NCBI GenBank assembly: GCA_000024525.1 | Contig: CP001769.1 | Location: 6,791,001-6,855,000 of the forward strand | From: Spirosoma linguale DSM 74 | Lineage (GTDB): Bacteria; Bacteroidota; Bacteroidia; Cytophagales; Spirosomataceae | DNA length: 64,000 nucleotides | Reading direction: 5' to 3' | Shown: positions 1 to 64,000 of the stretch, one piece after another | How positions within the stretch are numbered: the stretch's first letter is position 1 | How the letters are laid out: each line of letters begins with the position of its first letter | The notes under the pieces: model-generated | Told to the model about the DNA's origin: nothing | Database searches by the model: none | Seen by the model: the letters and a program-made list of their open reading frames with translations, nothing else | Made by a program: the position numbers and the translations under genes

Positions 1-302
1 AGTCAGCCTCTATCTCAGCTACTTGCTTGTTAAACTTAGCCAATTCTATGGTAATAAACCGGGGCCGCCCGTGCGGTCATCTGGTTGTCAATGATTTCAC
101 CCTCCTCGCTTCGCAGGTTGCCCTTTCCGGTATAATGAACAGTACCCAAGGACGAGGCATTGCCTCGATCCAGCATTATGTGCAAAGTCGGGAAAGTAGA
201 TAACCTAAACAAGTGTTTCACCCAACCAGTATCTCTATGGAAGCGACCCTGAAGCCCCTCAAATATGGCGTCGGAATTGACATGAAAAAAAAAGAATTTC
301 AT
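1..302 (-). other. possible decayed minus-strand coding sequence, cut by the window start
   Basis: Two overlapping open frames run leftward here. One spans 36-302 and stops at TAA. The other is open from about 80 to position 1 and reads ITIELAKFNKQVAEIEAD, which looks like real protein. Joining them would need a one-base frameshift near position 60-80, so this may be a broken gene entering from the left. I do not recognise the family. Its right part overlaps the plus-strand IS110 remnant at 237, so at least part of the 36-302 frame is probably chance. Confidence 0.2.
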
Positions 303-315
303 GCCTGTGTCAGTT
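237..315 (+). pseudogene. IS110-family transposase, N-terminal remnant
   Basis: From ATG at 237 the frame reads a short leader, then KYGVGIDMKKKEFHACVSS, the first beta strand of IS110-type DEDD transposases with the catalytic Asp in GIDM. Homology stops at about 315, where the sequence joins the NmrA-like remnant in another frame. Only about 26 residues of a normal 300-450 aa transposase remain. It is therefore the scar of an old insertion or a deletion junction. It is not the same sequence as the complete IS110 element at 9.5-11.1 kb. Confidence 0.55.
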
Positions 316-842
316 CCATGCCTATCTCGACAACGCTCCGATTGCTGCCACGACTATTTTCAACGGCCCTTTTGCCGACATGGTGACGGGGCAGATGCCG
401 ATTATTCTTTTCAAGCTGAAGCGGGTGATGGTTTGGGGAAATGTAGACCTGTAAATCGACTTCACCGCCAAAGATGATACAGCCACCTTCACGGCGAGCG
501 CGGCACTGAATGCGTCGACACCCCCCTTTTTGCGAATCGCCGGTGATCAGCTCAGCATTCGGGAGCTAACAGTAGCGGTGAGTGATGTGACCGGAGAAAA
601 ATACATTTTGCTGCGGCCGGGCGGGTTGGGGGCTCTCAGCACCCTAATTTCGATTGCCCGGTTTGTTGCCTCCGGTACGGAGGACATATACCCGGCCTGG
701 CAGGGTATGCAATACATGCGCGACATGCTGGTCGGGCGAAGCCGCAACACTCGATAACGATCGTTACCCGGCCGTAGGCTGGCATACCGTGAAAGACGTA
801 CTTGCTGAGTTCATGGCGAGCGGTTCCATAGAAGCCAACTAA
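311..842 (+). pseudogene. NmrA-like NAD(P)-binding protein, 5'-truncated, with stop and frameshift
   Basis: The frame beginning at 311 reads AYLDNAPIAATTIFNGPFAD and continues past an in-frame TAA at about 449-451, through FTAKDDTATFTA and the open stretch at 530-735. After MRDMLVG near 735 the reading moves to another frame and finishes as LDNDRYPAVGWHTVKDVL with a stop at 840-842. The pieces together resemble the C-terminal two thirds of an NmrA/atypical short-chain dehydrogenase (NAD(P)-binding, redox-sensing or reductase type). The N-terminal Rossmann GxxGxxG part is missing. One stop, one frameshift and the fused IS110 remnant show that it is dead. Confidence 0.65.
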
Positions 843-860
843 GTGCTTTCACAAGAGTGG

Positions 861-1688
861 TCAATTAGTACTTATCTTTCGTGGGGTCCGAAAAAACATC
901 TGATTAGCGCTGCGATGTATCGAGCTGTCAACTAAATGACTCAGGTGTACCTCTTTTCCAACTAACCGTAGCGCCAATACGTAAGCTGATGAAACGGGCC
1001 GGTCATCGATCGTAGCGGATTGCCATTGGGGAATCTGCATCAGTGCCTGCTTAACTTTATCGGTAAATTCGCGATCGAGATAATCTGTCTCGGGTAAGGT
1101 ATACAACGTAATCAACTGAGTTAATTGGCCATTATCCTGTATGACTCCCTGAAAACCGATGATGTGGGTGGTGTTGTCAGGCACGTAGCCTGCTTCGTCG
1201 AGCTTTTGCTGGATCGAGACCAGAAATTCCTTGTCTGTGCCAACGAAGCTCGCTGGTTTGGCAAAGGCTTCGCAAGTTTGCGCTTCGCCCAATAGATCGA
1301 AACACTCGCGCTTATGACTCACCTCATTTTTGAAATATTCGCGCCGTTTCAGTGAGCCATCGGGGTAATAGACCAGCAGTGGCCCGTGCGTTTGACCGTG
1401 CTTAAAATTGGAAGACCAGTACATTTGCCCATTCGGATACCAACAGCGCGTTAGCCCGTGTTTAATACCCTGATTGAAATTCTCGTAATGCTCCTCCGTA
1501 ATGCGTTCACCGCCGGGCGTGAATGTCCGCACAATGGCGACTTCGCGCCGTTTGTTGGTATAGGTAATCTCTTCCACGTAGGTGTCACGGACGCGACGTT
1601 CCTGAAGCGGTTTTGGGAGTGTTTTTTGAGCGTCGGTATGAACAATGACGAACGTTAGCAGTGTCAACGTTAGCAGTGAGACTTTCAT
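861..1688 (-). CDS. secreted MORN-repeat protein with TonB C-terminal-like domain
   Basis: This 275-aa protein begins with a clear signal peptide (residues 1-20, hydrophobic, ending HTDA). Residues about 73-135 hold two to three MORN_2 (YwqK-type) repeats of the form YPNGQMYWSSNFKHGQTHG followed by YYPDGSLKRREYFKN. Residues about 150-245 resemble the periplasmic C-terminal domain of TonB-like energy transducers, including a GVIQDNGQLTQL strand. MORN plus TonB-C is a common Bacteroidota combination with no settled role; a cell-envelope binding function is inference. The gene stands alone between the NmrA remnant and the IS21 element, with about 180 bp of leader before the IS. The start is the first Met, directly before the signal peptide. 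Confidence 0.7.
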   Translation of the reverse strand: MKVSLLTLTLLTFVIVHTDAQKTLPKPLQERRVRDTYVEEITYTNKRREVAIVRTFTPGGERITEEHYENFNQGIKHGLTRCWYPNGQMYWSSNFKHGQTHGPLLVYYPDGSLKRREYFKNEVSHKRECFDLLGEAQTCEAFAKPASFVGTDKEFLVSIQQKLDEAGYVPDNTTHIIGFQGVIQDNGQLTQLITLYTLPETDYLDREFTDKVKQALMQIPQWQSATIDDRPVSSAYVLALRLVGKEVHLSHLVDSSIHRSANQMFFRTPRKISTN

Positions 1689-2007
1689 AGTAGCTAAATT
1701 TGGTAGTTAGGTTACTAATAGTAAGCGAAAAAACTAACTTCGGCTATCAGTGGACTAATCGCGTAATACAGTTGGATTGGTGGGTAAAAAACTTTTGCAA
1801 TTGGTAAAAAATAGATGGAGCCTTTTTAAGATACTCACTTTTTAACATCTGTCCGTTTCCATCACTTGTGTGTATTTCGGAGTAAACTGACCCACCTGTT
1901 TCGGATGTAGTTGACCCACCCATTTCGGGCCAAACTGACCCACCCCGCCCGCTGAGCAGGAGCCGCCTAATCACCGTAGTTTCGGAACAAATTGACCCTC
2001 CGAACCT

Positions 2008-3549
2008 ATGGCCAACCAGCGTCTTCCTATGCACCTACTCCGTCAGATTCTGCTTCTCCAGCAGCAACATAAGTCTATCCGGGATATTGCCCGTTCGCTA
2101 GGCCTGGCTCGCAATACCGTCCGGGGCTACCTGCGCATGCTTCCCGATCCGGCAACGCTTTCCCTCCCGCAACTCTCCGACCAACAGTTGGATGAGCTGG
2201 TACAAAGTCGTCCGCCTGCGCCCTCACCCGACGCCCCCCTAACTATTCTTCAACAACGATTCGCTCAGATTGACCGCGAACTGACCCGACCCGGCGTTAC
2301 CCGGTATAGTCTTTGGCTGGATTACAAAGCCGAACATCCCAACGGCTATCAGTATACGCAGTTCTGCCACTATTATCAGCTTTGGAGCCAGCGGCAGCAG
2401 ACCAGCATGCACATTGAGCACAAAGCGGGCGACAAACTCTTCGTCGACTTTGCGGGCAAGCGGCTCTCGCTGGTCGACCAGACAACAGGGGAGGTTAGGC
2501 CGGTCGAGTTCTTCGTGGCCGTGCTGGGTTGCAGTCAGCTCACTTACGCCCAGGTAGTGGCTACTCAGCGCAAGGAGGACTTCATCACCGCCCTGCAAAA
2601 CGCCCTGCATTACTTCGGGGGCGTACCAGCGGCCATCGTGCCCGATAACCTCAAAGCGGCTGTGATTCGCTCGGATCGCTATGAACCCCAGATCAATGAG
2701 ACGCTGGCTGACTTTGCGCTCCATTATCAAACGACGATCCTGCCGGCCCGGAGCGGTAAGCCCCGCGACAAAGCTCTGGTCGAAGGAGCCGTCAACATCC
2801 TCTATCGACGCATCTACGCTCCCCTGCGCAATGAGGTCTTTCATCGACTTGACGATCTCAATGCGGCTATCCGCCCCTTACTCGACGCCCACAACCAAAT
2901 GCGCTTTCAGAACCGGGGCCATAGTCGGCAGTCGCAGTTCGAGGAGCGGGAGCGAATGCACTTGATGGGGTTGCCCAACACGGCTTATCTCATCAAACAC
3001 TATGCGGGGAGCCGGGTTCAGAAAAACGGCCATGTACTGCTGTCAGAAGACAAGCATTATTACAGCGTACCCTATCGCTACATCGGCCAGTGGGTACGGC
3101 TGATCTACACGGCGTCAAGCGTTGAAGTCTACTGCCAGCACCAGCGTATTGCGACTCACCAGCGATTACAGGGACAGTACCATTACTCGACACTCAAAGA
3201 GCATTTGCCCCCAGCCCATCAGTGGATCAGTGACTGGAGCCCGGAGACGTTCGTCCGTCGGGCCGACCGCATTGGCCCCCAAACCCGGCAGGCCGTCGAA
3301 GCCATCCTAACGAGCCGGGCGCATCCCGAACAGGCTTATAAGTCGTGCCAGGGTGTACTAAGTCTGGAAAAGAAAGTGGGTAGAGAACGTCTGGAGCGGG
3401 CCTGCCAACGGGCGTTGTGCTACCAGAGCGTGAGCTACAAAGTCATCCGATCCATCATCGAACGCGGGCTGGATACGCTCTCCGATGCCAGTCCTGTCAG
3501 CTCAGTACCCAGCCATGAAAACATCCGGGGCGCATCAGCCTACCAGTAA
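2008..3549 (+). CDS. istA: IS21-family transposase IstA
   Basis: This 513-aa DDE transposase cuts and joins the ends of the IS21 element. Residues about 17-42 form the N-terminal helix-turn-helix (KSIRDIARSLGLARNTVRGY). The DDE core is visible as D147 in LFVDFAG, D213 in VPDNLKAAV and E259 in DKALVEGAVN, followed by a C-terminal beta-barrel-like region. Length and motif spacing are normal for IstA. The stop is 48 bp before istB, and the two form an operon inside the element. Transcription is probably from a promoter within the left-end repeats at 1869-2000. No inactivating change is visible. Confidence 0.93.
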   Translation: MANQRLPMHLLRQILLLQQQHKSIRDIARSLGLARNTVRGYLRMLPDPATLSLPQLSDQQLDELVQSRPPAPSPDAPLTILQQRFAQIDRELTRPGVTRYSLWLDYKAEHPNGYQYTQFCHYYQLWSQRQQTSMHIEHKAGDKLFVDFAGKRLSLVDQTTGEVRPVEFFVAVLGCSQLTYAQVVATQRKEDFITALQNALHYFGGVPAAIVPDNLKAAVIRSDRYEPQINETLADFALHYQTTILPARSGKPRDKALVEGAVNILYRRIYAPLRNEVFHRLDDLNAAIRPLLDAHNQMRFQNRGHSRQSQFEERERMHLMGLPNTAYLIKHYAGSRVQKNGHVLLSEDKHYYSVPYRYIGQWVRLIYTASSVEVYCQHQRIATHQRLQGQYHYSTLKEHLPPAHQWISDWSPETFVRRADRIGPQTRQAVEAILTSRAHPEQAYKSCQGVLSLEKKVGRERLERACQRALCYQSVSYKVIRSIIERGLDTLSDASPVSSVPSHENIRGASAYQ

Positions 3550-3597
3550 AGCCGAGCCAATCAACACACGTACCAACTACAAAAGGGAATAAAAAGT

Positions 3598-4341
3598 ATG
3601 AATAACCAAGCGACACTTGACCGACTACGGGACCTTAAACTGGTGGGCATGTATCAGGCCTTCGAGACCCTGCTTCGCCTACCCCTTCACCAGCAACCGC
3701 CTGCCGACGAACTGCTGGCCCAGCTTACTGAAGCTGAACATGAGTACCGTCAACACCGACGCACCCAGATGGCCATCCGGGCGGCCCGCTTTCGCTATCA
3801 GGCCTCGCTGGAAGAGTTGCACTACGGCCCTGGCCGCAACCTGGATAAGACGCTGGTGCTTCGTTTGGCCGACTGCCGCTTCATCGATCGAGCCGAGAAT
3901 ATCTTCCTGACGGGATCAACTGGCTGCGGCAAAAGTTACGTGGCTTCGGCCCTGGGCTATCAGGCCTGTCAGCTGGGGTATCGGGTGGGTTATCACAATC
4001 TGATCCGGCTCATACAGCGACTGCAACTGGCTAAAGCCGACGGCTCCTACCAGCGGGAGATGAGTCGTCTGGAGCGGCAACACCTGCTCATTCTGGATGA
4101 CTGGGGCTTACAACCCCTTGATCAGAATGGCCGATTGGCCCTGTTACAGATCATGGAGGACCGGCATGGCAAGGCCGCTACGATCATCACCTCGCAACTG
4201 CCGGTGAGTAAATGGCACGAATACATCGACGATCCTACCTTGGCCGATGCCATCCTGGACCGGCTAACTCACAAGGCTCATCGGATGGAGTTGAAGGGTG
4301 AATCGATGCGACGCAAGCAAAGTCTTGCGGCTGAGAAATAA
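3598..4341 (+). CDS. istB: IS21-family ATP-binding helper protein IstB
   Basis: This 247-aa AAA+ ATPase is related to DnaC and assists IstA in target selection and transposition. Walker A is GSTGCGKS at residues 106-113 and Walker B is HLLILDDWG at about 162-170. The N-terminal segment (LKLVGMYQAFETLL) is the usual IstB_N region. Length is normal for the family. It follows istA by 48 bp and ends about 90 bp before the right end of the element. Confidence 0.93.
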   Translation: MNNQATLDRLRDLKLVGMYQAFETLLRLPLHQQPPADELLAQLTEAEHEYRQHRRTQMAIRAARFRYQASLEELHYGPGRNLDKTLVLRLADCRFIDRAENIFLTGSTGCGKSYVASALGYQACQLGYRVGYHNLIRLIQRLQLAKADGSYQREMSRLERQHLLILDDWGLQPLDQNGRLALLQIMEDRHGKAATIITSQLPVSKWHEYIDDPTLADAILDRLTHKAHRMELKGESMRRKQSLAAEK

Positions 4342-4471
4342 AGTGTACTAACTTTGAGCGGTTCCTACCCACAGGCGGGGTGGGTCAGTTTGCTCCGAAA
4401 CGCCTGGGTCACTTTGTCCGGAATACATACCTTGCACACAACTGCGCTTGCAAGCCCGATGAACGATAACC

Positions 4472-4648
4472 ACCCAACGACTACACGGGTGTTGATGGTG
4501 ACTGAAAAACTAACCTGAACACAAGCCACTTGAACCTTTACACACCCGTTATGATGTGCTGTATGTTTTTAACGAACTGATAATCAATAGGCAAAAACAT
4601 ACAGTTTGTCGGGGGTTTGTTCGCCTGCGAACTCGGTGGTGGTTGGGC
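4472..4648. repeat. attC-like site A (long class, 177 bp)
   Basis: It begins ACCCAAC (4472) and ends GTTGGGC (4648), 66 bp after the stop of the 4715-5269 gene. An inner pair CACGGGTG/CACACCCG forms the L-type stem. The 3' half has two additional hairpins: a 12-bp stem CTGTATGTTTTT/AAAAACATACAG (4559-4604) and GTTCGC-CT-GCGAAC (4619-4632). The 99 bases at 4553-4651 are identical to 12314-12412 in site F. Confidence 0.65.
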
Positions 4649-4714
4649 TGCAAACCCGGCCTGCGGGGCGTGCTGCCTGTCACCGGAAGCGACCCCACGC
4701 GGAGCGAAAATATA

Positions 4715-5269
4715 CTACTCGTCAATATCCTCGAACACGAGCGTGTTCCCTTTCTTATTGACTTTTATTTTTCTAAACTTCGGTGCATATCCATTACCTT
4801 GTGGTTCAAATAATTCCCTTATGAAGAACGGCTTAGTTGCATAGTTTTGGATAGTTTTTCTGCCTATGTATCGATTAGGTACCTGAAATAAACTATCATC
4901 TATCCAAGTTTCGCTTTTCTTGATTCTGAAATCAGATGCACTTGTAATCGAATGAATAATCTTATGCTTATCCTTTTCTGATATTTCCAGCGTAAAGGTG
5001 TGATAGTAGTCTCCGATAGCTGACATTGATTCGTTTTTTAATAGTTCAAAATTATCCGTCAGTTCAATATTCTGCTCTAACAATAACTTTTCAGCATCAC
5101 CCTTGGAGAAAAATTGCTCTTCGAACGCTATAAATAAGATTAGTAGGGCGAAAAGTATTCCGCTACTAAATAGTAAAACCTTGCCTATTCTCGGATAGCC
5201 TAGTCGTTTAAGTATCCAGTAGAGTACGTACCCAATACCTACCAACAACAATAAGGCCAATGCAAACAT
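4715..5269 (-). CDS. membrane protein of unknown function (cassette gene 1)
   Basis: This 184-aa protein has two N-terminal membrane segments (about residues 2-18 and 28-48) and a mostly soluble C-terminal part of about 130 residues with no motif I recognise. The start is the first Met, just before the first membrane segment. The tail is charged (FEDIDE at the end). It stands alone with its own 3' repeat (site A), and its leader contains the recurrent CCGGGGCGATTCTCGTGTC box at 5324-5342. Base composition is AT-rich compared with genes outside the array, which agrees with horizontal acquisition. No function can be assigned. Confidence 0.6.
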   Translation of the reverse strand: MFALALLLLVGIGYVLYWILKRLGYPRIGKVLLFSSGILFALLILFIAFEEQFFSKGDAEKLLLEQNIELTDNFELLKNESMSAIGDYYHTFTLEISEKDKHKIIHSITSASDFRIKKSETWIDDSLFQVPNRYIGRKTIQNYATKPFFIRELFEPQGNGYAPKFRKIKVNKKGNTLVFEDIDE

Positions 5270-5434
5270 ACTTTTTTATCTACGCGTACGCACAATCACA
5301 TTCTAAACATTCTGGCTTATTAACCGGGGCGATTCTCGTGTCGGCCGAAGTAGCCTAACGAATTAAAAGACCTACCTGTGTGGGCTTTTGGCCTGCCGCC
5401 AGTGACCCGCCTTTAACGCCATTCTGGCCAGTTC

Positions 5435-5522
5435 ACCCAACGCCCGCAAGGGTTGATGGAGTAGCACGCAACTTCGCTAAACAACCGGTGGCCCGACCTT
5501 TATACCCTCGCCTTTGTTGGGC
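5435..5522. repeat. attC-like site B (short class, 88 bp)
   Basis: ACCCAAC at 5435-5441 pairs with GTTGGGC at 5516-5522. Next comes an unpaired spacer on each side (about 6-7 nt), then an inner stem AGGGT/ACCCT, then a variable loop. This is the R box, central spacer, L box layout of attC. It lies 44 bp after the stop of the 5567-6067 gene. Confidence 0.65.
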
Positions 5523-5566
5523 TGCCAACTTTCCTTTGGGACGTGCCCCCTGTCGCACGAGTTTCT

Positions 5567-6067
5567 TTAATTTTTATTGGTTTTCCAGAATGTTCCTGGT
5601 AAAAACCCATAATACACCTTAAACTCATAAATGTCAGTATCAACCGATGGATTAGCCTTTTTGACTGCATCTATGAAGCTGGCAAAACTATCGTCTAAGG
5701 ACGGAGGTAAAACTCGAACCAAGCTCAACTGGTCTGATAAGTAGATTACTCTCCAATACGGATAGTTAAACTGGTTTTTTAAGGATGTCAATTTGATAGT
5801 CTGAATAGAAGAAAGTGGAATTTTCTTGTGACTGTTTTTAGGGTAGAAGAATTGGGTATCAAAATTTATTGGGTCGTACAGCAAGCCAAACTTATAATAC
5901 AATACTATGAGCGCAAAAGGTATAAAATGTATTAAGTTCTTGACGCTCCATATGTTCACGGCAAAGTAGATTTCGACACCTGCATACACTATCGTAAGTA
6001 AGGCTAAAAAGCCGAACAAACGTCGAAAATGTGTTGGGGAGCTATTTGTCATTTTATCCTGCTTCAC
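5567..6067 (-). CDS. small membrane protein of unknown function (cassette gene 2)
   Basis: This 166-aa protein has two predicted membrane segments (about residues 15-35 and 43-60), then a soluble domain of about 100 residues. The soluble part (IPLSSIQTIKLTSLK, YPYWRVIYL) has the look of a bacterial PH-like domain, which is inference only. Two Met codons are possible starts, M1 at 6067 and M6 at 6052. The reading frame is continuous and ends with a basic FWKTNKN tail. It sits alone between site B and the leader box at 6091-6131. Confidence 0.55.
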   Translation of the reverse strand: MKQDKMTNSSPTHFRRLFGFLALLTIVYAGVEIYFAVNIWSVKNLIHFIPFALIVLYYKFGLLYDPINFDTQFFYPKNSHKKIPLSSIQTIKLTSLKNQFNYPYWRVIYLSDQLSLVRVLPPSLDDSFASFIDAVKKANPSVDTDIYEFKVYYGFLPGTFWKTNKN

Positions 6068-6259
6068 AACTGCACCTTTTAACTGACCTCACCGGGGCGG
6101 CTCTCGTATCGACTGAAACTACCTAACGAGCAGGTCCAAACTTGCCAAACGGGGAAGTTTCTTGTGTCACAGCAGACCCCCATGAACAATAGCTTGACTT
6201 ACTTGCTATTGCCACTGTCTCCGGTAAGCCGCTTATGACTTCCATCATGTTGTTCCGCC

Positions 6260-6347
6260 ACCCAACGACCCAGGGGGCTGATGGCCCCACGTGCTCGCCG
6301 AAATGGACAACCCGCTCGCCTGCCTTTACACCCCCTGCCGGTTGGGC
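6260..6347. repeat. attC-like site C (short class, 88 bp)
   Basis: ACCCAAC (6260-6266) pairs with GTTGGGC (6341-6347). Unpaired GACC faces CCG. The inner CAGGGGG pairs with CCCCCTG. The stem halves are identical to those of site D (38 and 29 bp blocks), while the loop between them differs. It lies 73 bp after the stop of the 6421-7776 gene. Confidence 0.7.
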
Positions 6348-6420
6348 CGAAAGCCTTCCTTCGAAGGCCTGCATCCTGTCGACGGGAGGATACCCCACGC
6401 AGAGCGGCTTATATAAATTT

Positions 6421-7776
6421 TCAAAGTGCCATTGCGGTCGTTAGAGTATGAATAATTTTTTGGATTTCGTCTATATAAACTCCACTAAATACGCTTGCAG
6501 ATAGATAATTTTGGAAAGGGTCAATGACCGAACTCAGCTTATCTTTACGCTCTTCTTTGGGAATTAAGCTAATAGCCTTATCATAAACTTGGTAAGCTTC
6601 TCCATATTCGCCTGATAAAAAAAGCGTATCAGCTAAATCAAATAGGCGCCAATAATCATTGGAATCTTCTTGAACTGCAAAACGACAAAGCAAAACTTGT
6701 TTCTTAAATTGCTCTTGAGCTTGTGTTAATAATGTTTTATCCCATTTAGATAGTAATATATTTAAGCGAGCAATATTCAAACCCGAATAGAGATCGTATC
6801 TATTGATTTTGTGGGCTTCAACATAACTATCTCTAGCTTCTTCTAAATTTTTTTGGTTAAAAGAATTAGGAGCTTCAATCATGCCCAATTTTCTTAACGC
6901 TCCTCCCAAATTACTCCAAGCTTCTGCATCATTAGGAGATAACCTTACTGCTTCTTTTAAATAATAAATGGCATCATCTAACTTCTTTTGCTTACTGTAA
7001 GTCACACCTAATTCACGATTAATAATAGAATCAGTAGGTCTTAGTTTATGAGCATCACGTAGAGTTTTTATTGCTTTATCATATTGGCTAGCATCTCGAT
7101 ATGTTTTTCCAAGTTCTAAAAAAGCTTCAGCAGAAGCTGGATTTGCTTCAATAGCTTCTATTAGTTTTGTTAGCTTTTCATTAATATTATCCGTAGCCTT
7201 AGCAGCATTGATCAAATCTTCACCTCGCGCCTTTTTAAGTCTATTAATTTCATCATTTAACGCTTTAATCTCTAACCTAGAAATGGTAATAGTATCGTTA
7301 TTCAGTCGCACAATACTGTCACAGATATTATTTTTAAGTCCATTTTCAATTGCGGTAGCTATTTTATCCGTAATTTCAATCAAATTTTCCGGTGAATAAA
7401 TAAAAGCCCGGTTAGCAAATACGTTAAATTTTAGGTCGTCAACACTCTGAGCTATCATAATAGTAACTCCGTCACACAACGCCCATCTTACACCTAATTC
7501 GAGATACACGTTTGGATTAGCACCGGTTAAATCAGCTATGTACACATCTGCAGTTTGAGCTTCTCTAAACATAGATTGATGAATAGGTGCGGAATCAAGC
7601 TTTTCTTTTTCAATTATTAATTCTATATCTTGTATATTCAATCTATTTTTTAATCTATCTATAACTGGAGTTAGTAAATTCTTTCTTACTGATTCTGGAT
7701 TAGAATACTTAGCTGTATTACCCATACTCGTACCGGGCATTGCAACAAAAACTTTTAGTGATTTGAAGTCTTTCAT
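6421..7776 (-). CDS. nucleoside 2-deoxyribosyltransferase-like domain fused to TPR repeats (cassette gene 3)
   Basis: This 451-aa protein has an N-terminal domain (about residues 7-165) with the pattern FVAMPGTS, ADVYIADLTGANPNVYLELG and a following TIMIAQS strand. This is the Rossmann-like fold of nucleoside 2-deoxyribosyltransferases and related TIR/SLOG-like sensors. D77 and E93 sit where the catalytic acidic residues of that family lie. Residues about 165-200 look like a helical linker. Residues about 205-400 contain TPR repeats (AEAFLELGKTYRDASQYDKA, DAEAWSNLGGALRKLG). Proteins of this build occur as NAD- or nucleotide-processing effectors in bacterial conflict systems. An anti-phage role here is inference. 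It is a single-gene cassette, strongly AT-rich, followed by site C. Confidence 0.7.
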   Translation of the reverse strand: MKDFKSLKVFVAMPGTSMGNTAKYSNPESVRKNLLTPVIDRLKNRLNIQDIELIIEKEKLDSAPIHQSMFREAQTADVYIADLTGANPNVYLELGVRWALCDGVTIMIAQSVDDLKFNVFANRAFIYSPENLIEITDKIATAIENGLKNNICDSIVRLNNDTITISRLEIKALNDEINRLKKARGEDLINAAKATDNINEKLTKLIEAIEANPASAEAFLELGKTYRDASQYDKAIKTLRDAHKLRPTDSIINRELGVTYSKQKKLDDAIYYLKEAVRLSPNDAEAWSNLGGALRKLGMIEAPNSFNQKNLEEARDSYVEAHKINRYDLYSGLNIARLNILLSKWDKTLLTQAQEQFKKQVLLCRFAVQEDSNDYWRLFDLADTLFLSGEYGEAYQVYDKAISLIPKEERKDKLSSVIDPFQNYLSASVFSGVYIDEIQKIIHTLTTAMAL

Positions 7777-8073
7777 TATGCTTCATCTATTTTAAAATTA
7801 CATTGCTCAACTTACCGGTTTACCGAGCTTTCAACACAAAGTTAGTACTTGGAACCGACATAAATAATTTTTTAAAGCTCAATTTCCGGCGTGTTTTTCC
7901 TGGCCTATCAAGCCGTGCTGCCTGTCAGCTAAAAGCTGGAAAATTCACTGTTAGAATTATCTGATCGGGGCGTTTCTCGCGTCAACCGGAAGCCGATCAA
8001 CGAGCCTAAACCGTCCTGCCACGTGCTGCCTGTCGACCGGAAGCGGCAAATACGCTTTACGCTTTGTTCCGCC
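7777..8073. other. non-coding leader of cassette gene 3
   Basis: No convincing gene. It holds an AT-rich segment next to the start codon (7780-7880) where a promoter could lie. It also has a GTGCTGCCTGTCAGC copy at about 7916, the recurrent leader box (CGGGGCGTTTCTCGCGTC) at about 7966-7983, and a second GTGCTGCCTGTCGACCGG copy near 8021-8038 just before site D. The two GTGCTGCCTGTC copies suggest remains of an additional gene-less unit. Confidence 0.45.
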
Positions 8074-8161
8074 ACCCAACGACCCAGGGGGCTGATGGCC
8101 CCGCACACAAGCTGAAACAACAAACGTACCTACCTGCCTTTACACCCCCTGCCGGTTGGGC
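8074..8161. repeat. attC-like site D (short class, 88 bp)
   Basis: ACCCAAC (8074-8080) and GTTGGGC (8155-8161) form the outer stem, and CAGGGGG/CCCCCTG the inner stem, with a short unpaired spacer between. The stems match site C exactly and the loop does not. It lies 67 bp after the stop of the 8229-9251 gene. Confidence 0.7.
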
Positions 8162-8228
8162 TGCACAACGCACCCTCTGCGGCCCGCTGCCTGTCGCCCG
8201 GTAGCTACCTTACGCTGGGCGTTAAGTA

Positions 8229-9251
8229 TCAGTTTTCAGAAGATGCATTATTCTCTGCGGCTAACTTAACATTTACCATAACTTCTTGATCGTTAGGGAG
8301 TTCAAGCACGATCTCCCGCGTCTCTCCGTTTTTTACGCTCAATAACGGTGAGTCAGAAGCATATGGAACTCTACCCGAAGGAACGACTTTTGACGAGTCA
8401 GTCAGATGTACCTCTTGGTCATCAAAGAAGATATGAGCTCCAAAAGCCTTAAGCACTTTATCTTTTGACAAGCCACCTAAGAAATAGGCCTCGTCAACGT
8501 AAACTCCCCAATTTCTCAAAGTTTTTATGACTCGCATATGTGATGGTGCATTCCTTGCGGTAACGATTGCAAGTCTTAATGGTGATAATTCTATTGTAGT
8601 AGGCAGATGCTCCTGAATTTTAGACAGTTTGATCAACAAATTTGCAAAAGGCCCTTCTCCCAACGGCTCGTCTTCATGTTCACTCTCATACTTGTGGAAT
8701 GCAGCCATTCCCTCCGTTTTATATCGGTGTTCCGACTCGTCAGAGAAAAGTACTGCGTCTGCATCAAAGGCAATTCTAACTGAGTTGTCTGTTGGGTTAA
8801 AGTCTGTTGGTGGCTCGTAGATGTACGCAGCAGCAGATTGTTTAGAATCAATTACTGCTTGAACGTCTTTTAAATCTTTGCTCAAGAACAAATCAATATC
8901 AAAAGCGTCAATGTAAGGAGACAGGGGCTTTCCTCCACTGAAAGCCATTCGCGTTATATCCAGTCCATAATCACGAACTGAATTCATAATACGAACACCA
9001 GTCTCAGGACTGTTCCTAGACATGATTACAACTTCAACAATGCGCTTTTTAGCGTCGTCATTGAGATGCAGTAATCTTTGCACAAGGTGGAAAGCCGTTC
9101 CTTTATCAAGCGGATCATTTTCATGTTCCTGCTGAAATTTCCTGTATCCAGAAATGCCTTGTTCGTCGAAGATTTTATTCTCTTTTTCGAGGTTGAAGAG
9201 TGAACGACTGGAAACACCAATAACCAATGTCTCTGAAAGGTCTAATGCCAT
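8229..9251 (-). CDS. cytosolic 5'-nucleotidase-like protein, NT5C1 (PF06189) type (cassette gene 4)
   Basis: This 340-aa protein resembles the NT5C1/5'-nucleotidase family that dephosphorylates nucleoside monophosphates. It has two similar halves. The first (about 5-130) has VIGVSSRSLFNLEKE, then VVIMSRNSPETG. The second (about 155-310) has VRIAFDADAVLFSDESE, AIVTARNAPSHMR and HIFFDDQEVHL, which are HAD-like motifs with the nucleophile pair D-A-D. Families of this kind normally show the same internal repeat. It is a stand-alone cassette between sites D and E. Nucleotide depletion is a known anti-phage strategy, so a defence role is conceivable but unproven. The start is the first Met. Confidence 0.75.
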   Translation of the reverse strand: MALDLSETLVIGVSSRSLFNLEKENKIFDEQGISGYRKFQQEHENDPLDKGTAFHLVQRLLHLNDDAKKRIVEVVIMSRNSPETGVRIMNSVRDYGLDITRMAFSGGKPLSPYIDAFDIDLFLSKDLKDVQAVIDSKQSAAAYIYEPPTDFNPTDNSVRIAFDADAVLFSDESEHRYKTEGMAAFHKYESEHEDEPLGEGPFANLLIKLSKIQEHLPTTIELSPLRLAIVTARNAPSHMRVIKTLRNWGVYVDEAYFLGGLSKDKVLKAFGAHIFFDDQEVHLTDSSKVVPSGRVPYASDSPLLSVKNGETREIVLELPNDQEVMVNVKLAAENNASSEN

Positions 9252-9535
9252 ATTTCAAAAAAGTGAAGCCTATTACTGTTAATGCGGCCCAGCAATCGAG
9301 ATTATTGTGCCCAACGAGGTCGTTTCTCGTGTTAAACGGAACCTGAAAATGAAAGCAAGAACCTACTTAATTGGGTCGTTCGAATTGTCACACGGAGCCC
9401 ACCCCCAAGCATTTGTTGAATGACCACCCAACACCCACAGGTGTTGATGGTGAGGGAGTAACTTGACTAAACTGACGTACTTTCGACCTTTACACACCTG
9501 TTTAGATGTACGCATGCTTTCTAACCAACTCGTAA

Positions 9536-10891
9536 TCAAGCAGTCTGAAAGTCCACCGTCCAGCCCAAATCTTGAATCGAGATACCAAACTTATGCAGAT
9601 TTTTCTTGATTTTGCGGATCTGCATCACCTTTACTTGTTCCTGATCCCGTTCCAGCTTTTCGGGTTGGTAAGCTTCCCCTCTTTTCAACATCGTATAGAC
9701 CAGCACGGCTAACTTTCTTGCTGTGGCCGTGATGGCTTTTTTGCGGCTGGATTTGAAGGCTACCCGCCGAAAGAAGTTCACCAACGGATTGGAGTCCTTC
9801 ATGTTACCAATCGAATTAGCCACCTGACGGAACGTATTGGGCAGATTCGATTTGTTCTTCAAAGTCTTGCGCGACAGTAGTTTACCCCCAGATGCTTTAT
9901 TATTGGGAGTAAAACCCAACCACTTGGCAAACGCTTTTGCTGAGTTAAAACGGTGGATACTTTCGCCTACTTCACTCATCAATGTTAGGATGGCCGTGCG
10001 ACCAAAGCCTGGTATCTCATGCAAATTGACCCCTAACATCTGCCGAGCATACTGTTCCACCGCTACTTTAGGTGCATTCCTGTGCTTACGAGGCTTCTTT
10101 TTAGTCGCTTCGGCTCTAGGCAAATGTTGAGTATGCTCTGTGAAGAGTCGGTCTAACTCGGCATCCAACCGGGTCATTTCAGCCTGAACGGCCTGATAAA
10201 GCCGGTAGGACGACTGCACTTGTAGTCGTATACTAGGTGTCCAATTTCCCGTTAGCAATTGGGTAAGTTCGGCAGGTGTCTTCTTACAATGTTTATCAAC
10301 CAGGGCCGCCAGAATTGCCCCGTCCTCTTCGCCCTCACAAATTGCCTTGATGATCGCCAAGCCCGACACGGAAGTGGAATCGGTCAAGGTGGCATCTAAG
10401 CGCACATTGATCAGCCGAAGCGTCTTTTGGATGCGCCGGATGTAGTCAGCCCCATCTTCAATGAGGCTTTGGCGCATCCGCACCAGTGGCCGAATGGTGG
10501 TAGCAAACTCATCGGTGATGAAAATAGGGGGTAGTAAACCTAACTGATGCAGGGTTCGGATATGGATGGCATCTGACACGTCTGACTTGAAGCGTCGGTA
10601 GTTTTTGGTGTTGGCTCCAGCTGTAACTAACACGTCAAAGCCTTCCTGTTGGAGGACGCTCACCAGTGGTTTTTCGTAGCCTCCGGTGGCTTCCATAGCA
10701 ACGTGCTGAACGTCATTCTCTTTGAGAAAAAGCGCGATCTCAAAAAGGGCTTTAGTGGAAACGCCAAACTCTTTGACGTCGGTTTTGGGATTGTCTCCCA
10801 CGGCTACGACGTGAAACTTGGAGCCAATGTCAATGCCTGCCACCTGCTGATGAATGACAGGCATTTGCTGATAGTTAAGCTGTTCTTTCAT
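9536..10891 (-). CDS. IS110-family transposase (DEDD recombinase)
   Basis: This 451-aa protein has the N-terminal RuvC-like DEDD domain with D21 in AGIDIGSKFHVVAVG, E68 in VAMEATGGYEKP and the Asp cluster in FKSDVSDAIHIRTL. The C-terminal Transposase_20 domain is visible as LHEIPGFGRTAILTLMSEVG and GFTPNNKASGGK, holding the serine used in strand exchange. It is longer than many family members. The N-terminal start (MKEQLNYQQMP) leaves about 240 bp to the element end. The TGA stop falls exactly at the junction with target DNA. It appears intact. Confidence 0.9.
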   Translation of the reverse strand: MKEQLNYQQMPVIHQQVAGIDIGSKFHVVAVGDNPKTDVKEFGVSTKALFEIALFLKENDVQHVAMEATGGYEKPLVSVLQQEGFDVLVTAGANTKNYRRFKSDVSDAIHIRTLHQLGLLPPIFITDEFATTIRPLVRMRQSLIEDGADYIRRIQKTLRLINVRLDATLTDSTSVSGLAIIKAICEGEEDGAILAALVDKHCKKTPAELTQLLTGNWTPSIRLQVQSSYRLYQAVQAEMTRLDAELDRLFTEHTQHLPRAEATKKKPRKHRNAPKVAVEQYARQMLGVNLHEIPGFGRTAILTLMSEVGESIHRFNSAKAFAKWLGFTPNNKASGGKLLSRKTLKNKSNLPNTFRQVANSIGNMKDSNPLVNFFRRVAFKSSRKKAITATARKLAVLVYTMLKRGEAYQPEKLERDQEQVKVMQIRKIKKNLHKFGISIQDLGWTVDFQTA

Positions 10892-11133
10892 ATTTCGAAG
10901 GGAATAAAACGTGAAAAATGGCTATCAGCGGGCTATTATTGAGAACAGAAAGTCGGATGTACGGGGTAGTCAGGGTCACTGACTCCACCAGTGGGGTTTT
11001 CAAGGAACCCAATAGGCAGGCCCATTGGGTTACGAATAGCTAAATCGGGTGGTTGGGCGGGTTGAACAGCACCAGAAATGAGGTACGATTTTCCCATTGA
11101 AGGGCTACTGATAGCGCATGAAAGTTAGTCATT
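9540..11133 (-). mobile_element. IS110-family insertion sequence
   Basis: The element is about 1.6 kb, inserted inside attC-like site E. The ends are inferred by comparing E with A and F, because IS110 elements have no clear inverted repeats or target duplications. The transposase stop codon overlaps the TAATCAA motif at the left junction. The non-coding stretch of about 240 bp upstream of the transposase is the expected location of the bridge RNA. A hairpin arm (CGCATGAAAGTTAG) at about 11115-11128 just inside or beside the right junction duplicates part of the target stem, so the exact right end is uncertain. Confidence 0.75.
10895..11115 (-). ncRNA. candidate IS110 bridge RNA region
   Basis: IS110-group elements encode a structured RNA between the left element end and the transposase start, which pairs with target and donor DNA. 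This 220-bp non-coding stretch is in the right place. On the minus strand it can fold, for example AACCCAAT at about 11027-11034 pairing with ATTGGGTT at about 11009-11016, plus a smaller GTCAGTGACCCTGAC hairpin near 10970. I cannot predict the guide loops without a covariance search. Confidence 0.45.
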
Positions 11134-11196
11134 GCTGCCTAATTTTCATGCGTTTGCCGGGGGTTTGTTCGCGCGCGAACACGGTGGTGGTTGGGC

Positions 11197-11384
11197 TGAG
11201 AGCATGAACTTGCGGCTTGCTGCCTGTCGCAGGTGAGCTTGACTTGTTTACTTTTTAATAACTGTTAAAAATATGAATATGAAACCTAAAATCGACCAAA
11301 GATCAACGTCTGATTACAATCGACATTTGTTGAAGATTTTTTGTGTCAATATGGCCCCTTGGCTAATTTACATCACCTATCGAA
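11197..11384. other. non-coding tail between cassette gene 5 and site E
   Basis: AT-rich stretch of 188 bp. It carries a GCTGCCTGTCGCAGGTGAGC copy at about 11219-11238, the 3'-side box seen after the other array genes. No gene is visible. Confidence 0.4.
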
Positions 11385-12041
11385 TCATTTGTCTGATTCT
11401 ATCATCATAACTAGCCCAATCATAGATGCTGAAGTAATTGCTGAACCTGCCCATGCCTCTAACGTTGATGTAAGGGTCAACATAAATAGTGCATTTATGG
11501 GAAAGATGCATAACGCTAAAATAATGAAGGGGGTCGGGGTTTCAAGGGTTCTGTAAAAACCAAAATATAGCCATATCATCAATACATTATGCACAATTGG
11601 AAGGATAGATTCTTTATGTCGAGCATACAGATAACCAGATTGAAATTCATGAATATAGTTAAAGGACCATAATAGGCAAAATACATAAGGGATGATATGT
11701 AAGCCGATTAAAACAATCCATTTACTTTTAGATGAGTAAGTGAGTAGTATAGATGTCATGCAGATGTAAAAAACTCCTGCAAACATTATATTTCCATCAC
11801 TCAGATATTTTTGATAAAAATCAGTTGACAAATTAAACCTAGGAAAAAGAACCCTTAAGGCTATCTCGAAGGCAATAATACCCGCAAACTGAGCTAGTAA
11901 GAATTTTGCGGAAAAGGGAAGCTGCCAATTTGAATTATGCTTGCCTTCTTTATTTGGTACTATGAGATAGTGTTCAAATAATATAGCAAAGACACTACAG
12001 AAAATTCCAACAATGAGAGGGTAAAGAATTGATTCAAGCAT
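11385..12041 (-). CDS. polytopic membrane protein of unknown function (cassette gene 5)
   Basis: This 218-aa protein has about six hydrophobic segments across the whole length (for example ILYPLIVGIFCSVFAILFEH at the N-terminus and MIWLYFGFYRTLE further on) and short loops, so it is an integral inner-membrane protein. I recognise no motif or family. It is AT-rich, stands alone and is followed by site E, which carries the IS110 insertion. The start is the first Met (MLESILYP). Confidence 0.55.
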   Translation of the reverse strand: MLESILYPLIVGIFCSVFAILFEHYLIVPNKEGKHNSNWQLPFSAKFLLAQFAGIIAFEIALRVLFPRFNLSTDFYQKYLSDGNIMFAGVFYICMTSILLTYSSKSKWIVLIGLHIIPYVFCLLWSFNYIHEFQSGYLYARHKESILPIVHNVLMIWLYFGFYRTLETPTPFIILALCIFPINALFMLTLTSTLEAWAGSAITSASMIGLVMMIESDK

Positions 12042-12236
12042 TACTGATTTTTAATGAACTATATTACACCTATTAAAAAAAGTACCCTTTGTCGCAGGTG
12101 ACCTGCCTAATATGCTTTACTTGCCCAACGTGGCGTTCACTTTGTCACACGTAGCCCGACCATGAGCAACGGCTAACCTAACTAATTGCCCCACTGTCGC
12201 AGGTGACCCGCCTTTAACTCCCGGCCTGTTGGCTTC
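12042..12236. other. non-coding leader of cassette gene 5 with repeated boxes
   Basis: No gene. It carries two copies of the GTCGCAGGTGACCYGCC box (about 12091-12107 and 12196-12212) and a diverged copy of the leader box near 12124-12161. The A/T-rich 12050-12080 segment next to the start codon may hold the promoter. Confidence 0.45.
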
Positions 12237-12409
12237 ACCCAATGACCATGAGTGTTGATGGTGAGCCCATAACTCCACTGAATATACGTACCTGAACCTT
12301 TACACACTCATCAGATGTGCTGTATGTTTTTAACGAACTGATAATCAATAGGCAAAAACATACAGTTTGTCGGGGGTTTGTTCGCCTGCGAACTCGGTGG
12401 TGGTTGGGC
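12237..12409. repeat. attC-like site F (long class, 173 bp)
   Basis: It begins ACCCAAT (last base differs from the other sites) and ends GTTGGGC at 12403-12409. The hairpin CTGTATGTTTTT/AAAAACATACAG lies at 12320-12365. The stretch 12314-12412 is identical over 99 bases to 4553-4651 in site A, although the loop parts 5' of it differ. It lies 52 bp after the stop of the 12462-13004 gene. Confidence 0.65.
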
Positions 12410-12461
12410 TGCCCACTCGCCTTCGGGACGTGCTGCCTGTCACCGAAAAGCTACCCTAACA

Positions 12462-13004
12462 CTATTTTTTGAATACTACACTATTCAATATTTTCTGACT
12501 GTCGGTCGTCTTTCCTTTTACCGAGTGCGTAAGTTGAAACGACGCATAGAAAGGTGGTAACTGAAACATATACTGCTCTTGGATGAGCGGTCCTTTACCC
12601 TCCCTTGAGATTGTACTTTCCCAATGATAAGCCTGTTTCCCCTTTAAATCCACTATATCAAATTTACTCACACTAATCCCTCTTGCTTTCTGTCGTTCAT
12701 ACAGCTCTTTGCAATAAGGACTAAAATCCATAGGCCCGTATTTAGCGGCCATTTGGTTTGAATTAACTGCAACAATTATAAAGTTCTGAATAGGAGCTTC
12801 CGTCGTTGAATCCTTAAAGAATTTTTCATCTATGGGGATCAGTGTACTGACTAACCATCTTGAATCTTCTGTATTGTTTTTTTCAGTTATCGTCCAGCCG
12901 TCAGGTAAAACCACCTTCAAATATTCATTCTCGTAGGCGCGCTCCTTGAGCGAACACGACAGAAAAATCAAAAGGCTAAGCAACGGTAAGTATTTTAAAT
13001 TCAT
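12462..13004 (-). CDS. putative lipoprotein of unknown function (cassette gene 6)
   Basis: Starting at the Met at 13004 gives a 180-aa protein that begins MNLKYLPLLSLLIFLSCSLK, a typical type II signal peptide with the lipobox ending in Cys17. The open frame extends 25 codons further upstream to 13079, but those residues run through the recurrent leader box and are unlikely to be translated. The mature part (LPDGWTITEKNN, FIIVAVNSNQMAAKYGPMDF) looks like a small secreted alpha/beta domain resembling PsbP or DUF1795-type folds; this is weak inference. It is followed by site F. Confidence 0.65.
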   Translation of the reverse strand: MNLKYLPLLSLLIFLSCSLKERAYENEYLKVVLPDGWTITEKNNTEDSRWLVSTLIPIDEKFFKDSTTEAPIQNFIIVAVNSNQMAAKYGPMDFSPYCKELYERQKARGISVSKFDIVDLKGKQAYHWESTISREGKGPLIQEQYMFQLPPFYASFQLTHSVKGKTTDSQKILNSVVFKK

Positions 13005-13187
13005 ATTTCGACAATTATACCTCTCGGGGCGTTCCCTGTGTCGATCGAAACTCGACCCACCAGCCAAAAGCTTACTCATTAGACATACAAGCTGTCGCAG
13101 GTAACCCGCCTAACGAGCCAAAGCTAACTTTTCAAGCCGTACAACCTGTCGCAGGTAATTTGCCTAGTGAGAGCATTTTGGACCCGC

Positions 13188-13273
13188 ACCCAACATATCA
13201 TTGTACGCAACACCACTAAATGTTAATCTTCTGCTAAGCAGTAACTTAGCATTTAGTGTAAGTTGCGCTGTAC
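13188..13273. repeat. incomplete attC-like site G with long imperfect palindrome
   Basis: ACCCAAC at 13188-13194 is preceded by two copies of the CTGTCGCAGGTAA box (13092 and 13146), as before other sites. A 25-28 bp imperfect inverted repeat follows (13202-13226 with 13246-13273, core CACTAAATGTTAA/TTAGCATTTAGTG) with a smaller CTGC-TAA-GCAG hairpin in its loop. No closing GTTGGGC follows. This is probably the broken promoter-side edge of the array. Confidence 0.45.
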
Positions 13274-13490
13274 GGCCTATTTACTATCTTCATCGGCGTT
13301 GCACAAGGATACTCGTTTGGAATGAGCTACACAACAGGAGTATACGAAAGCTACCGATTTTTTGCCCCAATTGATTATACGGTGGTCATTTGTTGAAGAT
13401 GCTGTATTTCAACAAACGGATTGAGCCAGAAGCAGACAGTCGGCGTGCTCAACAAACCTTTGCCGACGTAGCGGCTTAGATGAAATAACC
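13274..13490. other. gene-poor segment with possible coding debris
   Basis: It lies between the last attC-like site and the S24 repressor gene. A short plus-strand frame at 13399-13479 reads MLYFNKRIEPEADSRRAQQT and ends at TAG. Just upstream another frame reads GMSYTTGVYESYRFF before a stop. Both look like scraps of genes rather than complete ones, and I cannot name them. Confidence 0.25.
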
Positions 13491-13500
13491 CCAGAGGCAC

Positions 13501-13563
13501 AAAGCGCACAGAGGGTTTCAGCACCAGGCAACAGCCTTACTACCAAAAATCTCTGTGCGCTTT
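13501..13563. terminator. long hairpin, probable terminator of the S24 repressor gene
   Basis: AAAGCGCACAGAG (13501-13513) pairs perfectly with CTCTGTGCGCTTT (13551-13563). The pairing continues imperfectly outward (CAGAGGCAC with ATGCCTTTGTG). It lies about 70 bp after the minus-strand stop at 13630. Confidence 0.45.
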
Positions 13564-13629
13564 ATGCCTTTGTGGTTTATAAAAACCTTTTCGTCTGAAC
13601 TTAAATTAACAGCAACCTTACACCAGGCT

Positions 13630-14343
13630 TTACTCCACCGGCGCTTCTACAATCGCTACGATCTTCCAAAGGCCCCGAATGTCCTGCAAGGGCACCGTTA
13701 CGTTGCCGCCGTTGGGGTTGTCGGAGTGGAGGGTCAGGTATTTTTTGGTTAGCAGCTCGTTGTCGCGGATACGCTTCACCACAAAATAATCCCGGTACAT
13801 GACCGCATAAACACCCCCCGACTGGTACTCCCAGTTGTTTTCGCTGACGGGAATCGCCAGCACTTTAGCACCATGCGCCAGCTGCGGACTCATGCTGTTC
13901 CCCGAAATCTCCAGCACAACCGAGTTCTTATGCCCCTTTACAATAGGCTTCCGCACCCGAAAGGAGTCTACATCGGTTGCATGAATGCCCTCGGCGAAAC
14001 TCTCCACGAAGGTGGCGTAAAACTTTACCGGTATGAACGGAACCTCAATGGTGTCGTCATCGGCAGAAAGAAGCCGGGCGTTTGCTTGTGGTGAATTTAA
14101 GATTGGCAGTATACCCCGAATCAGGTAGTCGGCACTGATTTGCGGATAGCAGGCCAGCAGACTCATAATTGTGTCATATGAGGGCTTTGCCCTACCATTC
14201 AAGATATTGTAAAACTTCGATGGGTTTTCACCTAACTCCTTCGCTATCTGATAGATAGTTATGCCAAGGGCATCAAAAACTTGCTTCAGTCTGTCCTGGA
14301 TTGTCACGGGGGATGCTATTTTTTTTAAACAATTCTCAGCCAT
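13630..14343 (-). CDS. XRE-type repressor with S24/LexA-like peptidase domain
   Basis: This 237-aa protein has an N-terminal helix-turn-helix of the XRE/CI type (about residues 14-70, IYQIAKELGENPSKFYNILN) and a C-terminal S24 domain (about 115-235). The catalytic pair seems present: S150 in SGNSMSP and K190 in YFVVKRIRD, with spacing as in LexA and UmuD. I do not see a clear Ala-Gly cleavage site, so RecA-stimulated self-cleavage is uncertain. It is transcribed away from umuC with an inverted repeat in the shared promoter region, and probably represses umuC and itself in response to DNA damage. It takes the position that umuD has in classical umuDC operons. Confidence 0.8.
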   Translation of the reverse strand: MAENCLKKIASPVTIQDRLKQVFDALGITIYQIAKELGENPSKFYNILNGRAKPSYDTIMSLLACYPQISADYLIRGILPILNSPQANARLLSADDDTIEVPFIPVKFYATFVESFAEGIHATDVDSFRVRKPIVKGHKNSVVLEISGNSMSPQLAHGAKVLAIPVSENNWEYQSGGVYAVMYRDYFVVKRIRDNELLTKKYLTLHSDNPNGGNVTVPLQDIRGLWKIVAIVEAPVE

Positions 14344-14367
14344 TGCCGTAAGGATAGCTAGTGATTA

Positions 14368-14399
14368 TAATACAAGTCAAATATATTGCGCTTGTATTA
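14368..14399. promoter_or_regulatory. operator-like inverted repeat between S24 repressor gene and umuC
   Basis: TAATACAAG (14368-14376) and CTTGTATTA (14391-14399) form a perfect 9-bp inverted repeat with 14 bp between. An 11-bp direct repeat AGTCAAATATA (14375-14385 and 14410-14420) overlaps it. The position in the 119-bp divergent promoter region fits a binding site for the adjacent repressor. Confidence 0.55.
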
Positions 14400-14462
14400 C
14401 AACAAACATAGTCAAATATAAACGACTAACTGCACCAAAAGTCACTTTCTTACCCAAAAACC

Positions 14463-15728
14463 ATGAATCGCAACCGGCTTTTTACGCAAAGGCAACCCAC
14501 CGTTCTCTTTGTGGATATGAACAGTTTCTTCGCTTCCTGCGAACAGCAGGATAACTATTGGCTGCGGGGAAGGCCGGTTGGTGTTTGTGTATATACCGGA
14601 CGGAACGGCTGCGTGATTGCCCCATCGGTCGAAGCCAAGTTACGGGGCGTAAAGACCGGTATGCGCCTGGACCAGGCAATCGTACTCTGTCCGGAGTTGG
14701 TGCCTATAGAAACACACCCCGGTCGGTATCGCGAGTACCACGTGAAGATCATTGATGTGTTGCGGACCTTTTCCGATGATGTTGTGCCGAAAAGCATTGA
14801 CGAAGCCGTGGTCGACCTGACAAACTACCAGCTAGTGTACAAAGACATGTCACAAACGGCCGTGGCAATTAAACAGGCCATCCGCCAGAAGGTGGGCGAC
14901 TGGCTGCGCTGTTCCATTGGTATTGCTCCGAACGTTTTTCTGGCCAAGCTAGCCTCCAACGTGCAGAAGCCGGATGGCCTGACCATTATTACCCCCGAAA
15001 CGATTGACAGCGTGTTGCAAACCATGACACTTACCGATCTGCCCGGTATTGGTCACCGCATGGCCGCCCGACTGGAAGCGGGTGGGGTTCGTACACCGCT
15101 TGAACTCCGCTATGCTACCCCCGATCACCTCCGGGCGGTTTGTAAGAGCATTATTGGCTGGCACTGGCACATCCGGCTCAACTTTGGGGGCGAAGTGGAT
15201 CTGGACACTAATCCAGATAATAAGAGTATGTCGGCGATGCGGACCATTTCGCAGGAGCAGCGAAGCACGCCCGAACGCCTGGATGAACTCCTGCAATCGC
15301 TCTGCCTGACGCTCGAACGACGGATGGTACAGCGAGGAGTCTTTTGTCAGGACATGTCGTTCTCCTGCCGGTACCACAATGGCAAAACCTATAATTACGA
15401 AGCCCGATTCAACGAGCCGAAGCAGGATGGATTGGAGCTATACGGCATTATCCGTGAGCGTCTGGAAAAATTCCAGTTGGCTCACCGCTGCGAACCGGTA
15501 CTGAATGAACACCTGCGTAGTATGTGCGTAGCTGTATTTCGCTTCATTCCGGCCGAAGTAGTTCCGCTAAGTCTGTTCGGAAATGAGGACCGCAAGGGGA
15601 AATTTCGCCAGACACTCTACGACCTCAAGGCAAAATTTGGTACTGATAAGCTGATCCGGGCTACCGAGCTGCGGGACAACCCGGTTTATAAAGACGTTAT
15701 CGGCTTCGGGAATATTAAAGATTTGTGA
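14463..15728 (+). CDS. umuC: Y-family DNA polymerase V catalytic subunit UmuC
   Basis: This 421-aa translesion polymerase copies past damaged bases during the SOS response. The palm motif FVDMNSFFASCEQQ (D18) and SIDEAVVDLT (D113/E114) give the catalytic carboxylates. The LPGIGHRMAARLEA segment (around residue 197) is the helix-hairpin-helix of the thumb, and the C-terminal region carries the little-finger and UmuC tail domain. Length is normal for UmuC. It is monocistronic, divergent from the S24 repressor and ended by a strong hairpin, so damage control by that repressor is likely. Confidence 0.92.
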   Translation: MNRNRLFTQRQPTVLFVDMNSFFASCEQQDNYWLRGRPVGVCVYTGRNGCVIAPSVEAKLRGVKTGMRLDQAIVLCPELVPIETHPGRYREYHVKIIDVLRTFSDDVVPKSIDEAVVDLTNYQLVYKDMSQTAVAIKQAIRQKVGDWLRCSIGIAPNVFLAKLASNVQKPDGLTIITPETIDSVLQTMTLTDLPGIGHRMAARLEAGGVRTPLELRYATPDHLRAVCKSIIGWHWHIRLNFGGEVDLDTNPDNKSMSAMRTISQEQRSTPERLDELLQSLCLTLERRMVQRGVFCQDMSFSCRYHNGKTYNYEARFNEPKQDGLELYGIIRERLEKFQLAHRCEPVLNEHLRSMCVAVFRFIPAEVVPLSLFGNEDRKGKFRQTLYDLKAKFGTDKLIRATELRDNPVYKDVIGFGNIKDL

Positions 15729-15734
15729 GAAATG

Positions 15735-15797
15735 CTATATTCAGGACGGGGGAACCGTGGCCCGCCTTCCTCCACCCTTCCCCCGTCCTGAATATAG
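15735..15797. terminator. bidirectional terminator hairpin between umuC and pirin
   Basis: A perfect 20-bp inverted repeat, CTATATTCAGGACGGGGGAA at 15735-15754 and its complement at 15778-15797, with a 23-nt loop. It sits between two convergent genes. Confidence 0.65.
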
Positions 15798-15811
15798 AGT
15801 GAATAGCTAAG

Positions 15812-16672
15812 TTAATTTAACGACCCCATCCGCCCGTTCTGAAAATCGTCAAAAGCGGCCATGATCTCCTCACGGGTGTTCATGACAAAAGGCCCGTACA
15901 CGGCCAGCGGTTCCTGGATCGGCTCTCCGGCTAGTATAAGAACTTTGGCACCCGTTGCGGTCGATACCGTAATCGTGTCGCCGTCGGGGTTTGTAAGGGC
16001 TATCTGACCCCGGGTCAGGCTGGCGTCATTAAGGGTTGCCTCTCCACTTAATACATACACCATCAGGTTATAGCTAGCCGGTATAACAAGCGTTTCGGAT
16101 TGACCACTGGTCAGGGCTAAATCGGCGACGACAATCGGGCTAAATGTATTGGCGGGACCGTGTAAGCCAGCCACATCGCCCGCAATTACCCGGAATGCAC
16201 CACCACCGGGCAAGGTGGCTGTGGCAATTCGGGAGGAGGCAATGTCCTGGTAACGCGGTGGGCTCATTTTGTCTTTGGCGGGTAGATTGACCCACAATTG
16301 CACAAAGTCGAGTCGGCCACCCTGACGCGAAAACTCGCGTTCGTGTTTCTCTTCGTGGATAATCCCCGAAGCTGCCGTCATCCACTGTACATCGCCCGAG
16401 AAGAGTTTGCCTTTATTACCGGCGGAGTCCCGGTGTTCGAGGGCCCCTTCATACACGATCGTTACAGTTTCGAAGCCCCGGTGCGGGTGCTGATCGACAC
16501 CTTTTGGTCGTTCCGACGGCTGAACCTGCATGGGACCGTGGTGATCCAGTAATAAAAACGGATTGAACGGACGCGACCCTTGTGGATGGAAAGCATTTAA
16601 CCCAATAAAGCCGTCCCCCACGCTGTTCGGGGTGGCCGTTCGTATAGTTGAAATTGTACGTTGCGTGCTCAT
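15812..16672 (-). CDS. pirin family protein
   Basis: This 286-aa bicupin is of the pirin/YhhW type, metal-binding, with possible quercetinase or redox-sensing activity. The N-terminal cupin carries HPHRGFETVTIVYEG and IHEEKHER, with the His/Glu metal ligands of pirin. The C-terminal domain carries AVYGPFVMNTREEI. The start chosen is the Met at 16672 (MSTQRTIST), 11 codons inside the longest frame, because it matches the usual pirin beginning. It stands alone, convergent with umuC. Confidence 0.88.
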   Translation of the reverse strand: MSTQRTISTIRTATPNSVGDGFIGLNAFHPQGSRPFNPFLLLDHHGPMQVQPSERPKGVDQHPHRGFETVTIVYEGALEHRDSAGNKGKLFSGDVQWMTAASGIIHEEKHEREFSRQGGRLDFVQLWVNLPAKDKMSPPRYQDIASSRIATATLPGGGAFRVIAGDVAGLHGPANTFSPIVVADLALTSGQSETLVIPASYNLMVYVLSGEATLNDASLTRGQIALTNPDGDTITVSTATGAKVLILAGEPIQEPLAVYGPFVMNTREEIMAAFDDFQNGRMGSLN

Positions 16673-16739
16673 AATACGTGTAGCTACATGTATTAGGAAA
16701 ACCAACTAGTTTGCCGAGTAGTTCATTGGTGCGTCCAGC

Positions 16740-17555
16740 CTAAACACATTGCTCTTTCGGGCAGAAGAACGTGGTTCGGCCACCCACCACCGAGCGTTCA
16801 ATACGGGTTTTGCAACGGGGGCAGTACTTGTGCGCTTCCACATCATCATAAGGAGAATCATCCCACTCACGAACGTGGATCAAAAAACCAATAGGAAAGT
16901 CCCGATACGTGGCTTCGTAGCGAATGGCCGTTTCGAGTACCAGCCGAATAGCTATGTGGAGGCTGGCCATCTGGTCATTGGTGAGGGTGTCGGCGCGTTG
17001 TTCAGGATGGATCAATGCCTGAAACAACACCTCGTCGACAATCCAGTTGCCCAAACCGGCCACTACGCTCTGGTCGAGCAGAACAGGTTTGATGAAGGCC
17101 TTTTTCCGGCGAACGCGGTCGCTTAGGGTTTCCAGCGAAATGTCGAGGCCATCCTCACCAATCTTTTTGCGCAACAGAAAGGCGTCGACGTCTGTAACGA
17201 GGCCAACGCGTTCGAATTTTCGGGGGCACAGAAAGCCAAGGTTGAAACCCGACGTAAATTCGAACACGATTCGGGCAAAGCGGGGCCGGTCGAGAGATGC
17301 GTGGTAATATTCCAAATCGCCGGTCATGCCAAAGTGCATATGGATAATGACATCGGGCGCATCGGTAAAAATGAACAGATTTTTACCGACCCGGCGGGTA
17401 CCGGTAAATTGCCGCCCGATAAGAGCCTGTTGCAGTGTAGCCAGATCGGTTGTAAGAAGTTTTTTGTCTTCCACCTCTATATGGCTAACGGGCTGGTAGA
17501 GAGAGGATGTTTCGAGATATTGGCGTCTGATTTCAACCTCTGGTAATTCTGGCAT
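16740..17555 (-). CDS. mutM: formamidopyrimidine-DNA glycosylase (Fpg/MutM or Nei-like)
   Basis: This 271-aa base-excision repair enzyme removes oxidised purines such as 8-oxoguanine. The catalytic N-terminus MPELPEVE is intact (P2 and E3), as is the conserved LGFLCPRKFERVGL region. The helix-two-turn-helix segment (GLGNWIVDEVLFQALIHPEQ) and the C-terminal zinc finger (CPRC...TFFCPKEQC) are visible. It is close to family length. It lies about 68 bp upstream of pirin on the same strand and may be co-transcribed with it. The choice between MutM and Nei cannot be fixed from sequence reading alone. Confidence 0.88.
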   Translation of the reverse strand: MPELPEVEIRRQYLETSSLYQPVSHIEVEDKKLLTTDLATLQQALIGRQFTGTRRVGKNLFIFTDAPDVIIHMHFGMTGDLEYYHASLDRPRFARIVFEFTSGFNLGFLCPRKFERVGLVTDVDAFLLRKKIGEDGLDISLETLSDRVRRKKAFIKPVLLDQSVVAGLGNWIVDEVLFQALIHPEQRADTLTNDQMASLHIAIRLVLETAIRYEATYRDFPIGFLIHVREWDDSPYDDVEAHKYCPRCKTRIERSVVGGRTTFFCPKEQCV

Positions 17556-17677
17556 TGCACAAAGGGTTTACCTAGTAACCAGCTGAAGTTCGGGTTGTTT
17601 TGTTATAGAGGGAGGAAAATCGATGACTGAATGATTAACCTGATACTGAGATTTCTACAACTTACCTAATAGAAGAT

Positions 17678-18217
17678 TCATTCTTGAAGCCTCTCTGATG
17701 ATGACGACGATAAAAGCACGATAAAACAAAGAAGTACGGACGAAATCAGCCCGCCAATAATATTAGTTTGTATCAGCCCCTTAACGCTGTAAAACCTAGT
17801 AAACCTCTGTACCATTTCCAGCTCATCGTCATCGTTAAATATTACATTTTTCTCGGCTTCCATCGCTCTCATTTTCTGCTGACTGGTCTCCAGTTGCTGA
17901 ATAGCCAACCTGTTTTTGTAGTCTGGATCAATGTAATAGTGTAAAACAAAATCGAAGCCCGTTATAAGAACGCCACCCAGTAATACTACTCCAACTACGG
18001 CCAAGATGGTTTTTTCAATGGAAGAAAGTATAGGTTTGGCAAACTGATGAAAACCGACAACTACACTTCCCCACGTAAGCGACACACTGAGAAGACCAAA
18101 ATTGGGTAGAGATGTATGTGTCTGTTCGGCTATATATGCGGCCGTTTGCAGAAAAATTATAGTTACTGTATAGAGCGAAGCCAAAAGCAATACCGTTGGT
18201 GCAAAACGAGCAGACAT
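17678..18217 (-). CDS. membrane protein of unknown function, last gene of an ABC transporter operon
   Basis: This 179-aa protein has about four membrane segments (residues about 5-30, 38-58, 68-95 and 150-170) and a charged loop of about 40 residues between the third and fourth (EKNVIFNDDDELEMVQR). It begins 5 bp after the permease gene stop, so it is translationally coupled to the ABC operon. No family recognised. Given the position, an accessory role in export or immunity is possible inference. Confidence 0.6.
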   Translation of the reverse strand: MSARFAPTVLLLASLYTVTIIFLQTAAYIAEQTHTSLPNFGLLSVSLTWGSVVVGFHQFAKPILSSIEKTILAVVGVVLLGGVLITGFDFVLHYYIDPDYKNRLAIQQLETSQQKMRAMEAEKNVIFNDDDELEMVQRFTRFYSVKGLIQTNIIGGLISSVLLCFIVLLSSSSSERLQE

Positions 18218-18222
18218 ACATG

Positions 18223-18999
18223 TTAGTTTATTAAATTATGAATGAGGCCGTTAGATCTCCAACGGCTATATAGCCATATAGCTAAAGTAACCAATAGTAT
18301 GTACACTCCGGCAGTAAGGTATTGCAATTGAATACGCTCTGGCTGGTACCAAATATGCCCTTTTGCCGAAGCATGAGCGATAGCCAGCCGTAATGTTGCC
18401 AGTGGGTTTGGAAAAGCATTACCAAAAGCCGTTAGGACTTGCAACACTAACAAAACAAGCACAGCAATGGTAGGTGTTCGAATAAAGAACGATAGTGCGA
18501 AGTAGGTTAGCCACATTGGTATGGTTAGTAGTAGTAAATGAACCGAAATGGCCATAAGTTGCCCAAAAAACTGACTCATTGTTAGACCCGTAATAACATC
18601 TGCTATAGACCAATACATAATAAAACCAGCCAATGTTAAGCCAGTAAACAATGTCAGGACACAAAGTAGCCAAGCCGTCAAAAATTTAACTATGTGCCAC
18701 TGAACCGCCCGAACAGGCAAACGATACAACCACGAGGCCGTCTGATTTTGCCGTTCTGTGTAGATGATAGTAAAGAAAGTAAGCGAGATAATGGGTAGTG
18801 AAATGAGCTGGATAATACTGAAAAAAGCGAAAAAGGAATCGTCATAGACATGCTGATGATTACTGTTTACTGTCCCTTCTCTAAGAATCCATGCTAAACC
18901 TACAAGTGTCCAGCCGCTAATCATTAGTATCCAAACTACTTGTGGGTTTCGGGTTAGCTTTACCCATTCATTCCGAAAATGAATGCTCCAATCGTTCAT
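18223..18999 (-). CDS. ABC-2 type permease subunit (second)
   Basis: This 258-aa protein starts with a short cytoplasmic segment (WSIHFRNEWVKLTRNPQVVW), then six membrane segments, the plan of ABC-2 permeases of the NatB/bacitracin-export type. Its start overlaps the end of the preceding permease gene by 4 bp (ATGA-type junction), which indicates tight coupling. With the ATPase at 19721-20419 it would form an exporter or immunity complex in the inner membrane. The substrate is unknown; the small secreted peptide upstream is a candidate. Confidence 0.75.
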   Translation of the reverse strand: MNDWSIHFRNEWVKLTRNPQVVWILMISGWTLVGLAWILREGTVNSNHQHVYDDSFFAFFSIIQLISLPIISLTFFTIIYTERQNQTASWLYRLPVRAVQWHIVKFLTAWLLCVLTLFTGLTLAGFIMYWSIADVITGLTMSQFFGQLMAISVHLLLLTIPMWLTYFALSFFIRTPTIAVLVLLVLQVLTAFGNAFPNPLATLRLAIAHASAKGHIWYQPERIQLQYLTAGVYILLVTLAIWLYSRWRSNGLIHNLIN

Positions 19000-19721
19000 G
19001 CCTTAAATCGTTTATATAACAACCTGGCCAAAGTTGCTGTCCAGCCCACCGAAACCAACATATCAATTAAATCAAAACGGCTAGCGTTGACAGCCGAGAA
19101 CCGGAATAAGTGTGAATAGGGCAGTGTGGGTATTGCCATCAATGCCAATACTGCTACCATACTCAGAGCCAATACCGCCAAAGGCTTACCGAAAAAACGG
19201 GTGGTAATGAGTGCGGCCAACAACACAACGGGCAACATAAGTAATGACCTTAGACTATAATGCCAGCCTAATTCTACAATTCCTAGGCGTTCGTGTGGAC
19301 TCATATACGATAAGAAAGGCTGTTGTAACACTAATAATAGCCCAGACATAATACAGCTACTCACCAGTAGAAAGCCCATGCTGAATAAAAACTTGGCAAG
19401 CAGAATTTTCCAGCCCGATACGGGCAACAATCGTGTAGTTCGAAGTAATGATTCATACGTTTCTGTGTCAAAGACAGCAACTGTAGCCAGGCAAGCCAAT
19501 AAAAATTGTAGGAATGATAATGTGAAGTTAACCTGATCATAAAAGAAAAACGCGAATGTGCGGCTCGGATGACGGTCAGCCCAAAATGTATAGACTCGCA
19601 AAGACGTCTCGCAAAATCGTTGAATCATAAAACCACTCATTGCGAAAGCAAGTGCGCCAGCCCAAAGTAGCTGTAAATGCCGACGAAGCTTGAGCCATTC
19701 GTTTTGCAGTATTGGAAACAT
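18996..19721 (-). CDS. ABC-2 type permease subunit (first)
   Basis: This 241-aa protein has the N-terminal FPILQNEWLKLRRHLQLLW segment and six membrane spans. It is similar in plan to the other permease of the operon, so the two may form a heterodimer. The start codon overlaps the last base of the ATPase stop (19721), and its stop overlaps the next start. No catalytic motif is expected in this subunit. Confidence 0.75.
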   Translation of the reverse strand: MFPILQNEWLKLRRHLQLLWAGALAFAMSGFMIQRFCETSLRVYTFWADRHPSRTFAFFFYDQVNFTLSFLQFLLACLATVAVFDTETYESLLRTTRLLPVSGWKILLAKFLFSMGFLLVSSCIMSGLLLVLQQPFLSYMSPHERLGIVELGWHYSLRSLLMLPVVLLAALITTRFFGKPLAVLALSMVAVLALMAIPTLPYSHLFRFSAVNASRFDLIDMLVSVGWTATLARLLYKRFKA

Positions 19722-20419
19722 CAGGCAATAGTATCGTAGAAGTCGGTTAAAGAAATTCCACTGTTTGTTAAATCGATTTTTGTCCGGTCGGCTACCAATC
19801 GGCCTGCTTTAAGCAAAAGTATTCTGCTATAAAGCGTTTCTACATCGGGCAATGAATGGCTGGTCAGTAAGACGGTTGTTTGATATTCGCGTTGTAACTC
19901 GGCAAGTAGCTGTAAAATAAAGCGTGTGTTGTCGCGGTCAACGGCATTAAACGGTTCATCGAGCAATAAGAGTGTAGGCTTGTTAATAAACGCCAAAGCT
20001 AGTAGCAAGCGTTGTTTCATACCCGCCGAAAGTTGACTGGCGGGTCGTTGGCGAACGTCATACAACTCGAAGCGATGCAACATTTCGTCCACCGAAAAAC
20101 GGGTTACGCCGTAATACCGTTGCGTAATCCAAAGATTCTCAAGGGCTGACAGATAACTGTAAAACGAATTAGGGTAAATAGCAGCCCCAACATCAGTTAA
20201 AACATGTTGGCGTTCGGGCCGGTGCATATCATAACCTTGCACTATCGCTTGACCTGATACTATAGGCTCGGCTCCCAGAATGGCCCGCAACAATGTAGTC
20301 TTGCCAGCCCCGTTACGACCTAGCATACAGACAGTTTCGCTTGGGTTGATCTCAAAACTTACCTCCGATAAAATGTCAATCTCTCCTTTATGGACCGTTA
20401 GTGAATCAACTTTAAGCAT
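19721..20419 (-). CDS. ABC transporter ATP-binding protein
   Basis: This 232-aa ATPase drives the permease pair encoded downstream. Walker A is GRNGAGKTT (about residues 34-42), the signature is QLSAGMKQRLL and Walker B is LLLLDEPFNAVD, followed by the switch His in TSHSLPDV. It is normal length for CcmA/NatA-type ATPases. It starts 72 bp after the small peptide gene, with a strong hairpin in that gap that may lower expression of the transporter relative to the peptide. Confidence 0.9.
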   Translation of the reverse strand: MLKVDSLTVHKGEIDILSEVSFEINPSETVCMLGRNGAGKTTLLRAILGAEPIVSGQAIVQGYDMHRPERQHVLTDVGAAIYPNSFYSYLSALENLWITQRYYGVTRFSVDEMLHRFELYDVRQRPASQLSAGMKQRLLLALAFINKPTLLLLDEPFNAVDRDNTRFILQLLAELQREYQTTVLLTSHSLPDVETLYSRILLLKAGRLVADRTKIDLTNSGISLTDFYDTIA

Positions 20420-20436
20420 ACCTGATCATCTGTTTT

Positions 20437-20472
20437 GATTCCACAAAAGCCTAACATAGCTTTTGTGGAATC
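20437..20472. terminator. stem-loop between the small peptide gene and the ABC operon
   Basis: A perfect 14-bp inverted repeat GATTCCACAAAAGC/GCTTTTGTGGAATC with an 8-nt loop. On the minus strand no T-run follows, so it may be a partial terminator or an mRNA processing/stability hairpin rather than a full stop. Confidence 0.5.
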
Positions 20473-20491
20473 ATTTATCTACATTTTACTC

Positions 20492-20665
20492 CTACTCAAT
20501 CCACGCAGTATTACTCTCTGCATTACTACAAGATGTAGTGACAAGCTGCCAGCCCCATCCAAGTGGTGTGTAATATCGTGTACATACAGCCTGAGAAAAA
20601 CCCAGTAAAGGCAACCCAACCAGTAATCCAGATACCAGTAGCCGCTTGAAAAAAGTTGTTTTCAT
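20492..20665 (-). CDS. small secreted peptide (57 aa) with two cysteines
   Basis: ATG at 20665 opens a 57-codon frame ending with TAG. The first 26 residues, MKTTFFKRLLVSGLLVGLPL onward to GFSQA, form a textbook signal peptide with a Bacteroidota-style SQA cleavage site. The predicted mature part of about 31 residues contains CTRYYTPLGWGWQLVTTSC, where two Cys lie 18 residues apart with aromatic residues and a GWGW motif between them, and it ends NTAWIE. It is directly upstream of the ABC ATPase gene on the same strand. A secreted signal, antimicrobial or structural peptide handled by that transporter is inference. It is easily missed because it is short. Confidence 0.6.
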   Translation of the reverse strand: MKTTFFKRLLVSGLLVGLPLLGFSQAVCTRYYTPLGWGWQLVTTSCSNAESNTAWIE

Positions 20666-20773
20666 ATCTGCAATTGTTTATCTCAGTCTGTTTCTATAGG
20701 CCGACTGAATCCACCTCTATCGAACTGCTGGCCAGCAAATAGATATTGATCGTAAATAAACATAAAACTTCTT

Positions 20774-20799
20774 AAAAGTATACTTGTTAGTATACTTTT
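20774..20799. promoter_or_regulatory. operator-like palindrome upstream of the peptide/ABC operon
   Basis: AAAAGTATAC-TTGTTA-GTATACTTTT is a perfect 10-bp inverted repeat with a 6-nt centre. It is also a pair of direct AGTATACTT repeats. It lies 109 bp upstream of the peptide start codon in AT-rich DNA. This form suits a dimeric repressor such as a GntR- or PadR-type protein; no such gene is adjacent. Confidence 0.5.
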
Positions 20800-21371
20800 A
20801 TTTTTATTTAGGTGCATTTGAAGAATAAAGGAGCTGTATATGAGGCAACAACTCTTTATTGCCATAGGCTACTATTGAAATGAGAGAGCATTAGCGATTG
20901 CAGAAATATAAGTTCTCATTTAGCTATCTTAGAGTATTTAGTGCTGAATCGACATGAATCTAAAAATTGGGCTAATATATCGTCCAACTGGAAGCCTTTA
21001 GTGGTATTTTCAGAACCTTTTTAAATAGACGATTGAGAAGAGAATTTACAGAAAAGGCTTATGTCTTGATAACAGTATAAAATGGTTTATTTATCTAACG
21101 GCCTATCTATCTGATAATCATTGACTATTTTTGTGACTTCTGGTAACCGATAAAAAAACCTTTTTCAGTGGTAACCAGTTGTTTGCTACAATACTATGCC
21201 GCAAGCTGGCGTTCCATTAGTATTGTTCGGAGGGTAAATTATAATTTTCGTAGTCGGATTCTGGTTAATCGTTCACTAAAAAACCTCAGATGTAACAACC
21301 TCTACACAACCGCGAAAGCGGCTTTTTTTACAAAGTTTGTGCATGTTCAATCGTTAAACTGAAAATTTTAA
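20800..21371. other. intergenic region without recognisable gene
   Basis: A stretch of about 570 bp, AT-rich, between the divergent peptide operon and the coiled-coil protein gene. I see no convincing gene or repeat. Promoters for both sides must lie here, but no clear Bacteroidota -33/-7 pair stands out. Confidence 0.4.
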
Positions 21372-22307
21372 ATGGAAAATAATCCGCAAAAGTCAAGAAC
21401 TAACGGCGCATTGCTGGCTGCCCTCATTATTATGACGGGTCTGGCTGGTGTATCCAGTTATTTGTACTTCGATCAGAAAAAAGTTTCTGAGAACCAGGAA
21501 GTGACAATTTCGGAGCGTGTAGAAGAATTGTCAACGACACGGGTTAAACTGGACTCTATTTCGACAGCGCTGGATGCTAAAATTGCTGAAGTACAGAAGT
21601 TAGGTGGCGACGTTACGGAGCTGGAAAAAATGAAAGTGCAACTGGAGCAGGACAAAGCTGCGTTGCGGAAAGGTAACCGAATTTCACTGGCTAAATACGA
21701 AGCTAAAATTAAGCAGTACGAGGCCTTTCTGGTTGAAAAGGACACGCTCATCGCTAATCTTCAGCGCGAAAACGTAACCCTGGCGTCGAACGTTAAAGTA
21801 CTTGATGAGGAAAATACGGGCCTGAAAACAGAACGCCAGCGTTTGGCAGATTCTGTTACAACGGTAGTTTCTCAAAATCAGGAGCTGTCTACGAAAGTTA
21901 CCCGCGCTGCTGCGCTGAAAGCACAAAACGTGAAAGTGTTCGCCGTGAACGCCAAAGGAAAGGTGAAAGACGACGACTCGTATAAAGCCAAGCGGCTGGA
22001 TAAAATTAAGCTGGTTTATACCTTGCTGGATAATCCGCTGACGAAAGAAGAGCCTAAAGATGTGTTTGTTCGGGTACTGGACCCAACCGGTGCCGTTGTA
22101 TCGGACATGGCCAACGGTTCAGGAACGTTTACGGTAGATGGCAATGAAACCATCTATACGACCAAGCAAACGGTTAACTACACAAACAACGGGCAAAACG
22201 TTGAACTGATGTACACACGGGGAATTCCTTACAAACCCGGTAAGTACACGGTTGAACTCTATTCGGAAGGATTCCGGATCGGTTCGGGTGAGTTTGCCGT
22301 TCGTTAA
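21372..22307 (+). CDS. membrane-anchored coiled-coil protein of unknown function
   Basis: This 311-aa protein has one N-terminal membrane segment (about residues 13-32) and then a long coiled coil (about 40-190) rich in Glu, Lys and Leu heptads. It ends with a beta-rich C-terminal domain (about 195-311, with VFVRVLDPTGAVVSDM and YKPGKYTVELYSEGFRIGSG) that resembles an immunoglobulin-like fold. This build is common in Cytophagales and suggests an envelope-spanning or scaffold role; that is inference. It is monocistronic and followed by a strong terminator. Confidence 0.6.
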   Translation: MENNPQKSRTNGALLAALIIMTGLAGVSSYLYFDQKKVSENQEVTISERVEELSTTRVKLDSISTALDAKIAEVQKLGGDVTELEKMKVQLEQDKAALRKGNRISLAKYEAKIKQYEAFLVEKDTLIANLQRENVTLASNVKVLDEENTGLKTERQRLADSVTTVVSQNQELSTKVTRAAALKAQNVKVFAVNAKGKVKDDDSYKAKRLDKIKLVYTLLDNPLTKEEPKDVFVRVLDPTGAVVSDMANGSGTFTVDGNETIYTTKQTVNYTNNGQNVELMYTRGIPYKPGKYTVELYSEGFRIGSGEFAVR

Positions 22308-22321
22308 TGGCCTGATCACAT

Positions 22322-22357
22322 AAAAAAGCGTGATGCCCGACGGCATCACGCTTTTTT
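22322..22357. terminator. bidirectional rho-independent terminator
   Basis: AAAAAAGCGTGATGCC pairs with GGCATCACGCTTTTTTT around a CGAC loop. The A-run and T-run on each side let it work for both the gene ending at 22307 and the opposite gene ending at 22376. Confidence 0.85.
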
Positions 22358-22375
22358 TATGAAGGTATTGTTGAT

Positions 22376-22813
22376 CTATTGTCGGGCACCGGAAAAGTTG
22401 AGCGTGCTTTCGGAGCCATCCTGTAGGGTAATTCGTAACAGTTGCCCTTCTTTTTCCATGCCGTTGTCGCTGAAAACCCGGTCGGCCTGTAAGGTGGCGA
22501 TGGTCGAGCTGCTAACGTTGAACTGTATGCTGTTTGCCCGGCGACTCAGACTGACGTGCTGAACAACCCGGTCTTTTTGAGCCAGTGCGGGTTGGTGAAA
22601 GACCAGGGTGACCTTATTGTCTGATTCGGCCTTTACCTCTGCATACGGCAGTTGGCCCGCCGAAAGGGCAACGGAGGGGTCGATATAAAAATTGGTGCGG
22701 TAGGTTCCGACTACTTCACCTGTCAGCGTTGTAGAGGTTGGTTGAATATCCCCTTCACGCTGGCACGCTGTCAGTATCCCTACAAACGAGCAGAAAAGCA
22801 GTCGTTTTTTCAT
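22376..22813 (-). CDS. putative lipoprotein of unknown function
   Basis: This 145-aa protein begins MKKRLLFCSFVGILTACQRE, a type II signal peptide with lipobox LTAC (Cys17). The mature part is a small beta-rich domain (TTLTGEVVGTYRTNFYID and others). The start is 2 bp after the stop of the transglutaminase-like gene at 22816, so the two genes form an operon. Function unknown. Confidence 0.65.
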   Translation of the reverse strand: MKKRLLFCSFVGILTACQREGDIQPTSTTLTGEVVGTYRTNFYIDPSVALSAGQLPYAEVKAESDNKVTLVFHQPALAQKDRVVQHVSLSRRANSIQFNVSSSTIATLQADRVFSDNGMEKEGQLLRITLQDGSESTLNFSGARQ

Positions 22814-22815
22814 GG

Positions 22816-23682
22816 TTAGTTCATTGTTTTATTCGTAGACCCTACTGAGCTTGAAAGGGTTGGCGCGTCATGTGATTTTTTTTCGCTCTCGTTCGAGTCC
22901 GTGTCGGCCGCTTCAACCCATACCTTCATTTCGTCGAGCGTCATAGCACCAAACTGGGTTGTAAACGCCACATCAGCGGCATCCCGTCCATAGGCAACCG
23001 TAATGCGGTTACCTAGCGGCCTGACCTGGGTAGCGTCGAAGGTAAACCAGCGGCCGTCTACATAGGCTTCAAACCAGGCGTGGAGGTCCATTGGGTCGAG
23101 TTGATATAAATAGCCAACGACCATTCGGGCCGGAATATTTAGTGCCCGGCATAAAGAAATGCCCAGGTGAGTGAAATCCCGACAAACGCCAACCCGGCTG
23201 GAAGCCGTATCAACCGCCGATGTGCTGGCATCGCTGGTGCCGTATTGGTACTTGACCGATTCCTGAATCCACTTCCGGATCGCTTCGGCCTGATCGTATC
23301 CGGGCTCCACATTTTCTGTAATCTGTGCTGCTAGCTGGCCCAATTGGTCGGATTGACAATAGCGGCTCGGGAGCGTATAATGGAGTACGTCATCCGGCAA
23401 CTCTTCAACGGGTGTGTAGGGGGCACCGGGAGCTGTGTCAATTATATCGGCTGTTTGAACCGTCGCCGAAAAATGGATGGAAAATGGGCCTTCCGGCGCA
23501 ACAACCCGCTGACAAAGGTTACCGTACATATCGGTAAACTCAGTCACGTTGACAGCGGGGTTGATTTGATATTCTTCCCGAATAATCCACTGGCCAGCCC
23601 CCGATCGAGGGCGCAGCATCAGAATAAGAGGAGTGGGCGTTTGGGCATGAAACGAGAGTTCACAGCCAGCATTGAGTTGCAT
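22816..23682 (-). CDS. transglutaminase-like cysteine protease-fold protein
   Basis: This 288-aa cytoplasmic protein has the N-terminal beta-sandwich common to bacterial transglutaminase-like proteins (residues 1-130). The catalytic core is visible as VGVCRDFTHLGISLCRALNIPARMVVGYLY (Cys) in two overlapping parts, then HAWFEAYVDGRWFTFDATQ (His and Asp). The triad Cys-His-Asp is intact. The last 30 residues are Ser/Asp-rich. It is the first gene of a two-gene operon with the lipoprotein downstream. The substrate is unknown. Confidence 0.82.
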   Translation of the reverse strand: MQLNAGCELSFHAQTPTPLILMLRPRSGAGQWIIREEYQINPAVNVTEFTDMYGNLCQRVVAPEGPFSIHFSATVQTADIIDTAPGAPYTPVEELPDDVLHYTLPSRYCQSDQLGQLAAQITENVEPGYDQAEAIRKWIQESVKYQYGTSDASTSAVDTASSRVGVCRDFTHLGISLCRALNIPARMVVGYLYQLDPMDLHAWFEAYVDGRWFTFDATQVRPLGNRITVAYGRDAADVAFTTQFGAMTLDEMKVWVEAADTDSNESEKKSHDAPTLSSSVGSTNKTMN

Positions 23683-23792
23683 CGTTTAATAGGTCGTGAA
23701 GGTAGATGTTCTAGTTGCTAGTAAGCTAACGCAAATACTTGCGTATAGTTGGGACAAACGTCAGTTTCTACCCGAAAAAGCTATGGGTCAGC

Positions 23793-25406
23793 TTACTTTT
23801 TCACGATAACAAACTCCACCCGTCTGTTCTGCTGGCGGCCCTCTTCGGTGTTGTTGCTGGCCGTTGGTTTTGCCTCACCAAATCCTTTACTGGCAATGCG
23901 GTCGGGTTCGATGCCTTTGCTGATAAAATACTCCCGAACGGCATCGGCCCGGTCCTGCGAAAGTTTGGCATTTATTTCGTTGGAGCCGGTATTATCGGTA
24001 TGCCCACGCACTTCAATGGTCATTTTGGGAGCATCGTTCAGCGTTGTTACGAGTCGGTCGAGTTCGGGGCCGGATTCGGGGCGTAGTTCAGACTTTCCCG
24101 TGTCGAAGAAAATGTTGTTCAGGCGAACGACACTTCCCACTTCAATCGGAATCAGTTTCAATTGCTGATCTGTAATCTGCTGATAGCCCTTTGGCTGGGT
24201 TAAATCAATGTTAGCCCCTTCGGCAATGAAGTCTTTGGCTACGGCCCGCATGGTGTAGCGCTGGCCGTAGGGAAGTACAATTTTGTACTCGCCCGTAATG
24301 GGGTCGGAGGTAGCTTCGCCAGCCTCGGCGCCGTCGGGCAGAGTCTGGTAAATAATCCGGGCTTCAATTGGCTTGCCAGTTAGCTGATCAATCACCTTAC
24401 CGCTGATAAGTGCGACCGGGTCGGGTCGGGTGGCGTCCGTATTCGTGGCTACGTCGGTGCTACCGCCCACTTTGCCGGGCTGATTCGCGGGGGTATCATC
24501 TGTCAGTTTAACCCGAACAATGTCGCCCTTGCCCAGTGTGTTTTTGAAGGTAGTCAGGTAGGCATAATCACCGGATGCGCCAAGGGTAAAATAGGCATCG
24601 TAGCCATCGGTGTTGATTTTAGGGCCGAGGTTCACCGGCTTCGACCAGTGTTTCCAGGTTTTGTCTACCCGCTTGCATACGTAGATGTCGTTGCTGCCCT
24701 GTCCGCCCTCACGGTCGCTGGAGAAATACAGCGTAGCCCCATCGGGAGCCAGAAAAGGTGTTGTTTCGGTAAACTTTGTATTGACTTCCACGCCAAGGTT
24801 CATCGGCTTGCTCCACGACCCGTCTTTCTGGCGGAAGCTGACGTAAATATCATCTTCCTTGCTGTTTTTCTTTTCGCTGAACGCCATCAGCAACACCTTG
24901 CCATCGGCCGACATGAACCCGCAGTCGAACTGCCCTTTACTCATGCTCACATAGCCGGGAATGTCCATTTTCTGCGGGGGCGACCAGCCCGAAGCCGTTT
25001 TCTTGCTCAGCGAGAAACCGCGTGTTTCGTAGTTGCCGTTATTGTACTGGCCTTTTATAAGCATGGTGTTACCGTCGGGTGTAATGCTGTAGGCACAGTT
25101 GTATTCGTCTTTATTGAGGGGGAATCCCATACGCCGGGCGGGGCCCCACTTGCCGCTGGCCACGTCGAGGTCGGAGTACCAGATATCCTGGCTGCCTTTG
25201 GTGCCATGCGTATTGTTAGGGTGGCTGATCCGAGCAAAATACAGTGTTTTCCCATCCGGTGAGATCATCGGATTAATCTCGTTGTATTCTGAATTGACCT
25301 GATTGCCGAGGTTTTCGACGCTGGTCGAATCGGCTTTGGACTGGCCGTTGGTTGTTAACGAGACAAAGAGTAAAAAACTGGCCGCAACGGCACCGGAAAC
25401 GCTCAT
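23793..25406 (-). CDS. OmpA family protein with PD40 (WD40-like) repeats
   Basis: This 537-aa exported protein has an N-terminal signal segment (AAASFLLFVSLTTNGQS). PD40 beta-propeller repeats follow (NPMISPDGKTLYFARIS, TPFLAPDGATLYFSSDREG) up to about residue 300, then a carboxypeptidase-regulatory-like segment (ISGKVIDQLTGKPIEA). The C-terminal OmpA peptidoglycan-binding domain is at about 420-537 (NNIFFDTGKSELRPES, VRGHTDNTGSNEIN, NRRVEFVIVKK). It is probably an outer-membrane or periplasmic anchor to the cell wall. Related proteins accompany gliding or type IX secretion in Bacteroidota; no such gene is adjacent. Confidence 0.85.
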   Translation of the reverse strand: MSVSGAVAASFLLFVSLTTNGQSKADSTSVENLGNQVNSEYNEINPMISPDGKTLYFARISHPNNTHGTKGSQDIWYSDLDVASGKWGPARRMGFPLNKDEYNCAYSITPDGNTMLIKGQYNNGNYETRGFSLSKKTASGWSPPQKMDIPGYVSMSKGQFDCGFMSADGKVLLMAFSEKKNSKEDDIYVSFRQKDGSWSKPMNLGVEVNTKFTETTPFLAPDGATLYFSSDREGGQGSNDIYVCKRVDKTWKHWSKPVNLGPKINTDGYDAYFTLGASGDYAYLTTFKNTLGKGDIVRVKLTDDTPANQPGKVGGSTDVATNTDATRPDPVALISGKVIDQLTGKPIEARIIYQTLPDGAEAGEATSDPITGEYKIVLPYGQRYTMRAVAKDFIAEGANIDLTQPKGYQQITDQQLKLIPIEVGSVVRLNNIFFDTGKSELRPESGPELDRLVTTLNDAPKMTIEVRGHTDNTGSNEINAKLSQDRADAVREYFISKGIEPDRIASKGFGEAKPTASNNTEEGRQQNRRVEFVIVKK

Positions 25407-25475
25407 GGATGTTACGAAGGATTGTGGAGCTTTTAAGAGAACGTTAGGGATGGGCAGTATTGTATGACAATACGT

Positions 25476-27770
25476 TTACGCCACTACCCGCAGCTTCGCG
25501 AAACTCAGCAGTAGCACTTTCTCACCCGCTTTCTCGAAGGCAATCGTTGCTTTACGCTCTGTTCCATTAACATCTACAGCTTTAACCGTGCCAAACCCGA
25601 ATTTCGCGTGCTCGACCCGCTGGCCCGCTGCCAGTTCGGCCGTGCTGGTAGGCGCAAAGTCGGCGGAGGGCGTGTGCGAAACCGTTGGTTGGGGCGCCTG
25701 CGAACGGGCCGTTTTCTGTGCCAGCGACCGAACAAAACTCATCGATCCCGTCGACGTGCTTTCACTACGGTCGCGTTCAGGCCGGTCGAAATCTGTCCGG
25801 CTTGGTGCCGACCGAAGTTTAGACATCTTCATGTACTTCTGGTCGATTTCCATCAGAAACCGGCTTGGTTCGCACATTTTCAGTCGGCCGTAATGGTAAC
25901 GCGTTTCGGCGTACGATACCGTCAGGCGTTTTTCGGCGCGGGTAATGGCTACGTAAAACAGACGCCGTTCTTCTTCCAGATCGCTGCGGCTTTCGAGCAT
26001 CATCTGGCTCGGGAATAAATCTTCTTCCAGTCCAACAATATGGACGTTTTTGAACTCAAGGCCTTTGGCTGCGTGGATGGTCATCAGCGTCACCTTATCA
26101 TTGTCGCCATCGTCCTCTTTTTCGTCGGCGGTGGTTAGCAGCGAAACGGACTGAAGAAATGCACTCAGGCTCTTTTCCTCGTTATCCGGATTGTCGACAA
26201 ATTCCTTGATGGCGTTCAGCAATTCCTGCACGTTTTCGTACCGGGCCAGCCCTTCAACGGTTTTGTCGTCGTACAGTTCTTTGAGCAGACCCGACGTTTT
26301 GGCAATGTGCGAGGCTACCTCAAACGCATCTTTCTGATCGAGCAGCAGTTTATAGCTCTTGATCAAATTCGCGAACCCTTCAATCGGAATCGCCGAGCGA
26401 CCGGCCACGTGCTGACCAATGTTGGCAACAATCTCCCAGATGGATTCCTGCTTCTCGGCCGCAATAACACTGATTTTTGCAACGGTTGTGTCACCGATAC
26501 CACGCTTGGGGAGGTTGATAATCCGCTTGAACGCTTCCTCGTCCTGCTGATTGACCGTAAAACGCAGGTAGCCAATTAAATCCTTAATTTCTTTCCGCTG
26601 GTAGAACGACAGACCGCCGATGATACGGTACTTAATGCTCACTTTACGCAGGGCTTCCTCAAAGGCCCGCGACTGGGCGTTGGTCCGGTACAGAATGGCG
26701 AAATCGTTGTTCGTCAGCGACTCGTTCATCTTCGCTTCGAAAATGGACGAGGCTACCAGTCGCCCTTCTTCGTTATCCGACGAGGCTTTGATCAGGTCGA
26801 TGAGCGGTCCGTCTTCATTGGCCGTAAAGACTGATTTCTCCAGTTGGTTTTTATTCCGGGAAATAATGGAGTTCGCGGCCTCTACAATCGTCTTGGTAGA
26901 ACGGTAGTTCTGTTCCAGCTTTACGATTTTGACATTTTCTTTGCCATAATCGCGCTGGAAGTTGAGGATGTTCTCGATGTTAGCACCCCGGAAGGCGTAG
27001 ATACTCTGGGCATCGTCGCCTACGATACAGATGTTCTGATGAACGGCGGCCAGTTTACGGGTGATGAGGTATTGGGAAACGTTCGTATCCTGAAACTCAT
27101 CGACCATCACGTGCTGAAACTTGTGCTGGTACTTGTGCAGTATATCCAGATGATCGCGGAACAGCACATTGGTGTTGAACAGCAGATCGTCGAAATCCAT
27201 GGCGTTGGCGGCAAAACACCGCAGCGCGTACTGTTTGTAGATCTTGCCAATATGCGGCATCCGGGCGGATTCATCGTCGGCTTGAATAACCGCATTATTG
27301 ATGTAGTCTTCCGGTCCGATCAGGCGGTTTTTGGCGCCGGATATACGGCTAAAAACGCTGTTGACCCGGTACACTTTATCATCCAGCGCCATCTCTTTCA
27401 CAATACTGCGCAGGAGCGACTTGGAGTCGTCGGTATCGTAAATGGAGAAGTTACTGGTATAGCCAATGGCTTTGGCTTCGATGCGTAAAATCTTGGCAAA
27501 AACGGAGTGGAACGTGCCCATCCAGATGTTGCGGGCTTCGGTACCGACTACCTTTTCAATTCGGTTGCGCATCTCGCCGGCCGCCTTGTTGGTAAACGTC
27601 AGCGACAGAATGCGGAACGGGTCAACGCCGTTTTCGATCAGGTGAGCAATGCGGTACGTCAATACGCGGGTTTTCCCCGAACCCGCTCCGGCTATAATCA
27701 TCAGCGGGCCGCTGCCGTGCATCACGGCTTCCCGCTGGGGGTCATTTAATCCTGAAATATAATCAACCAT
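25476..27770 (-). CDS. pcrA: UvrD/PcrA-type DNA helicase
   Basis: This 764-aa superfamily 1A helicase acts in nucleotide-excision repair, mismatch repair and replication-fork clearing. The start at 27770 gives MVDYISGLNDPQREAVMHG, the normal PcrA beginning; the longer upstream frame is Pro-rich and unlikely. Visible motifs are Walker A GAGSGKTRVLTYRIAHL, motif II VDEFQDTN, motif III DDAQSIYAFRGA, motif IV QNYRST, motif V TIHAAKGLEF and motif VI VAITRAEKRL. The C-terminal tail (EHAKFGFGTVKAVD) is the conserved RNA-polymerase-binding tail of PcrA. Complete. Confidence 0.93.
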   Translation of the reverse strand: MVDYISGLNDPQREAVMHGSGPLMIIAGAGSGKTRVLTYRIAHLIENGVDPFRILSLTFTNKAAGEMRNRIEKVVGTEARNIWMGTFHSVFAKILRIEAKAIGYTSNFSIYDTDDSKSLLRSIVKEMALDDKVYRVNSVFSRISGAKNRLIGPEDYINNAVIQADDESARMPHIGKIYKQYALRCFAANAMDFDDLLFNTNVLFRDHLDILHKYQHKFQHVMVDEFQDTNVSQYLITRKLAAVHQNICIVGDDAQSIYAFRGANIENILNFQRDYGKENVKIVKLEQNYRSTKTIVEAANSIISRNKNQLEKSVFTANEDGPLIDLIKASSDNEEGRLVASSIFEAKMNESLTNNDFAILYRTNAQSRAFEEALRKVSIKYRIIGGLSFYQRKEIKDLIGYLRFTVNQQDEEAFKRIINLPKRGIGDTTVAKISVIAAEKQESIWEIVANIGQHVAGRSAIPIEGFANLIKSYKLLLDQKDAFEVASHIAKTSGLLKELYDDKTVEGLARYENVQELLNAIKEFVDNPDNEEKSLSAFLQSVSLLTTADEKEDDGDNDKVTLMTIHAAKGLEFKNVHIVGLEEDLFPSQMMLESRSDLEEERRLFYVAITRAEKRLTVSYAETRYHYGRLKMCEPSRFLMEIDQKYMKMSKLRSAPSRTDFDRPERDRSESTSTGSMSFVRSLAQKTARSQAPQPTVSHTPSADFAPTSTAELAAGQRVEHAKFGFGTVKAVDVNGTERKATIAFEKAGEKVLLLSFAKLRVVA

Positions 27771-27850
27771 TCGGCTCGTTTCTCTTCCTTCTATAACAAG
27801 TAAAAGTACGAAAAAATTTGGTTGGGGTGGCGGAGGAAATCGGCTGAACG

Positions 27851-28297
27851 CTATACAAACCCACCCATATCGATACCCATTACCTCTGAAACAGATGAAG
27901 CCGTTGCCGCTCCGCCGTCGCCCTTTCGGTAGCGAAACCACTCGCGGCTCTTATAGTTATAAACAAATCCTTCCAGAATGCCGTACTCAGTGTCTTCGAT
28001 CAGTCGAATGACCTTTTTTAGGTCATTTTTTTGTCCATTGTTCTGACAAACCTCGATAATCACTTTGGTGTCTTCTGCGACAGCGTCATAGAGAATGACA
28101 TCCGGTACCGCATGGCCCGGTCCTTCATTTAATGGCGTTTCAGGTAGTGGAATGAAAGGAATCGTTCGCTTCTGATAATACAGCAGCCCTAATTCGAATG
28201 TTAGCTTACTAATGGCAAACTGATGTTCCAGCGGGGCGTTAGGGCCATCGTCATGAACCAGAAAGGGTGAATTGTATCTTTGTTCGTACATAGCCAT
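27851..28297 (-). CDS. Uma2-like PDDEXK nuclease-fold protein
   Basis: This 148-aa protein shows the core of the DUF820/Uma2 PDDEXK fold: an Asp in VPDVILYD, then KVIIEVCQ (E-x-C in place of the usual E-x-K) and a helix (DLKKVIRLIED) followed by YGILEGFVYNYK. The missing Lys of the catalytic E-x-K means nuclease activity is doubtful. Families of this kind are abundant in Cytophagales and of unknown role. It is monocistronic, read away from the sigma factor gene at 28453. Confidence 0.6.
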   Translation of the reverse strand: MAMYEQRYNSPFLVHDDGPNAPLEHQFAISKLTFELGLLYYQKRTIPFIPLPETPLNEGPGHAVPDVILYDAVAEDTKVIIEVCQNNGQKNDLKKVIRLIEDTEYGILEGFVYNYKSREWFRYRKGDGGAATASSVSEVMGIDMGGFV

Positions 28298-28452
28298 TAG
28301 ACGGATTTGTTGCCCTAAGTTACAGAAAAACAGAGGTTAAGCCGAGAGGATGCAAAAACGTTGACTTTTTCTGAATTATTGTGCAACATTTCAGAAATTC
28401 ATCCCTCTTTCTGTCGATAACAACCTAAAAACCACTCGAGACGCTGAATCTG

Positions 28453-29040
28453 TTGGAATCGAACCGAAATCGCGACGGTGCACCGGTCGGACCGCCTTAC
28501 CCGGACCGTCATGCCGATCTGGTCAAACGCTGCCAACAGGGTGAGCGACGGGCGCAGTATGACCTGTATCAGCAATACGTGAAGGCCATGTATAACGTTT
28601 GCCTGCGTATTGTGAACCACGAGGCCGAAGCGGAAGATGTATTGCAGGAGGCTTTCATGGATGCCTTCAGTCATATTAACTCGTTTCGGGGCCAAAGTAC
28701 GTTTGGGGCGTGGTTGAAACAGATTGTGGTGCATCGGGCCATTAACCATTTGCGTACAAGGCGGTTGGAACTGGTAGACATAGAGTCGCACCGGCTGGGC
28801 GAAGATGATGGACTCGACTATGCCGACGCTGAACCGTACGACGAAGAAGGTACACAACTGGAAGTTGAGCGGGTGAAGCGGGCGATGCAGCAACTGCCAG
28901 AAGGGTACCGGGTGGTGTTATCACTGTACTTATTTGAAGGATACGACCACGAAGAAATTGGGAATGTTCTGAACATAAGTGAAACCACCTCGCGAACGCA
29001 GTACTTACGCGGCAAAAAACGATTGCTGGAATTATTGTAA
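28453..29040 (+). CDS. ECF-type RNA polymerase sigma factor
   Basis: This 195-aa sigma-70 group 4 factor directs RNA polymerase to envelope-stress or other special promoters. Region 2 is LYQQYVKAMYNVCLRIVNHE with the QEAFMDAF helix. Region 4 is QLPEGYRVVLSLYLFEGYDHEEIGN, written here in part, ending in the TTSRTQYLRGKKRL recognition helix. No ATG is in frame before region 2, because the next upstream in-frame codon of interest is a stop at 28426. Translation therefore starts at TTG 28453 or a nearby CTG. It is the first gene of an operon with an anti-sigma-like protein and a DUF4097 protein. Confidence 0.88.
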   Translation: MESNRNRDGAPVGPPYPDRHADLVKRCQQGERRAQYDLYQQYVKAMYNVCLRIVNHEAEAEDVLQEAFMDAFSHINSFRGQSTFGAWLKQIVVHRAINHLRTRRLELVDIESHRLGEDDGLDYADAEPYDEEGTQLEVERVKRAMQQLPEGYRVVLSLYLFEGYDHEEIGNVLNISETTSRTQYLRGKKRLLELL

Positions 29041-29122
29041 GGACTGTATCACACGAGGGTAGCAACCGAAGAGTACAACGAACAAATACGAACGACGAGT
29101 CAATAGATTCGACACCATAAAG

Positions 29123-29755
29123 ATGAAAAAAGATAATCTGGAACGCTTCGTCCGCGATAACCGCGAGGCTTTTGACGACAAGGAGCCACCCAACAGCTTG
29201 TGGCAAAAACTAGAACAGGAGCTGGATAAACAGCAACCTGAACGGGATATGCCGTTCCGTCAGATTCATATTAACTCCACTCAAGCCGGTGGAGAAAGCA
29301 CAACTGGCCAATCACCGACCCGATTAGCCAGTCGGCAAATAGGCTGGCCTGCGCTCGACTGGCGGGTGGCGGCTTCCATTGCAGTGTTGCTGCTGGCCGG
29401 TGTATTTATGTACATGAATCACGAATACGGCGTTGCGCATCAGCCGGAAGTGGTAGCGGCCAGCCCCATGTATGCCAAAGAGGTGATGCATTACACTGAA
29501 CTGATCGACGTGAAACGGGCTGAGTTAAAGCAAATGACACAAGACGACCCGGAACTGTACGCCGAATTTGCCACTGACCTAGACCGGCTTGAGAAATCAT
29601 ACCAGTCGTTGAAATCCGACTTACCCAAAAACCCGAATCAGGAAGTGCTTATTCAGGCCATGATCCAGAATTTGCAACTTCAGATTAACCTGCTTAATGA
29701 ACAGTTGCGTGTTATTCAGCGCATTAAACAACAAACCCATGAAAATCCTGTGTAG
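29123..29755 (+). CDS. putative anti-sigma factor (single membrane span)
   Basis: This 210-aa protein has an N-terminal charged segment (about residues 1-75; LERFVRDNREAFDDKEPPNS) that could bind the sigma factor, and one membrane segment near residues 82-100 (VAASIAVLLLAGVFMYMN). Its extracytoplasmic part is a helical coiled-coil-like region (about 115-205). Position after the ECF sigma gene (82 bp) and this topology support an anti-sigma role. No zinc-binding HxxxCxxC motif is visible, so it is not the ZAS type. Its 3' end overlaps the next gene by 17 bp. Confidence 0.7.
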   Translation: MKKDNLERFVRDNREAFDDKEPPNSLWQKLEQELDKQQPERDMPFRQIHINSTQAGGESTTGQSPTRLASRQIGWPALDWRVAASIAVLLLAGVFMYMNHEYGVAHQPEVVAASPMYAKEVMHYTELIDVKRAELKQMTQDDPELYAEFATDLDRLEKSYQSLKSDLPKNPNQEVLIQAMIQNLQLQINLLNEQLRVIQRIKQQTHENPV

Positions 29756-30794
29756 TGTATTGTTGTGCCTCTTACCGATGCTCACCTGGGCTGGGGAGCA
29801 TGAGGGTTTCGGCACCATTGAAAAGAAGAAGACTATTATCAAACTGTTCGATGTGAGCAGCAACGATAATCTTGTCGTCGACAACCAGTTTGGCCAGGTA
29901 TCGGTTGGTCTGTGGGACAAAAGCGAAATACGGGTGCAAATCACCATCATCGCCAATTCAGATTCCGAAGAGCGGGTACAAAAGTTTATGGATGCGGTAT
30001 CCATCGAAGAGAAGCGCTCCGGTAACCAGATCACGGTTCGTACAAATTTTAGCCAGAGCAGTATCTCGAACTGGAGCCTGGGGAAATGGAAAGACAACGG
30101 TGAGCGCAATTTCGTTAAGATCAATTACGAGGTGATGATGCCCCGTCAGAACGCGTTGTCTGTTCGGAACCGGTTTGGCGATACCAGCATTCCCGCTTTT
30201 CAGGCCCCTTTAACGGTCTACAGTCGATACGGCAACTTCAGTGCGGATGATCTGACCAGCCGCCAGAACGACATCGATGTGGCCTACGGTAAAGCAGACA
30301 TCGGGACTATGGGTCAGGGGAAAGTGGATATGGCCTATGGTAATCTGGAGTTGTCGAAAGCCAATGTACTGGTGCTGACCAATAAATTTGGGAAGATGAA
30401 TATCGGAGATGTAGGCAAACTGGATGCCGATATCAATTACTCAGGGGCTAAAATCGGGACTATCCGCGAATCAGGTAAGATAAAACTTGAGTTTTCGAGC
30501 GGCTTTCGAATCGACCAGTTGCCCAAAACTGCCGATATTCTGAATATCCAGGCCGCTTATTCATCAATAGGGCTACCGTTAGACGATAGCAATGACTGCG
30601 ATTTTGATGTGACGGTAAGTTATGGCAACTTCAATTACGGGTCTGGGGCAACAATGCACTTCACCAGTCAACCCAACGACAATGATAATCACCGTGGTCC
30701 CCGACTTACCAAGCAGTACATTGGTAAAGTCGGCACTGGCTCCGGCACTAAAGTGCGGGTGGTATCGAAGTTCGGGAATGTGAGCTTTAGGTAG
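29739..30794 (+). CDS. DUF4097 family exported beta-helix-like protein
   Basis: Starting at the ATG at 29739 gives a 351-aa protein with a signal peptide (MKILCSVLLCLLPMLTWAG). The rest is a repeated beta pattern (NRFGDTSIPAFQAPLTVYSR, VAYGKADIGTMGQGKVDMAY, NKFGKMNIGDVGKLDADINY) typical of the DUF4097 or putative adhesin family. The start lies inside the end of the anti-sigma gene, so the two are translationally coupled. A longer in-frame start at 29697 would overlap more and lacks a signal. In Bacteroidota such triads (sigma, anti-sigma, DUF4097) recur; the function is unknown. Confidence 0.8.
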   Translation: MKILCSVLLCLLPMLTWAGEHEGFGTIEKKKTIIKLFDVSSNDNLVVDNQFGQVSVGLWDKSEIRVQITIIANSDSEERVQKFMDAVSIEEKRSGNQITVRTNFSQSSISNWSLGKWKDNGERNFVKINYEVMMPRQNALSVRNRFGDTSIPAFQAPLTVYSRYGNFSADDLTSRQNDIDVAYGKADIGTMGQGKVDMAYGNLELSKANVLVLTNKFGKMNIGDVGKLDADINYSGAKIGTIRESGKIKLEFSSGFRIDQLPKTADILNIQAAYSSIGLPLDDSNDCDFDVTVSYGNFNYGSGATMHFTSQPNDNDNHRGPRLTKQYIGKVGTGSGTKVRVVSKFGNVSFR

Positions 30795-30989
30795 TCAGAA
30801 TTGACCGCACGGGCGGCCCCACAGGATTTTAAGCAGATTTTAAGGATTAAAAAAGATTACTCGATAGGCCCAAGCGGTTGTTCGATCTGCTCCAGGTCAT
30901 TGAGTTGAATAAATGACTCGTAGGTCATGTAATAGGTTGATCTACAAGTGAATAATCGGGATTCAGTGGGTTTTGTATATCTTTCGGGT
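30795..30989. other. intergenic region
   Basis: A 195-bp gap. A minus-strand 23-codon frame at 30857-30928 (MTYESFIQLNDLEQIEQPLG and on) looks like protein and may be a scrap of an older gene. I cannot name it. Confidence 0.25.
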
Positions 30990-33266
30990 ATGACATTACC
31001 CACTCGAACCGTAACATTATCTATAAAGCTGCTATACTGTTTGTTCTTTTTGTCCGGATTTGCAGCCCTGTTATATCAGGTAATCTGGCAACGGCTACTG
31101 GTTTTTTATACCGGTTCCGACACCATCAGCATTAGTCTCATTGTCTCTGCCTTCATGACCGGTCTCGGGCTGGGCTACCTCGTTGGGGGGCGCCTGGCCG
31201 ACCGGGCGCTGGCGGCTCGCAACCTTCGCTATTTTTTGTGGGCCGAAGCGGGCATTATGGGTTGTGCTGCCATCAGCAAGTGGGTCTTGTACGACATCCT
31301 GTATGTCAGTAGCCCAATCGACAATGCCAGCCCCCTGGTTATGTACGTCGTCGTGTTTGGGGTATTGCTGTTGCCCACCTTTCTCATGGGTTTCTCCCTA
31401 CCGGCTTTATCACGGGCCTTCCGGTTTGGCGACGGTCCCGCGCAGGGTCGTTACATCAGTCTGCTTTACTTCGTAAACACATTGGGGGCGGCTGTAGGGG
31501 CTTTCGTTACAGGCTTCCTGCTGGTTCGTCGGATCGGCTATGAGTCTTCTATCTGGGTAGGTGTACTCTTCAATGGACTATGCGTGCTGGGCGCGCTCTG
31601 GCTGGGCCGACGGCTGCACCATTCCACAGCCATCCGGCAGGCACCCGGCTACTCAACATCGGCCCCCCTGCAATTCACACCAGCCTTAACGTTCTGGTCG
31701 GTGCAGTACGCTTTGTCGGGGTTGGCCGCGCTTTCGCTGGAGCTTATCTGGTTTCGGGTGCTCGAAACGCTGATCAAATCGGTTTCGCTAACTTTTTCCA
31801 TGCTGCTGGGGGTTTATCTGGGCTCTATGGCACTGGGTACGCTGGTGGGCGTTGGCTTGGGGCGAAGGCCATCCTTCCGGGCACCGGCGCGTCGCGAACA
31901 CGTGTTTTTATGCGCACAAACGGGCTTATATCTGTATACTGCCGCATCGATAGGTATATTTATTGCTTCTATTGGGCGAGTTTCGTCGCTCGATTTCCTC
32001 TGGAATTACTTCAAAAGTGGCGAGCCTGTTCTGTCGCCGGGCTTTGCCCTGATTACATACGGCCTTATTCCGCTGTTTTTGCTATTTATACCTACTTTTT
32101 TGATGGGTTTAAGCTTTGCCGTCTCGCAATCACTGATTCAGGACCGGTTTGACGAGGTTGGCCGTAAGGTAGGCTGGTTACAGTTTGTCAATATCGTCGG
32201 CTCGGCGCTGGGCGCCTGGCTGGTTACGTGGATCGGCTTTCCGGTTCTGGGAACGGCGCTGCTCCTTAAACTTATTGCCGGGCTTGGTATCATCTACGGC
32301 TTTGCCCTGTTTGCGCGTCGGCATCTCAGCGCGTTGGCAGTATCCGTGCTGACGGTTGTGCAAATTCTAATCCTCGTGCAAATTCCCGATAATACCAGCT
32401 TTTGGCAACGCCTGAACGGTGTTGACAAAGCAACCGATCTGCTCTTTAACGAAAACGAATCGGGGGTGTCGGTAATCAAGCTAATGCCCGACCATCGGGC
32501 TGGCGTTGTCTTTGTCAACGGTCTTGGCCAAAGTGCCTTGCCTTATTCCATCGACGAGGTACACACATTGTTGGGCGGGTTGCCAGTTATGATGCATCCT
32601 AACCCGGAGCGCGTCGCCGTGATCGGGCTGGGGTCGGCCGGAACCGTGCAAGGAATTGGTGGTCGGTCCGAAACCCGACAAATCGACTGTTTCGAGATCG
32701 TCAGTAACCAGGCCCGGATTCTAGCGGAGTACGGGGCCAAGGTTAAAGACAGTAGCGTTGACAATGTATTGTCTGACGAGCGACTCAAACTCATCTTCCG
32801 GGATGGTCGGTACGCCCTTCAGCATAGTTCGGCTGCCTATGATGTAATTGAGGCAGACGCCCTTCGGCCTACGTCGGCTTTTTCAGGCAATATTTATTCC
32901 CGGGAGTATTTCGAATTACTTCGATCAAGGCTTCGGCCGGGAGGCTATGCGGTTACTTGGGCTCCTACAGTCCGTATCCGCAATACGTTCCAGACAGTAT
33001 TCCCTTATATTCTTTACGTCGATGATTTGGTCCTGATCGGGAGTAATCAACCCATTAAGGTCGATTGGGTCGCGATTCAGCAACGCGCGACGACGGGGTT
33101 TGGCCAGCTCCATTACAAATCGGCCGGTATCGACTTATGGAAGATTTTGACCAAATACCGATTGCATCTTCGTGCTCTGCCCGGCAGTCAGCCTATTAGC
33201 CGGGAAATCAACACAGACTTGTTTCCGAAAGATGAATACAGTATCCGGCAACGGGACAAAGCATAG
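30990..33266 (+). CDS. membrane protein with C-terminal spermidine-synthase-like domain
   Basis: This protein of about 758 aa has eleven or twelve membrane segments in the first 480 residues, with glycine-rich FALMTGLGLGYLVGG-like helices (AFMTGLGLGYLVGGRLADR is present). It ends with an S-adenosylmethionine-type Rossmann domain (about 530-720; RVAVIGLGSAGTVQGIGG, IDCFEIVSNQ, LIFRDGRYAL, DVIEADALRPTSAFSGNIYS). This is the fused MFS/spermidine synthase-like architecture seen across bacteria; true polyamine synthesis is not established. The start at 30990 is preferred over a GTG 42 bp upstream because it precedes the first membrane helix directly. Substrate unknown. Confidence 0.75.
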   Translation: MTLPTRTVTLSIKLLYCLFFLSGFAALLYQVIWQRLLVFYTGSDTISISLIVSAFMTGLGLGYLVGGRLADRALAARNLRYFLWAEAGIMGCAAISKWVLYDILYVSSPIDNASPLVMYVVVFGVLLLPTFLMGFSLPALSRAFRFGDGPAQGRYISLLYFVNTLGAAVGAFVTGFLLVRRIGYESSIWVGVLFNGLCVLGALWLGRRLHHSTAIRQAPGYSTSAPLQFTPALTFWSVQYALSGLAALSLELIWFRVLETLIKSVSLTFSMLLGVYLGSMALGTLVGVGLGRRPSFRAPARREHVFLCAQTGLYLYTAASIGIFIASIGRVSSLDFLWNYFKSGEPVLSPGFALITYGLIPLFLLFIPTFLMGLSFAVSQSLIQDRFDEVGRKVGWLQFVNIVGSALGAWLVTWIGFPVLGTALLLKLIAGLGIIYGFALFARRHLSALAVSVLTVVQILILVQIPDNTSFWQRLNGVDKATDLLFNENESGVSVIKLMPDHRAGVVFVNGLGQSALPYSIDEVHTLLGGLPVMMHPNPERVAVIGLGSAGTVQGIGGRSETRQIDCFEIVSNQARILAEYGAKVKDSSVDNVLSDERLKLIFRDGRYALQHSSAAYDVIEADALRPTSAFSGNIYSREYFELLRSRLRPGGYAVTWAPTVRIRNTFQTVFPYILYVDDLVLIGSNQPIKVDWVAIQQRATTGFGQLHYKSAGIDLWKILTKYRLHLRALPGSQPISREINTDLFPKDEYSIRQRDKA

Positions 33267-33336
33267 TAAGCACTGGTTATTGAGTTATAAGGTCATTGGT
33301 TATTTATTGGCTGGTCAATAGTAGCGGTTGATGTGG

Positions 33337-33831
33337 TTAAGTGAGTCTCTCTATTACCGCTCTGTGTTCCGGAAACTCTGCCAGTAACTGTTCCCGGTCG
33401 GCCATTTCGAAGTCGGCGAAGTCGAAACCGGGAGCTACGGTACAGCCAACCAGCGAGAAGTCGACACCGGTGGCAGGCTTCGAGCCAAACCAGCACCCGG
33501 CCGGAACGACGGCCTGAAATACCTCGCCCTGAGCGGGGTTACTGCCCAGTCGGATAACGCTTAAATCACCGATTGGGGTGATGACAAAAATCTCCAGCGC
33601 CCCGCCCGCGTAAAAATGCCAGACTTCGTCCGATGCGATCCGGTGCAGCGCCGAAACATGATGGCTTTCGAGCAGGAAATAGATGGCCGTACTGAAGGCC
33701 CGATCTCCGCCAAATCGCTCCGGTAAAGCCGATTGCGGAATTGTCTCGGCTGCGCGGTACGTCTCCGCAAAATAGCCCCCTTCCGGATGAGGCTGCATGT
33801 TGTAGGTTTGAACGTAGTAAGCGGCAGCCAT
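33337..33831 (-). CDS. cupin domain protein, DUF985 family
   Basis: The 164-aa protein starting at 33831 (MAAAYYVQTYNMQPHPEGGY) is a DUF985 cupin. Typical family features are HPEGGYFAETYR, the SALHRIASDEVWHFYAGG metal-site region and LVGCTVAPGFDFADFEM near the end. The longer frame (24 additional codons) is Pro/His-rich and lies in a repeated-word region, so it was not used. Family members are of unknown or epimerase-like function. Confidence 0.85.
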   Translation of the reverse strand: MAAAYYVQTYNMQPHPEGGYFAETYRAAETIPQSALPERFGGDRAFSTAIYFLLESHHVSALHRIASDEVWHFYAGGALEIFVITPIGDLSVIRLGSNPAQGEVFQAVVPAGCWFGSKPATGVDFSLVGCTVAPGFDFADFEMADREQLLAEFPEHRAVIERLT

Positions 33832-33834
33832 GTG

Positions 33835-33960
33835 GGGTGGTGGAATGAGTGGGGTAGTAAAGTAGGTGGAGTGGTGGAGTAGGTGTGGTAAGTGAAGTGG
33901 CAAACAGGCATTAGACTCCGCTCAGTCCACTTATTACACCACTACACTTACTCCACTACT
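33835..33960. repeat. low-complexity inverted repeat of GTGGAGTAGTGAAG-type words
   Basis: Purine-rich words (GGTGGAGTGGTGGAGTAGG) are followed by their pyrimidine-rich counterparts (CACTTATTACACCACTACAC). They can form a long imperfect hairpin between cupin and triosephosphate isomerase genes. A sister repeat is at 39551-39642. Confidence 0.5.
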
Positions 33961-33967
33961 CACCAAT

Positions 33968-34732
33968 CTACTGCGCTGCTTTCACAACCGTCAGGAAATC
34001 GCGGGATTTGAGCGATGCGCCACCAATCAGGCCACCGTCGACGTCGGGACGGGCGAATAGCTCCTCGGCGTTCTGCGCGTTGGCGCTGCCGCCGTACAGG
34101 ATGGTTGTGTCCTGCGCTACCGCGTCGCCGTATTGACCGGCAATATGCTGGCGAAGTTCGAAGTGCATGTCCTGTGCCTGTGCCGACGAAGCCGTCAGGC
34201 CCGTACCAATCGCCCAGATGGGTTCGTAGGCGATCACAATATTGGCAAACGACTCGGCCGACAGATGAAAAAGGCTCTCTGTAATCTGATCTTTTACGAA
34301 GGCGACATAATCACCGTTTTCGCGAAGATCACGAGATTCACCGCAGCAGAAGATAGGTTTCAGCCCGTTTTCGAGCGCGATATTTACTTTCTCGGCTAGT
34401 TGAGCGTTGGTTTCGCCGAAATACTGCCGCCGTTCGCTGTGGCCCAAAATAACGTACTCAACCCCGATTGACTGGAGCATAGGGGCCGAAATCTCGCCCG
34501 TATAAGCACCGGATACTTTCTCGTGGCAGTTCTGAGCACCCAACGCAACCTTGCCGCCGTCGGTTACGTATTGCCGGGCAGTAGCCAGGTAGAGCGCGGG
34601 TGGGCAAAGGACTACTTCAACATCACCCGTTATCTCATCCTTAACCATATTAATTACCTCCGATAGCAGGGCTTTTGCTTCGTCGGCTGTCTTGTTCATT
34701 TTCCAGTTTCCGGCAACGATTTTCTTCCGCAT
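33968..34732 (-). CDS. tpiA: triosephosphate isomerase
   Basis: This 254-aa glycolytic enzyme interconverts dihydroxyacetone phosphate and glyceraldehyde 3-phosphate. The start MRKKIVAGNWKMNK is at 34732. Catalytic features are K13 in NWKMNK, H in ILGHSERRQYFGE, E in IAYEPIWAIGTG, the flexible-loop residues after it, and the phosphate-binding ILYGGSANAQN and GGLIGGASL segments. Full length and single-gene. Confidence 0.97.
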   Translation of the reverse strand: MRKKIVAGNWKMNKTADEAKALLSEVINMVKDEITGDVEVVLCPPALYLATARQYVTDGGKVALGAQNCHEKVSGAYTGEISAPMLQSIGVEYVILGHSERRQYFGETNAQLAEKVNIALENGLKPIFCCGESRDLRENGDYVAFVKDQITESLFHLSAESFANIVIAYEPIWAIGTGLTASSAQAQDMHFELRQHIAGQYGDAVAQDTTILYGGSANAQNAEELFARPDVDGGLIGGASLKSRDFLTVVKAAQ

Positions 34733-34968
34733 AATCAATTAATAATGAGTTCAGAACCAATAAATAAACCCCTTGAAACAGTCGTTTCTTTGTCAATTCG
34801 GGGCGAAATTAGAACATTTAAGCCGAACACTTCGCCCGGGCAGTTACTAAAATTTGTCCAGACCCCCATAGAATAGCTAAACCGTTCGTAATCAGAAAAA
34901 ACCAATACGTAAATTCTTGTGTTATTCGGATAAAAAAATGCGTAATTTTAATGTAAGACAACTTCTAT

Positions 34969-36234
34969 ATGAAAACGCTGGTATTGATAATCGGGCTACT
35001 ATGCACCTGCGCGGTTACGCGGGGCGACGATCACCAGCAGGGCACACCTGACAAGGAGCGTTATGGATTTTTTATTGCCGGAAACCGGACATGGACCCGC
35101 ATTCCGTTCCAACTACACTCGAACCTGATCATCGTTCCGGTACGCGTCAACGATTCCGACACGCTGAGCTTCATCCTCGATACGGGTGTAAGCAATACCA
35201 TCATTACCGATCCCAACGCATTTGGCAAAAAGCCGTTAACGCTTACTCGAAAAGTGAAGATCAGCGGGGCTGGTGAAGGCAATAGTTTGACAGCCTCTAT
35301 AGCCATCGACAACACGCTGAGCATGGGCGGGCTTCGGGCTGCGCATCACAATCTGGTTATTCTCGACGAAGATGTTTTAAAACTATCGGAGTATGTAGGT
35401 ACGCCCGTTCACGGCATTTTTGGCTACGAAGTCTTTGCCAACTTCGTCGTCAATGTCGATTTCCAGCGCCGGGAAATAACCCTGATGAAACCGGATAAAT
35501 ACACCTATCGAAAACGCAAAGGCGATCGATACCCCATCACCATTCAGGATACCAAAGCTTATACCGATGCCCTGTCGGTGTTTGACGGCGAGAAAAGTCT
35601 GCCTCTGCGCGTGGTTTTAGATACCGGTGCCGGCCATGCGTTGCTGCTCGACCGTTCGCGAAGTACGGCCGCTATGCCTATGCCTGCCAAAAGCATTCGT
35701 GCACAATTGGGCCGGGGCCTCAACGGCGTAATTAACGGCGTTATGGGTCGAATCCAGAAAGTACGGTTTGGTAAGTATGAACTGGATAATATCCTGGCCT
35801 CTTTCCCCGACAGCATGGCCTTTGGTATGAAACTGGTCGACATGCCCGAACGGCAGGGCAATGTAGGCTGCGAGCTACTGCGTCGTTTCAACGTCACCTT
35901 TAATTATACCGACCGGTACATTGTCATGAAGCCAATCAAGCGGCTTATGCGCGAGAGTTTTGAGCACGACATGAGCGGTATGGAACTTCGTGCCAAAGGC
36001 GAGCGGCTTCGTAACTATTACGTCGACAAAGTTATTGACGGTTCTCCAGCCGATATGGCCGGTCTGATGGAGGGGGATGAGGTTCTGTTTGTTAATAATA
36101 CCTCTTCCAATGATCTGACGGTTAGTGATATATATAAAATACTCCAGAAGGGAGAAGGGAAAGAGGTCTCTATCCTGGTCCGGCGAAACGGACAGATCAT
36201 TGTGACAAGCTTTGTATTGAAGCGATTAATCTGA
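34969..36234 (+). CDS. retropepsin-like aspartyl protease with PDZ domain
   Basis: This 421-aa exported protein has a signal peptide (residues 1-18). Two aspartyl-protease halves follow: the first has FILDTGVSNTIIT and the second VVLDTGAGHALLLD, both with the DTG motif of retropepsin-like folds. The C-terminal PDZ domain covers about 330-418 (YYVDKVIDGSPADMAGLMEG). Pairs of this kind (Asp_protease_2 plus PDZ) are periplasmic proteases of unknown substrate, common in Bacteroidota. The gene is preceded by a 230-bp leader and followed closely by the convergent kinase gene. Confidence 0.83.
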   Translation: MKTLVLIIGLLCTCAVTRGDDHQQGTPDKERYGFFIAGNRTWTRIPFQLHSNLIIVPVRVNDSDTLSFILDTGVSNTIITDPNAFGKKPLTLTRKVKISGAGEGNSLTASIAIDNTLSMGGLRAAHHNLVILDEDVLKLSEYVGTPVHGIFGYEVFANFVVNVDFQRREITLMKPDKYTYRKRKGDRYPITIQDTKAYTDALSVFDGEKSLPLRVVLDTGAGHALLLDRSRSTAAMPMPAKSIRAQLGRGLNGVINGVMGRIQKVRFGKYELDNILASFPDSMAFGMKLVDMPERQGNVGCELLRRFNVTFNYTDRYIVMKPIKRLMRESFEHDMSGMELRAKGERLRNYYVDKVIDGSPADMAGLMEGDEVLFVNNTSSNDLTVSDIYKILQKGEGKEVSILVRRNGQIIVTSFVLKRLI

Positions 36235-36257
36235 TTGCTGGAGCGTACCCCGCCATA

Positions 36258-37292
36258 TCAATCAACCCGCTCCAGCTTGAACCGGAAGGTAGTTCCTTTA
36301 TCGACTTTGCTCATGACCGAAATCTTCGATTTGTGGGCATTGAGGATGTGTTTTACGATGGCCAGTCCCAGGCCTGTGCCGCCCCGGTCTTTGGAGCGGC
36401 TTTTTTCTACCCGGTAGAAACGCTCGAAGATCCGGCTTAAGTGTTCGGGAGGAATGCCCGGCCCATCGTCGCGGATGGAAACGAGAACGAATTTTTTGTC
36501 TTCTTCCAGATTGACCTGCACATGCCCGTTTTCATTGCCGTATTTAACCGCATTTTCGATAAGGTTGGTCATCACCTGTAGAATACGCTGGGCATCGGCC
36601 TTTACCCAAACAGGGCCAGGGGGCGTACTTTTTAACACAAGCGAGGTTCGCTTGGCATGGGCAATTTTTTCCAGCTGTTCAAAAATTTCGTGCGTAACGT
36701 GGGCCATGTCAACCCGGTCGAAATTCATTTTTACTTCGCCCGTTTCCAGTTGCGAGAGCGCTACCAGATCTTTTACCAGCGCATCGAGCCCATCGAGACT
36801 TTTGGCGGCTTTGGAGAGAAATTTGTCCCGGACCCGTTCGTCGTCAACCGCCCCGTCAATCAGGGTATGAATAAAACCCTGAGCAGCAAAAATGGGTGTC
36901 TTTAATTCGTGCGACACATCGGCCAGAAACTCCCGCCGGAAAAGCTCCAGGCGTTTCAATTCATCAATTTCTTTCTGCTTTTTGGCGACGTAAACGAAAA
37001 TCTCGTCGTTCAGCTTTTTAAACGGGTTCGTGTTCTTGATGATCGCCTTCCGCGAGATGTTGAAGTCGCGGATCTTCAGTTTGTGAATAGTCTTGTACAT
37101 CTTGTTCACTTCGCGAAATACAAGCAACTCAATAGCGTACAAAACCAAAAAAAACGAGATGGCAAACGACGAAAGACCCGCTACAAAAAGAATGTTCATG
37201 GTAGCCCCGTCGACAAACGACAGAAATATCAGCGTCATAGCCGAAATCAGACAGGCCAGCAAAAGCGCAATAATACGGGGACTTAGGGACAT
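36258..37292 (-). CDS. sensor histidine kinase (PhoR-like)
   Basis: This 344-aa membrane kinase has two membrane segments near residues 5-25 and 35-58 with almost no periplasmic loop. A linker follows, then the HisKA domain with H128 in ADVSHELKTPIFAAQGF and the HATPase domain with LIENAVKYGNE (N box), VSIRDDGPGIPPEHL (G1), FYRVEKSRSKDRGGTGLGL (F and G2 boxes). It autophosphorylates and passes phosphate to the OmpR-type regulator upstream (37388-38095). The small or absent sensor loop suggests that it senses membrane or cytoplasmic signals, as PhoR does. Confidence 0.88.
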   Translation of the reverse strand: MSLSPRIIALLLACLISAMTLIFLSFVDGATMNILFVAGLSSFAISFFLVLYAIELLVFREVNKMYKTIHKLKIRDFNISRKAIIKNTNPFKKLNDEIFVYVAKKQKEIDELKRLELFRREFLADVSHELKTPIFAAQGFIHTLIDGAVDDERVRDKFLSKAAKSLDGLDALVKDLVALSQLETGEVKMNFDRVDMAHVTHEIFEQLEKIAHAKRTSLVLKSTPPGPVWVKADAQRILQVMTNLIENAVKYGNENGHVQVNLEEDKKFVLVSIRDDGPGIPPEHLSRIFERFYRVEKSRSKDRGGTGLGLAIVKHILNAHKSKISVMSKVDKGTTFRFKLERVD

Positions 37293-37320
37293 GGGGCAAA
37301 GATAGAAAGGTGAAAGAATG

Positions 37321-37373
37321 AAAGAGCGAAAGAGTGAAAACTAGCTTAAGCCGATTTCACTCTTTCGCTCTTT
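37321..37373. terminator. hairpin between the kinase and regulator genes
   Basis: AAAGAGCGAAAGAGTGAAA (37321-37339) pairs perfectly with its complement at 37355-37373 (19 bp, loop 15). It lies between two genes on the same strand, so it may tune the amount of kinase relative to regulator. Confidence 0.5.
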
Positions 37374-37387
37374 CACCTTTTCGCCCT

Positions 37388-38095
37388 TTATTCTGGCTGG
37401 TCTGTAAACATATACCCTACACCCTTTAGCGTACGGATGTGTGTATCACCAATTTTTTCGCGGAGCTTGCGGATGTGTACGTCTACCGTGCGTTCGAGTA
37501 CGTAAATATCGGCCCCCCATATTTTTTGCAGCAACTCTTCGCGGCTGCAAACCTTATTTGGGTGCTGAGCGAGGAAGAATAACAGTTCAAATTCTTTTTT
37601 GGGCAGAATGACCTGCTTATCGTTTTGGCTAACCGAGTAATTTTTGCGGTTGATGAGCAGGTCGGCAATCTGGATTTGCTCGCCGGGATCGGCTTTCTGA
37701 GCTTCGCGACGGAACAGGGCATTAATACGGCTCATCAGCGCACGAGGCTTGATGGGCTTAGTAATGTAGTCGTCGGCGCCAACGTCGAACGCGGCTACTT
37801 CAGAGTACTCTTCCGAGCGGGCTGTCAGGTACAGAATATAGGTTTGGCGCAGTTCGGGAATGTCACGAAGCTGTCGGCCAGCCTCAATGCCATCCAGGTG
37901 CGGCATCATGATATCCAGCAGAACTAATTCGGGCATATACGTTCTGGCTACCTCAAGGGCTTTTCGGCCGTCGGTTGCTGTACGAACATCGTAACCCTCC
38001 TTAGATAAGTTATATTCGAGCATCTCCAGGATGTCGGCGTCGTCGTCAACAACGAGAACGCGGTGTAAAGGTTGAGCAGCTTTAGCAGCACTCAT
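37388..38095 (-). CDS. OmpR/PhoB family response regulator
   Basis: The 235-aa protein starting at 38095 (MSAAKAAQPLHRVLVVDDDA) has the receiver domain with acidic pair DDDA, phospho-acceptor Asp in LVLLDIMMPHLDG, T in LYLTARSEE and K in YITKPIKPRAL. The winged-helix domain follows at about 135-230 (PKKEFELLFFLAQHPNKVCS, VDVHIRKLREKIGD). It is encoded upstream of the PhoR-like kinase on the same strand and is most likely its partner. The longer upstream frame (31 extra codons) is not supported by homology. Confidence 0.9.
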   Translation of the reverse strand: MSAAKAAQPLHRVLVVDDDADILEMLEYNLSKEGYDVRTATDGRKALEVARTYMPELVLLDIMMPHLDGIEAGRQLRDIPELRQTYILYLTARSEEYSEVAAFDVGADDYITKPIKPRALMSRINALFRREAQKADPGEQIQIADLLINRKNYSVSQNDKQVILPKKEFELLFFLAQHPNKVCSREELLQKIWGADIYVLERTVDVHIRKLREKIGDTHIRTLKGVGYMFTDQPE

Positions 38096-38393
38096 ACGAA
38101 GTGAAGTTGGTAAGAATCGTTTATCCGTTGGTACGTTTATCCCATATCGGCAGGCCGAAGTTACGTGGCTTATCCGCAACGTTATCAATCAGGAATGCAT
38201 ACTTAACAAAAACTTAACAGCTATTTCCTGATTTAAACCCTCGCCTAACGGTTGGTTTTGAGTTCATTAATTCCTCATTAAGCTAAGTAAACGATCTAAA
38301 CAAAGCGAAAGAATACGGGTTGGTTACATCGGTAAGCTATCCAAATTTAAACGAAAATTACAATTAAACTACTGAGTTGTTTTTACTTGCATT

Positions 38394-39545
38394 ATGAATA
38401 TTCGCTCCCGGGAAATTGAGCTCCCATCGTACGCAAAACTTGTTTGCGTACTGCTGTCGCTGGTTATTATTGTCTATGGCTTACATGAGTTGCAGGGTCT
38501 GCTGATTCCACTGGTTTTTGCCATCCTGTTTTCTGTTTTACTGTTTCCATTGGTGCAGCGGCTCGAAAACTGGGGTGTTCCAAGAATACTAGCCATTGTT
38601 ATATGCCTGTTACTGGCTCTGGGGGCGTTAACAGCCTTATTCTGGGGTGTATCCGTCCAGATCAGTAGCTTCTCGGAAGTGATTCCGCAGTTTGTAAAGC
38701 GCGGAAGTCAATACATTGACAGTATCCAGACCTTTGCCGACGAACAACTGAATATCGACCGGAAGCGGCAGGTGGCCGAAATTAAGAAGTACCTGAATCA
38801 GGCGCTGGCCGAGGGTGGTACCATTCTAACGACCACGTTGCTGGCTACAACCAGTATTCTGACGAACCTGTTTCTGGTCTTGCTATTTGCCTTCTTTTTC
38901 CTGCTTTACCGCGACTTCTTCCGCTCGTTCTTCTACAAAGTATTCGACGATACCCGCCGGTCGAAGATCGACGATGTTATGAGTGGTATTTATGAAGTTG
39001 TTAAAGATTATCTGGCCGGTCTGGTGCTGGTAATCCTGATCATCGGCACGTTAATGACGGTTGGACTGCTTATTCTGGGCGTAGATTATGCGGTGTTTTT
39101 TGGCTTCTTTGGGGCCTGCCTGGTGCTGATTCCATACTTCGGGATTTCGATGGGGTCGTTACTACCGGCGGCTTATACGCTTGTCACGCAGGATAACCCC
39201 CTCAAGGCACTGGGCGTTATTGGCGTTTTTCTGTTCGTGCAAACGCTGGAAGGCAACTTTATCACCCCTTACATTGTGGGATCTAAAGTGAGTATCAATC
39301 CGCTGGCAGCCATCGTTGTGCTGATTTTGTGGGAAAACGTATGGGGATTGCCGGGTCTGATTTTAGCCTTACCCATGACGGCCATCATAAAAGTTATTTT
39401 CGATTCTGTAGAGGCCCTCAAACCGTACGGCTTTGTCATTGGCGAAGCTGAGAAGCCGCGCCCACCCATCAAAAACCTCCAGGAACTAGCCGACCAGCTA
39501 CCCAAACGAGCGAAAAAAGTCGGGAAAGTGGAGGAGAAGAATTAG
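38394..39545 (+). CDS. AI-2E family transporter (PerM/YdiK type)
   Basis: This 383-aa inner-membrane protein has eight predicted helices: two pairs at the N-terminus, a soluble segment around residues 95-145 and four to five more helices after 150. The hallmark PerM segments LIPYFGISMGSLLPA and NFITPYIVGSKVSINPLA, plus a C-terminal VWGLPGLILALPMTAI, are seen. The family exports small molecules or acts as a Na+/H+ antiporter; the substrate here is unknown. Monocistronic. Confidence 0.85.
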   Translation: MNIRSREIELPSYAKLVCVLLSLVIIVYGLHELQGLLIPLVFAILFSVLLFPLVQRLENWGVPRILAIVICLLLALGALTALFWGVSVQISSFSEVIPQFVKRGSQYIDSIQTFADEQLNIDRKRQVAEIKKYLNQALAEGGTILTTTLLATTSILTNLFLVLLFAFFFLLYRDFFRSFFYKVFDDTRRSKIDDVMSGIYEVVKDYLAGLVLVILIIGTLMTVGLLILGVDYAVFFGFFGACLVLIPYFGISMGSLLPAAYTLVTQDNPLKALGVIGVFLFVQTLEGNFITPYIVGSKVSINPLAAIVVLILWENVWGLPGLILALPMTAIIKVIFDSVEALKPYGFVIGEAEKPRPPIKNLQELADQLPKRAKKVGKVEEKN

Positions 39546-39550
39546 GTTTT

Positions 39551-39642
39551 GGTGGAGTTAGTGAAGTAGGTGGAGTTAGTGAAGTAAGTGGAGTAGGGTT
39601 TCACTCACTACACTTACTACACCTACTTCACTCACTTCACTA
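39551..39642. repeat. low-complexity inverted and direct repeat
   Basis: Several GTGAAGTAGGTGGAGTTA words (39558-39600) face CACTACACTTACTACACCTA-type words (39603-39640). A long hairpin can form between the convergent genes and probably terminates both. It is related to the repeat at 33835-33960 and extends into the stop codon of the LON-N gene. Confidence 0.5.
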
Positions 39643-40269
39643 AAAATTCAACGGGTCCAAGTTCTTAAAATGGCCGTTCATGCGGATGCGCTGCTTGGTG
39701 CGCTCCATGTCCGACACTACCGGAAGTACGTTATTGAGGTGTTGTATCAGGAAAAGCTGGCGTTCGGCTTCCGTTTCGAGGGTCAGCAGTTCGTATTCCT
39801 GCTCGATGGATAGCCCGACTTTATGCGCTACCTTATAAGATAGGTTCTCCGATGAAGCTGAGTAATCTGTTTCGATTTGAAGCAGGTTATACAATCGCTC
39901 CAGCCGTTCGACCAGGGCCGATGCGTGGGCGCTGTAGCTGTCGCCGGGTGAAAGTATCTCTACTTCACCGCCAGCATACAGTTTTCCCGGTATCGGATTC
40001 TCGAAGTTTACCAGCTTAAAAACGCCCAGACCTTTCGATTTAATGTCCATTCGGCCGTCGGGATAGCGTTTGTGCAGCGTGGTTACGTGCATTTCGGTTC
40101 CGTAGCCGGGGAGCTTGTTGTTAATGAAAGCCGGAATCCCAAATGTCCGCTCTTCTTCCAGGCATTCGTTGATGAGCTGACGGTAGCGTGGTTCAAAAAT
40201 ATGCAGATTCAAATCCTCGCCAGGATAAACAATCAGGTTGAGCGGAAACAAAGAGAGCGTCTTTTCCAT
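39640..40269 (-). CDS. LON peptidase substrate-binding (LON-N) domain protein
   Basis: This 209-aa protein begins SLFPLNLIVYPGEDLNLHIF after MEKTL, and has EPRYRQLINECLEEERTFGI, the pattern of ATP-dependent protease La N-terminal domain proteins. The ATPase and protease domains of Lon are absent, which is normal for this stand-alone family. Function is unclear, probably protein binding. It ends in the terminator-like repeat. It is followed upstream by the isochorismatase gene 22 bp away, same strand, likely an operon. Confidence 0.8.
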   Translation of the reverse strand: MEKTLSLFPLNLIVYPGEDLNLHIFEPRYRQLINECLEEERTFGIPAFINNKLPGYGTEMHVTTLHKRYPDGRMDIKSKGLGVFKLVNFENPIPGKLYAGGEVEILSPGDSYSAHASALVERLERLYNLLQIETDYSASSENLSYKVAHKVGLSIEQEYELLTLETEAERQLFLIQHLNNVLPVVSDMERTKQRIRMNGHFKNLDPLNF

Positions 40270-40291
40270 AGCGACGAAAAGGTAAGGGTTT

Positions 40292-41086
40292 TTAGTTAAA
40301 AACGGCGTCCGCTTTCAGAAAACGAACGTTTCTCGATTGTGCTTCGGCATAAATCGGATTGGCAAGATAGCCAAGACCTGTTACATCCGACATGCAGTCG
40401 GTCACGATAACGAGTTTGGAGACAAGTTCCGGGGCAAAATCCAGCAGCTGCTTCAGGCTGTTGGCTACACAGTGCGACTTTGCTTCGCCCATCAGATAGA
40501 CCGTATCGAAACGAGCCAGATCTGTAATGAGCGCGGTATTAAGCTGCGTTTCGGGTACATTGGCATCCGGCACCTGCGCCCGAAAAATACCGAAGTGTTC
40601 CGACAGCGGATACAGTCCTTTTTGTACCGCTACGTAATCGAGGTCCCGCTTACGCGACCAATCCTTGAGCGCGTCGAGCAACGTATCGTGCAACGCTGCC
40701 CCACGCGAGCCAATCAAACAATGTTCGGGCCAGATAAAGTGGGCAAACTGACCGTCGGCTTCGAGCTTGTGAATGTAGTGGATCGCTTTTTCGGGTGAAA
40801 AGCGGGGAATCCATCGGCCCGCGTCGACCTCTTCGCCCGAAATACGGGTAAACGGGGCCGGGTGATTGCCCGACGCATCATGCCAGAAAAGCGGGTGCGC
40901 AATGTCGAGTACCTGATGGGTATCAAGCGTAACGACAATGTGGTCGATCTGATCGGCGTGGTTCCGGATCAGCGCCGACATGCGCTCAACATCCTGCTCT
41001 GCTCCCGGCACAAACAGCGCACCCTGCGGGTGGCAGAAATCGAACTGCGTATCAATTATCAGAAAGGCATTTCTCATGATTGGCAA
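40292..41086 (-). CDS. cysteine hydrolase of the isochorismatase/nicotinamidase family
   Basis: This 264-aa protein has the fold and triad of isochorismatase-like hydrolases: Asp in FLIIDTQFDFCHP, Lys in KGLYPLSEHFG and Cys in GEAKSHCVANSLKQ. The metal site DTHQVLDIAHPLFWHD, with the HxxD-like ligand of nicotinamidases, and LIGSRGAALH are present. Nicotinamidase (PncA-like) activity is a reasonable guess, though the FWH region differs from classic PncA. The alternative start at 41077 (MRNAFLIID) is equally plausible. It probably shares an operon with the LON-N gene. Confidence 0.75.
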   Translation of the reverse strand: MPIMRNAFLIIDTQFDFCHPQGALFVPGAEQDVERMSALIRNHADQIDHIVVTLDTHQVLDIAHPLFWHDASGNHPAPFTRISGEEVDAGRWIPRFSPEKAIHYIHKLEADGQFAHFIWPEHCLIGSRGAALHDTLLDALKDWSRKRDLDYVAVQKGLYPLSEHFGIFRAQVPDANVPETQLNTALITDLARFDTVYLMGEAKSHCVANSLKQLLDFAPELVSKLVIVTDCMSDVTGLGYLANPIYAEAQSRNVRFLKADAVFN

Positions 41087-41180
41087 AGGTATAGCGCACG
41101 CTAGTTTGTGACCAGATGCTGAAACCGAATTTTAATAGAAATAAATAATTGTTAATTAATTGATAAGTTTTAGACCGTCT

Positions 41181-41212
41181 TTGCTGGTATTTAAGGAAGA
41201 TGGTTAGTTTAG
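41181..41212 (+). promoter_or_regulatory. possible Bacteroidota-type promoter
   Basis: TTG at 41181-41183 is 21 bp upstream of TAGTTTAG at 41205-41212, close to the Bacteroidota -33 TTG and -7 TANNTTTG pattern. It lies 84 bp before the thioredoxin-fold gene start chosen here. Confidence 0.35.
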
Positions 41213-41295
41213 CGTTATAAATTACTGCCTTTGGGCGCATGATTTTTGCGTTCGCCTGTCTTGTTTGTACACCGTCATTTTTATTCTGTCAACGT

Positions 41296-42651
41296 ATGAA
41301 ATTACTCTATCCATTCCTGATTGTACTGGCGTTGCTGCCAGGCACTTTATCTGCTCAAGGCATCGTTTTTGAGACAGGCAGTTGGGCCGATGCCGTAAAG
41401 AAAGCCAAAAAAGAGAAAAAACTGCTGTTTCTTCACCTTGATAACCCCGGTTGTGGCGGTTGTGGCGAAGTGGCATCGGTAGCCTTCAGAAGCCCGCTGG
41501 TACGGGAGAAATTCGCCGTTCATTTTGTGAGCTTCCGAACAAACGGAACAACGGGTATCGGCAAAGAACTGGTTGAAAAACTACAGGTCGAGTGTACCCC
41601 TTCGTCGGTTTATCTGGACGCCGATGAAAATCCGCTGGCTCGCTATTGTGGTACCACCACGTTAGACCGGGCGTACCTCGAAAAAGCCGAAGAAGCACTT
41701 ACCCGAAATAAGGAACACCCGCTCAAAGCCATGACAGAAGCCTACACAAAAGGGGAGCGGTCATCGGCATTTATGCGGAATTACATTAACCGGTTGCGCG
41801 AATTGGGGTTATCGAACACAGAGCCGTTGGATGCGTATATACTCAGTCTGCCGCCCGATTCCCTGAATTCCGGGTCGTTACTTCGGTTTGTTTTTGAACA
41901 GGCACCGGTAGTAGGCAGTGTAGCTGATCGTATTTTTCGTCGGAACTATACGAGAACTGATAGTCTCTACAAAGCAGTGGGCTGGAATAAAGCCGTTGAG
42001 CTTAATGGGCAGATAACCAACAATTCGCTGCGAAAAGCAATCAAGGATCATAACATCAACTTAGCTACCCAAACCGCTGTTTTCAGACTAAGGACCTATC
42101 AAAACGACTATAAGAACGGGAGGGCAGCCCACGACTGGGTCTTAATGCGCTATTTTCGGGGTATTCAGGATACGCTTCAATACCTGCAAATGGCATCCAG
42201 CTATTTCGACAGGCAGTTCATGACCGCCCGGGTCGACTCCATTCAGAAACTGGACGAGCTGGATAGTCAGCGCCGGATGCGGGGCGAGTTTACTGGACCA
42301 AATGGACAGCTTATCCGCCCCACCGCTCCCGGCCAGATGGTTCAGGTGATGGCCTTTCCGAACACCCAGCGGTATGTGAGCGCACTCAATCAGGCTGCCT
42401 GGGAGTTTCAGGAATTAACGCGCGACCCGGTTTATCTCAACAAAGCTCTGAGCTGGTCGAAGCGAACGCTGGAGTACCGCGAAGATGGTAGCCTGCTGGA
42501 TACTTACGCGCATATTTTGTACTGGCTGGGCCGCAAAGAAGAGGCTCTGGAATGGCAGACGAAAGCCGTGAAAAAAGAAAAAGAACGTAACTCCCCAATG
42601 GTAGGGTCGCTCGAAGAATCGCTGAAAAAGATGAAAGCCGGGACATTGTAA
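41296..42651 (+). CDS. secreted thioredoxin-fold protein
   Basis: Starting at 41296 gives a 451-aa protein with a signal peptide (MKLLYPFLIVLALLPGTLSA). The thioredoxin-like domain (about residues 22-125) has the Cys motif GCGGCGEVASVAF where CxxC is expected and a YLDADENPLARYCG strand. The C-terminal 320 residues are helical, possibly TPR-like (AHILYWLGRKEEALEWQTKA). Proteins of this build work in the periplasm on disulfides or as chaperones; the role here is inference. An upstream in-frame Met at 41239 is less likely because the signal starts at the later Met. Confidence 0.72.
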   Translation: MKLLYPFLIVLALLPGTLSAQGIVFETGSWADAVKKAKKEKKLLFLHLDNPGCGGCGEVASVAFRSPLVREKFAVHFVSFRTNGTTGIGKELVEKLQVECTPSSVYLDADENPLARYCGTTTLDRAYLEKAEEALTRNKEHPLKAMTEAYTKGERSSAFMRNYINRLRELGLSNTEPLDAYILSLPPDSLNSGSLLRFVFEQAPVVGSVADRIFRRNYTRTDSLYKAVGWNKAVELNGQITNNSLRKAIKDHNINLATQTAVFRLRTYQNDYKNGRAAHDWVLMRYFRGIQDTLQYLQMASSYFDRQFMTARVDSIQKLDELDSQRRMRGEFTGPNGQLIRPTAPGQMVQVMAFPNTQRYVSALNQAAWEFQELTRDPVYLNKALSWSKRTLEYREDGSLLDTYAHILYWLGRKEEALEWQTKAVKKEKERNSPMVGSLEESLKKMKAGTL

Positions 42652-42719
42652 TAAAACCACATCGGTAGTTTCTAAAGGGGTAAGCCAAACAGCTTGCCCC
42701 TTTTTCGTTACTTTGATGT

Positions 42720-43550
42720 ATGAACTACATTGAACTCCAACTGCGCCTGTCGCCCGACTATACCGATATCCTCACCGCTGAACTCGCCGAACTGGGGTAC
42801 GAGTCATTTGTCGAAACCGACGAAGGGGTGAATGCGTACATTATAGAGCCTGATTTCAACGAGAACGCCATTCCTGAATTGATTGCGAAATACGCCGACC
42901 AAACTGCAATAGCCTACGAAGTCAATTCGTTAGAAAAGCGAAACTGGAACGCCGAGTGGGAGAGAGGTTATGAGCCGATAGAAGTTGCCGACCAGGTCCG
43001 GGTCCGGGCGTCCTTCCACGAGTCGGATGCCCGGTTTCGTTACGACATTGTCATTAACCCGAAAATGTCGTTTGGGACGGGCCACCACGAAACTACCGCC
43101 ATGATGATGGAACAGCAGCTTGGCTTCGATTTTTCGGGTAAGTCGGTGCTCGATGTGGGAAGTGGAACCGGCATTCTGGCGATTCTGGCTGCGAAGATGG
43201 GCGCTGAAAACGTACTGGCGTTTGATATTGAAGAGTGGGCCGTTGAGAACGCCCGCGAAAATGCCGAACTGAACAGTTGCCCGCAAGTCACGGTGTTTCA
43301 GGGGACGATTGCTGATGTCAACCCTACAAGTCAATATGAGATTGTGCTGGCCAATATCAACCGAAACGTTCTATTGGCCGAAATACCCACCTATACAAGC
43401 TTGTTAACACAAAACGGCCAGTTGGTCGTCAGTGGGTTTTATGAACACGATGCTGCCGATATTGAGCAAAAAGCCGCCGAGTCCGGACTGGCATTGACAA
43501 ACCGGCTAACAACGAATCAATGGACTTCTTTGTCATTTAATAAACGTTGA
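42720..43550 (+). CDS. prmA: ribosomal protein L11 methyltransferase
   Basis: This 276-aa SAM-dependent enzyme trimethylates L11 lysines. The SAM-binding motif is VLDVGSGTGILAILAAKMGA, then FDIEEWAVENARENAELN, with the NINRNVLL motif near 215 corresponding to the family N-P-P-Y-like site. The N-terminal L11-recognition segment (YIELQLRLSPDYTDILTAEL) is present. Length is typical of the short Bacteroidota form. The stop codon is inside the following 26-bp hairpin stem. Confidence 0.93.
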   Translation: MNYIELQLRLSPDYTDILTAELAELGYESFVETDEGVNAYIIEPDFNENAIPELIAKYADQTAIAYEVNSLEKRNWNAEWERGYEPIEVADQVRVRASFHESDARFRYDIVINPKMSFGTGHHETTAMMMEQQLGFDFSGKSVLDVGSGTGILAILAAKMGAENVLAFDIEEWAVENARENAELNSCPQVTVFQGTIADVNPTSQYEIVLANINRNVLLAEIPTYTSLLTQNGQLVVSGFYEHDAADIEQKAAESGLALTNRLTTNQWTSLSFNKR

Positions 43551-43606
43551 TGGGAACGTAAACCTATAAGGTTTCAGAGCCCTTATAGGTTTACGTTCCC
43601 ATCAAC
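43546..43606. terminator. 26-bp perfect hairpin spanning the prmA stop and the next start region
   Basis: The arms are 43546-43571 and 43581-43606 (GTTGATGGGAACGTAAACC... and complement), with a 9-nt loop. The arm starts within the last codon of prmA and ends 1-2 bp before the next ATG. It can terminate prmA and also bury the translation start of the downstream gene. Confidence 0.6.
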
Positions 43607-43607
43607 T

Positions 43608-46600
43608 ATGAGCAATATGAATCGGATACAGTACAGCTTTATTGTTGCTTTCCTGGGTATTACCACCTCCTTTGGGCAGGCGGTTCGGCTTTCGGATAAA
43701 CCCGATCAGTTTATGCCCGAGGTGCAAAAACTGATGGCTACGGGCGGGCCGGTGGCGGTGCGGGCGGGTACGAACCTGCAATCGCTCTGGTCGGAGAACA
43801 AACTGTCGGCGCAGCAACAGGAGCGCGTGATGGCACTCAGCCGGAAGATGAACCAGAAACGGCTTCCGGCAGCGACGCATTTTACGCCCTTCTTCGAGTC
43901 GGTCTATCTGGCTGCTCAACACCCGTCGGGCGGTAATGTCGATGGGATTCTCACCATTGCCGAAAAACTGTTCGACGCCAACGACCCCAAAACCTTCGCC
44001 CGAAGCCTCGAAACGACCCGCCGGTTTATGGAGCGTCAGGAGTTGTATGCCGGTTCGTATAACAAGCTTTACGCGCTGGGCGGCTCGTACCAGTTCCGGT
44101 ATGTCGACAATGTACAGATAGCCAACAAACCCGACGCCATCAAAACCCCCGCCGATTCGATTGCTGCCGCGAAAGCAGCTGCCGAACGGTCCCGCTTCGA
44201 CGGCTGGGACACGCCTGCTGTTGATTCGACCATGCCGCGCCAGCTGGGGCCGCAATACATTCCGCAGCGTCGGCCTATTCCGTCGGTTTCCGGGGCTGTA
44301 ATTAGCCTGAAAGATGTCTCGCTGGCCATGATTGCCAATGGCGATTCGGCCGTGCTGGCGAATACCAGTGGTGATCTAATGCTGAAAGACGGCACACTGG
44401 TAGGGCAGGGGGGCAAGTTCACCTGGGCCACCGCCGGTCGGCCGGACATTTTCGTGACCCTGAGCGACTACGCGCTCATCACCATGAATCCGCGCCTACA
44501 GGCCGATGATGTAACGCTGACCTACGGTAACAGCAAGCCCATTAAAGGTGTTTTTGAATATGTCAGCAAGAAGAAAGGCGGTCCTGTTACGTATCCGCGT
44601 TTTATGTCGTGGCAAAACGATGTTAAACTGCCCGATCTGGGGCCTGATATTGAGTACAGGGGCGGTCTGGCGCTGTCGGGCACGCAAATGGTAGGCGCTT
44701 CGGCCAGTGGGCAACCTGCTCAGATTACGGTGAAATACAACGGCAAACCGGCGTTTAAAGCCAGCAGCCGCCGGTTCGATTTTAACGTGAGCGATACGAC
44801 CTCCGCCGTAACGGCCGGTGGTCGGCCGGATTCAACGCAGGCTGGTCTGGCCTCGTCGGGTTTCAACACCACACCCGAACCGGCCAAGTCGCCAACGGGA
44901 AAATCACTTCCCATGATTTCGGCCAACTCGGCCTCGTTTATCGGGTATGTCGATACGGATTCCGTCTCGCACCCGTCAGTGAAGTTTCGGTATGATAAGA
45001 ATCAGAAGATCGCCTGGCTCGACCGCGAGCAGCGCACCGACTACGCCCGGGTTCCCTATGCCGATTCGTACCATAAATTTTACATCATGCCCGAAGTGGT
45101 GCGCTGGGATCTGCCGCGCCGGAAAGTGGATTTCTACCAGGTAGGTGCTAAACGCGAAATACCCGTTCGGTTCGAGTCGTTCGATTACTTCCATCCGCAG
45201 CGCTACGCCGACCTCACTGTCGATTACGGGTTTCACCCGCTGCAAATTGTAGCAAATTACATTTCAACTACGAAGCAGCAGTCTTTTCTGGATGATGACA
45301 TTACCCGCTTTGCTAAAAATGTAAATCCTACTGCCTTGCGTGGGGCGCTGGGCCGCATGGTGCTGGAAGGGTACATCGACCGGAACCCCAGTACACAAGA
45401 GATGCGCCTGAGCCGGAAAGGGTATCTGTACGTGCTGGCCTATACGCAGAAACGCGACTACGACAATTTTCAGGTACAATCGCTTTTCGCGTCGAACGAC
45501 AGCACCAAAAATGCAACGATCAATCTGGACGATAAAGTCCTGACTATTCGTGGCGTCAACCGGTTTACGCTGTCCGATTCGCTGAAGATTTTTGGCTATC
45601 CCTCCGATAAAACCCTGCGGATAGGCAAAAACCGGGCCTTTACCCTGAATGGGCAGGTGAAAGCTGGTAACTTGCGCTATGCCGGTCGTGATCTCAAATT
45701 CGACTATGAGAAGTTTGGAATGACGCTCAACAAAATTGACTCGATTACCTTCTCGTCGCAGAAACTGGCGGCTCAGGGGAAAGAGGGCGAAATTGGGGGC
45801 GATATTAAATACGAGAATCCGGGAATGGTTTATCTGGGCGGGGCCGATAACAAATCGGGCCGTATCGCAGGTAAAAAGACAACCCAGCGGCTTGTCATGC
45901 CCGAGGGAATGACCGTTTACTTCAACCAGCCCGTTCGTGGAAATACCACCTATAATCAGAAAGTATATTTCAAGATTCCGGCTATCGACAACGATAGCCT
46001 GGGCAAGGGAGACATCTCCTTCATGGGTACTTTTTACTCTGATGGTATTTTCCCTCCGTTCAAGGCCGAGCTGAAAACCATGCCCGATAATACCCTGGGC
46101 TTTGTCCATAAAGCACCGGCTGCGGGTTATCCGGTTTACAGTGGCAAGAAAGGAGCGGCTCCGTCGACGGTGAAGTTCACGGGCGAGCTGACGATGGATA
46201 AGAGCGGACTTCGGGCCGAAGGCATTCTGAATCACCTTACCGCCAGTCTGGATGCCAAGGGCATCCTGTTTATGACCGACTCGCTGCTGGCATCGGGGGA
46301 GAAAGGTGAAATTAAAGAAGGGCTGATTGGTAAGCCCGGGGGCGCGTCTGCCTATTTCCCGCAGGTACAGTTGAATAATTACAGTCTGAAGTGGTGGCCC
46401 AAAGCAGACAGCATGGTTATCACGACCCAGAAAAATAACTTCAACTTCTACAACGCCACCACCAATCTCGAAGGGGGACTCGCCTTACGATCGACGGGTT
46501 TGTTTGGCAATGGTACCCTGCGCCGGAAAGACTCAGAAGCCGTTTCGGGGAGCATCAAGTTCAACAAAGAAGGCTTTATTGCCAGCAACGCCCAGTTCAA

Positions 46601-48662
46601 GATCCTTCAGGATAAAGAAACACCCGGTACGCCCGTAGGCAAACCTGTTCTACTGGGTAACGGCATCGACGTCGATTTCAATCAGGCAAAAGGCATTGTC
46701 GGACTGGCTATTAACAAGCGCGAAAGTCTGGACGATACCGTAAGTGCCAGCATGGAATTCCCGTTTGCCGCCTACAAAACCAGCATCAACCGGGCGCAGT
46801 GGAACATCAATGCCAGAACGATAGCTATGAAAGGCGATGTGAAAACCTCTACGTTTACGGCCACGGCCGAAGAACAGGAAGGCCTTACCTTCAACGCTTC
46901 GGCCGGGCTGTATGATGTGGAAAAGCGAACGTTGAACATCAGCGGAGTGCCTTACGTGACCTCGGCCGACGCCCGCATTTATCCCGACAAAGGCCAGGTG
47001 GCTATCCGGCGTAACGGCGAAATGATGGCCCTCAAAAACGCCCGGCTCGAACTGGATACCATCAGCCGATTCCACCGGCTCAAGAACGGAAATATCCAGA
47101 TACTCTCCCGGACCAAATTTGCGGGCGATGCTACCTACCAGTTCGCGACGGCCAAAGGCGATACGGCCAATATCAAAATGGGAAGCTTTGAATTAAAAGA
47201 AGCTCCCGCCGGAGCCGTCACCAAGCCCGATTCGCCAACGCTGACCGCCGATACGAAGAAGGTCGGTCGGACAGCTACGCGCAGCAAACGAAATGCTGCG
47301 GCCAAACCCGTAACGACTTATTTCACCGTTGCCCGTGCTGAGGTTGAAGAGGAGGACAATCTGCAACTAGCCCCGAAAATGCTGTTTAAAGGAACCATAG
47401 CCATGCAGGCTCCCTCTCCTGATCTGGCAATGGATGGGTTTATCAAACCTGCGCTGAAAAAGCGGGCAGATTTAGTTGGCGGCTGGATTCCGTTTAAGGA
47501 AAAAGTGGAGGAACGGCTGGAAGTGAAGGTAGACAAAAACCTGAAAAACGAAGGTGGGCAGCAGCTGGTGGCCGGTATTCATTTCCGATTGGGGAACGCG
47601 GGGCTGTATCCAACCTTCCTCTCACCCAAAGAAGACTCGAAAGACGATGACCTGTTCACGGCAACGGGTATCATGCGCTACGACGAAAAGGATAAAGTAT
47701 ACCGGATAGCCTCCAAAGGCAGCGATTTGTCTGTCGAATCGCCATCGACAACAGACAGTACAGCCGCCGGAGCTGAAGACGATGTCGAAAATGCGTTTAC
47801 GTTCAACGATTCTCGTGGGCTGATGACCTTCAAAGGCAAGATGAACCTGATGAATTCGGCTCCTCATGAGTACCTGTTGTCGGCGGGTTCCGCGCGGGTT
47901 AATATTGACAGTGCTCAGTACCGGTTCAATACGCTGCTGGCCTTCGCTTTCCCCGTTCCCGACCCAATTACAGCGCTTATTTCGGATAAGCTGGTCAAGA
48001 CGAATCTGGAAGAGAAAAACGACGAAGCCGCCGACGACGACCTGAATCGGTTGTCGGATAAGCTAGTGCCCCTGATTGGTCAGCAGGCGGTGGATGCGTA
48101 CCGACTCAAGGCGCAGAATCAGCACGTACCACTTGGTCAGGCATCGCCTAAACTGAACGCCATGCTGGTGCTCGCCAATGCGAATCTGCGCTGGTCTACT
48201 AAATACAATACGTTCTACAGCGTAGGGAAACTGGGTGTGTCGAACATGATGGCTACCGACGTAAATGCCCAGATGGACGGCTTTATCGAGATTAGAAAGA
48301 CGGGCAACGGCGACGAAGCCAGTATTTACCTCGAATCGTCGCCCGATGTATGGGTATTTTACGACTACAAGCCGGGCAGTACGCCAACGGCTTTGGGGCA
48401 GCTCGCTATTGTGACCTCCGAACAGGATATTAACGATCGCTTATTGGCCGGGTCTAAAAACTCGGGAAAAGCCACAATTGAAGTCGTAGCGGCCACGGCC
48501 GACGAGAAAGCGCTGTTTGTGGACCGGTATCTTGATCAATACAAGACGAAAACCAAACCGGTGCCGAAACCAAAGCCGCAACCCGGCCAGAAAGTAGCGA
48601 AGGAAGAGAAGAAGAAAGACGAGAAGAAAAAAGACAAAGAGGCTGAAAAAGAAGGGTTTTAA
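43608..48662 (+). CDS. very large secreted protein of unknown function (1684 aa)
   Basis: It has an N-terminal signal peptide (about residues 4-24, IQYSFIVAFLGITTSFGQ). The following 1600 residues are rich in beta-strand-like segments with repeated phrases such as NINARTIAMKGDVKTSTFTA and FNASAGLYDVEKRTLNISGV, which recall the OstA/LptD-like or AsmA-like repeated-strand build. The last 45 residues are a Lys/Glu tail (KKDEKKKDKEAEKEGF at the end). I cannot assign a domain family. The start is either 43608 or the Met 9 bp downstream (43617), because the upstream hairpin ends at 43606. A large periplasmic or outer-membrane bridging role is inference. Confidence 0.75.
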   Translation: MSNMNRIQYSFIVAFLGITTSFGQAVRLSDKPDQFMPEVQKLMATGGPVAVRAGTNLQSLWSENKLSAQQQERVMALSRKMNQKRLPAATHFTPFFESVYLAAQHPSGGNVDGILTIAEKLFDANDPKTFARSLETTRRFMERQELYAGSYNKLYALGGSYQFRYVDNVQIANKPDAIKTPADSIAAAKAAAERSRFDGWDTPAVDSTMPRQLGPQYIPQRRPIPSVSGAVISLKDVSLAMIANGDSAVLANTSGDLMLKDGTLVGQGGKFTWATAGRPDIFVTLSDYALITMNPRLQADDVTLTYGNSKPIKGVFEYVSKKKGGPVTYPRFMSWQNDVKLPDLGPDIEYRGGLALSGTQMVGASASGQPAQITVKYNGKPAFKASSRRFDFNVSDTTSAVTAGGRPDSTQAGLASSGFNTTPEPAKSPTGKSLPMISANSASFIGYVDTDSVSHPSVKFRYDKNQKIAWLDREQRTDYARVPYADSYHKFYIMPEVVRWDLPRRKVDFYQVGAKREIPVRFESFDYFHPQRYADLTVDYGFHPLQIVANYISTTKQQSFLDDDITRFAKNVNPTALRGALGRMVLEGYIDRNPSTQEMRLSRKGYLYVLAYTQKRDYDNFQVQSLFASNDSTKNATINLDDKVLTIRGVNRFTLSDSLKIFGYPSDKTLRIGKNRAFTLNGQVKAGNLRYAGRDLKFDYEKFGMTLNKIDSITFSSQKLAAQGKEGEIGGDIKYENPGMVYLGGADNKSGRIAGKKTTQRLVMPEGMTVYFNQPVRGNTTYNQKVYFKIPAIDNDSLGKGDISFMGTFYSDGIFPPFKAELKTMPDNTLGFVHKAPAAGYPVYSGKKGAAPSTVKFTGELTMDKSGLRAEGILNHLTASLDAKGILFMTDSLLASGEKGEIKEGLIGKPGGASAYFPQVQLNNYSLKWWPKADSMVITTQKNNFNFYNATTNLEGGLALRSTGLFGNGTLRRKDSEAVSGSIKFNKEGFIASNAQFKILQDKETPGTPVGKPVLLGNGIDVDFNQAKGIVGLAINKRESLDDTVSASMEFPFAAYKTSINRAQWNINARTIAMKGDVKTSTFTATAEEQEGLTFNASAGLYDVEKRTLNISGVPYVTSADARIYPDKGQVAIRRNGEMMALKNARLELDTISRFHRLKNGNIQILSRTKFAGDATYQFATAKGDTANIKMGSFELKEAPAGAVTKPDSPTLTADTKKVGRTATRSKRNAAAKPVTTYFTVARAEVEEEDNLQLAPKMLFKGTIAMQAPSPDLAMDGFIKPALKKRADLVGGWIPFKEKVEERLEVKVDKNLKNEGGQQLVAGIHFRLGNAGLYPTFLSPKEDSKDDDLFTATGIMRYDEKDKVYRIASKGSDLSVESPSTTDSTAAGAEDDVENAFTFNDSRGLMTFKGKMNLMNSAPHEYLLSAGSARVNIDSAQYRFNTLLAFAFPVPDPITALISDKLVKTNLEEKNDEAADDDLNRLSDKLVPLIGQQAVDAYRLKAQNQHVPLGQASPKLNAMLVLANANLRWSTKYNTFYSVGKLGVSNMMATDVNAQMDGFIEIRKTGNGDEASIYLESSPDVWVFYDYKPGSTPTALGQLAIVTSEQDINDRLLAGSKNSGKATIEVVAATADEKALFVDRYLDQYKTKTKPVPKPKPQPGQKVAKEEKKKDEKKKDKEAEKEGF

Positions 48663-48664
48663 AC

Positions 48665-48733
48665 GTAGTACCGACCGTCCCGGTCGGGTGTGAAGCCAGC
48701 TATTTTACACCCGACCGGGACGGTCGGTATTAC
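48665..48733. repeat. long palindromic repeat, copy 1
   Basis: A near-perfect 27-bp inverted repeat with core CCGACCGTCCCGGTCGGGTG. The 48665-48691 arm pairs with 48707-48733, with a single G/T wobble near the base. It sits directly after the large secreted protein gene. Three further copies exist (49699, 58542, 60011). Confidence 0.75.
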
Positions 48734-48772
48734 ATAAAGGATTAGATACGAGAAGTACAAAGCTGATATTCC

Positions 48773-49699
48773 GTGAAAGCCCTCTGGCGCGACCTGCGCG
48801 ACCATCTCCGCACTGACTTTCGTCCTGATCTCTACATCGCCACCGCACTCTGGGCAGCACTACTCCTCGCCGTCAACTATTACTTCGACTTCGAAGACCG
48901 CTACATCGACGCGCATCAGGGAAAGCCGGTATGGCCGGTGCTGTATTTTTGCCTGTATGCGACGGCCTATTACATCAGCGTCTGGCTTTGGACCTACTTT
49001 CATAACCGACCCGACATCTGGCGTAACCGCGAGTTCTGGCTCCGAAGTGGAACCGCACTGATTTGTTACTCGATTTATGCCGGTTTTTACGCACATAGCA
49101 ACTGGAGCCGACAACTGTTCGATGGGCAGGTCTATGTGTTTGCCTATTATTGTCTGCACAACCTGCAGTCGGTGCTGACGATTGTGTTGCCGCTGTATCT
49201 GTTTTATACGTTTGCAGATCCTTACCGCTCAAACTTTTATGGAATAGCGCCTAAACGGAAGGGGCTTGTTCTATACGCTTCTCTGTTGGCCCTGATGATT
49301 CCGCTCATTACGCTGGCGTCGTTCCAACCCGATTTCCTGCAATCGTACCCAACCTACCACGATACCAACGCCAACGAATTTTTCGGGGTACCCGAGTGGA
49401 TAACCGCACTCGTCTACGAGCTTTGCTACGGGTGGGACTTCGTGCCGACAGAGCTGCTCTTCCGGGGCTTTCTGGTTATAGGTTTATCCCGCGTTCTGGG
49501 TAATGGAGCCGTTTTGCCGATGGTAGTCTGGTATTGTTGCATTCATTTCGGACGTCCGTTGGGCGAAGCGATATCGTCGCTATTCGGTGGCTATTTGCTG
49601 GGCGTTCTGGCGTTGAGCACGCGCAGTATATGGGGTGGGCTGCTCATTCACATCGGCATTGCATGGGGTATGGAAATTGCCGCATTTTTGCAACGTTAG
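48773..49699 (+). CDS. CPBP-type intramembrane protease-like protein
   Basis: This 308-aa membrane protein of about eight spans begins at GTG 48773, with no ATG in the correct place. The C-terminal half has the CPBP/Abi pattern: PTELLFRGFLVIGLSR for motif 1, where the first Glu of EExxxR is replaced by Thr, CIHFGRP for motif 2 and LIHIGIAWG for motif 3. Related proteases include Rce1-like enzymes and bacterial abortive-infection-type proteins. The changed motif 1 makes activity uncertain. Palindromic repeats flank it on both sides. Confidence 0.7.
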   Translation: MKALWRDLRDHLRTDFRPDLYIATALWAALLLAVNYYFDFEDRYIDAHQGKPVWPVLYFCLYATAYYISVWLWTYFHNRPDIWRNREFWLRSGTALICYSIYAGFYAHSNWSRQLFDGQVYVFAYYCLHNLQSVLTIVLPLYLFYTFADPYRSNFYGIAPKRKGLVLYASLLALMIPLITLASFQPDFLQSYPTYHDTNANEFFGVPEWITALVYELCYGWDFVPTELLFRGFLVIGLSRVLGNGAVLPMVVWYCCIHFGRPLGEAISSLFGGYLLGVLALSTRSIWGGLLIHIGIAWGMEIAAFLQR

Positions 49700-49767
49700 T
49701 AGTACCGACCGTCCCGGTCGGCCGTTTAGTAGCTAGTATTTCGCCCGACCGGGACGGTCGGCATTAT
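49699..49767. repeat. long palindromic repeat, copy 2
   Basis: The core CCGACCGTCCCGGTCGG (about 49705-49721) faces CCGACCGGGACGGTCGG (about 49745-49761), with a longer loop. The outer pairing is weaker than in copies 1 and 4. It starts at the stop of the CPBP gene and lies 12 bp before the GMC gene. Confidence 0.7.
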
Positions 49768-49778
49768 ATGCAAACAGT

Positions 49779-51518
49779 ATGACCCATTCAACTAAAAATA
49801 GTTTGCCCCCCATTCCATCCGGCAAGAAATTCGACGCCATTGTTGTTGGCTCTGGCATTAGTGGCGGCTGGTCGGCGAAGGAGCTTTGTGAGAAAGGAAT
49901 GAACGTGCTGCTGCTCGAACGGGGGCGGATGATTGAGCACGTGTCGGATTACCACACGGCCACGATGAATCCGTGGGATTTTTCGCACCGTAATCAGGCC
50001 ATGCCGCTGGATGAACTTAAGAAATACCCGGTGCAGAACCGAACCGGGTTTACCATTACCGAAGCTACCCACCAACACTTTGTCAATGACCTGGACAATC
50101 CGTATGTCGAAGAGAAACCATTTGACTGGATTCGGGGGTATCATGTCGGGGGTAAGTCGCTGATGTGGGGGCGCTACTCGTTCCGCTTCTCTGACCTCGA
50201 CTTTGAAGCCAACGCCAGGGAAGGCATTGCGACGGACTGGCCCATTCGCTACAAAGACATAGCTCCCTGGTACGATTATGTCGAGAAGTTTGCCGGTATT
50301 GCCGGAGATCGGGACGGCCTGCCGCATCTGCCCGACGGTCAGTTTCAGCCCGCCCTGCCCGACAACTGCGTCGAAGCGCACCTGCGTAAATCTGTGAATG
50401 GAATGTTTCCCGACCGAAGGGTAATTTCGGCGCGGGCCGCTCACCTGACTGCCCCTACCAAAGAGCAAACAAGTCTGGGACGTGCCAAATGCCAGTTCAG
50501 GAATTTGTGCATGCGGGGCTGTCCGTATGGGGCCTATTTCAGTACGCAGTCGGCCACGCTGCCCGCTGCCCGCCAGACAAAACGCCTTACCGTTCGGCCG
50601 CATTCTATCGTCAACTCCCTTATTTATGATGAAAAAACGGGTTATGCGACGGGCGTGCGGGTTATCGACGAGCAAACGCACGAATGGCACGAATTTAAGG
50701 CCAGTATCATTTTTCTGAACGCATCGGCGCTGGGGTCTACCTTCATCCTGATGAACTCCCAATCGAACCGCTTTCCAAACGGAATGGACGATAGCGGGCA
50801 ACTGGGCCGGAACCTGATGGACCATCATTTTCACGTAGGTGCCACGGCCGATTACGAACACGATCTGGATAAATACTACTACGGTCGGCATCCGGCGGGG
50901 CTGTATATTCCGCGCTTCCGGAACCTGCCGGGTCAGGCGAATCAGCCGTTTAAGCGTGGCTACGGGTTTGAAGTGTACACCAACCGTGAGAACTGGGACC
51001 ACGCTTACCACGACGAAGGTTTCGGGGCTGATTTTAAAGAAAAAGCTACCCATTTTGGTAACTGGAAAATAACGCTCGACGCCTTCGGTGAATGCATGCC
51101 ATACGAAGACAATCGGGTGTATCTGACGACCGACGTTACCGACAAATGGGGGCAGCCCGTCCTGAAAATGGATGTTCACTATCGTGAGAACGAAACGCTC
51201 ATGCGCAAAGACGCCAAAGAACAGGCCGTTCAGATGCTTGAAAGAGCAGGTTTCTCGAACATTAACGGCTTCGACGCGCAGGCTCATCCGGGCCTGAGTA
51301 TCCACGAGATGGGTACCGCCCGCATGGGAACATCACCTGAAAATTCGGTCTTTAACAAGTTCAACCAGCACCATCTTGTCAAAAACGTATTCTGCACCGA
51401 TGGAGCTTCCATGACCTCATCGCCCTGTCAGAACCCCTCACTCACGTATATGGCTTTATCCGCGCGGGCGGCTGATTACGCCGTTAAAGCATTAAAGCGA
51501 GGAGAAATAAAGTCGTGA
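49779..51518 (+). CDS. GMC family FAD-dependent oxidoreductase
   Basis: This 579-aa flavoprotein begins with the dinucleotide-binding motif DAIVVGSGISGGWSAKEL (about residues 20-37) and an E in NVLLLERGR for ribose binding. The Cys-rich stretch CQFRNLCMRGCPYGAYFST (about 233-250) is typical of gluconate/sorbitol-dehydrogenase-like members. The C-terminal GMC domain has SIHEMGTARMGTSPENSV and CQNPSLTYMALSARAADYA with the catalytic-region His and Asn. Likely substrates are sugars or sugar alcohols, with electrons passing to an unknown partner. It has no adjacent subunit-3 gene here. Confidence 0.87.
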   Translation: MTHSTKNSLPPIPSGKKFDAIVVGSGISGGWSAKELCEKGMNVLLLERGRMIEHVSDYHTATMNPWDFSHRNQAMPLDELKKYPVQNRTGFTITEATHQHFVNDLDNPYVEEKPFDWIRGYHVGGKSLMWGRYSFRFSDLDFEANAREGIATDWPIRYKDIAPWYDYVEKFAGIAGDRDGLPHLPDGQFQPALPDNCVEAHLRKSVNGMFPDRRVISARAAHLTAPTKEQTSLGRAKCQFRNLCMRGCPYGAYFSTQSATLPAARQTKRLTVRPHSIVNSLIYDEKTGYATGVRVIDEQTHEWHEFKASIIFLNASALGSTFILMNSQSNRFPNGMDDSGQLGRNLMDHHFHVGATADYEHDLDKYYYGRHPAGLYIPRFRNLPGQANQPFKRGYGFEVYTNRENWDHAYHDEGFGADFKEKATHFGNWKITLDAFGECMPYEDNRVYLTTDVTDKWGQPVLKMDVHYRENETLMRKDAKEQAVQMLERAGFSNINGFDAQAHPGLSIHEMGTARMGTSPENSVFNKFNQHHLVKNVFCTDGASMTSSPCQNPSLTYMALSARAADYAVKALKRGEIKS

Positions 51519-51800
51519 TCGGTAACTTTATCTTAAAGTATTTTGATTATAATATATATAACTCTGCTATATTTATAAACGGATATAGTGTTTGTGGATA
51601 TATCTATGAGCTTTATTAATCCTATCATCGCTCTTTAAGCGTATGGTTGGTGTTGAAAGGCGTGTAAACCAAGGCTAGGGTTTCATAAAAGAGTAAATTG
51701 GCCATACAGCACAAAAATGGTCAACAGGAAATATACAGGTTATCTCTGGTGGAGTATGGAAAGACGCTTACAACCACACTACCTATAGCCGATTTAAGTA
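51519..51800. other. intergenic leader of the sensor kinase gene
   Basis: An AT-rich 282-bp stretch. The DNA at 51540-51610 (ATAATATATATAAC and neighbours) is very AT-rich and may hold the promoter. No gene or clear repeat is visible. Confidence 0.35.
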
Positions 51801-54800
51801 ATGAAAGCAACGTTTGCTGCCGCTGTCATTTGGTTATGCATGAGTAGTTTTAATGTGTTCTCGTTACGAGCACAAGGGCTTACTTTTAGTCATTTAACGA
51901 CAAATCAGGGGCTCTCTCAAAGCCATGTCAGCGCTATTCTTAAAGATAAAAAGGGCTTCATGTGGTTTGGTACTGAAGACGGTCTGAATAAATACGACGG
52001 GTATACGTTCACGCATTATAAAGAGGAGGTTGATAACAAAAGCAGTATTTGTAATAGCAATGTACATGACCTACTGGAAGATAAAGCCGGAAATCTGTGG
52101 ATAGGTACATCAAATGGCTTAGATCGGTTTGATAGGGGTAAAAATAGCTTTGCTCATTACCCGGGTGGCACGTTGAACTACACTATCAACGACATTTTCC
52201 AGGATAGTAAAAACAGATTGTGGCTGGGTACCGATCAGGGTTTATTCCAGTTCAATTCGCAAACGGGTACCTATAAACCACATCAGCAGATTAACAGAGA
52301 GTTACGAAAGTACACTACCTATGTTACCCGGGTTTTAGAAGATAACAACGGTAATTTATGGATTGGAACCGAAAAAGGCCTGTATCAGTACACTGCTGCA
52401 ACTAACCGGCTTGTCCGTTATGCCAAAAAAGCGCTATCAACAACCAGTATACAGTCCGATTGGATCAAGGAATTGTATAAAGATGGTACAGGCACTATCT
52501 GGATAGGAACGCACGGGGGCGGGCTTTCGGTCTACGAGCAAAAAAGCGATTCGTTTCGCAGCTTCCTGCATAACCCCCTAAACAGCCGCAGTATTGTCCA
52601 CAATGATATTCTCTCCGTAATGGAAGATCGGAACGGTAACTTGTGGGTAGGTACCGAAAACGGGGGCATTAGTATTTATGACAAACGAACGAATTTATTC
52701 ACAAACTATCAGAACAACCCTGACGATACCGGTACGCTGAATAACAATTCGGTCTATTGCATTTACCGGGATAATGCTGATAACATCTGGATTGGCACCT
52801 ATGCCGGGGGGGTAAATTTTGTGCCCAGATTTGGCCGAAACTTTGACTCTTATCGGCAGATTGCCAACGACCCCCGAAGCCTGAGTAATAATGTTGTATT
52901 ATCTATTTGTGGTGATCCGTCGGGGAACGAAAACTACGTCTGGATCGGCACCGATGGCGGAGGGCTGAACCTGTTTGATCGTAAGACAAAACGCTTCACG
53001 CAGTACACACATTCTGATAAAGATCGAAATTCGATTAGCAACAACTATGTTATATCCGTAATTCGTGTAGCACCCGATGTGCTGGGGCTTGGGTTCCATA
53101 ATGGCGGATTTGACTTTTTTAATGTTAAAACCGGTATTGCCGAGCATCATTTACCCAAAGCAAATGATAGTCAGAGCCTGTCCATTTCCGATGTAAACAA
53201 CCTGTTTAAAGACCGGGACGGGAATATCTGGATAGGTACCTGGAAAGGTGGGCTCAACTTCTACAACGTCAAGGATGGTACGTTCACCCATTATCGTACA
53301 AATCCTGATGATAAAACAAGTATCAGTGATGATATCGTAACGGCTGTTTTTCAGGATATTAACGGCGACATCTGGGCAGGTACATACAAAGGCTTGAATC
53401 GACTTGATCGTGCGCGTAAACGCTTCACGCGGTACAAACACGATCCTCAAAATAAGCACAGTCTGTCCAATGATAATGTGCAGTCTATTCGCGGAGCCGA
53501 TCATGGTAACTTATGGATAGGTACCGTGGGCGGTGGTATAAATTATTTTGACACAAGTAAGCAGACGTTCAAAGCCTACACCGAAAAAGAAGGACTGGCC
53601 AGCAATATTGTTTTTGCTATCCAGAAAGATCGAAAAAATATTCTTTGGCTGAGTACGAATAATGGACTCTCCCGGTTCGATCCCCAAACGAAGACGTTTC
53701 AGAATTTTGGGCACTCCGACGGATTACAGGGAAACGAGTTCAGGGATAATTCCAGTTTCCAGACTGCGGACGGACAATTGTTTTTTGGCGGTGTGAACGG
53801 GTTCAGTACGTTTCATCCGGATAGCCTGAAAAAGAACACATTTATTCCGCCGGTCTACATTACCGATTTTCTTGTTTTTAACAAACCAGTTTCGGTTGGC
53901 GATAAAAACGAACTGATTCACAGTCATATCAGCGAAACAGACCTGATTACCCTATCGTACAAAGAATCCGTATTTACCTTCGAATTCGCTGCCCTCAATT
54001 ATACCGTCCCGGAAAAAAATCAATACGCTTACAAACTGGAGGGGTTTGATACAGGATGGAATTACATCGGTACAAAACGAACCGCAACCTACACGAACCT
54101 CGATCCCGGCACCTACACGTTCCGGGTGAAAGCCTCCAATAATGACGGGCTGTGGAACAGCGCAGGAACATCACTGACAGTTGTTATTACACCCCCGTTT
54201 TGGCTTACTTGGTGGTTCAAAACGCTCATGACAGTGTTCTTGCTGGGAACGCTCTACGGCGTATATCGCCTGCGGGTCAACCGGATAAAAGCACAACAGG
54301 TTTACTTGCAAAAAGAGGTACAGGCACGTACCAGCGAGGTCTTGCAGCAGAAGCAGGAGTTACAGGATCAGGCACTCCATATGCAGTTACTCCAGGCGAA
54401 AGTAGAACAGCAGGCTGCCCAGCAGCAATTGATGGAAAGTGAACAGCGCTTTCAGGAAATTGCTGAAAATGTTGATGAGGTGTTCTGGATTCATTCGGCC
54501 AATCCGTTTCGATTACTGTATGTAAATACGGCTTTTGAGCGAGTCTGGAACACGACCCTTGAGCAATTAAAGGAAAGACCGCTTTCGTTTATGGAAACCG
54601 TCCTCCCCGAAGATGTACCGGCAGTGCGGACATTCATGGAGCAGTATAAGGCGGGTATAGAGGGAGAGTTATATTATAGATTACAGACTAAGGATGCGCC
54701 TTTACGCTGGCTGTTGATTCGTAGCTTCACCATCCGTGATGAATCGGGCAACGCACTGCGTCACATTGGAATTGCCAGCGATGTGACTGTTCAGAAAGAA

Positions 54801-55577
54801 AAAGAGTTCGTGCTTCAGAAGTCGCTGCTGCGGGAGCAGGAGTTAAATCAGCTCAAGTCTCAGTTTGTCTCAACGGCTTCTCATGAGTTCCGTACGCCGA
54901 TGACCACCATTCAGTCTAGTGTGGAACTGATCAAGCTGTATCTCGACGCGCCTGCTGCCACTGCCCGGGCCTCCATCCAAAAGCACCTGGGGGTAATTGA
55001 AAAGCAGATCGCCCAGTTTAGCTCGCTCCTGACCGATGTATTAACCATTGGTCAGATTGAAGCAGGGAAGATAACGTACGTTCCCCGCGCAGAAGATGTC
55101 GTTGGCCTTTGCGAGACCCTGATCGACACGCACTTCAGCGAACGGGCCGATCACCGAAGCGTTCGATTGCTTATCGAAGGAACGCCCCGCTGGGTGAGTC
55201 TGGATGCTAAACTAATGACGCATGTGCTGATGAATCTGCTGTCGAATGCCTTTAAATTCTCGGTTACTACATCTCCCATCCTTCGTATCATCTTTTCGCC
55301 CAACAACCTAGTCTTACAAGTGATCGATGCCGGTATAGGCATCCCGGTTAAAGAGCAGACTTCTCTGTTTCAGGCTTTCTTCCGGGGAAGCAACACCAAC
55401 GGCATACAGGGTACCGGCCTGGGCCTGGTTATTGCCCGTCAATTTGTGGATTGTCACGGAGGTACATTAGGGGTCGAGAGTAAGGAAAAAGTTGGAACTA
55501 CATTCACCATAACGTTGCCGCTGGCAGTTGGTGAACCGGTACGTCAGGAAAATGCACCGGAGGCATTGACGAGTTAA
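51801..55577 (+). CDS. beta-propeller sensor histidine kinase with Y_Y_Y and PAS domains
   Basis: This 1258-aa sensor has a signal-like N-terminus (about residues 1-25). About 12-14 Reg_prop repeats of the form GNLWIGTSNGLDRFD follow (roughly 35-670), then a Y_Y_Y domain (about 690-785; FRVKASNNDGLWNSAGTS). Next come one membrane segment (about 800-818), a coiled coil (830-875) and a PAS domain (about 885-1000). HisKA has a conserved His in TASHEFRTPMTTIQSSVEL, and the HATPase domain (about 1130-1240) carries NLLSNAFKFS and GTGLGLVIARQF. Receiver and AraC domains, usual in Bacteroidota hybrid sensors, are absent. It probably senses a polysaccharide fragment; the partner is unknown. Confidence 0.88.
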   Translation: MKATFAAAVIWLCMSSFNVFSLRAQGLTFSHLTTNQGLSQSHVSAILKDKKGFMWFGTEDGLNKYDGYTFTHYKEEVDNKSSICNSNVHDLLEDKAGNLWIGTSNGLDRFDRGKNSFAHYPGGTLNYTINDIFQDSKNRLWLGTDQGLFQFNSQTGTYKPHQQINRELRKYTTYVTRVLEDNNGNLWIGTEKGLYQYTAATNRLVRYAKKALSTTSIQSDWIKELYKDGTGTIWIGTHGGGLSVYEQKSDSFRSFLHNPLNSRSIVHNDILSVMEDRNGNLWVGTENGGISIYDKRTNLFTNYQNNPDDTGTLNNNSVYCIYRDNADNIWIGTYAGGVNFVPRFGRNFDSYRQIANDPRSLSNNVVLSICGDPSGNENYVWIGTDGGGLNLFDRKTKRFTQYTHSDKDRNSISNNYVISVIRVAPDVLGLGFHNGGFDFFNVKTGIAEHHLPKANDSQSLSISDVNNLFKDRDGNIWIGTWKGGLNFYNVKDGTFTHYRTNPDDKTSISDDIVTAVFQDINGDIWAGTYKGLNRLDRARKRFTRYKHDPQNKHSLSNDNVQSIRGADHGNLWIGTVGGGINYFDTSKQTFKAYTEKEGLASNIVFAIQKDRKNILWLSTNNGLSRFDPQTKTFQNFGHSDGLQGNEFRDNSSFQTADGQLFFGGVNGFSTFHPDSLKKNTFIPPVYITDFLVFNKPVSVGDKNELIHSHISETDLITLSYKESVFTFEFAALNYTVPEKNQYAYKLEGFDTGWNYIGTKRTATYTNLDPGTYTFRVKASNNDGLWNSAGTSLTVVITPPFWLTWWFKTLMTVFLLGTLYGVYRLRVNRIKAQQVYLQKEVQARTSEVLQQKQELQDQALHMQLLQAKVEQQAAQQQLMESEQRFQEIAENVDEVFWIHSANPFRLLYVNTAFERVWNTTLEQLKERPLSFMETVLPEDVPAVRTFMEQYKAGIEGELYYRLQTKDAPLRWLLIRSFTIRDESGNALRHIGIASDVTVQKEKEFVLQKSLLREQELNQLKSQFVSTASHEFRTPMTTIQSSVELIKLYLDAPAATARASIQKHLGVIEKQIAQFSSLLTDVLTIGQIEAGKITYVPRAEDVVGLCETLIDTHFSERADHRSVRLLIEGTPRWVSLDAKLMTHVLMNLLSNAFKFSVTTSPILRIIFSPNNLVLQVIDAGIGIPVKEQTSLFQAFFRGSNTNGIQGTGLGLVIARQFVDCHGGTLGVESKEKVGTTFTITLPLAVGEPVRQENAPEALTS

Positions 55578-55839
55578 ATGTGGGTCTAATCAACAGGCAG
55601 ATATGGCTAAGGAGGTTCGCTTTCCTCATAGACGCAGGGGTTAGTAGCCAGGCAGAAGATTATTCTTGAACATCTTTCAATTAAACTATAAGAATGACAC
55701 GATAAGCTAACCGGTTATGGAGTAAGAGTCGTGCAGAGCCATCTTTTGAGTTTGATTTAAACTCATACGTATGAAATAAGGAATGTGCGCCCGGCGCCGA
55801 AATTTCTGTGTCTCTGTGTTCAATAAATTACTCCTTGTC
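55578..55839. other. intergenic region
   Basis: A 262-bp gap holding a possible promoter for the esterase gene. No repeat or RNA gene seen. An open frame continues upstream of the chosen esterase start to 55783, but it lacks a signal at that end. Confidence 0.35.
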
Positions 55840-57006
55840 ATGAACCTCCGATTGCTTGTCAGCTCATACGTTTTAGGTACAGTAACCGCTTTTGCGCAAC
55901 CCAATCCGGCCCGACCGGATTTATGCCAGGGGGCGTATTTCACCGAAGCGGAAGGGGCGGCTGCGTTAAAGACCTTCGCCCAAACTCACCACGACCGCGC
56001 CAGTTGGGAGGCTCGGGCCAAACTAATCCGGCAGGGAATACGCGATGGTATGCAACTGCCCGACAAACCGAAGTTTGCCCCGCTGCAGCCCGTCCGGCAC
56101 AGCCTGAAAAAGATGAATGGCTACACCGTCGAGAATGTGTATTTCGAAAGCCTGCCGGGCTTGTTCGTGACGGGTAACCTATACAAACCCCTGAATATCG
56201 TTGGAAAGATACCGGCGGTTCTGTGTCCGCACGGGCATACGCCTAAAGAAGATGCCCGCTTTGTCGAACAAACCCAGCAGCGATGCGCCACGATGGCCCG
56301 AATGGGTGCTGTCGTCTTCGTATACGACATGCTCGGCTATGGCGACTCGAAGCAGACAGCCCACAAACTCCCCAACGCGCTAAAACTGCAAACCCTGAAC
56401 GGCATGCGGGCGCTTGACTTCCTGACCAGCCTGCCCGAAGTAGACAAAAACCGGGTGGCCATGTCGGGCGAATCGGGTGGGGGCACGCAGACGTTTTTGC
56501 TCACCGCCCTCGACCAGCGAATTAAAGTGTCCGTGCCCGTGGTGATGGTGTCGGCCCACTTCTTTGGCGGCTGTACCTGCGAGAGTGGCATGCCGATTCA
56601 CAAACGCTCTACCCACCAGACCAGCAACGTAGAGCTGGCTGCTTTAGCCGCTCCACGCCCCATGATTCTTATCTCAGACGGGAAAGACTGGACGAAAAAT
56701 ACGCCGGATGTGGAGTTTCCATATATCCAAGCCATCTACGGCTATTATGGCGCGAAAGACCGGGTCGAAAACGTTCATCTGCCAACGGAAGGCCACGATT
56801 ACGGCCCCAGCAAGCGGGCTGCCGCTTACCGCTTTCTAGCGAAAGAACTAAAGCTGGATCTGAACCGGGTGATGAAAAATGGCCAAATCGACGAGTCGCC
56901 AAACAAGCTGCTTGAACCGTCGGATTTAGCGGTATTCGATGCGGCTCATCCCCGTCCGGCCCGCGCCGTCATGGGCGATGAAGCCGTTATGGCATTGGTG
57001 AAATAA
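55840..57006 (+). CDS. secreted alpha/beta hydrolase (acetyl-xylan-esterase/dienelactone-hydrolase-like)
   Basis: The 388-aa protein starting at 55840 has a signal peptide (MNLRLLVSSYVLGTVTAFAQ). The catalytic Ser sits in SGESGGGTQTFLLTALD, preceded by VVFVYDMLGYGDSKQ and a C-terminal His in EGHDYGPSKRAA. VPVVMVSAHFFGGCTCESGM is part of the lid region. The fold fits AXE1/alpha-beta hydrolase esterases acting on plant polysaccharide esters. Neighbouring GMC, sensor-kinase and Gfo/Idh genes support a carbohydrate context. The longer frame from 55783 is not preferred. Confidence 0.8.
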   Translation: MNLRLLVSSYVLGTVTAFAQPNPARPDLCQGAYFTEAEGAAALKTFAQTHHDRASWEARAKLIRQGIRDGMQLPDKPKFAPLQPVRHSLKKMNGYTVENVYFESLPGLFVTGNLYKPLNIVGKIPAVLCPHGHTPKEDARFVEQTQQRCATMARMGAVVFVYDMLGYGDSKQTAHKLPNALKLQTLNGMRALDFLTSLPEVDKNRVAMSGESGGGTQTFLLTALDQRIKVSVPVVMVSAHFFGGCTCESGMPIHKRSTHQTSNVELAALAAPRPMILISDGKDWTKNTPDVEFPYIQAIYGYYGAKDRVENVHLPTEGHDYGPSKRAAAYRFLAKELKLDLNRVMKNGQIDESPNKLLEPSDLAVFDAAHPRPARAVMGDEAVMALVK

Positions 57007-57161
57007 GCGGTTGGCCTTGAATCGTATGTCGTTATAGTAGTATATGGGCCTGATTGTATTTAGTATTCAGCCCTCTGTTTTCTGAGCGGTTTTCTAAGTC
57101 TATAAAAACCTGATTCTTTTACCCTAAACCCCCGGCTCTGCCGTCTGAAACCTTAATTCGC

Positions 57162-58538
57162 ATGGATATTTTTAATATCAACCGCCGTCGTTTTATTCAG
57201 GGCACTACTGCCTCACTTGCTCTCTCGGCCTTTGGAGCGAGGGGAATGGATTTGATTAACCCACCCAAAGCTTACCGGGTTGGCCTGATCGGTACGGGCT
57301 GGTATGGCAAAAGTGATTTGTTTCGATTGATTCAGGTCGCTCCCGTTGAGGTGGTTGCCCTCTGCGATGTCGACAAAAATATGTTAGCCGGTGCCGCCAA
57401 GCTGGTCAGTCAGCGGCAGAAATCGGGTAAAACGCCCAAGCTGTACGGCGATTACAAAAAAATGCTGGCCGAGAACCAGATGGACATCGTGCTCATCGGC
57501 ACTCCCGACCATTGGCACGCGCTCCAGATGATCGACTGCGTAAAGGCAGGGTCGCACGTGTATGTACAGAAGCCCATCAGCGTCGATGTAATGGAAGGCG
57601 AAGCGATGGTTGCTGCCGCCCGTAAATACAACAAAGTGGTGCAGGTGGGTACGCAACGGAAAAGTACTCCCCACCTGATCAGAGCGAAAAAAGAGATTGT
57701 TGAAGCTGGATTACTGGGCAAAATATCGCACGTAGAGATGTCGTGCGATCTGCACATGCGGAACAATGGTAACCCCGCCGTACAGCCTGTTCCCGATTTT
57801 CTGGATTACGAAATGTGGACCGGTCCGGCTCCGCTGCGCCCTTACGATGGCCTGCCGCACGTACGCTGGTGGCGGACATTCATGGAATACGGCAACGGCA
57901 TCACGGGCGACATGTGTGTTCACATGCTCGATACGGTTCGCTGGATGCTGGGTCTCGGCTGGCCCAAGCGGATTACGTCGCACGGTGGCATTTACGTGCA
58001 GAAAGAAGGTAAATCGAATATCTCCGATACGCAATCGGCACTGTTTGAGTACGACGAACTGAACTGCGTATGGCATCACAAAACCTGGGGAACGGCCAAC
58101 AATCCGGATTATCCGTGGTCTTTCACGCTTTACGGCGAAAAAGGCACCTTGTGGGGCAGCACCATGCAGTGCGACTTTATTCCCGACGGGAAAGGTGAAA
58201 AAATCCACTTCGATGTTGTCTACGAAAAAGAGAAATACCCAGAAGACGTCACCGAAGATACCACGCCGAAGATTGAGCTGAATGCGGCCCCGGCCACGCG
58301 TCTGCACATGCTCAACTTCCTCGACGCCATCGACAAAAACAGCCGTCCCGTTGCCGACATCGAAGAGGGCCACATCTCGACGGCGAGCTGCATTCTGGCC
58401 AACATGGCTATGAAAACTGGCCGTCCGATGGTATACGACCCCGTCAAGCGCGAAGTAGTCGGCGACAAAGAAGCGACTAAAATGTTGGCGCGGGATTACC
58501 GGAGTCCATACACACACCCCGATCCGAAGAAGGTGTAG
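57162..58538 (+). CDS. Gfo/Idh/MocA family oxidoreductase, Tat-exported
   Basis: This 458-aa NAD(P)-dependent sugar oxidoreductase has a twin-arginine signal (NRRRFIQGTTASLALSAFGA), so it acts in the periplasm. The Rossmann motif is GLIGTGWYGKSDLFRLI and the family EKP-type motif is QKPISVDVMEGEAM (K in place). The C-terminal domain includes WTGPAPLRPYDGLPHVRW and GEKGTLWGSTM. The 18-residue C-terminus is duplicated in a remnant at 59949-60005. Probable role: oxidation of glycosides; substrate unknown. Confidence 0.88.
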   Translation: MDIFNINRRRFIQGTTASLALSAFGARGMDLINPPKAYRVGLIGTGWYGKSDLFRLIQVAPVEVVALCDVDKNMLAGAAKLVSQRQKSGKTPKLYGDYKKMLAENQMDIVLIGTPDHWHALQMIDCVKAGSHVYVQKPISVDVMEGEAMVAAARKYNKVVQVGTQRKSTPHLIRAKKEIVEAGLLGKISHVEMSCDLHMRNNGNPAVQPVPDFLDYEMWTGPAPLRPYDGLPHVRWWRTFMEYGNGITGDMCVHMLDTVRWMLGLGWPKRITSHGGIYVQKEGKSNISDTQSALFEYDELNCVWHHKTWGTANNPDYPWSFTLYGEKGTLWGSTMQCDFIPDGKGEKIHFDVVYEKEKYPEDVTEDTTPKIELNAAPATRLHMLNFLDAIDKNSRPVADIEEGHISTASCILANMAMKTGRPMVYDPVKREVVGDKEATKMLARDYRSPYTHPDPKKV

Positions 58539-58541
58539 TGA

Positions 58542-58645
58542 TGTAATGCCGACCGTCGATGCGTCGAACCGTCCCAGTCGGGTGAGATATATGTCAAATC
58601 ACACCCGACCAGGACGGTTCGACGCATCGACGGTCGGTACTACAC
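58542..58645. repeat. long palindromic repeat, copy 3, with paired insertion in both arms
   Basis: The left arm (58542-58584) and right arm (58602-58645) pair over about 43 bp with few mismatches. Compared with copies 1 and 4, each arm has an added block GATGCGTCGAACCGT (left) and its complement (right), placed at the same stem position. The base pairing is thereby kept. Confidence 0.75.
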
Positions 58646-58646
58646 A

Positions 58647-59783
58647 TTATGTGATAAAATCCAGGTAGTTATCCGGATTCACAACGGATAAAGACGCATC
58701 TGGATAAGCCGTTTGAAACGCTTTAGGGAAGCGAACACGATTGGTGTTCCATTTCATTTCAAAGGCGCTTAGCTGGCCATTAGTTTCTTCAACCCAATCA
58801 AGCTCCTGCTGATCGTAGGTACGCCAGAAATATGGTATAGCTTGACTTCGTAGATACCCATTTCGTTTAAGACGTTCCGAAACCAAGTAATTCTCCCACA
58901 AGGCCCCCATGTCATTTCGCTGAGCGGGCAGACTGAAATTGTTGATCAGCGCATTGCGAATGCCATTATCAAAGAAATACCACTTCGACGATTTCGTAAC
59001 TTCCTTGCGCAGATTACTGCTATAGCCGCCTAATCGGAATAGGATGAAAACCTTAGTGAACAGGTCTAGGTATCGGACGACCGTATTCCGGTCGATCTGT
59101 AACTGACGACTTAATTCGTCTGTCGATACTTCACTGCCGGTCTGATAAGCAATCAGTTGAAGGAGTTGCAGCATCTTGTGGGCGTTTCTTACCTGTTCAA
59201 ATAGTAGAATATCTTTCAATAAATACGATGAAACCATGCCTTTCAGGTAATCGATGCGGTCATTGATATCGTCCATTTGTACCACATCCGGATAACTACC
59301 GAAAATGAGCCTGTCGGTAAAATGGTCGCGCGTTTGTAGAAACGTTTCTGTCGTCGATAGTTCGAGTTGGGCCAGTGGATAAAGTGTATAGGTGAGTTGA
59401 CGGCCAACAAGCGGCTCGCCCGCCCGATTCGCCAAGTCGAAAGCTGATGACCCCGTGGCAAATATGGTCAGGGTAGGAAACGAGTCGATGAGAAGCTTTA
59501 GCGAACGTCCGACATCAGGTATGACCTGTGCTTCATCAATGAGCAGAAGCTTTGTATCACCAAGCCAGCGTTTGTAGCTGGATACCCGCCGGTCGTTGAG
59601 TAGTTCAGCCGTACTAATGTCATCGCCATTGAGCAACAGGGTAGACCCCTCGTACGAGTCGGCTAGCTGGTTCATCAGCACCGTTTTGCCAACCCGACGG
59701 GCACCAACTAATAAAATGACCTTATTGGAATTTAACTGGGATGCGATAACTGACTGAAGACTACGCTGAACAAACGTTTTCAT
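58647..59783 (-). CDS. AAA ATPase of the AAA_14/DUF4143 family
   Basis: This 378-aa protein has an N-terminal AAA domain with Walker A VGARRVGKTVLMNQ (about 28-40) and Walker B KLLLIDEAQVIPD (about 78-90). The C-terminal half (about 190-370) is the DUF4143 nuclease-fold-like domain ending in FEMKWNTNRVRFPKAF, with E and K in PDDEXK-like spacing. The family is widespread, probably mobile or conflict-related, with unknown targets. The start codon is the edge of a perfect 66-bp palindrome that extends upstream, so the transcript would begin in a strong hairpin. It is inserted between a Gfo/Idh gene and a paralogous remnant. Confidence 0.85.
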   Translation of the reverse strand: MKTFVQRSLQSVIASQLNSNKVILLVGARRVGKTVLMNQLADSYEGSTLLLNGDDISTAELLNDRRVSSYKRWLGDTKLLLIDEAQVIPDVGRSLKLLIDSFPTLTIFATGSSAFDLANRAGEPLVGRQLTYTLYPLAQLELSTTETFLQTRDHFTDRLIFGSYPDVVQMDDINDRIDYLKGMVSSYLLKDILLFEQVRNAHKMLQLLQLIAYQTGSEVSTDELSRQLQIDRNTVVRYLDLFTKVFILFRLGGYSSNLRKEVTKSSKWYFFDNGIRNALINNFSLPAQRNDMGALWENYLVSERLKRNGYLRSQAIPYFWRTYDQQELDWVEETNGQLSAFEMKWNTNRVRFPKAFQTAYPDASLSVVNPDNYLDFIT

Positions 59784-59846
59784 TAATTGGGTGAGTTTAT
59801 TCAGTGAATTAACGTTAATTCACTGAATAAACTCACCCAATTAATG
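59781..59846. repeat. perfect 66-bp palindrome with no spacer, at the ATPase start codon
   Basis: The sequence reads CATTAATTGGGTGAGTTTAT then continues symmetrically around the centre AACGTT to AATTAATG. Both halves match base for base with no loop. The first three bases are the complement of the ATG start. A spacerless palindrome of this size is normally unstable, so it is either very recent, functional, or an assembly fold-back. Confidence 0.85.
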
Positions 59847-59948
59847 GTTTTTATTTGAACTGCCGGCATTTACTATAGTGTGTACGGCCGCCCGTCGAGC
59901 CGTCATTCATGCCCTGTGCTGTCGACTTATATCGGCCCTCAGGGCAGA
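59847..59948. other. short unassigned stretch upstream of the Gfo/Idh remnant
   Basis: About 100 bp with no gene. It includes CCCTCAGGGCAGA-type sequence and is probably the remaining flank of the insertion that brought the ATPase gene. Confidence 0.3.
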
Positions 59949-60005
59949 ATGTTGGCGCGGGATTACCGCTCCCCATACACTCACCCCGATCCGAAGAAGG
60001 TGTAG
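59949..60005 (+). pseudogene. C-terminal remnant of a second Gfo/Idh-type gene
   Basis: The frame reads MLARDYRSPYTHPDPKKV and stop, identical in protein to the last 18 residues of the intact gene ending at 58538. The codons differ only at synonymous positions (CGC TCC against CGG AGT, ACT against ACA). The rest of this paralog is missing. It is followed by palindrome copy 4, just as the intact gene is followed by copy 3. Confidence 0.8.
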
Positions 60006-60010
60006 TGAGT

Positions 60011-60085
60011 TGTGTAGTACCGACCGTCCCGGTCGGGTGAGTAGCAGACAAGCTAACACCCGACCGGGACGGTCGGCATTACACA
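60011..60085. repeat. long palindromic repeat, copy 4
   Basis: A 29-bp near-perfect inverted repeat with the core CCGACCGTCCCGGTCGG (60011-60039 with 60057-60085). It lies after the Gfo/Idh remnant and just before the SNF2 stop codon at 60087. Confidence 0.75.
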
Positions 60086-60086
60086 A

Positions 60087-63000
60087 TCACCCCAAACTCA
60101 CCAGTTCTTTCAGCTCATCATCACTCAAATCACCGAGCCAGGTTTCGCCGGTTTTGACGCTGAGGTCGGCGAGTTCGCGTTTGGAGCGGATCATGGCGTC
60201 GATTTTCTCTTCCAAAGTGCCCTGGTTCATGAGTCGGTACACCATGACGTTCTTCGTCTGGCCGATACGGAAAGCGCGGTCGGTGGCTTGCGATTCGACC
60301 GCCGGGTTCCACCACAAATCGAAGTGAATGACGTGGTTGGCCTGCGTCAGGTTTAGCCCCGTACCACCTGCTTTTAGGGACAGTATAAACGTGTGATCGC
60401 TGCGGTTACGCTGGAATTGCTCCACCATCCGGTCGCGTTCGGGCCGCGACGTGCCGCCGTGCAGGAAGAGCGGTTGCGTACCAAATGACTGCTGGATGAA
60501 CTGAGTCAGCAACTCGCCCATTTCCTTGTACTGGGTGAAGATCAACACCTTTTCGTGGTTGGCGTAAATCGTTTCGAGCAGACTGAGCAAGAGCGTTGCC
60601 TTGCCGGACAGCGACGGGGCCGCATTACCTTTTTTCAAATACTGGTGCGGGTGGTTGCCAATCTGCTTGAGGGCGGTCATGAGTTTCAGCACCAGACCAC
60701 GCCGGGCAATACCGTCCTTCTCTTCGATGGCCCGCAAGCTTTCCTGCACCACACTCTGGTACAGCACGGCCTGCTCGGTGGTGAGGGCGCAGAACTGGTT
60801 AGTCTCGATTTTGTCGGGAAGATCGCTGATGATCGTGCGATCAGTTTTGACGCGACGCAGCAGGAACGGGCTCGTAATGCGCCGGAACTGGTCGAGTTTC
60901 TGGTGGTCACGCTCCTGCTGAATCGGCTTGCCGAACTCCTCGTTAAACTTGGTCAGCCCGCCCAGATACCCTTTGTTCACGAAATCCATAATGCTCCAGA
61001 ACTCCGACAACCGGTTTTCAACCGGCGTACCGCTCAAAGCAATGCGAATGGGCGATTTTAGCGCTTTAACGGCTTTTGTCTGTTCGGTATCGGCGTTTTT
61101 GATGTTCTGCGCTTCGTCGATGACCACCACCGCCCAGGTTATCTTCTTCAGTTCATTCAGGTCACTGCGGATAACGCCGTAGGTCGTCAGCAGCAGGTCA
61201 TACTCGCCGTTGCGTTCGGTGGGGAGCTTTCGGTTGGAGCCGTGGTAAATTCGGGCCTGTAACTCCGGTGCGAACCGGGCAATTTCTTTTTGCCAGTTGG
61301 TAAGCAGAGTCGTGGGTAGTACTACCAGCCCCTTTTGTTTCTTAAATCGGCCTTCCTGTTTGAATTTAAGCAGCAGCGCAATGACCTGAAGCGTTTTTCC
61401 AAGGCCCATGTCATCGGCCAGCAGACTGCCCATGCCGAGGGCCGTATTTTTAATGAGCCAGTCGTAACCGCGCTGTTGATACGGGCGAAGGGTAGCATCC
61501 AGCGAATCGGGAAGGGGTTGCGATTCGCTTTCGGTGAACTGTCGAATCAACTCCCGGACATCCGCCGTCAGGCCAACCCGATTGCCCCGGAACTCTTCGG
61601 ACAAAGCCGCCCGAAGCAACTCTGTACCCGTTAGCTCGGGTGGATTTTCGAGTTGTTTGTAAAGCTTGTTCAACTCGGTCGGGTCGACAAGCACGTACTG
61701 GTCTTTGATCTTGACCAGCCCTGTTGTACGGCCCACCAGTTTCTGAAACTCTTTGACGCTCACCATATCGCTGCCGAGGGCAATCTGCCAGTCGAACGTT
61801 AGCATGTCGTCCAGGCGCATAAATGCGGTGTTGGCCGTGACTTTGGCCTTGAGCCGTCCGCCCGCTGCGGGGCGAACCCAATGCTGGAGCGACTTGGGCA
61901 ATAACAGCGCAATACCGAGCAACTGCATTCGGGGCAATTGCTCCAGTAGGACTTTCACGAACTGTTCGGGTGTGTAGGACAGATAAGCCGGGCCACCTGT
62001 TTTGGTCAGTTTGGCCAGATCCGGAAAGTGCCTCGCCAGCACCAGCAAATCCTGCAAAACGGCCATTCGGATGCGTTGGTGCCGGTCGATGCCGTTAGCG
62101 CGTTTGTCGAGCAGGTCTGGCAAGGGAATCGGGGCGGTCGGTGCCCCGTTGATGGTGGGGGCTTCGCGGTCGCGGATGAGCAGACTCAGCCGGAACTCAT
62201 CGCCCGATTCGCTATCCTCAACGGCCAGAATGGGTACAAACCGCTTGTGGGTCAGAAAGAAGTCACTTACCCACAGCTGCATGGCCAGCGGCATTTCTTT
62301 CCGGCCGAAGCCTTCAAAGCGTATCGTCTCGACGCCGAAGAAAAGGCGGTCGGCATCTTCCAGCGGCCAGCGTTCCCAGAGTTCGACGGTAGCGGGTTTG
62401 ATGGCCCGGCGCAGAAATAACGAACACAGCGTCAGCACCTGCTGCTCATCGGGTAGGGCCAGCCATTCCTTTTGCCAGCGCACGGTGAGCAGCGTGGGCG
62501 GCAGTTGCGTGGCCAGCAAATCGGTCTGGCGTTTTACGGTTTCGTTGAGCGTGGCCGGAAGCCACCGAACCCGGTACTGTTCTTCCGTCGGCCCAACGCG
62601 CAGGAGCTGCGGCACGACGGCACCCCGGCGCAGCAGTGCCGCTGCAAACTGCATGGTTAGGTACAAGCCCCGAACAGAGTCGCTCATTTCGGCCCAGTCT
62701 GCTTCGGTGAGGGTGTTGAGCCAGGCCATCAGGTCGCTCATGTCGAAGCCGGGAATGGACCGGGGTTCGCCATGTTCGCTGAACATGTTGATCTTTTTGA
62801 CCGTCATCACCTCATCGAGTTGTAGCTCAATGCTGTCGCTGAAGGCCGGAACGCTGGTGGTGTTGCGCTCTTCGTTCAGGTCAATATCAACCGGCTTGCT
62901 GAAGAGTTTGTACGCCCGCGCCAGCGATTTATGAAAGTCGCCCTTGGTGAAGGTAACATCGGGCGAAAGCAAGCCTAAAAGCTGGTCGGTCAGTGCCGGA

Positions 63001-63644
63001 ATGGTGGCAAAGTCTAAGTTGGCCTGCGCCTTTTCGTCGGGTTTCCAGTCTTCGTCGTCGGGCAAATCGTCGGTACCAATGTCTTTGAACGACAGGACTG
63101 TTTCGAGCGCTCCCTGAATACCTTCTACCTGAAATTTCTGTAATTCACTCAGAATGTCGAGCCCTTTCAGCTGAAAAACCAGAAACGGGTTCCGGTCAAT
63201 TTCATTAGCGATGGTATAAATAACAGCCGCCAGATGCTTGCAGGGTACGGCTTCGTCGGGGCAGGAGCAACCCATCGATAAGTCCCGAAACGAATGAGGG
63301 AAGAGTTGAATATCACTCGTGTCCGCAAATTCGGTCAGTTCGGGCGGAAGCTGGCGGTTTAGTAGTTGCGCCAGCGTGGCCGGGTTCTCCCGGATTTCGG
63401 TCAGTAGCCAGTCTTTTTCCTGTTCAGTGAACAGCGGTACCGATAATTTTGATTTATACGGTCGGGGGGCGGTTCCTTTAATCGAGGCACTAATTTGATT
63501 CTGAGAAATAGACAATCCCTGTACCGCTCCTTTGTTCGCGTAAGTTTTACCCCGTGGCAAACGGTTCGCCATGTCAATGCTGGTCAGCGCATTGAGCCAT
63601 TGTTGTCCCCACCATGTTTTGCCGTAGGTGATTCGTTCCGCCAT
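60087..63644 (-). CDS. SNF2-family DEAD/DEAH helicase with SWIM zinc finger
   Basis: This 1185-aa Swi2/Snf2-like ATPase remodels nucleoprotein or nucleic acid. The N-terminal third includes a SWIM-type Zn site (GCSCPDEAVPCKHLAAVIYT, about residues 126-145). The C-terminal half carries helicase motif I DDMGLGKTLQVIALLL, motif II VVIDEAQNIKN, motif III LSGTPVENRLSEFWSIM, motif V SLKAGGTGLNLTQANHV and motif VI DRAFRIGQTKNVMVYRL. Length and layout match bacterial SWIM-SNF2 proteins. The role is probably transcription restart or DNA repair; that is inference. It appears complete. Confidence 0.92.
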   Translation of the reverse strand: MAERITYGKTWWGQQWLNALTSIDMANRLPRGKTYANKGAVQGLSISQNQISASIKGTAPRPYKSKLSVPLFTEQEKDWLLTEIRENPATLAQLLNRQLPPELTEFADTSDIQLFPHSFRDLSMGCSCPDEAVPCKHLAAVIYTIANEIDRNPFLVFQLKGLDILSELQKFQVEGIQGALETVLSFKDIGTDDLPDDEDWKPDEKAQANLDFATIPALTDQLLGLLSPDVTFTKGDFHKSLARAYKLFSKPVDIDLNEERNTTSVPAFSDSIELQLDEVMTVKKINMFSEHGEPRSIPGFDMSDLMAWLNTLTEADWAEMSDSVRGLYLTMQFAAALLRRGAVVPQLLRVGPTEEQYRVRWLPATLNETVKRQTDLLATQLPPTLLTVRWQKEWLALPDEQQVLTLCSLFLRRAIKPATVELWERWPLEDADRLFFGVETIRFEGFGRKEMPLAMQLWVSDFFLTHKRFVPILAVEDSESGDEFRLSLLIRDREAPTINGAPTAPIPLPDLLDKRANGIDRHQRIRMAVLQDLLVLARHFPDLAKLTKTGGPAYLSYTPEQFVKVLLEQLPRMQLLGIALLLPKSLQHWVRPAAGGRLKAKVTANTAFMRLDDMLTFDWQIALGSDMVSVKEFQKLVGRTTGLVKIKDQYVLVDPTELNKLYKQLENPPELTGTELLRAALSEEFRGNRVGLTADVRELIRQFTESESQPLPDSLDATLRPYQQRGYDWLIKNTALGMGSLLADDMGLGKTLQVIALLLKFKQEGRFKKQKGLVVLPTTLLTNWQKEIARFAPELQARIYHGSNRKLPTERNGEYDLLLTTYGVIRSDLNELKKITWAVVVIDEAQNIKNADTEQTKAVKALKSPIRIALSGTPVENRLSEFWSIMDFVNKGYLGGLTKFNEEFGKPIQQERDHQKLDQFRRITSPFLLRRVKTDRTIISDLPDKIETNQFCALTTEQAVLYQSVVQESLRAIEEKDGIARRGLVLKLMTALKQIGNHPHQYLKKGNAAPSLSGKATLLLSLLETIYANHEKVLIFTQYKEMGELLTQFIQQSFGTQPLFLHGGTSRPERDRMVEQFQRNRSDHTFILSLKAGGTGLNLTQANHVIHFDLWWNPAVESQATDRAFRIGQTKNVMVYRLMNQGTLEEKIDAMIRSKRELADLSVKTGETWLGDLSDDELKELVSLG

Positions 63645-63719
63645 GTTACCGAATTGAAATGTCGTCGTAAAAATAGTTGATTAGGCCATTAGCCAGCGTT
63701 TGCACGCCTGCGAGCCTGA

Positions 63720-64000
63720 TCAGGCACGTTCCCGTAGTAATTGAACGAATGAATCGGGATTATCCACACAAAAAGAAAATTGACTGATCTGCTTCTTTAA
63801 TCCATAAGGCCCGTCGAAGCAAATGGGTTCGCTGAAAGTCAGCAAAATAGTAGGTGCTGTTAAAAAGGCACCATTGAGTTGACCAGACTGTTTAACCGGT
63901 TTTTCATGAATTCGTCTGACATTAGCTATTGCTGAGCGCGGAACGATGGCCCGCCAGCGTACCCCCAGGCGGAGGTGAAGATGGGTGTCGGTCAGATAGG
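63720..64000 (-). CDS. partial gene, C-terminal end, possible PH-like domain protein
   Basis: A minus-strand frame is open from the window edge to TGA at 63720-63722 and gives at least 92 residues, including LHLRLGVRWRAIVPRSAIAN and NGAFLTAPTILLTFSEPICF. The 5' end is cut off by the window. The pattern of short beta strands followed by VDNPDSFVQLLRERA resembles bacterial PH-like membrane-protein tails; this is weak. It is 76 bp upstream of the SNF2 start on the same strand, so it might share transcription with it. Confidence 0.5.
   Translation of the reverse strand, partial: YLTDTHLHLRLGVRWRAIVPRSAIANVRRIHEKPVKQSGQLNGAFLTAPTILLTFSEPICFDGPYGLKKQISQFSFCVDNPDSFVQLLRERA

Follow-up and report, generated by a model that had tools for sequence, protein, structure and literature searches.

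Spirosoma linguale appears to gather small genes as exchangeable cassettes with an enzyme and insertion sites unlike those of integrons

Do six minus-strand genes in Spirosoma linguale DSM 74 form a cassette array, and which enzyme would serve it? The genes lie in a 64,000-nucleotide stretch of DNA, here called the window. An initial annotation, made from the letters alone, had read the locus as an integron-like cassette array, a reading now borne out by the sites, by an attI-like head and by mobile cassettes in relatives. Its description was accurate: by ORF coordinates each gene has one structured repeat 44-188 nt past the stop codon, and the repeats start with ACCCAAC (ACCCAAT in the last one) and end with GTTGGGC, fitting the attC consensus. 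Read on the minus strand from 13209 down to 4472, the locus is a cassette array, consisting of an attI-like site followed by six units of a gene and an attC-like hairpin. It runs approximately 2.4 kb further left, beyond the window edge, where a covariance-model search of the genome placed three extra sites (C1:6788647, 6789418 and 6790545). That annotation had not mentioned these three sites, the attI-like head or an IS110 element in the fifth repeat. The array is very probably a chromosomal part of an integron-like system of Spirosoma and its relatives, in which one cassette is one gene with one attC-like site.

The array head carries the attI-like core TGCGTACAATGATATGTTGGGTG (13187-13209, minus strand), with GTTGGGTG at 13187-13194, preceded by an inverted repeat at 13214-13258 on the same strand (arms 13214-13235 and 13237-13258). 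All six cassette genes lie on the minus strand. Family searches found none for the ORFs of cassettes 1 (12462-13079, 205 aa), 2 (11385-12041, 218 aa), 5 (5567-6067, 166 aa) and 6 (4715-5269, 184 aa). Cassette 3 (8229-9251, 340 aa) encodes a member of the 5'-nucleotidase family PF06189 and matches the PADLOC candidate family PDC-S08 at 434 bits. Cassette 4 (6421-7776, 451 aa) encodes TPR repeats with a weak TIR-type match over residues 32-128 (31.5 bits), and is the sole match in the genome at E<=1e-10. The repeats behind these genes were located on the plus strand. Those of cassettes 3 (8074-8161), 4 (6260-6347) and 5 (5435-5522) score 88.1, 81.7 and 76.3 bits with the covariance model. The other three are long forms: in that of cassette 1 (12237-12409) about 91 bp are inserted between the L and R boxes, that of cassette 6 (4472-4648) scores 49.7 bits for its matched part at 4472-4559, and the site of cassette 2 (9426-11196) is broken by an IS110-family RNA-guided transposase (9536-10891, minus strand; NF033542, 198 bits). 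Some IS110/IS1111 elements target attC sites, and this insertion in the window's fifth site resembles that habit; the IS110 elements here look like passengers, not cassette movers. An IS110 copy with an identical transposase (452/452 codons translated) sits behind a site of another array.

In gene orientation the sites read GCCCAAC...GTTGGGT, which likewise fits RYYYAAC...GTTRRRY; of 211 pattern-found sites, 189 have ACCCAAC and 184 have GTTGGGC when read in the window's plus orientation. Besides these ends they have the R and L stems, unpaired spacer and variable end loop of integron attC. A covariance model trained on seven sites, three of them inside the window and the other four elsewhere, found 27 sites at E<=1 in the 8.49-Mb genome, 24 of these at E<=1e-3. 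At the same E<=1 it had no match in the 487 kb that surround true IntI genes; the fetched loci (985 kb) hold 326 sites at E<=0.05. Among 148 distinct sites, in an alignment that was fitted to the model and is therefore biased towards the structure, 94.9% of pair cells are paired and 215 cells carry changes on both sides. None of 500 shuffles reached either the paired fraction or the double-change count, and slid versions stayed at or below 54%. Because the model finds these sites in the genome and none around IntI genes, and because shuffles fail, the sites exceed chance. Outside the window, repeats of this kind lie mainly in further arrays, with two solitary copies (C2:47398 and C1:7275263), rather than being scattered as the initial annotation had cautioned they might be. 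An Rfam search of the whole window at gathering thresholds gave no matches. Pattern searches recovered IntI-type attC sites near only 5/32 IntI loci, and a canonical IntI-type covariance model was dropped since these sites were too few and too varied.

Two features set the Spirosoma sites apart from those of integrons. The first bulge lies on the L' arm, not on L'': placing the bulge register on L' gave a better fit in 200 of 211 Spirosoma sites, an equal one in 6 and a worse one in 4, with 1 unparsed. Each site has this single bulge on L' and two further extra bases on L'', whereas nine IntI-type sites from three loci carry their extra bases on L''; the L''-arm extrahelical bases that direct strand choice in integron attC are thus not reproduced here. 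Secondly, conserved GACAGG-type motifs flank the site on both sides at a fixed distance; RNAalifold found no structure in these motifs.

Cassette mobility was assessed by comparing relatives, with one genome per species. As the initial annotation had proposed, array order was compared, and gene order is not fixed. In two close relatives, G351 and G385, the 900 nt that end with the GTTGGGTG of attI are 98.6% identical, and the sequences are unrelated past it, with 15-60% identity per 20-nt block. A cassette common to both is identical at 608/611 nt, from GTTGGGTG to GTTGGGTG, and has different neighbours. On comparative evidence, this is the pattern of site-specific cassette insertion. Another cassette follows attI in G031 and an attC-like site in G020, the two copies being 92.8% identical. 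Homologous recombination does not explain the attI junction, because attI and attC, compared by eye, have little in common beyond GTTGGGTG. Genome comparison thus puts both the mobility of the cassettes and their boundaries at GTTGGGTG on record; they are gene-plus-site units whose cut lies in the R' box, the GTT box that follows the gene and is also the crossover point in integrons.

Could the repeats instead be terminator- or REP-like hairpins, with the arrays reshuffled by homologous recombination between them? One hairpin does follow each gene, and two of the genome's arrays contain near-identical long sites. We give this reading only a very slight chance: the breaks at attI coincide with GTTGGGTG in sequences otherwise little alike, the arrays are headed by attI-like sites, pattern-found sites occurred on both strands in none of 64 loci checked, and 22 genomes of other families held no sites.

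The reading as cassette sites leads to the question of the enzyme. None of the genome's tyrosine-recombinase matches falls inside the window, in agreement with the statement that it holds no integrase. That statement had left three options, an integrase elsewhere, a lost one, or a different recombinase; the first and last look true together, leaving loss as the option not taken up. The candidate is a 390-aa tyrosine recombinase encoded 3.1 Mb from the window (L020:6022-7194, equal to C1:3716022-3717194). The same 23 letters as in the window's attI-like core recur at L020:5637-5659, between this gene and its own array, and the genome has six arrays headed by an attI-like site, including the recombinase's and the window's. 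In 20/20 recombinase loci of the genus the site-model matches lie downstream of the recombinase gene on the opposite strand, and in 18 of these an attI-like site lies approximately 350-400 nt past the recombinase stop; no attI was found in the other two, L114 and L117. Around recombinase matches at 15 further loci, 8, all from other genera, have an attI-like site placed likewise, and in 7 the patterns used found neither attI nor sites. The attI cores of relatives are preceded by hairpins whose arm letters differ, a feature that distinguishes them from integron attI.

The best NCBIfam match of the recombinase is NF040815 (XerA-type) at 190 bits, under the cut-off of 220, and the second is TIGR02249 (integron integrase) at 180 bits, under the cut-off of 265 and the best in its own genome. 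In a structural search XerA (5hxy) ranked first, with V. cholerae IntI4 (2a3v) close behind at a better rmsd; the matches span mainly residues 113-391. Like Xer and XerA recombinases the enzyme has no IntI insertion; it differs from them in its association with cassette arrays and in an N-terminal extension of about 110 residues, for which Pfam at E<=10 gave in five orthologs only a chance-level match (PF14196, E 0.16, residues 60-80 of one). Its motif GRRW...RRCW..PNTR may resemble HARP domains. The presumed catalytic tyrosine is retained in 15/16 orthologs. Viral contigs hold relatives of the recombinase, the best 48% identical over a part and the rest 41% or less. A crude repeated-hairpin scan near 71 loci of distant recombinase relatives returned 14 weak candidates; it missed 3/6 positive controls, and the comparison gave 2 candidates in one shuffled set covering only part of the loci.

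The IntI-specific (I2) insertion is present in 14/14 IntI rows and absent in 16/16 Spirosoma rows, the KGxKxR-to-RH spacing being 102 residues in the former and 61-66 in the latter, and the two sets form separate, well-supported clades. Judged from sequence, the Spirosoma recombinase is not an IntI, because it is missing this insertion and lies outside the IntI clade. Alternatively, this could be a standard integron with a diverged IntI from which the I2 insertion has disappeared; the differences would then be later drift of a normal IntI system. That the sites fit the attC consensus, that TIGR02249 is the second-best NCBIfam match, and that an AU test did not reject a tree joining the Spirosoma recombinases with IntI (p 0.25) would suit such an origin. 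We nevertheless consider it unlikely, about one chance among several, in view of the sub-threshold TIGR02249 score, the higher score of NF040815, the separate clades, the absent insertion and the placement of the first bulge on the other arm. TIGR02249 matched in 0/36 congeneric genomes at E<=1e-50, in a run whose controls were silent too, but this family does match in 84/296 genomes of the phylum.

The same sites are found in 34/36 congeneric genomes and in 7/36 sampled genera of the family, and the Spirosoma-type system has so far been found in this one family only. Among 150 family genomes, with a recombinase cut of 300 bits that was picked after viewing the table, 26 have sites and recombinase, 4 recombinase only, 8 sites only and 112 neither. 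The four with a recombinase only have no site at E<=0.001, and two of them are 66% and 87% complete. Of the 34 site-bearing genomes, the 8 with no match of at least 300 bits include one (G008) with a broken copy. Some congeners with no recombinase match at E<=1e-40 are nevertheless rich in sites (27 in G031, 15 in one contig of G017, 15 in G029). This persistence of arrays would be expected if genuine cassette sites were moved by another recombinase of the cell, XerC/XerD-like or some other tyrosine recombinase, the neighbouring one being incidental. The genome does code for other tyrosine recombinases, two of them Xer-like proteins that we take to be XerC and XerD, and the attI core, by eye, presumably resembles a Xer dif-type site. 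Such an arrangement seems improbable, since the 390-aa recombinase lies beside an array and attI in 18/20 loci of the genus and also in four other genera, and sites occur in just 8/120 genomes with no match of at least 300 bits.

Our preferred reading is that a Xer-type recombinase without I2, coded elsewhere, would join a free cassette, through its attC-like site, to the attI-like site; genomic comparisons make this very likely. Exchange would take place within the common GTTGGGTG of the two sites, and new cassettes would enter beside attI. The recombinase, encoded beside its own attI and array and away from the window, would be the exchange enzyme and may serve the genome's other attI-headed arrays in trans, the window's included. 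Pairing that persists through letter changes, as in integrons, suggests that the attC-like site may act as a folded single strand. The N-terminal extension, some 110 residues long, may bind the site or the flanking CGACAGG motifs. What the genomes themselves display is a set of conserved, covarying sites, attI-headed arrays, cassettes shared across contexts and species, and a recombinase gene that keeps one position next to an array.

As in sedentary chromosomal integrons, single-gene cassettes stand in tandem, each carrying a single foldable RYYYAAC...GTTRRRY site, their functions are mostly unknown, and a tyrosine recombinase gene lies close to the attI insertion point. Differences include the several attI-headed arrays per Spirosoma genome. 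With more than two attC-like sites and no adjoining recombinase, the window resembles a CALIN (cluster of attC sites lacking an integrase), but the array keeps an attI-like site, the genome codes for a matching recombinase and the sites are not IntI-type. A further step is to regard the system as a second kind of integron, in which a Xer-type recombinase that lacks the I2 helix came independently to recombine folded attC-like sites, with mirrored bulge geometry, a hairpin-bearing attI and several attI-headed arrays served in trans. We advance this tentatively, putting it somewhat short of an even chance. PMC7790495 presents the I2 helix as the innovation by which integrases came to recombine single strands, and ascribes to it the handling of folded sites by IntI; this speaks against our preferred reading, because the Spirosoma enzyme lacks I2.

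No earlier report of such a cassette system was found in the literature searched, whose scope lay outside preprints and most subscription journals. A Spirosoma-group bacterium appears to take up small genes as interchangeable cassettes, using an enzyme and insertion sites unlike those of integrons. The site counts point to a large cassette pool in the family, which searches based on IntI genes would leave unconnected to any integrase. A cassette system working without the I2 helix would show another route to folded-site cassette capture, and would offer a natural contrast for judging what is essential in integron biology. The finding suggests that integrons can be built in more than one way.

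The window (C1:6791001-6855000 of an 8.49 Mb genome in 9 contigs) carries six hairpin repeats on the + strand, spread from 4472 to 12409; every one of them lies 44-188 nt past the stop of a minus-strand gene. In gene orientation these read GCCCAAC, L'', a variable part, L' and GTTGGGT, with the last repeat ending in ATTGGGT. A covariance model of such attC-like sites (R1), built from seven sites, three in the window and four outside it, matched further sites of the same array left of the window at C1:6790545, 6789418 and 6788647. An IS21-type istA/istB pair (2008-4341) lies in the array's left part.

Searching the whole genome with R1 returned 27 sites at E<=1, 24 of them at E<=1e-3; they form six clusters, plus a few that stand singly. 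At E<=0.01, sites were found in 34 of 59 genomes, comprising 34 of 36 congeners (this genome counted) and none of 23 others, just one of which belonged to the same family. In a family-wide sample, 34 of 150 genomes had sites (E<=0.001), spread over 7 of the 36 genera sampled, and the fetched loci yielded 159 sites in 24 loci at E<=0.01 and 326 sites in 64 loci (985 kb) at E<=0.05. Among 148 distinct sites aligned by fitting to R1, two-sided changes were found in 5 of 8 L-stem pairs; over all pairs they number 215 cells, a total matched by 0 of 500 shuffles. The seven-site alignment was not model-fitted, its structure being drawn by hand from the same alignment; in it 92.0% of cells are paired and 7 show two-sided change, neither value being equalled in 500 shuffles, and slid controls reached at most 52%. 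The attC-like sites are real and widespread.

Comparison of related arrays revealed where cassettes begin and end. Two genomes of one genus of the family, G351 and G385, share 98.6% identity across the 900 nt leading up to the GTTGGGTG of attI, the insertion point at the array head, but only 15-60% identical per ungapped 20-nt block past it; their right flanks share 88-90% identity. They have one cassette in common: counted from one GTTGGGTG to the following one it is identical at 608 of 611 nt, and its neighbours are unrelated. The attC-like site moves together with the preceding gene, and the cut is therefore placed at R'. A cassette of G020 (L122:6006-6749) recurs at 92.8% identity in G031, directly behind attI there and behind another attC-like site in G020. 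G011 holds one cassette in two arrays (96.6% identity), the likeness extending through its site up to GTTGGGTG. Alignments crossing attI in 12 locus pairs stop within 5 nt of GTTGGGTG in nine cases, four of which consist of ~75 nt of attI alone and would stop there regardless, and extend 40-155 nt further in three. Of the 128 cassettes under 2.5 kb, 104 have their longest ORF in the direction of the array and 23 in the opposite direction, and one has no ORF. These comparisons indicate that cassettes move, with boundaries at GTTGGGTG.

A conserved TTGCGTACAATANTATGTTGGGTG-like site, the putative attI, lies ~350-400 nt past the recombinase stop and ahead of the first cassette in 18 of 20 recombinase loci examined; none was detected in the other two, L114 and L117. 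Fifteen further recombinase loci, 14 from other genera, contained both this site and pattern-found attC-like sites in eight cases and neither in seven. The attI-like site also heads arrays with no adjoining recombinase (21 of 38 further array loci, L304-L341, many of which stop short of the array head; L329 is a doubtful extra). Six arrays of this genome have it, including that of the window (13187-13209, -), beyond which lies an HTH and S24-peptidase regulator gene (13630-14343, -). Allowing <=3 mismatches, the pattern occurs in 19 of 23 congeners, at 1-5 per genome, versus 0 of 12 other genomes; the reversed pattern gave zero occurrences in the same genomes. A hairpin precedes the site, and its arm letters vary between loci with complementarity kept (for example CGGAACTA/TAGTTCCG, GCTTAATATTAA/TTAATATTAAGC and CACTAAATG/CATTTAGTG). 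Of 49 candidate hairpins, a few of them doubtful, 36 fold >2 sd better than shuffles that preserve base composition alone.

The recombinase of this genome (L020:6022-7194) has its closest named relatives in Spirosoma, Nibrella and Fibrella. With a cut-off of 300 bits, set after viewing the co-occurrence table, the 150 family genomes comprise 26 with recombinase and sites, 112 with neither, four with recombinase alone (G373, G380, G395, G436) and eight with sites alone (G008, G009, G029, G031, G377, G408, G444, G457); no p-value is given because these genomes are related. Several recombinase copies look dead: in-frame stops are present in G003 (residue 36), G033 (residue 34), G008 and G032, frames are split or shifted in G013, G016 and G025, and the presumed catalytic Tyr is His in G023. 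Arrays persist beside the inactive-looking recombinases of L121 (G023), L113 (G003), L120 (G033) and other congeners.

Two window cassette genes resemble candidate anti-phage defence families: a 5'-nucleotidase-family gene (8229-9251) with a 434-bit match to PADLOC candidate PDC-S08, and a TIR-type gene with TPR (6421-7776), its TIR match weak. The remaining four gave no family match. Twenty cassette proteins, from 34 listed for seven loci (87 in all), were scanned against Pfam; seven matched at E<=1e-4 (one NACHT/STAND, three PDDEXK_2, one OGG-like and two DUFs).

The first, fifth and sixth window repeats (4472-4648, 9426-11196 (+) and 12237-12409) and L020:3850-4022 are long forms, in which a ~91-bp insert containing two hairpins sits between the L and R boxes. 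The insert motif is also present in this genome's other arrays and in G016 and G027. An IS110-family element interrupts the fifth repeat (transposase gene 9536-10891), and a second copy, encoding an identical protein, lies behind site L019:19774-19859 (L020:894-2249); the long-form insert may be a target of this element. L020:185-478 repeats part of the element, as if another partial copy were present.

Most sites also show a conserved GACAGG...GCACGTCCC-type motif that precedes R'' and follows R' at a fixed spacing (for example 8173-8202 and 12419-12448). Among 207 sites, 185 have the pattern [CT]GACA[AG]G no more than 90 nt ahead of R'', 182 of these at 32-35 nt, and 150 have it no more than 120 nt past R', 92 of these at 36-42 nt; the figure for random windows is 1.7%. 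The motifs may serve the recombinase N-terminal domain as accessory binding sites, or act as RNA signals.

As read from sequence, the Spirosoma cassette system appears to work like an integron. We do not class it as an IntI integron because, on the two defining features tested, the recombinase lacks the I2 domain and the first extrahelical base does not lie on the IntI-type side. In nine IntI-type sites from three loci, taken in the direction leading away from intI, the extra bases fall on the L'' arm, where the literature likewise puts them (PMC2727003), whereas Spirosoma sites under the same reading rule have a single-base bulge on L' and two more extra bases on L''. The L'-bulge register was better in 200 of 211 Spirosoma sites, equal in 6 and worse in 4, with 1 unparsed. 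In the VCR site, strand is set chiefly by the first bulge (PMC2727003), and for this reason the Spirosoma recombinase seems to read its sites by rules other than those of IntI.
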